Part shown: positions 1 through 12,301 of the stretch, one piece after another
Layout of the letters: each line of letters starts with the position of its first letter
Position numbering within the stretch: the first letter of the stretch is position 1
Assembly: GCA_013215025.1 (NCBI GenBank)
Contig: JABSRR010000062.1
Span: forward strand, 1 to 12,301
Source: Pseudomonadales bacterium
GTDB taxonomy: Bacteria; Pseudomonadota; Gammaproteobacteria; Pseudomonadales; DT-91
Length of the DNA stretch: 12,301 nucleotides
Direction of reading: 5' to 3'
Program-made: the position numbers and the translations under genes
The notes under the pieces: model-generated
Told to the model about the DNA's origin: nothing
The model's input: only the letters and a program-made list of their open reading frames with translations
Databases searched by the model: none

Positions 1-938
1 GCTTTGCCGGTAAAGTTATTCTCAACATCACCATTGGCGAATAAATCTTGCGTGGCGCTGGGGCTATCATCAAAGCGGCTTATTACAGCACCAATACTTG
101 AGGCTTCTCCATCAGCAAAGCGTTTGCCCAATACCGGCCCACCAAACACCTCTGAGCTGATGGTGGCATAGCGTAAAATAATATTATCCTTGGCGGTCAA
201 ATCGTGACTGATACGCGCGATTAAGCTGCTATTTTCCATCGACGGTGATTCACTGACGCGGTTATCATCGGCATCGAATTGTTCCCGGTCGTCATACTGG
301 CCAATCATGGTGACTCGCGTGGCTTGGTCATCACTGACTGCCGTGCCTAAAAAGCCTACCTTCTGATAACCATTTTCACCCGCCGATAAATCTATCGTAA
401 GCCCCGTGTCTTCTGCTTCATGGGTCACAATATTCACGGTACCACCAATCGCCTCTGGCGCGATTAACGATGCTCCTGCGCCTCTCGCCACTTCTATGCG
501 ATCAATGCCGGTGGTGGGAATCGCATCCACCGCGTAATAGCCTGAAATTAAAGTATGCGTTGGTAGGCCATCGACCAAAATAGTGGTTTGATCGCCACGC
601 AGTCCGTTTAACATGATGCGCTTAAAACCACACATAGAGCAGTCATTAGACACTCGCACACCGGGGGAGTTATCAATCGCTTCGCTGAGATTGACCGCAT
701 TTTTATGCTCGATCGCATTCACGCCAATCACTTCAGTTTTAATAATCGTATCCGCTAAAGCGCCAGTCTGCTGTAAACGCTGGCGCACGCCCGTCACAAC
801 TACTTCCTCCGTTTGCGCGGCTGTCTCTGGCGAATCCTGGCCAAGCACAGGCGAGACAATAAAAGCACTAGACACTAAAGAAAACGGCAATATAGTTTGC
901 CGCAAAGGACGGTACAAATGATGAAATCTTGATGACAT
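1..938 (-). CDS. TonB-dependent outer-membrane receptor (B12-riboswitch controlled, BtuB-like), 3' part outside window
   Basis: Translating the minus strand from ATG at 938 gives 312 codons that stay open to the window edge. Residues 1-33 form a signal peptide (basic start, hydrophobic core, cleavage near VLG|Q). A TonB-box-like EEVVVTG lies at 44-50, followed by a plug domain (about 60-175) with the typical ILVDGLP, IDRIEVARGAGA and APEAIGGTVNIVT motifs, and then the start of the beta barrel. AGGGG stands 5 bases before the ATG. Such receptors take scarce ligands across the outer membrane with TonB-ExbBD energy. The cobalamin riboswitch in its leader points to a corrinoid, or less likely cobalt, as the ligand. 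The plug carries an unusual cysteine pair, C100-S-M-C103. The family call is firm; the ligand is inferred only from the riboswitch. Most of the barrel (usually 300-500 more residues) lies beyond position 1. Confidence 0.93.
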   Translation of the reverse strand, partial: MSSRFHHLYRPLRQTILPFSLVSSAFIVSPVLGQDSPETAAQTEEVVVTGVRQRLQQTGALADTIIKTEVIGVNAIEHKNAVNLSEAIDNSPGVRVSNDCSMCGFKRIMLNGLRGDQTTILVDGLPTHTLISGYYAVDAIPTTGIDRIEVARGAGASLIAPEAIGGTVNIVTHEAEDTGLTIDLSAGENGYQKVGFLGTAVSDDQATRVTMIGQYDDREQFDADDNRVSESPSMENSSLIARISHDLTAKDNIILRYATISSEVFGGPVLGKRFADGEASSIGAVISRFDDSPSATQDLFANGDVENNFTGK

Positions 939-1085
939 GTGTTCCCCTAATACATCGTTTCATGAATCTGAACTAGGGCGAAAACGGCAAGCACACATCG
1001 AATGCAAGATGATAGTGAACAGCCTGTCGATAAGACTGTGCAAGATATGTGTTTGATTGACTGCCGGAAAGTCGCCCATCGCAAC

Positions 1086-1205
1086 TTTGACAAGGTTAAA
1101 GGCCGGTATCGGACTTAAGATATTCTCTGCGAATACCTATCACCGTTGCGAGGGCAGTGTCAGCTCATCTGACTTCCCGTTTAACTGACAATACCTTTAG
1201 AGGTA
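1086..1205 (-). promoter_or_regulatory. Cobalamin (B12) riboswitch
   Basis: Read on the minus strand, the region contains the conserved elements in the right order. ACGGGAAG (about 1172-1181) is followed by a small hairpin (GTCAG...CTGAC). Next comes the core ACTGCCCTCGCAACGGTGA (about 1141-1159), close to the consensus ACTGCCCCCGCAACTGTGA. Then there is a variable stem-loop (1116-1140), and the B12 box AGTCCGATACCGGCC (1101-1115) matches AGTCAGGATACCTGCC well. AAGGT (1193-1197) can pair with ACCTT (1092-1096) as closing stem P1. Adenosylcobalamin binding normally represses the downstream gene, here the TonB-dependent receptor. An 8-bp perfect hairpin (1189-1208) sits over the 5' strand of P1 and could compete with it. 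The core is clear; the outer boundaries are approximate. Confidence 0.93.
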
Positions 1206-1239
1206 TTGTGCAGCACCAACAACCTAAATCGTGAGGCGG

Positions 1240-1267
1240 ATCATAAAGCAATTTTTACAGATTGCAA
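1240..1267 (-). promoter_or_regulatory. Sigma-70 promoter of the receptor gene and its riboswitch
   Basis: On the minus strand TTGCAA (1262-1267) and TATGAT (1240-1245) are separated by 16 bases. The -10 matches 5 of 6 consensus positions and the -35 matches 3-4. Transcription would start near 1232, about 25 bases before the riboswitch. A 12-of-14 palindrome TGCAAATAATTGCA (1263-1276) covers the -35 and could be an operator, regulator unknown. Confidence 0.55.
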
Positions 1268-1348
1268 ATAATTGCATTTGATTCGCATTTACATACAGTA
1301 TCATCAGCTTGATAAACTGCCCCAATACCGCCGATAAATATTTCTCAA

Positions 1349-1377
1349 TTTGCAGTCATCGGCATTGCGTGTATGAT
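1349..1377 (+). promoter_or_regulatory. Sigma-70 promoter of yaaA
   Basis: TTTGCA (1349-1354, 4 of 6) and TATGAT (1372-1377, 5 of 6) are spaced by an ideal 17 bases. Predicted start is near 1384, giving a short leader of about 28 bases before the yaaA ATG at 1412. This also argues against a translation start at 1373, which lies within the -10 box. Confidence 0.5.
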
Positions 1378-1411
1378 CGCAAACAATATTTCAGCAAAGA
1401 AGTTAATGCCC

Positions 1412-2191
1412 ATGCTTACTCTGATTTCACCTGCTAAATCGCTGGATTTTGACAGCCCAGTCAGCACCACAAACTTTAGCGAACCGGATTTTTTAGATGA
1501 GTCCGAGACCCTAATCAACGAGCTACGCGCACTCACTCCGCCAGACATTGAAAGCCTGATGAAGATCAGCCCCAAATTGGCTGACCTGAATTACGGTCGC
1601 TTTTTAAACTGGCAGCGCCCGTTTAAGCCTGATAATGCGCGTCAAAGCGTATTTGCGTTTACCGGTGATGTTTATCAGGGGCTGGATATACACAGTTTTA
1701 ATGACCAGCAGCTGGATTTTTGCCAGCAGCATTTGCGTATCTTATCGGGCCTCTATGGTTTGCTGCGACCGCTTGATTTAATGCAGGCCTATCGCTTGGA
1801 AATGGGCACCAAGTTTGAAAACAGCCGTGGCAAAAACCTTTATGCGTTTTGGGGTGAGCAAATCACCAACAAGCTCAATCAGGAGCTTGAAGCGCAACAA
1901 GCCGACACACTGATTAACCTTGCCTCTAATGAGTATTTTAAATCGGTTAAGCCGAAGCAATTACAGGCACGCGTCATCAACCCAGAGTTTAAAGACCAAA
2001 AAAATGGCCAATATAAAATCATCAGTTTCTATGCGAAAAAAGCGCGCGGTTTGATGACGGCTTATATCATGAAGAACGGTATAACCGAGCCAGAGGCATT
2101 AAAACAATTTGATGTAGACGGTTATTATTTCTCGGCGGCAGCGTCTAGTGAAGACAAATGGGTGTTTTTACGCGATCATCCGGCTGACTGA
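1412..2191 (+). CDS. yaaA: YaaA, peroxide stress protein (DUF328/UPF0246)
   Basis: The 259-residue product closely resembles E. coli YaaA (258 residues). Shared stretches include the N-terminal [49 protein letters not shown] and [13 protein letters not shown] near the C-terminus. In E. coli YaaA is induced by OxyR and lowers free intracellular iron under hydrogen peroxide stress, protecting DNA; it is cytoplasmic and can bind DNA. The start is placed at the ATG that begins MLTLISPAK, because family members begin there; an in-frame ATG at 1373 would add 13 residues that the family lacks and would lie inside the promoter. AAAGAAG upstream is a weak ribosome-binding site. No OxyR site was recognised by eye. 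The DUF938 gene follows after 7 bases, so the two are probably cotranscribed. Confidence 0.95.
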
Positions 2192-2198
2192 GCAAGCG

Positions 2199-2810
2199 AT
2201 GCATACACTGCCGTTCTCAGCTGCCTGCGAGCGCAATCAAACGCCCATCCTAGAGCAGATCACGCCATGGTTAAGTGGCAGTAGGCATGTGCTAGAGATA
2301 GCCTCAGGCACGGGGCAGCATGCGGTGCATTTTGCCAATGCATTACCCCAACTCAGTTGGCAGACCAGTGATCTTAGCAGTAACATACTCGGCATTCAGC
2401 GCCGGCTGGATGCCTATCAACTGCCCAACACCCCCCCTTGCATGCCACTTGATGCCCTGGCTACTGCATGGCCCAAGGCTATACAAGAGCAGAATTTCGA
2501 TGCGATTTTCACAGCCAATAGTTTACATATTATGAGCCAAGATGCGGTAGCGCAGCTATTCCAACATCTTGGTTTACTTGCGCGGCCGGAACAGCAATTG
2601 ATCATCTACGGGCCCTTTAATATTGCCGGCGAATATACTGCTGCCTCGAATGCCGCCTTTGATCAACAGCTACAACAGCACGACCCTGCCTCTGGCATTC
2701 GCGAACTAGAGTGGATTATTGACTTAGCAAGTAAGCAAGCATTTACTTACATTGAAGCCATTGCTATGCCTGCAAATAATTTATTGTTACATTTTGTTTG
2801 CAAAACATAA
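2199..2810 (+). CDS. DUF938 family SAM-dependent methyltransferase
   Basis: The 203-residue protein has a class I methyltransferase fold signature. Motif I is LEIASGTGQ (residues 32-40), the acidic motif II follows around QTSDLS (55-60), and FDAIFTANSLHIMS corresponds to the motif IV/post-motif region. The ending with YGPFNIAGEYTAASNAAFDQQL and a downstream IRELEWI is typical of DUF938 proteins, which are about 200 residues long and of unknown substrate. ATG at 2199, 7 bases after the yaaA stop, is chosen because family members start near xxLPFSAACERN; an earlier in-frame ATG at 2148 would overlap yaaA and add foreign sequence. No strong ribosome-binding site is visible, which suggests translational coupling to yaaA. 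The substrate cannot be inferred from this context. Confidence 0.88.
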   Translation: MHTLPFSAACERNQTPILEQITPWLSGSRHVLEIASGTGQHAVHFANALPQLSWQTSDLSSNILGIQRRLDAYQLPNTPPCMPLDALATAWPKAIQEQNFDAIFTANSLHIMSQDAVAQLFQHLGLLARPEQQLIIYGPFNIAGEYTAASNAAFDQQLQQHDPASGIRELEWIIDLASKQAFTYIEAIAMPANNLLLHFVCKT

Positions 2811-2869
2811 GGGCTGAACTATTTTTATTTTTGTGACGTAGAAAAGCTTCAATCTGCATAAGGATAAGC

Positions 2870-3031
2870 GTGCCTACCATGAGCAAAAATGAAATGAATT
2901 CTACTACCAACAGCAAACCATCTCTGCATGATCACAAAGCCGCTTTGGCCCGAGCTGAAGCCTTATTGGCCAAGCTTGAGGCGAAAACCGCAAACACAAA
3001 GCCCAAGAGCAAACCAAAGCTCAGTCACTGA
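2870..3031 (+). CDS. Small lysine/alanine-rich protein of unknown function (53 aa)
   Basis: A GTG at 2870 has a good ribosome-binding site (AAGGA at 2860-2864, 5 bases upstream) and opens a 53-codon frame ending in TGA at 3029-3031. An in-frame ATG at 2879 would give 50 residues but lies 14 bases from the same AAGGA. The product has a polar Ser/Thr/Asn-rich start, a central amphipathic helix of heptad character (HKAALARAEALLAKLEAK), and a basic Lys/Pro tail. No signal peptide or membrane segment is seen. A possible promoter (TTGCAA 2798-2803, 16 bases, TATTTT 2820-2825) overlaps the end of the methyltransferase gene. A 7-bp hairpin covers the stop codon. I do not recognise the family. The combination of ribosome-binding site and regular helix makes a real gene plausible. 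Confidence 0.5.
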   Translation: MPTMSKNEMNSTTNSKPSLHDHKAALARAEALLAKLEAKTANTKPKSKPKLSH

Positions 3032-3034
3032 GCT
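3018..3034 (+). repeat. Inverted repeat over the stop codon of the small ORF
   Basis: AGCTCAG (3018-3024) and CTGAGCT (3028-3034) are perfectly complementary around a TCA loop. There is no T tract directly after it, so it is not a standard intrinsic terminator; it may stabilise the 3' end of the transcript. Confidence 0.4.
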
Positions 3035-3060
3035 ATGCCTTACAGCAATGCAGTAAAAAA

Positions 3061-3107
3061 AAGCTGGGTGGGAAGCTGAGAAGCTGGGAAACTAAGCTGC
3101 AAAGCTA
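3061..3107 (+). repeat. Cluster of AAGCTG micro-repeats
   Basis: AAGCTG occurs at 3061, 3073, 3081 and 3094, followed by AAGCTA at 3102, giving five near-identical units in 47 bases with uneven spacing. GGG-containing stretches inside it (CTGGG 3064-3068, GTGGG 3068-3072) can pair with CCCAC (3125-3129) and CCCAG (3135-3139) downstream. The spacer between the small ORF and the phosphoesterase could thus fold into an imperfect long stem. No function is assigned. Confidence 0.5.
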
Positions 3108-3262
3108 AGTTACATAAACACTTACCCACTTTATCCCAGTTTGCATCAGCTATTCACGATAGTAGGCTTTATCACTAGCTATTTATGACACACAGAAAAA
3201 ATCTTGTGAAATTGTCAGAAAAGTGTCAACAATCTGTCTTTTAAGTGCCATATAGCAAGACT

Positions 3263-3280
3263 ACAGTTTAAAAAAACTGT
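3263..3280. repeat. Inverted repeat just upstream of the phosphoesterase gene
   Basis: ACAGTTT (3263-3269) and AAACTGT (3274-3280) flank AAAA, ending 13 bases before the ATG at 3294 and touching its ribosome-binding site. It could be a repressor operator or an mRNA hairpin limiting translation; the sequence alone cannot decide. Confidence 0.4.
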
Positions 3281-3293
3281 GAGGGCCTTTGCT

Positions 3294-4115
3294 ATGTCAG
3301 CCTATTATCAACAGCAATATTTAAACACTCATAAAATCAAAGCCAATGCCGTATGGATTTCTGACATTCACCTTGGCAACAAGGACTGCAAAGCCGAATT
3401 TTTATTGGATTTGTTAACTCGCCTTGAATGTAAGACTCTCTACTTAGTTGGCGACATTATTGACATGTGGTCGCTGAGCAAGAACTTTTATTGGCCTGAG
3501 CAACATAATAAAATTATTCGTAAGCTGATGAAGATGGCTAAGTCAGATTGCCGCGTCATTTATATACCTGGCAACCATGATATGAACTTTCGCGATTTTG
3601 TCGGCGAGAAATTTGGCGAGATTGAAGTTCACCAGCAAGCCATTCATATAACTGCCGACAAGCGCAAACTATTGGTTATCCATGGCGATGAGCTTGATAA
3701 CGTAATTAGATTTAATCGTGTCATCAAATGCATGGGTGATCTCGCTTATGATTTACTGCTATTCATTAATCGATTCAATAATAAGATGCGAAAAAAGCTT
3801 GGCTTCAACTACTGGTCCTTAGCAACGTATATTAAAAATCGCGTCAAAAATGCACAAGCGGCGATTAACTGCTTTGAGCAAGCCGCCATGCAATTGGCTA
3901 AAAAACAACATCTAGATGGTGTTATATGCGGCCACATCCATCATCCAAACATACGACAAGAAAATGGAGTATTGTATTGTAACGACGGCGATTGGATCGA
4001 AAATTGTACGTTTATGTTAGAAGATGATGCTGGATGGTTAGAAATTATTCACTGGTCTGATATTGCAAAGCGCGAAAAAGCAATAAAACTTAATAGCATT
4101 CACCACGCCGCGTAG
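3294..4115 (+). CDS. LpxH-like metallophosphoesterase (calcineurin superfamily, COG2908-type)
   Basis: The 273-residue protein carries the complete two-metal phosphoesterase signature: D24-x-H26 in SDIHLG, D54 in VGDIID, N94-H95 in GNHD, H130 in VIHGDE, and H214/H216 in CGHIHHP. Order and spacing fit proteins commonly labelled UDP-2,3-diacylglucosamine pyrophosphatase. However, true LpxH has GNRD at the third motif, and this protein has the ordinary GNHD. It is also about 30 residues longer than LpxH, with a basic segment around 160-185 that may contact membranes or nucleic acid. I therefore do not call it lpxH; its phosphoester substrate is unknown. ATG at 3294 is preferred over the in-frame GTG at 3279, because GAGGG lies 8 bases before the ATG. 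It converges with the kinase gene, leaving 2 bases between stop codons. Confidence 0.88.
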   Translation: MSAYYQQQYLNTHKIKANAVWISDIHLGNKDCKAEFLLDLLTRLECKTLYLVGDIIDMWSLSKNFYWPEQHNKIIRKLMKMAKSDCRVIYIPGNHDMNFRDFVGEKFGEIEVHQQAIHITADKRKLLVIHGDELDNVIRFNRVIKCMGDLAYDLLLFINRFNNKMRKKLGFNYWSLATYIKNRVKNAQAAINCFEQAAMQLAKKQHLDGVICGHIHHPNIRQENGVLYCNDGDWIENCTFMLEDDAGWLEIIHWSDIAKREKAIKLNSIHHAA

Positions 4116-4117
4116 CA

Positions 4118-6934
4118 CTAAAGCTTTGAGTATTTATCGATCAGCTGCGTTAGGGCATCTAACTTAATGGGCTTTTCTAGAAAATCTTGCATACCTGCCG
4201 ATATCGAGCGTTGCTCATGCTCCTCAAACACATGCGCGGTTAATGCAACAATGGGCGTAGCCTGATGATGCTTTACTTGCTGCCATTGCTGAATTGCCGC
4301 AGCGGCCTCAAAGCCATTCATAATCGGCATTTCGCAATCCATTAAGATCAAATCGTAGGTTTCTTTTTTTACCGCATCAACGGCTAATTTACCGTCAGAC
4401 ACAAGCTTATAATCAACGTCCAAAATCTCCATCATCTTACTGATTACACGTCGACTAACATCATTATCCTCGGCGATCAGTATACGTGGCTTTTGATACA
4501 TTAAGCTTTGTTGCTGACGTTGCGTATCTAGCAAATTGACCAAAGATGTTTGTATTAAGCGCTGACTGACCGGCTTGGTTAACACCATATCAATACCGGC
4601 CTGCTTACATTCGTCCATACTGGGTGCTGGAGAAAATCCTGCCAACATGATGACTGCCGGCAGATGACTAGCGCTCTCTCGTATCCTACGTATAACCTCA
4701 ATCGCTGGCATATTAGGGATATCGTTATCGATGATGATAGCATCAAACGGCTGCTGTAAATTATCTTTCGCACGGAATAACGCTAACGCCTCAGTGCCAT
4801 CATAGACTTCTTTAGACTCTAAACCCCAGCTTTGCGCGGCTGCACGCAGAACCCGTGAGTAGGTGTGATTATCATCAACGATCAATAAACTTTTTGCCTG
4901 TAAGGAGGCACTATCAAACACGCTATTATTGATCGACATTTGGGAGACAGGCAGATATAAGGAAAAACCGAAACTACTACCCTCACCGATTTGACTGTTA
5001 ACATACAAGCGACTATCAAGTTGCAATAATAGCTGCTTCACCAGCTCAATCGATGACTCATTGCCCTGAATTGCCTCTAAACGTTGATGCTGATTCAACT
5101 TTTCAAGCAAGGATGACTCAATGCCGCGTCCGGTATCTTCGATGGTAAAGAGAATTTTCTCGGGCTCTTGTGGGTCACTCTCAGCACGCAAAATAATATG
5201 ACCCTGCGAAGTTGCCTGCACCGCATTTTCTAACAACTCAACTAAAATTGTTCGCAGGTAAAAACTGTTGCCAACCAAAATAGCCTGTATATTTGGATCA
5301 ATATCTAAAATTAATTCTAAGGCGCGCTTTTTTATATCATTACTGAAACCCTCAACACATTGCTCAATCAAGTAATGAATTTCAAACGGCGCTGTCTCAA
5401 TATATTCACTTTCTTGAAACGATTTAGTGCGATGGTAAATATCGGTAATTTTATTCAATACGCTATGCGCAGATTTTTCAATACCTTCAATATGCCGCTG
5501 TAGTTCCTCATCACCTGTCGCAGTATTTTTTATAATTTCAGAGGTGCCAATAATGGCGCTCATTGGGGTGCGTAAGTCTTGGCTTAGCTGGCTAAATACC
5601 TGCTGTTGGGCCTTATGCTTCACCTCATTAATTTGCAATAGCTGTTGATTATGTTGCCGGTGGCTGTAGATACTTTTCTGCAGCCAATACAAACAGTAGG
5701 CCATTATCACCAAATCCCACAGCAGCCAGGCTAATGGAATGGGACTAAGGATCAAATAATAATTAAACTCCGAGCGCTCATACAATAATGCAAAAAACAT
5801 AAATGCGGCTGTAAATAAGCGTGATACAAATATTGTTGAGGCAATCAAGCTTTGTGATTTCTTTGCTGCATAGCCACTGGCAACAATAAACAGCGGCATA
5901 CTGACCACAAATAAAAACCAGGTATAAAGGTCAGGCTGATCAACCGCTAACAATAAAACTACATACAGTACTGAACTGATTATCATTGCATAAATAATCA
6001 GCTTATCAAAAATGCCCAAGCAGCCTAACAGCCTTAAATATTCGCGGACTAGCAATAGACCATTGGAATTCGCCAGAAGTGTAAATAAGTATATCGCAAA
6101 CAGCATATAGCCATGGTATTCACTGAACCATGATTTTTGCAGCACATAGCTGATTGCCAAAATATATGCCATGCAAATTGTATAATTGGCAAAGAAGAAA
6201 AACAGCCACGATTTTTTATCAATCGAGATACTGTAAAACACCATCGACAGTAACAGTATCATACCCAAACCCGAACTCAGGTAGGCCGCTTCAATCGCAC
6301 GCGATTGCAACACCGACTCAGGCCTTAGCAACTGTATATCAGTATTTATATATGGCTCTGTTGGCAGCGACAATAAAAATACGCTGGTACTGTTGCTGGG
6401 CAATAACAGCGGATAATATACCCGCGCCTGACCTTCGTTAATGATTCGCTGCAAGGGCGTTAGACTCTGCAGCTGACCCGCTTGATAGATGGCTTGGTAC
6501 AACTGCAACTCGCCATGCTCTGTTGGCTGCAGCGACAACCATAGGTCTGTGCTTACTGCCAACTGGTTGTTAAGTGCAAACCGCAACCACAGCGGATTTA
6601 AACTAGGGTCTAGCCTGGCAAGTTGATCGCTATTTTCGAGATCTAATGGATAGAACTGATGTTTTAACGGCGCCTCGAGTAATGTCTGTACCGAGCTCAG
6701 CTGAGCTGCATCTATTGCAGGCGGCTCAGCTAAAACGTCCACTGCGCTGCTCAGCGAATAATTGATATTGGGATCGGCTGATTTGATTTGAATAACTGAT
6801 GCAGCATGGCTTAGCTGCACAGCCATGCAGCCAAGCACTAAGCCTATGAGCCACAGGCTGAGCTGGATAATGGATCTATTATGCTTGCTCTCGTTCAATT
6901 GCACGCCAAGCGATGTCCTTACGGTAAAATGCAT
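4118..6934 (-). CDS. retS: RetS-like hybrid sensor histidine kinase (7TMR-DISM, degenerate kinase core, two receivers)
   Basis: The 938-residue protein has a signal-like hydrophobic stretch (21-45), a periplasmic 7TMR-DISMED2 domain (about 60-205), seven membrane helices (218-419), a HisKA/HATPase core (440-665) and two receiver domains (680-800 and 816-935). Length (P. aeruginosa RetS is 942), architecture and the position after purD match RetS, which restrains GacS and hence the Gac/Rsm switch between motile and sessile life. The H box reads SQDLRTP, so the phosphoacceptor histidine is Q452. The G2 ATP lid (GNESSIELV, 624-632) has lost its glycines, although N570 and DTGRGI (600-605) persist. 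Receiver 1 has D736 and K787 but A765 in place of Thr/Ser. Receiver 2 is complete (D866, T899, K921). The start is uncertain: ATG 6934 overlaps purD by 56 bases, while GTG 6904 and TTG 6898 are alternatives that keep the signal sequence. Confidence 0.9.
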   Translation of the reverse strand: MHFTVRTSLGVQLNESKHNRSIIQLSLWLIGLVLGCMAVQLSHAASVIQIKSADPNINYSLSSAVDVLAEPPAIDAAQLSSVQTLLEAPLKHQFYPLDLENSDQLARLDPSLNPLWLRFALNNQLAVSTDLWLSLQPTEHGELQLYQAIYQAGQLQSLTPLQRIINEGQARVYYPLLLPSNSTSVFLLSLPTEPYINTDIQLLRPESVLQSRAIEAAYLSSGLGMILLLSMVFYSISIDKKSWLFFFFANYTICMAYILAISYVLQKSWFSEYHGYMLFAIYLFTLLANSNGLLLVREYLRLLGCLGIFDKLIIYAMIISSVLYVVLLLAVDQPDLYTWFLFVVSMPLFIVASGYAAKKSQSLIASTIFVSRLFTAAFMFFALLYERSEFNYYLILSPIPLAWLLWDLVIMAYCLYWLQKSIYSHRQHNQQLLQINEVKHKAQQQVFSQLSQDLRTPMSAIIGTSEIIKNTATGDEELQRHIEGIEKSAHSVLNKITDIYHRTKSFQESEYIETAPFEIHYLIEQCVEGFSNDIKKRALELILDIDPNIQAILVGNSFYLRTILVELLENAVQATSQGHIILRAESDPQEPEKILFTIEDTGRGIESSLLEKLNQHQRLEAIQGNESSIELVKQLLLQLDSRLYVNSQIGEGSSFGFSLYLPVSQMSINNSVFDSASLQAKSLLIVDDNHTYSRVLRAAAQSWGLESKEVYDGTEALALFRAKDNLQQPFDAIIIDNDIPNMPAIEVIRRIRESASHLPAVIMLAGFSPAPSMDECKQAGIDMVLTKPVSQRLIQTSLVNLLDTQRQQQSLMYQKPRILIAEDNDVSRRVISKMMEILDVDYKLVSDGKLAVDAVKKETYDLILMDCEMPIMNGFEAAAAIQQWQQVKHHQATPIVALTAHVFEEHEQRSISAGMQDFLEKPIKLDALTQLIDKYSKL

Positions 6935-8162
6935 CCTGCCATTGTATCTGAGCCACCTGTTGATAGGCTAATTCTGCTGCCTGACTGACAGACTCGCCAA
7001 GCGCGGTAGCACAGAGTACGCGCCCACCTGATGTGACAGTTTGATCTGACTGCAGGCTCGTGCCTGCATGAAACACTTTTTGCACCGCTGTTGCACTCGG
7101 AATACCGCTAATAGGCAAACCTTTGTCATAGCTACCGGGGTAACCACCCGCAGCCATCACCACGCCAACCGCAGCGCGCGAGTCCCACGCGGTATCCACG
7201 CCGGCTAATTCACCGGCCACCGCCGCCTGACATAGCGCCACTAAGTCTGACTGTAGCCGCATCATAATTGGCTGCGTTTCTGGATCACCAAAACGGCAGT
7301 TATACTCAATCACCTTCGGTGAACCGTCAGCTGCGATCATCAGCCCCGCGTATAAAAATCCGGTATAGTCATTGCCTTCAGCCGCCATGCCGGCAACCGT
7401 TGGCTCAATCACTTCTTGCATAATACGCTGATGCACGGCAGGGGTCACAACCGGTGCTGGCGAGTAGGCACCCATGCCGCCCGTATTTAAACCGATATCA
7501 CCCTCACCCACACGCTTGTGATCTTGGCTGGTTGCCATCGGCACAATATGCTTGCCGTCAACAATCACAATAAACGAGGCTTCTTCGCCGGTCAGAAATT
7601 CTTCAATCACCACGCGACAGCCCGCCTCGCCAAAGGCATTGCCCGATAGCATGTCACGAACCGCCGCCTCTGCCTCAGCCAAAGTTTCTGCCACTATCAC
7701 ACCTTTACCGGCAGCAAGGCCATCCGCTTTAACAACGATCGGCGCGCCTTGCTGACGTAAATAGGCCAGTGCTGGCTCGACTTCAGTAAAGTTTTGGTAT
7801 GCCGCCGTCGGTATATTATGCCGCGCCAAAAAGTCTTTGGTAAATGCCTTAGAGCCCTCTAACTGCGCCGCACCCTGCGACGGGCCAAAACAAGCAAGCC
7901 CCTGCGCCTGAAAAAAGTCGACGATGCCGTCAACCAATGGCTGCTCAGGCCCAACAATCGTCAAGCCAACCTGTTGAGATTTGGCAAAGTCAGCCAATGC
8001 GGCAAAATCATCGCCAGCAATTGCAACATTCTCTAAACCTGGCTCTAACGCGGTACCTGCATTACCTGGCGCCACAAACACCGTATTTACCTGCGCCGAT
8101 TGCGCTGCTTTCCAGGCTAAGGCATGTTCGCGCCCGCCACTACCAATCACTAAAATATTCAT
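6879..8162 (-). CDS. purD: Phosphoribosylamine-glycine ligase (GAR synthetase)
   Basis: The 427-residue product (E. coli PurD has 429) joins glycine to 5-phosphoribosylamine using ATP, the second step of de novo purine synthesis in the cytoplasm. It begins with the Rossmann-like VIGSGGREHALAWK (residues 5-18), has the PEQPLVDGI stretch (72-80), the ATP-grasp loop VVKADGLAAGKGVIV (143-157) and the metal/ATP site EYNCRFGDPETQ (286-297). The start at 8162 is set by the family N-terminus MNILVIGSGG; upstream in-frame sequence to 8267 lies inside purH and is not part of the protein. It follows purH by 28 bases, so the two form an operon. The kinase reading frame begins before its stop codon, suggesting that the kinase is cotranscribed. 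Confidence 0.97.
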   Translation of the reverse strand: MNILVIGSGGREHALAWKAAQSAQVNTVFVAPGNAGTALEPGLENVAIAGDDFAALADFAKSQQVGLTIVGPEQPLVDGIVDFFQAQGLACFGPSQGAAQLEGSKAFTKDFLARHNIPTAAYQNFTEVEPALAYLRQQGAPIVVKADGLAAGKGVIVAETLAEAEAAVRDMLSGNAFGEAGCRVVIEEFLTGEEASFIVIVDGKHIVPMATSQDHKRVGEGDIGLNTGGMGAYSPAPVVTPAVHQRIMQEVIEPTVAGMAAEGNDYTGFLYAGLMIAADGSPKVIEYNCRFGDPETQPIMMRLQSDLVALCQAAVAGELAGVDTAWDSRAAVGVVMAAGGYPGSYDKGLPISGIPSATAVQKVFHAGTSLQSDQTVTSGGRVLCATALGESVSQAAELAYQQVAQIQWQDAFYRKDIAWRAIEREQA

Positions 8163-8190
8163 ACAGCCGTTCTCTACCTCGTTGCTAGGC

Positions 8191-9759
8191 TTAATGGCGG
8201 AAATGGCGCATGCCGGTAAACACCATTGCCATACCAGCTTCATCTGCTGCTGCAATGACCTCTTCATCGCGAATCGAACCGCCTGGCTGAATCACGCAGC
8301 TGATGCCGACACTGGCGGCATTATCAATACCGTCACGAAATGGGAAGAAAGCGTCTGAGGCCATGCATGAACCGGCCACGCTTAAACCTGCGTGCTCAGC
8401 TTTTATCGCCGCGATGCGCGCTGAGTTTACGCGACTCATCTGACCGGCGCCGACACCGATGGTGCGGCCATCTTTACCATACACAATGGCGTTTGATTTG
8501 ACCATTTTCGCAACTTTCCAGGTGAATAATAAGTCGCGAATTTCATCCGCTGTGGGCTGGCGCTGAGTGACAACGTTTAGCTGGGCTTCGGTGATCACGC
8601 CAAGATCACGATCCTGCACCAGCAGCCCGCCATTGACGCGCTTAAAGTCAAACTCTGCCGCGGCATCTTGCCACTCACCAGAGGCCAATAAGCGAACATT
8701 TTTCTTTTCCGCAACTGCAGCTTTTGCTGCTTCACTGATGCTAGGCGCAATAATCACTTCAACAAATTGTTGATCGCAAATCGCCTGAGCCGTTGCAGCA
8801 TCAAGCTCTCGATTAAACGCAATAATGCCGCCGAAAGCCGACTCAGTGTCGGTAGCGAAGGCTTTTTGATAAGCTGACAAAATATTATCGCACACTGCCA
8901 CACCACAGGGGTTGGCATGCTTAACAATGACGCAGGCCGGCTCGGCATACTGCTTAACCGTTTCTAACGCTGCGTCTGTGTCAGCAATATTATTGTACGA
9001 CAGTGCCTTACCCTGTATTTGCTGCGCTGTGGCAATCGAGCCTGCCGCGGGTGCGTGCTCGACATAAAATGCACTGCGCTGATGAGAATTCTCGCCGTAA
9101 CGCATATCTTGTTGCTTGATAAATTGCAAATTGATAGTACGCGCAAAATCATCGTTACCACCGGGCACCTGATGACCAAAATAGTTAGCAATCGCGCCAT
9201 CGTATGCAGCGGTATGCTCATAAGCTTTGATCGCCAGATTAAAACGCGTTGCCAAAGAAGTAGCGCCATTATTTGTCTGCATTTCAGCAATGATATCTGC
9301 ATAATCACTGGCATTTACGACAATATTCACGTGCGCATGATTTTTTGCCGCCGCACGCACCATAGTTGGCCCACCGATATCAATATTTTCTACCGCATCG
9401 GCTAAGCTGCAGTCAGGGTTGGCGACTGTTTGCTCAAACGGATAGAGGTTAACCACAACCATATCAATCGCATTGATACCGTGCTCAGCCATCACCGACT
9501 CATCTTGTCCGCGCCGGGCAAGAATGCCACCATGCACTTTGGGGTGCAGGGTTTTGACTCGGCCATCCATCATCTCCGGAAAGCCAGTGTAATCTGACAC
9601 TTCGGTCACCGCGAGACCGTTTTGCTGCAGTAGGCGGAAGGTGCCTCCTGTAGATAATAGCTCAACGCCTTGTGCGAGCAATGCTTGGGCAAATTCGACG
9701 ATGCCAGATTTATCTGAAACACTGATTAATGCGCGTTTAACCGCAACCAGATCGGTCAT
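8191..9759 (-). CDS. purH: Bifunctional AICAR transformylase / IMP cyclohydrolase
   Basis: The 522-residue product (E. coli 529) performs the last two steps of purine synthesis: formyl transfer from 10-formyl-tetrahydrofolate to AICAR, then ring closure to IMP. The MGS-like cyclohydrolase domain (about 1-145) includes [22 protein letters not shown] and [15 protein letters not shown] (66-80). The transformylase domain (about 200-522) includes RYGENSHQ (220-227), the catalytic KHANPCGV (K280, H281) and [14 protein letters not shown]. In most homologues the YGEN motif is followed by PHQ; here the proline is S225. GGAG stands 7 bases before the ATG. A hairpin (9778-9797) lies between fis and this gene and may sit in its leader. 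Purine-dependent control is likely in general, but I could not identify a PurR box. Confidence 0.98.
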
Positions 9760-9777
9760 GGGGGTACTCCATATGCA

Positions 9778-9797
9778 AGCGCGTTGAGCAACGCGCT
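9778..9797. repeat. Perfect 20-bp palindromic hairpin between fis and purH
   Basis: AGCGCGTTG and CAACGCGCT flank AG, a GC-rich inverted repeat with 9-bp arms. On the transcribed (minus) strand it lies 18 bases before the purH start, close to the GGAG ribosome-binding site, and has no U tract after it. It could be a partial barrier separating fis from purHD, an RNA stability element, or an operator. It does not match the PurR consensus core (GCAAACGTTTGC). Confidence 0.55.
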
Positions 9798-9805
9798 GTT
9801 AAATC

Positions 9806-9836
9806 ATTGTATTATTGTTGAATCACAATTCGGCAA
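9806..9836 (-). promoter_or_regulatory. Possible promoter for purH-purD
   Basis: On the minus strand TACAAT (9806-9811, 5 of 6 for -10) is preceded at 19 bases by TTGCCG (9831-9836). The spacing is longer than optimal, and the -35 overlaps the fis stop region. If used, the start would fall near 9799 and the GC-rich hairpin would open the purH leader. Confidence 0.3.
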
Positions 9837-9840
9837 GCGT

Positions 9841-10224
9841 TTATAGCATGCCGTATTGTTTTAGTTTTTTGCGCAAGGTGCCGCGATTAAGACCCAGAAT
9901 ATTTGAAGCCTTGGTTTGATTTTTGCGGGTGTATTGCATCACCGCTTTCAATAAAGGCTCTTCTACTTCAGCCAACACCATTTGGTACACATCAACCGCT
10001 TTTTGACCATCTAAATCTTTAAAATAGGTATCCATCGCCGCTGCAACCGACTCTCGAATCGACTGCGCATCGGCCAGTGGTGAGTCTGACTGATTGGCCG
10101 CCTGTAGTGCACGCTCTTGCTCTAATCGTTGCTGCGCCTGACGCTCTTTCGCTAAACGCTCTTGTTTCTTTCGTTCAAACGCTTTGCGATCCAGTTCAGC
10201 TAGGTCGAAAACTTGATGTTTCAT
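9841..10224 (-). CDS. fis: Fis family nucleoid-associated regulator with extended N-terminus
   Basis: Residues 56-127 match the core of Fis: [50 protein letters not shown], and the helix-turn-helix [15 protein letters not shown] at the C-terminus. Fis is a dimeric DNA-bending protein that shapes the nucleoid and activates stable RNA promoters in fast growth. Usual length is about 98-106 residues; this one has 127. The first about 45 residues are replaced by a highly charged Lys/Arg/Glu/Gln-rich helix ([19 protein letters not shown] and on), predicted to be coiled-coil, in place of the mobile beta-hairpin arms that E. coli Fis uses to activate DNA invertases. The start at 10224 has AGGGTGA about 5 bases upstream and no later Met precedes the core, so the extension looks real. 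It follows dusB by 32 bases, the classic dusB-fis operon. Confidence 0.93.
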
Positions 10225-10256
10225 AAATCACCCTAATCTTGTTTTACTCGTAATCA

Positions 10257-11255
10257 TTAATGAATAGATGCTGCAATATCTGTCGCTGGCTCAGTTAATG
10301 CCGCGACAAACTGCAGCTGCGCTTGCAGTGAATCAAGCGCGTTAAATTGTTTGCTGATAGCCCGATCCATATTTAGCTGTTGCAGATACCAAACCATATG
10401 TTTTCTTGCAAAGCGTAAGCCCAAGTAGTCACCATAGAAGCTATGCAAAGCTTGAAGATGCGTGCTCATAACCCGCTGCTTTTCAGCAAAGCTGGGCTCG
10501 GTAATCGTTTGCTGTTGCAAGGCTTGACTGATTTGTTGAAAAATCCATGGCCGCCCTTGCGCTCCCCGACCCAACATCACGCCGTCTACGCCAGTCTCGG
10601 CTAAAATAAGTAAGGCTTTTTCGACTGAGCCAATATCGCCATTTGCTATCACCGGAATAGATATTGCCTGCTTAACCTCGGCGATGGTCTGATACTCTGC
10701 ATGACCGTTAAAACGCATCGCACGGGTGCGGCCATGAATGGCCAGCGCCTGCACACCAGCCTGTTCAGCAATTTTACCAATGGTAACCGCATTTTTACTC
10801 TGTTCATCCCAGCCGGTGCGAATTTTCAAGGTTACCGGAATAGCGTGCTCTGCCATGGCCTCAACCACCCGGTTCAAAATGGCAGCCACTAAGGCCTCGT
10901 CTTTGAGCAGAGCAGAGCCAGCCGCGCGTTTACAGACTTTTTTCGCCGGACAACCCATATTGATATCCACAATCTCAGCGCCGTGAGCCACTGCCGCGAC
11001 AGCAGCCTGACATAGCATGTCGGGGTCATAGCCAACAATTTGCATACTATTCGGCAAGGTCTGATGAGCAACCGTTTGTAAACGCTGAGTGGACTTTCGA
11101 CTTTGCCAAAGCTCGGTATCGGCAATCAGCATTTCTGAAGTGGTGAGACCCGCGCCATATTGCTGACAAAGCTGACGAAAAGGCACATCAGTAACCCCAG
11201 CCATTGGCGCCAATAGGGCTTGAGAAGGAAGAGTGTGTGAACCTATATGGATCAT
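10257..11255 (-). CDS. dusB: tRNA-dihydrouridine synthase B
   Basis: The 332-residue FMN enzyme reduces specific uridines in the tRNA D-loop using NADPH. Visible landmarks are LLAPMAGVTDVPFR near the N-terminus, INMGCPAKKV with catalytic C102, VTLKIRTGW (K144), AIHGRTR (H174), IPVIANGDIGS (200-210) and the phosphate-binding MLGRGAQGRPWIF, followed by the helical C-terminal RNA-binding domain (LRFARKHMVWYL). The start at 11255 gives MIHIGSHTLPSQALLAPMAG, matching the length of homologues (E. coli DusB has 321). An upstream in-frame TTG at 11318 adds 21 residues unlike the family. The ribosome-binding site before 11255 is poor. The gene leads the dusB-fis pair and is separated from the DUF3426 gene by 284 bases, so it probably has its own promoter. 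Confidence 0.96.
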   Translation of the reverse strand: MIHIGSHTLPSQALLAPMAGVTDVPFRQLCQQYGAGLTTSEMLIADTELWQSRKSTQRLQTVAHQTLPNSMQIVGYDPDMLCQAAVAAVAHGAEIVDINMGCPAKKVCKRAAGSALLKDEALVAAILNRVVEAMAEHAIPVTLKIRTGWDEQSKNAVTIGKIAEQAGVQALAIHGRTRAMRFNGHAEYQTIAEVKQAISIPVIANGDIGSVEKALLILAETGVDGVMLGRGAQGRPWIFQQISQALQQQTITEPSFAEKQRVMSTHLQALHSFYGDYLGLRFARKHMVWYLQQLNMDRAISKQFNALDSLQAQLQFVAALTEPATDIAASIH

Positions 11256-11271
11256 TAGCCAAGCGTTTGTT

Positions 11272-11466
11272 ATGGGTATAAAGATTGGTACAACATCTGG
11301 TGAGATACTGCGCAGCAATCCGCTTGATCAGATTGTGCAAAAATTCAGCAGCTCACTCAGGGGGTGGCTATCATACCGCCAGAAAAACCAAGATGGTAGT
11401 GTTGAACAGACAGAAACTGTATATTTTTTCTACAATGTAAATATGCCGCCGAAATCGCGCATATAA
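11272..11466 (+). CDS. Doubtful small ORF antisense to the dusB leader (64 aa)
   Basis: A plus-strand frame from ATG 11272 to TAA 11464-11466 encodes 64 residues with a balanced composition (contains LRGWLSYRQKNQDG and TVYFFYNVNM). It fills most of the gap between dusB and the DUF3426 gene, and its stop lies inside the left arm of the palindrome at 11460-11491. There is no good ribosome-binding site, no recognisable promoter and no family I know. It may be a chance frame, a remnant or an unrecognised small gene; I lean towards chance. Confidence 0.22.
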   Translation: MGIKIGTTSGEILRSNPLDQIVQKFSSSLRGWLSYRQKNQDGSVEQTETVYFFYNVNMPPKSRI

Positions 11467-11491
11467 GCTGCCAACTTGGTCAACTTATATG
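11460..11491. repeat. 32-bp interrupted palindrome upstream of dusB
   Basis: Perfect 8-bp arms CATATAAG (11460-11467) and CTTATATG (11484-11491) enclose a second symmetric core CCAACTTGG (11471-11479), with TG/CA also pairing between them. The whole element is near-symmetrical. No T tract follows on either strand. It lies 205 bases before the dusB start and 49 bases after the DUF3426 stop, so it could be an operator, a leader hairpin or a 3'-end structure. Confidence 0.6.
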
Positions 11492-11493
11492 CT

Positions 11494-11519
11494 ATTGCGA
11501 ATGTATGCGATTGCGAATG
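11494..11519. repeat. Two direct repeats ATTGCGAATG, 16-base period
   Basis: ATTGCGAATG occurs exactly at 11494-11503 and 11510-11519, separated by TATGCG, immediately beside the palindrome. Short exact direct repeats one and a half helical turns apart next to a palindrome resemble a regulatory-protein landing site for the dusB-fis promoter. No regulator can be named. Confidence 0.5.
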
Positions 11520-11539
11520 CGCTATAGTTTGCTCAGCGC

Positions 11540-12301
11540 CTAGTAGCTCAAAAGCAGCTCGTATTCGGTGGCGGCAGCACCTGGATCGTCTAACTCAATG
11601 GCAACTCGAATCGGCTGCCGCTTCGGCATGGTTTTACTGCTGGCAATTTGGCCACGCAAATACTCATCAGGAGTAAATTGGCGCGCCGCAATCACGCGCT
11701 TATTTTGATCGCGAAACATCAGCTCAATATTTGGAAATGGCTGTCGTATGGTTGCATGATTGGTGATAACCGTCTCGATCACCAAGGCATTATTGTAGAC
11801 AGCATGACTTTTTTGATGCGTGTTGCTGGCAGAAATATCATTAATATCGAACTGCGGCGGCAACTCACATTGCAGCCATTCACACATCTGCAAATAACCC
11901 GAGCGCAGCTCTGGGTGACGCGACCAATCATCGCGCTTAAAATATAAGGTTTGTGTGATTAAGCCTGCCAATAAACAGAGCAATAGTAGCGTCCAGGCCA
12001 TCGACGCTAAGGTTGAGAAATCACGTCGCGTTTCAAGCTCTAGCGGTTCCGGCGTAATACGGCCAAGCAGACCTGACTTATCAAGTTCTGCATCGGCATC
12101 AGCATTGTCGAGCAATAGCGCATCAGAGAACTCATCAATATTATTCGGGTCGTCGATCGGCTTAACCAAATCCGGCATAGCCTCTGCTTCATCGAGCAAT
12201 TCATCCGCCCAAGACTCATCAACTTCGTCAAGCACCTCATCAGCAATAACATCCACTTCATCATCGGCAAAGAAATTACCCTCACCACTTTTCTGAATGG
12301 C
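11540..12301 (-). CDS. DUF3426 domain membrane protein (zinc-ribbon/DUF3426 type), 5' end outside window
   Basis: The frame ending in TAG at 11540-11542 is open to the right window edge, so the first visible codon (GCC, 12299-12301) is internal; 253 residues are seen. A GTG at 12256 is in frame but not needed as a start. The visible part has a strongly acidic Asp/Glu-rich linker (about 10-80), a single membrane helix (around TLLLLCLLAGLITQTLYF), and a periplasmic DUF3426 domain with PFPNIELMFRD, ARQFTPDEYLRG and a C-terminal ELDDPGAAATEYELLL. Members usually begin with an MJ0042-type zinc ribbon, which would lie outside the window. Function is unknown. In Pseudomonas the equivalent gene sits between prmA and dusB, so prmA is expected just to the right. 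Confidence 0.88.
   Translation of the reverse strand, partial: AIQKSGEGNFFADDEVDVIADEVLDEVDESWADELLDEAEAMPDLVKPIDDPNNIDEFSDALLLDNADADAELDKSGLLGRITPEPLELETRRDFSTLASMAWTLLLLCLLAGLITQTLYFKRDDWSRHPELRSGYLQMCEWLQCELPPQFDINDISASNTHQKSHAVYNNALVIETVITNHATIRQPFPNIELMFRDQNKRVIAARQFTPDEYLRGQIASSKTMPKRQPIRVAIELDDPGAAATEYELLLSY

Follow-up and report, generated by a model that had tools for sequence, protein, structure and literature searches.

RetS of Pseudomonas aeruginosa restrains the sensor kinase GacS in three ways, taking phosphate onto its second receiver (REC2; mechanism 1), acting as a phosphatase through a threonine (mechanism 2) and blocking GacS autophosphorylation (mechanism 3) (PMC5992135, in part). 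The RetS-GacS pair is a model for control of one kinase by another, and the Discussion of that paper singles out as intriguing the question of why several mechanisms are used (PMC5992135, in part). That RetS is a pseudokinase is already known: the P. aeruginosa protein is described as having a degenerate HATPase domain without G-boxes and no autophosphorylation (Francis et al. 2018, PMC5992135, in part), and RetS phosphorelay residues are stated to have been either dispensable or only partly required, according to the genetic background (PMC4866733, in part). A second described system is DivL of Caulobacter crescentus, a pseudo-histidine kinase of another family, locus and sensor that has Tyr550 in place of the phosphoacceptor, regulates another hybrid kinase, binds an ATP analogue weakly, senses DivK~P and has neither kinase nor phosphatase activity (PMC4211667, in part). 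A search of the literature on RetS and pseudo-histidine kinases, in which coverage of subscription papers was partial, returned no title on a RetS lacking its histidine.

The window, a 12,301-nucleotide stretch of DNA from a Pseudomonadales bacterium, carries the genes dusB (10257..11318), fis (9841..10224), purH (8191..9759), purD (6879..8267, ORF as listed) and retS (4118..6934) in that order on the minus strand, on which all of the retS features below are also located. The four genes upstream of retS each scored above their curated NCBIfam cut-off. We take the order fis-purH-purD-retS, and with it the linkage of retS to purD, to hold in P. aeruginosa itself, and the linkage was seen as in the window in the other Pseudomonas species fetched. 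The retS product, assigned from its ORF, Pfam domains and the purD gene directly upstream, is a predicted hybrid pseudo-histidine kinase of 938 residues. Its first ATG at 6934 is inside purD, and the 928-residue database copy (P0001) has a GTG start ten codons downstream of it.

Residues 40-205 (6320..6817) form a putative periplasmic sensor region that was assigned from the AlphaFold2 model and a weak 7TMR-DISMED2 match (E 0.0062, below the cut-off); the relative P0004 carries PF07696. This region had no match among PDB sequences at E values up to 10. Presumed transmembrane helices at residues 205-425 (5660..6322) were taken from the model, and Pfam gave no 7TMR-DISM_7TM match in the protein. 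The HisKA (residues 442-500, 37.7 bits against a cut-off of 26.9) and HATPase_c (559-662, 45.0 against 26.4) domains were both above the Pfam cut-offs, so that the changes described below sit inside recognisable domains. Two receiver domains also passed their cut-offs, REC1 (residues 681-805, 4520..4894) with Asp736 and Lys787 present and REC2 (residues 815-935, 4130..4492) with Asp823, Asp866 (the equivalent of D858), Thr899 and Lys921 present.

Among solved structures the kinase core matched P. aeruginosa RetS best by sequence (6dk8 and 6dk7), followed by the RetS-GacS complex 7n0e, and GacS 7z8n nearly tied with the RetS entries (E 5.3e-17). The AlphaFold2 model (mean pLDDT 76.8, pTM 0.42) matched 6dk7 with a Foldseek probability of 1.00, and the VIA-align alignments, being dominated by receiver domains, carried little information on the sensor or the lid. 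Of 152 fetched loci, 118 had a RetS-like ORF 3' of purD and on its strand, adjacent in 102, at 0.4-2 kb in 11 and at 2-6 kb in five; within the Gln clade described below this linkage comes from the window locus only. In the other 34 loci purD was absent from the stretch examined; in most of them the flank extended for only about 1.5 kb or the contig was short. Some of these had several kb of flank (10 kb in L073), which indicates that the linkage is not universal, and four of them (L172, L182, L185 and L201) were ordinary hybrid kinases. The relative P0009 was named RetS by JGI, and a plasmid search gave no record spanning 80% of the query. Judged by the retS locus, the HisKA-HATPase-REC-REC architecture with a degenerate HATPase and a core nearest to RetS structures, the protein is a RetS orthologue, in agreement with the earlier sequence-only reading of this DNA.

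The window protein is like P. aeruginosa RetS in its architecture, degenerate HATPase, phosphatase threonine and REC2 aspartate (PMC5992135, in part) and differs from it at the H-box, where P. aeruginosa RetS keeps the histidine and the window protein has glutamine. The sequence-only reading had given the H-box as SQDLRTP with Gln452 encoded by CAA, and this was exactly so (context QLSQDLRTPM, codon at 5579..5581), with correct residue numbers. It had also named histidine in all close relatives as a sign of sequencing error; SQDLRTP was found in six relatives from other contigs that were 48-65% identical to the window protein, and the residue was Gln in all seven members of the clade (window and P0002-P0007), for one of which NCBI gives the name Sinobacterium sp. 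Across 173 aligned sequences, made up of 150 loci (some redundant or not linked to purD) and 23 database proteins, position 452 was His in 160, Gln in seven, Arg in three (P0009-P0011), Asn in one (P0014), Thr in one (L176) and Ser in one (L184). By pattern matching, a canonical H-box and GxGLG were present in all 92 general kinases (P0029-P0120) returned by the search that gave the Gln relatives, a count that excludes 13 intermediate proteins (P0016-P0028). The substitution is accordingly neither chance nor error. A second profile search, in which 7,991 candidates were scored, gave no further His-less RetS among the 120 matches listed, from which the R- and N-type proteins found by the first search were absent; one further RetS-like protein among them (P0121) had the histidine.

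The seven Gln proteins formed a single clade with full support on a long stem branch (1.05 in one tree and 1.25 in another), which suggests that function may have shifted along it. The window's family (f1, six genomes) includes five genomes from another genus; four of these (G013, G055, G088 and G142) had a RetS-like protein with His, linked to purD in three, and no RetS-like protein was identified in the fifth (G116). A quick tree placed the Q, R and N types on one side of a branch with a support of 53. One histidine loss shared by the Q and R/N types was not rejected by the AU test (p 0.221), and a constrained tree with Q outside R/N outscored the free tree (p 0.681); a single shared loss for the three types may have occurred. 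One origin for all of the histidine losses was not supported, as the two f30 members (L176 and L184) were located elsewhere on the tree, where a long-branch warning applies. The trees would thus require at least two losses, or three if Q is separate from R/N.

The lid stretch of the CA (HATPase) domain (residues 515-660, 4955..5392) was degenerate as had been claimed from the letters, with GNESSIELV at the position of GxGLG, and Asn570 and the G1 motif DTGRGI (600-605) were likewise retained as claimed. The lid (residues 606-632, 5039..5119), which follows G1, also had no F-box. P. aeruginosa RetS reads DSGHPF at G1 compared to DTGRGI in the window, and has a partial G2, GSHLGL, compared to none. 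Neither the phosphoacceptor histidine nor the GxGLG lid of an active histidine kinase was present in the window protein, and the expected absence of autophosphorylation was in this respect borne out at the level of sequence motifs.

That this lineage had newly become a committed pseudokinase was not sustained. P. aeruginosa RetS is already degenerate (PMC5992135, in part), and among 115 distinct RetS proteins linked to purD none matched GxGLG or the F-box pattern, so that a lineage-specific origin of the pseudokinase state was rejected; DxGxG was matched by 13 of the 115 and His was kept in 112. These counts are weighted to Pseudomonas, Stutzerimonas and close genera, from which 70 of the 118 linked loci were named, and a near-miss, GGxLGL, was kept in many RetS proteins of the Pseudomonas/Stutzerimonas type. 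As a control, the GxGLG pattern matched all 92 general kinases and four unlinked hybrid kinases. Sisters that bear the histidine (P0008, P0012, P0013, P0015, L108/L109, L126 and L137) were also without GxGLG, and the simplest order is therefore loss of the lid first and of the histidine later. The pseudokinase status is thus older than the Gln lineage, and the lineage-specific event is the loss of His from an already kinase-dead protein.

Conservation within the Gln clade was highest where the acceptor had been lost. Mean pairwise identity was 0.90 in DHp helix 1 (residues 442-470, 5525..5611), 0.75 in helix 2, 0.69 in CA, 0.75 in REC1 and 0.79 in REC2, and fell to 0.39 and 0.33 in the membrane part and the sensor, respectively; the helix that lost its acceptor is thus the most constrained of the compared parts. 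Thr456 (5567..5569), which aligns with the phosphatase residue T428 of P. aeruginosa RetS (PMC5992135, in part), and Asp866 of REC2 were kept in all seven proteins; the threonine is also present in the relatives of the R and N types. In DHp helix 2 (residues 476-505 by the model and alignment, 5420..5509), His481, His490 and His501 (5432-5494) were invariant in the seven proteins and occurred at those positions in none of 12 sister rows. Position 452 was His in eight of these rows and Gln in none, while position 490 was Gln in 11 and His in none, so that 452 and 490 resemble a His/Gln swap in the clade.

In four HisKA proteins the acidic residue beside the histidine serves the kinase reaction and the Thr/Asn residue serves the phosphatase (Willett and Kirby, PMC3510030, in part). 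The sequence-only reading had treated D453 and T456 as an acidic-x-x-Thr phosphatase pair; both residues are present and the threonine is of the phosphatase type, whereas the acidic residue has a kinase role in that work, and D453 is therefore no evidence for phosphatase activity while Thr456 is (PMC3510030, in part). The residue beside the histidine was Glu or Asp in 108 of the 115 RetS proteins linked to purD, which are without a canonical G2, and the rule of a kinase role for this residue does not account for it.

The gac/rsm genes, for which a search of the genome had been suggested, were found. The assembly (2.78 Mb, 353 contigs, 96% complete) has a contig that begins with a fragment of GacS. 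Read by eye, the fragment shows TSHEIRTP, NAIKFT, DTGIGM, FEAFSQ and GGTGLG together with a receiver and an Hpt-like segment (HKLHGAC), and this GacS therefore differs from the window RetS in having kinase motifs and an Hpt-like C-terminus. The fragment scored 685 bits, below the equivalog cut-off of 890. All 13 genomes used for comparison, drawn from the sister genus in f1 and from the lineages whose RetS is unusual other than f34, had a best GacS-like match of 649-867 bits, none above 890. GacA was above its curated cut-off in the window's genome and in 10 of the 13, with two near the cut-off and one cut by a contig end. Three CsrA genes were present, and no match to the RsmY/RsmZ families Rfam RF00166 or RF00195 was found in the genome.

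The window RetS probably neither catalyses phosphorylation nor accepts it at its own H-box, and probably still restrains GacS. The residues named in RetS for mechanisms 1 and 2 and the DHp-CA core for mechanism 3 are all present, and Gln452 would remove only the phosphate on the RetS H-box, so that all three mechanisms could operate. The DHp helix would pair with GacS and block its autophosphorylation (mechanism 3), Thr456 would serve to dephosphorylate the GacS receiver (mechanism 2), and Asp866 would accept phosphoryl groups passed on by the GacS histidine (mechanism 1). Phosphate on REC2 would have no histidine to go back to at the usual site, which would make this receiver a one-way sink. 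Against this reading, retention of the histidine by nearly all RetS proteins linked to purD despite the missing G2 implies that it usually matters for something; the long stem branch, the lack of RsmY/RsmZ matches, the weak sensor matches, the near tie of the core with GacS 7z8n and the need for the histidine in the phosphatase of some proteins count against it as well. The window protein is a new RetS variant that is well supported as a sequence, with a function that is predicted from it.

An unlikely alternative is that the phosphatase went with the histidine, leaving only the direct block on GacS autophosphorylation, whether or not the phosphate sink persists. Histidine contributes to the phosphatase of some HisKA proteins and is required in PleC, as quoted in PMC3510030 (in part), and several DHp helix positions changed at once in the Gln clade. 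Against this, the threonine is invariant across the clade and shared with the R and N types, and CrdS without its histidine retained most of its activity, dephosphorylating its regulator with a half-life of 2.6 min compared to 0.7 for the wild type and 53.5 for the regulator alone (PMC3510030, in part). Less likely still is a change of partner, in which the DHp, no longer directed at GacS, would be repurposed to sense either a different kinase or a phosphorylated receiver, as the long stem branch and the example of DivL, a pseudokinase substituted at the same site that senses DivK~P (PMC4211667, in part), would allow. The locus is nevertheless that of RetS, the genome has a GacS with kinase motifs and the protein, with Gln at the site, is a hybrid with two receivers. 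REC2 is highly conserved in the Gln clade, and DivL is not known to have one.

A moved phosphoacceptor, with His481, His490 or His501 phosphorylated in trans by a kinase such as GacS, is very improbable; the apparent swap at 452 and 490 and the clade-specific invariance of the three histidines would fit it, but self-phosphorylation is not expected without an ATP lid and we know of no HisKA protein that uses these helix 2 positions as acceptor. To the same very low degree we credit relaxed selection or a decaying gene, which the long stem branch and the several lost motifs could suggest, since five long relatives were 48-53% identical over 96-100% of the query and no part of the protein is better conserved than the H-box helix. 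A sequencing or assembly error at codon 452 was rejected as next to impossible, even in an assembly of 353 contigs, given Gln at the same site in six other protein clusters.

Other RetS lineages had lost different modules. In f34 (L132-L136, linked to purD) the threonine was replaced in all five loci, by Gly in three and by Ser in two, where Ser may still work. Both f2 loci (L203/L204, linked to purD) had Gly for Thr and a REC2 without the Lys and the MP motif. The f17, f38 and f12 proteins (L205-L208, L200) had one receiver only, with REC2 absent and no second receiver in these loci by tblastn, and one receiver was likewise present in L202 of G092, whose contig is short and lacks purD. The REC2 aspartate was read in 109 of the 115 proteins, the six blanks being these five f17, f38 and f12 loci and L126, which was cut by a contig end. 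In f30 the H-boxes of L176 and L184 read INTQIGTP or VNSKVSAP; L176 had lost His and the acidic residue, and L184 had lost the threonine as well. The corresponding mechanisms would be gone in lineages without Thr or REC2. The natural separation of RetS mechanisms that had been proposed for the window protein thus stands in so far as the parts are separated in nature, but is better shown by these lineages, as the window protein keeps T456 and REC2.

A broader and tentative possibility, to which we give somewhat less than even weight, is that RetS is a pseudokinase across the order in which the three restraints on GacS were dismantled separately, the shared DHp-CA fold making direct blocking of GacS the ancestral and indispensable one. 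If that were true, the Gln clade would have given up H-box phosphorylation while keeping a one-way phosphate sink and the threonine. Natural RetS proteins without single modules would allow each mechanism to be probed in products of selection instead of in laboratory mutants. The comparison also raises the questions of why RetS proteins without a canonical G2 so often keep the histidine and its acidic neighbour, and of what let the Gln clade drop the former.

Other features of the window included a calcineurin-like phosphoesterase gene (3279-4115) that is convergent with retS and ends two bases before the retS stop; it resembles the LpxH type, with scores far below the LpxH-type cut-offs. A cobalamin riboswitch aptamer (RF00174) was located at 1084-1235 on the minus strand, with 45.3 bits against a gathering threshold of 31.5.
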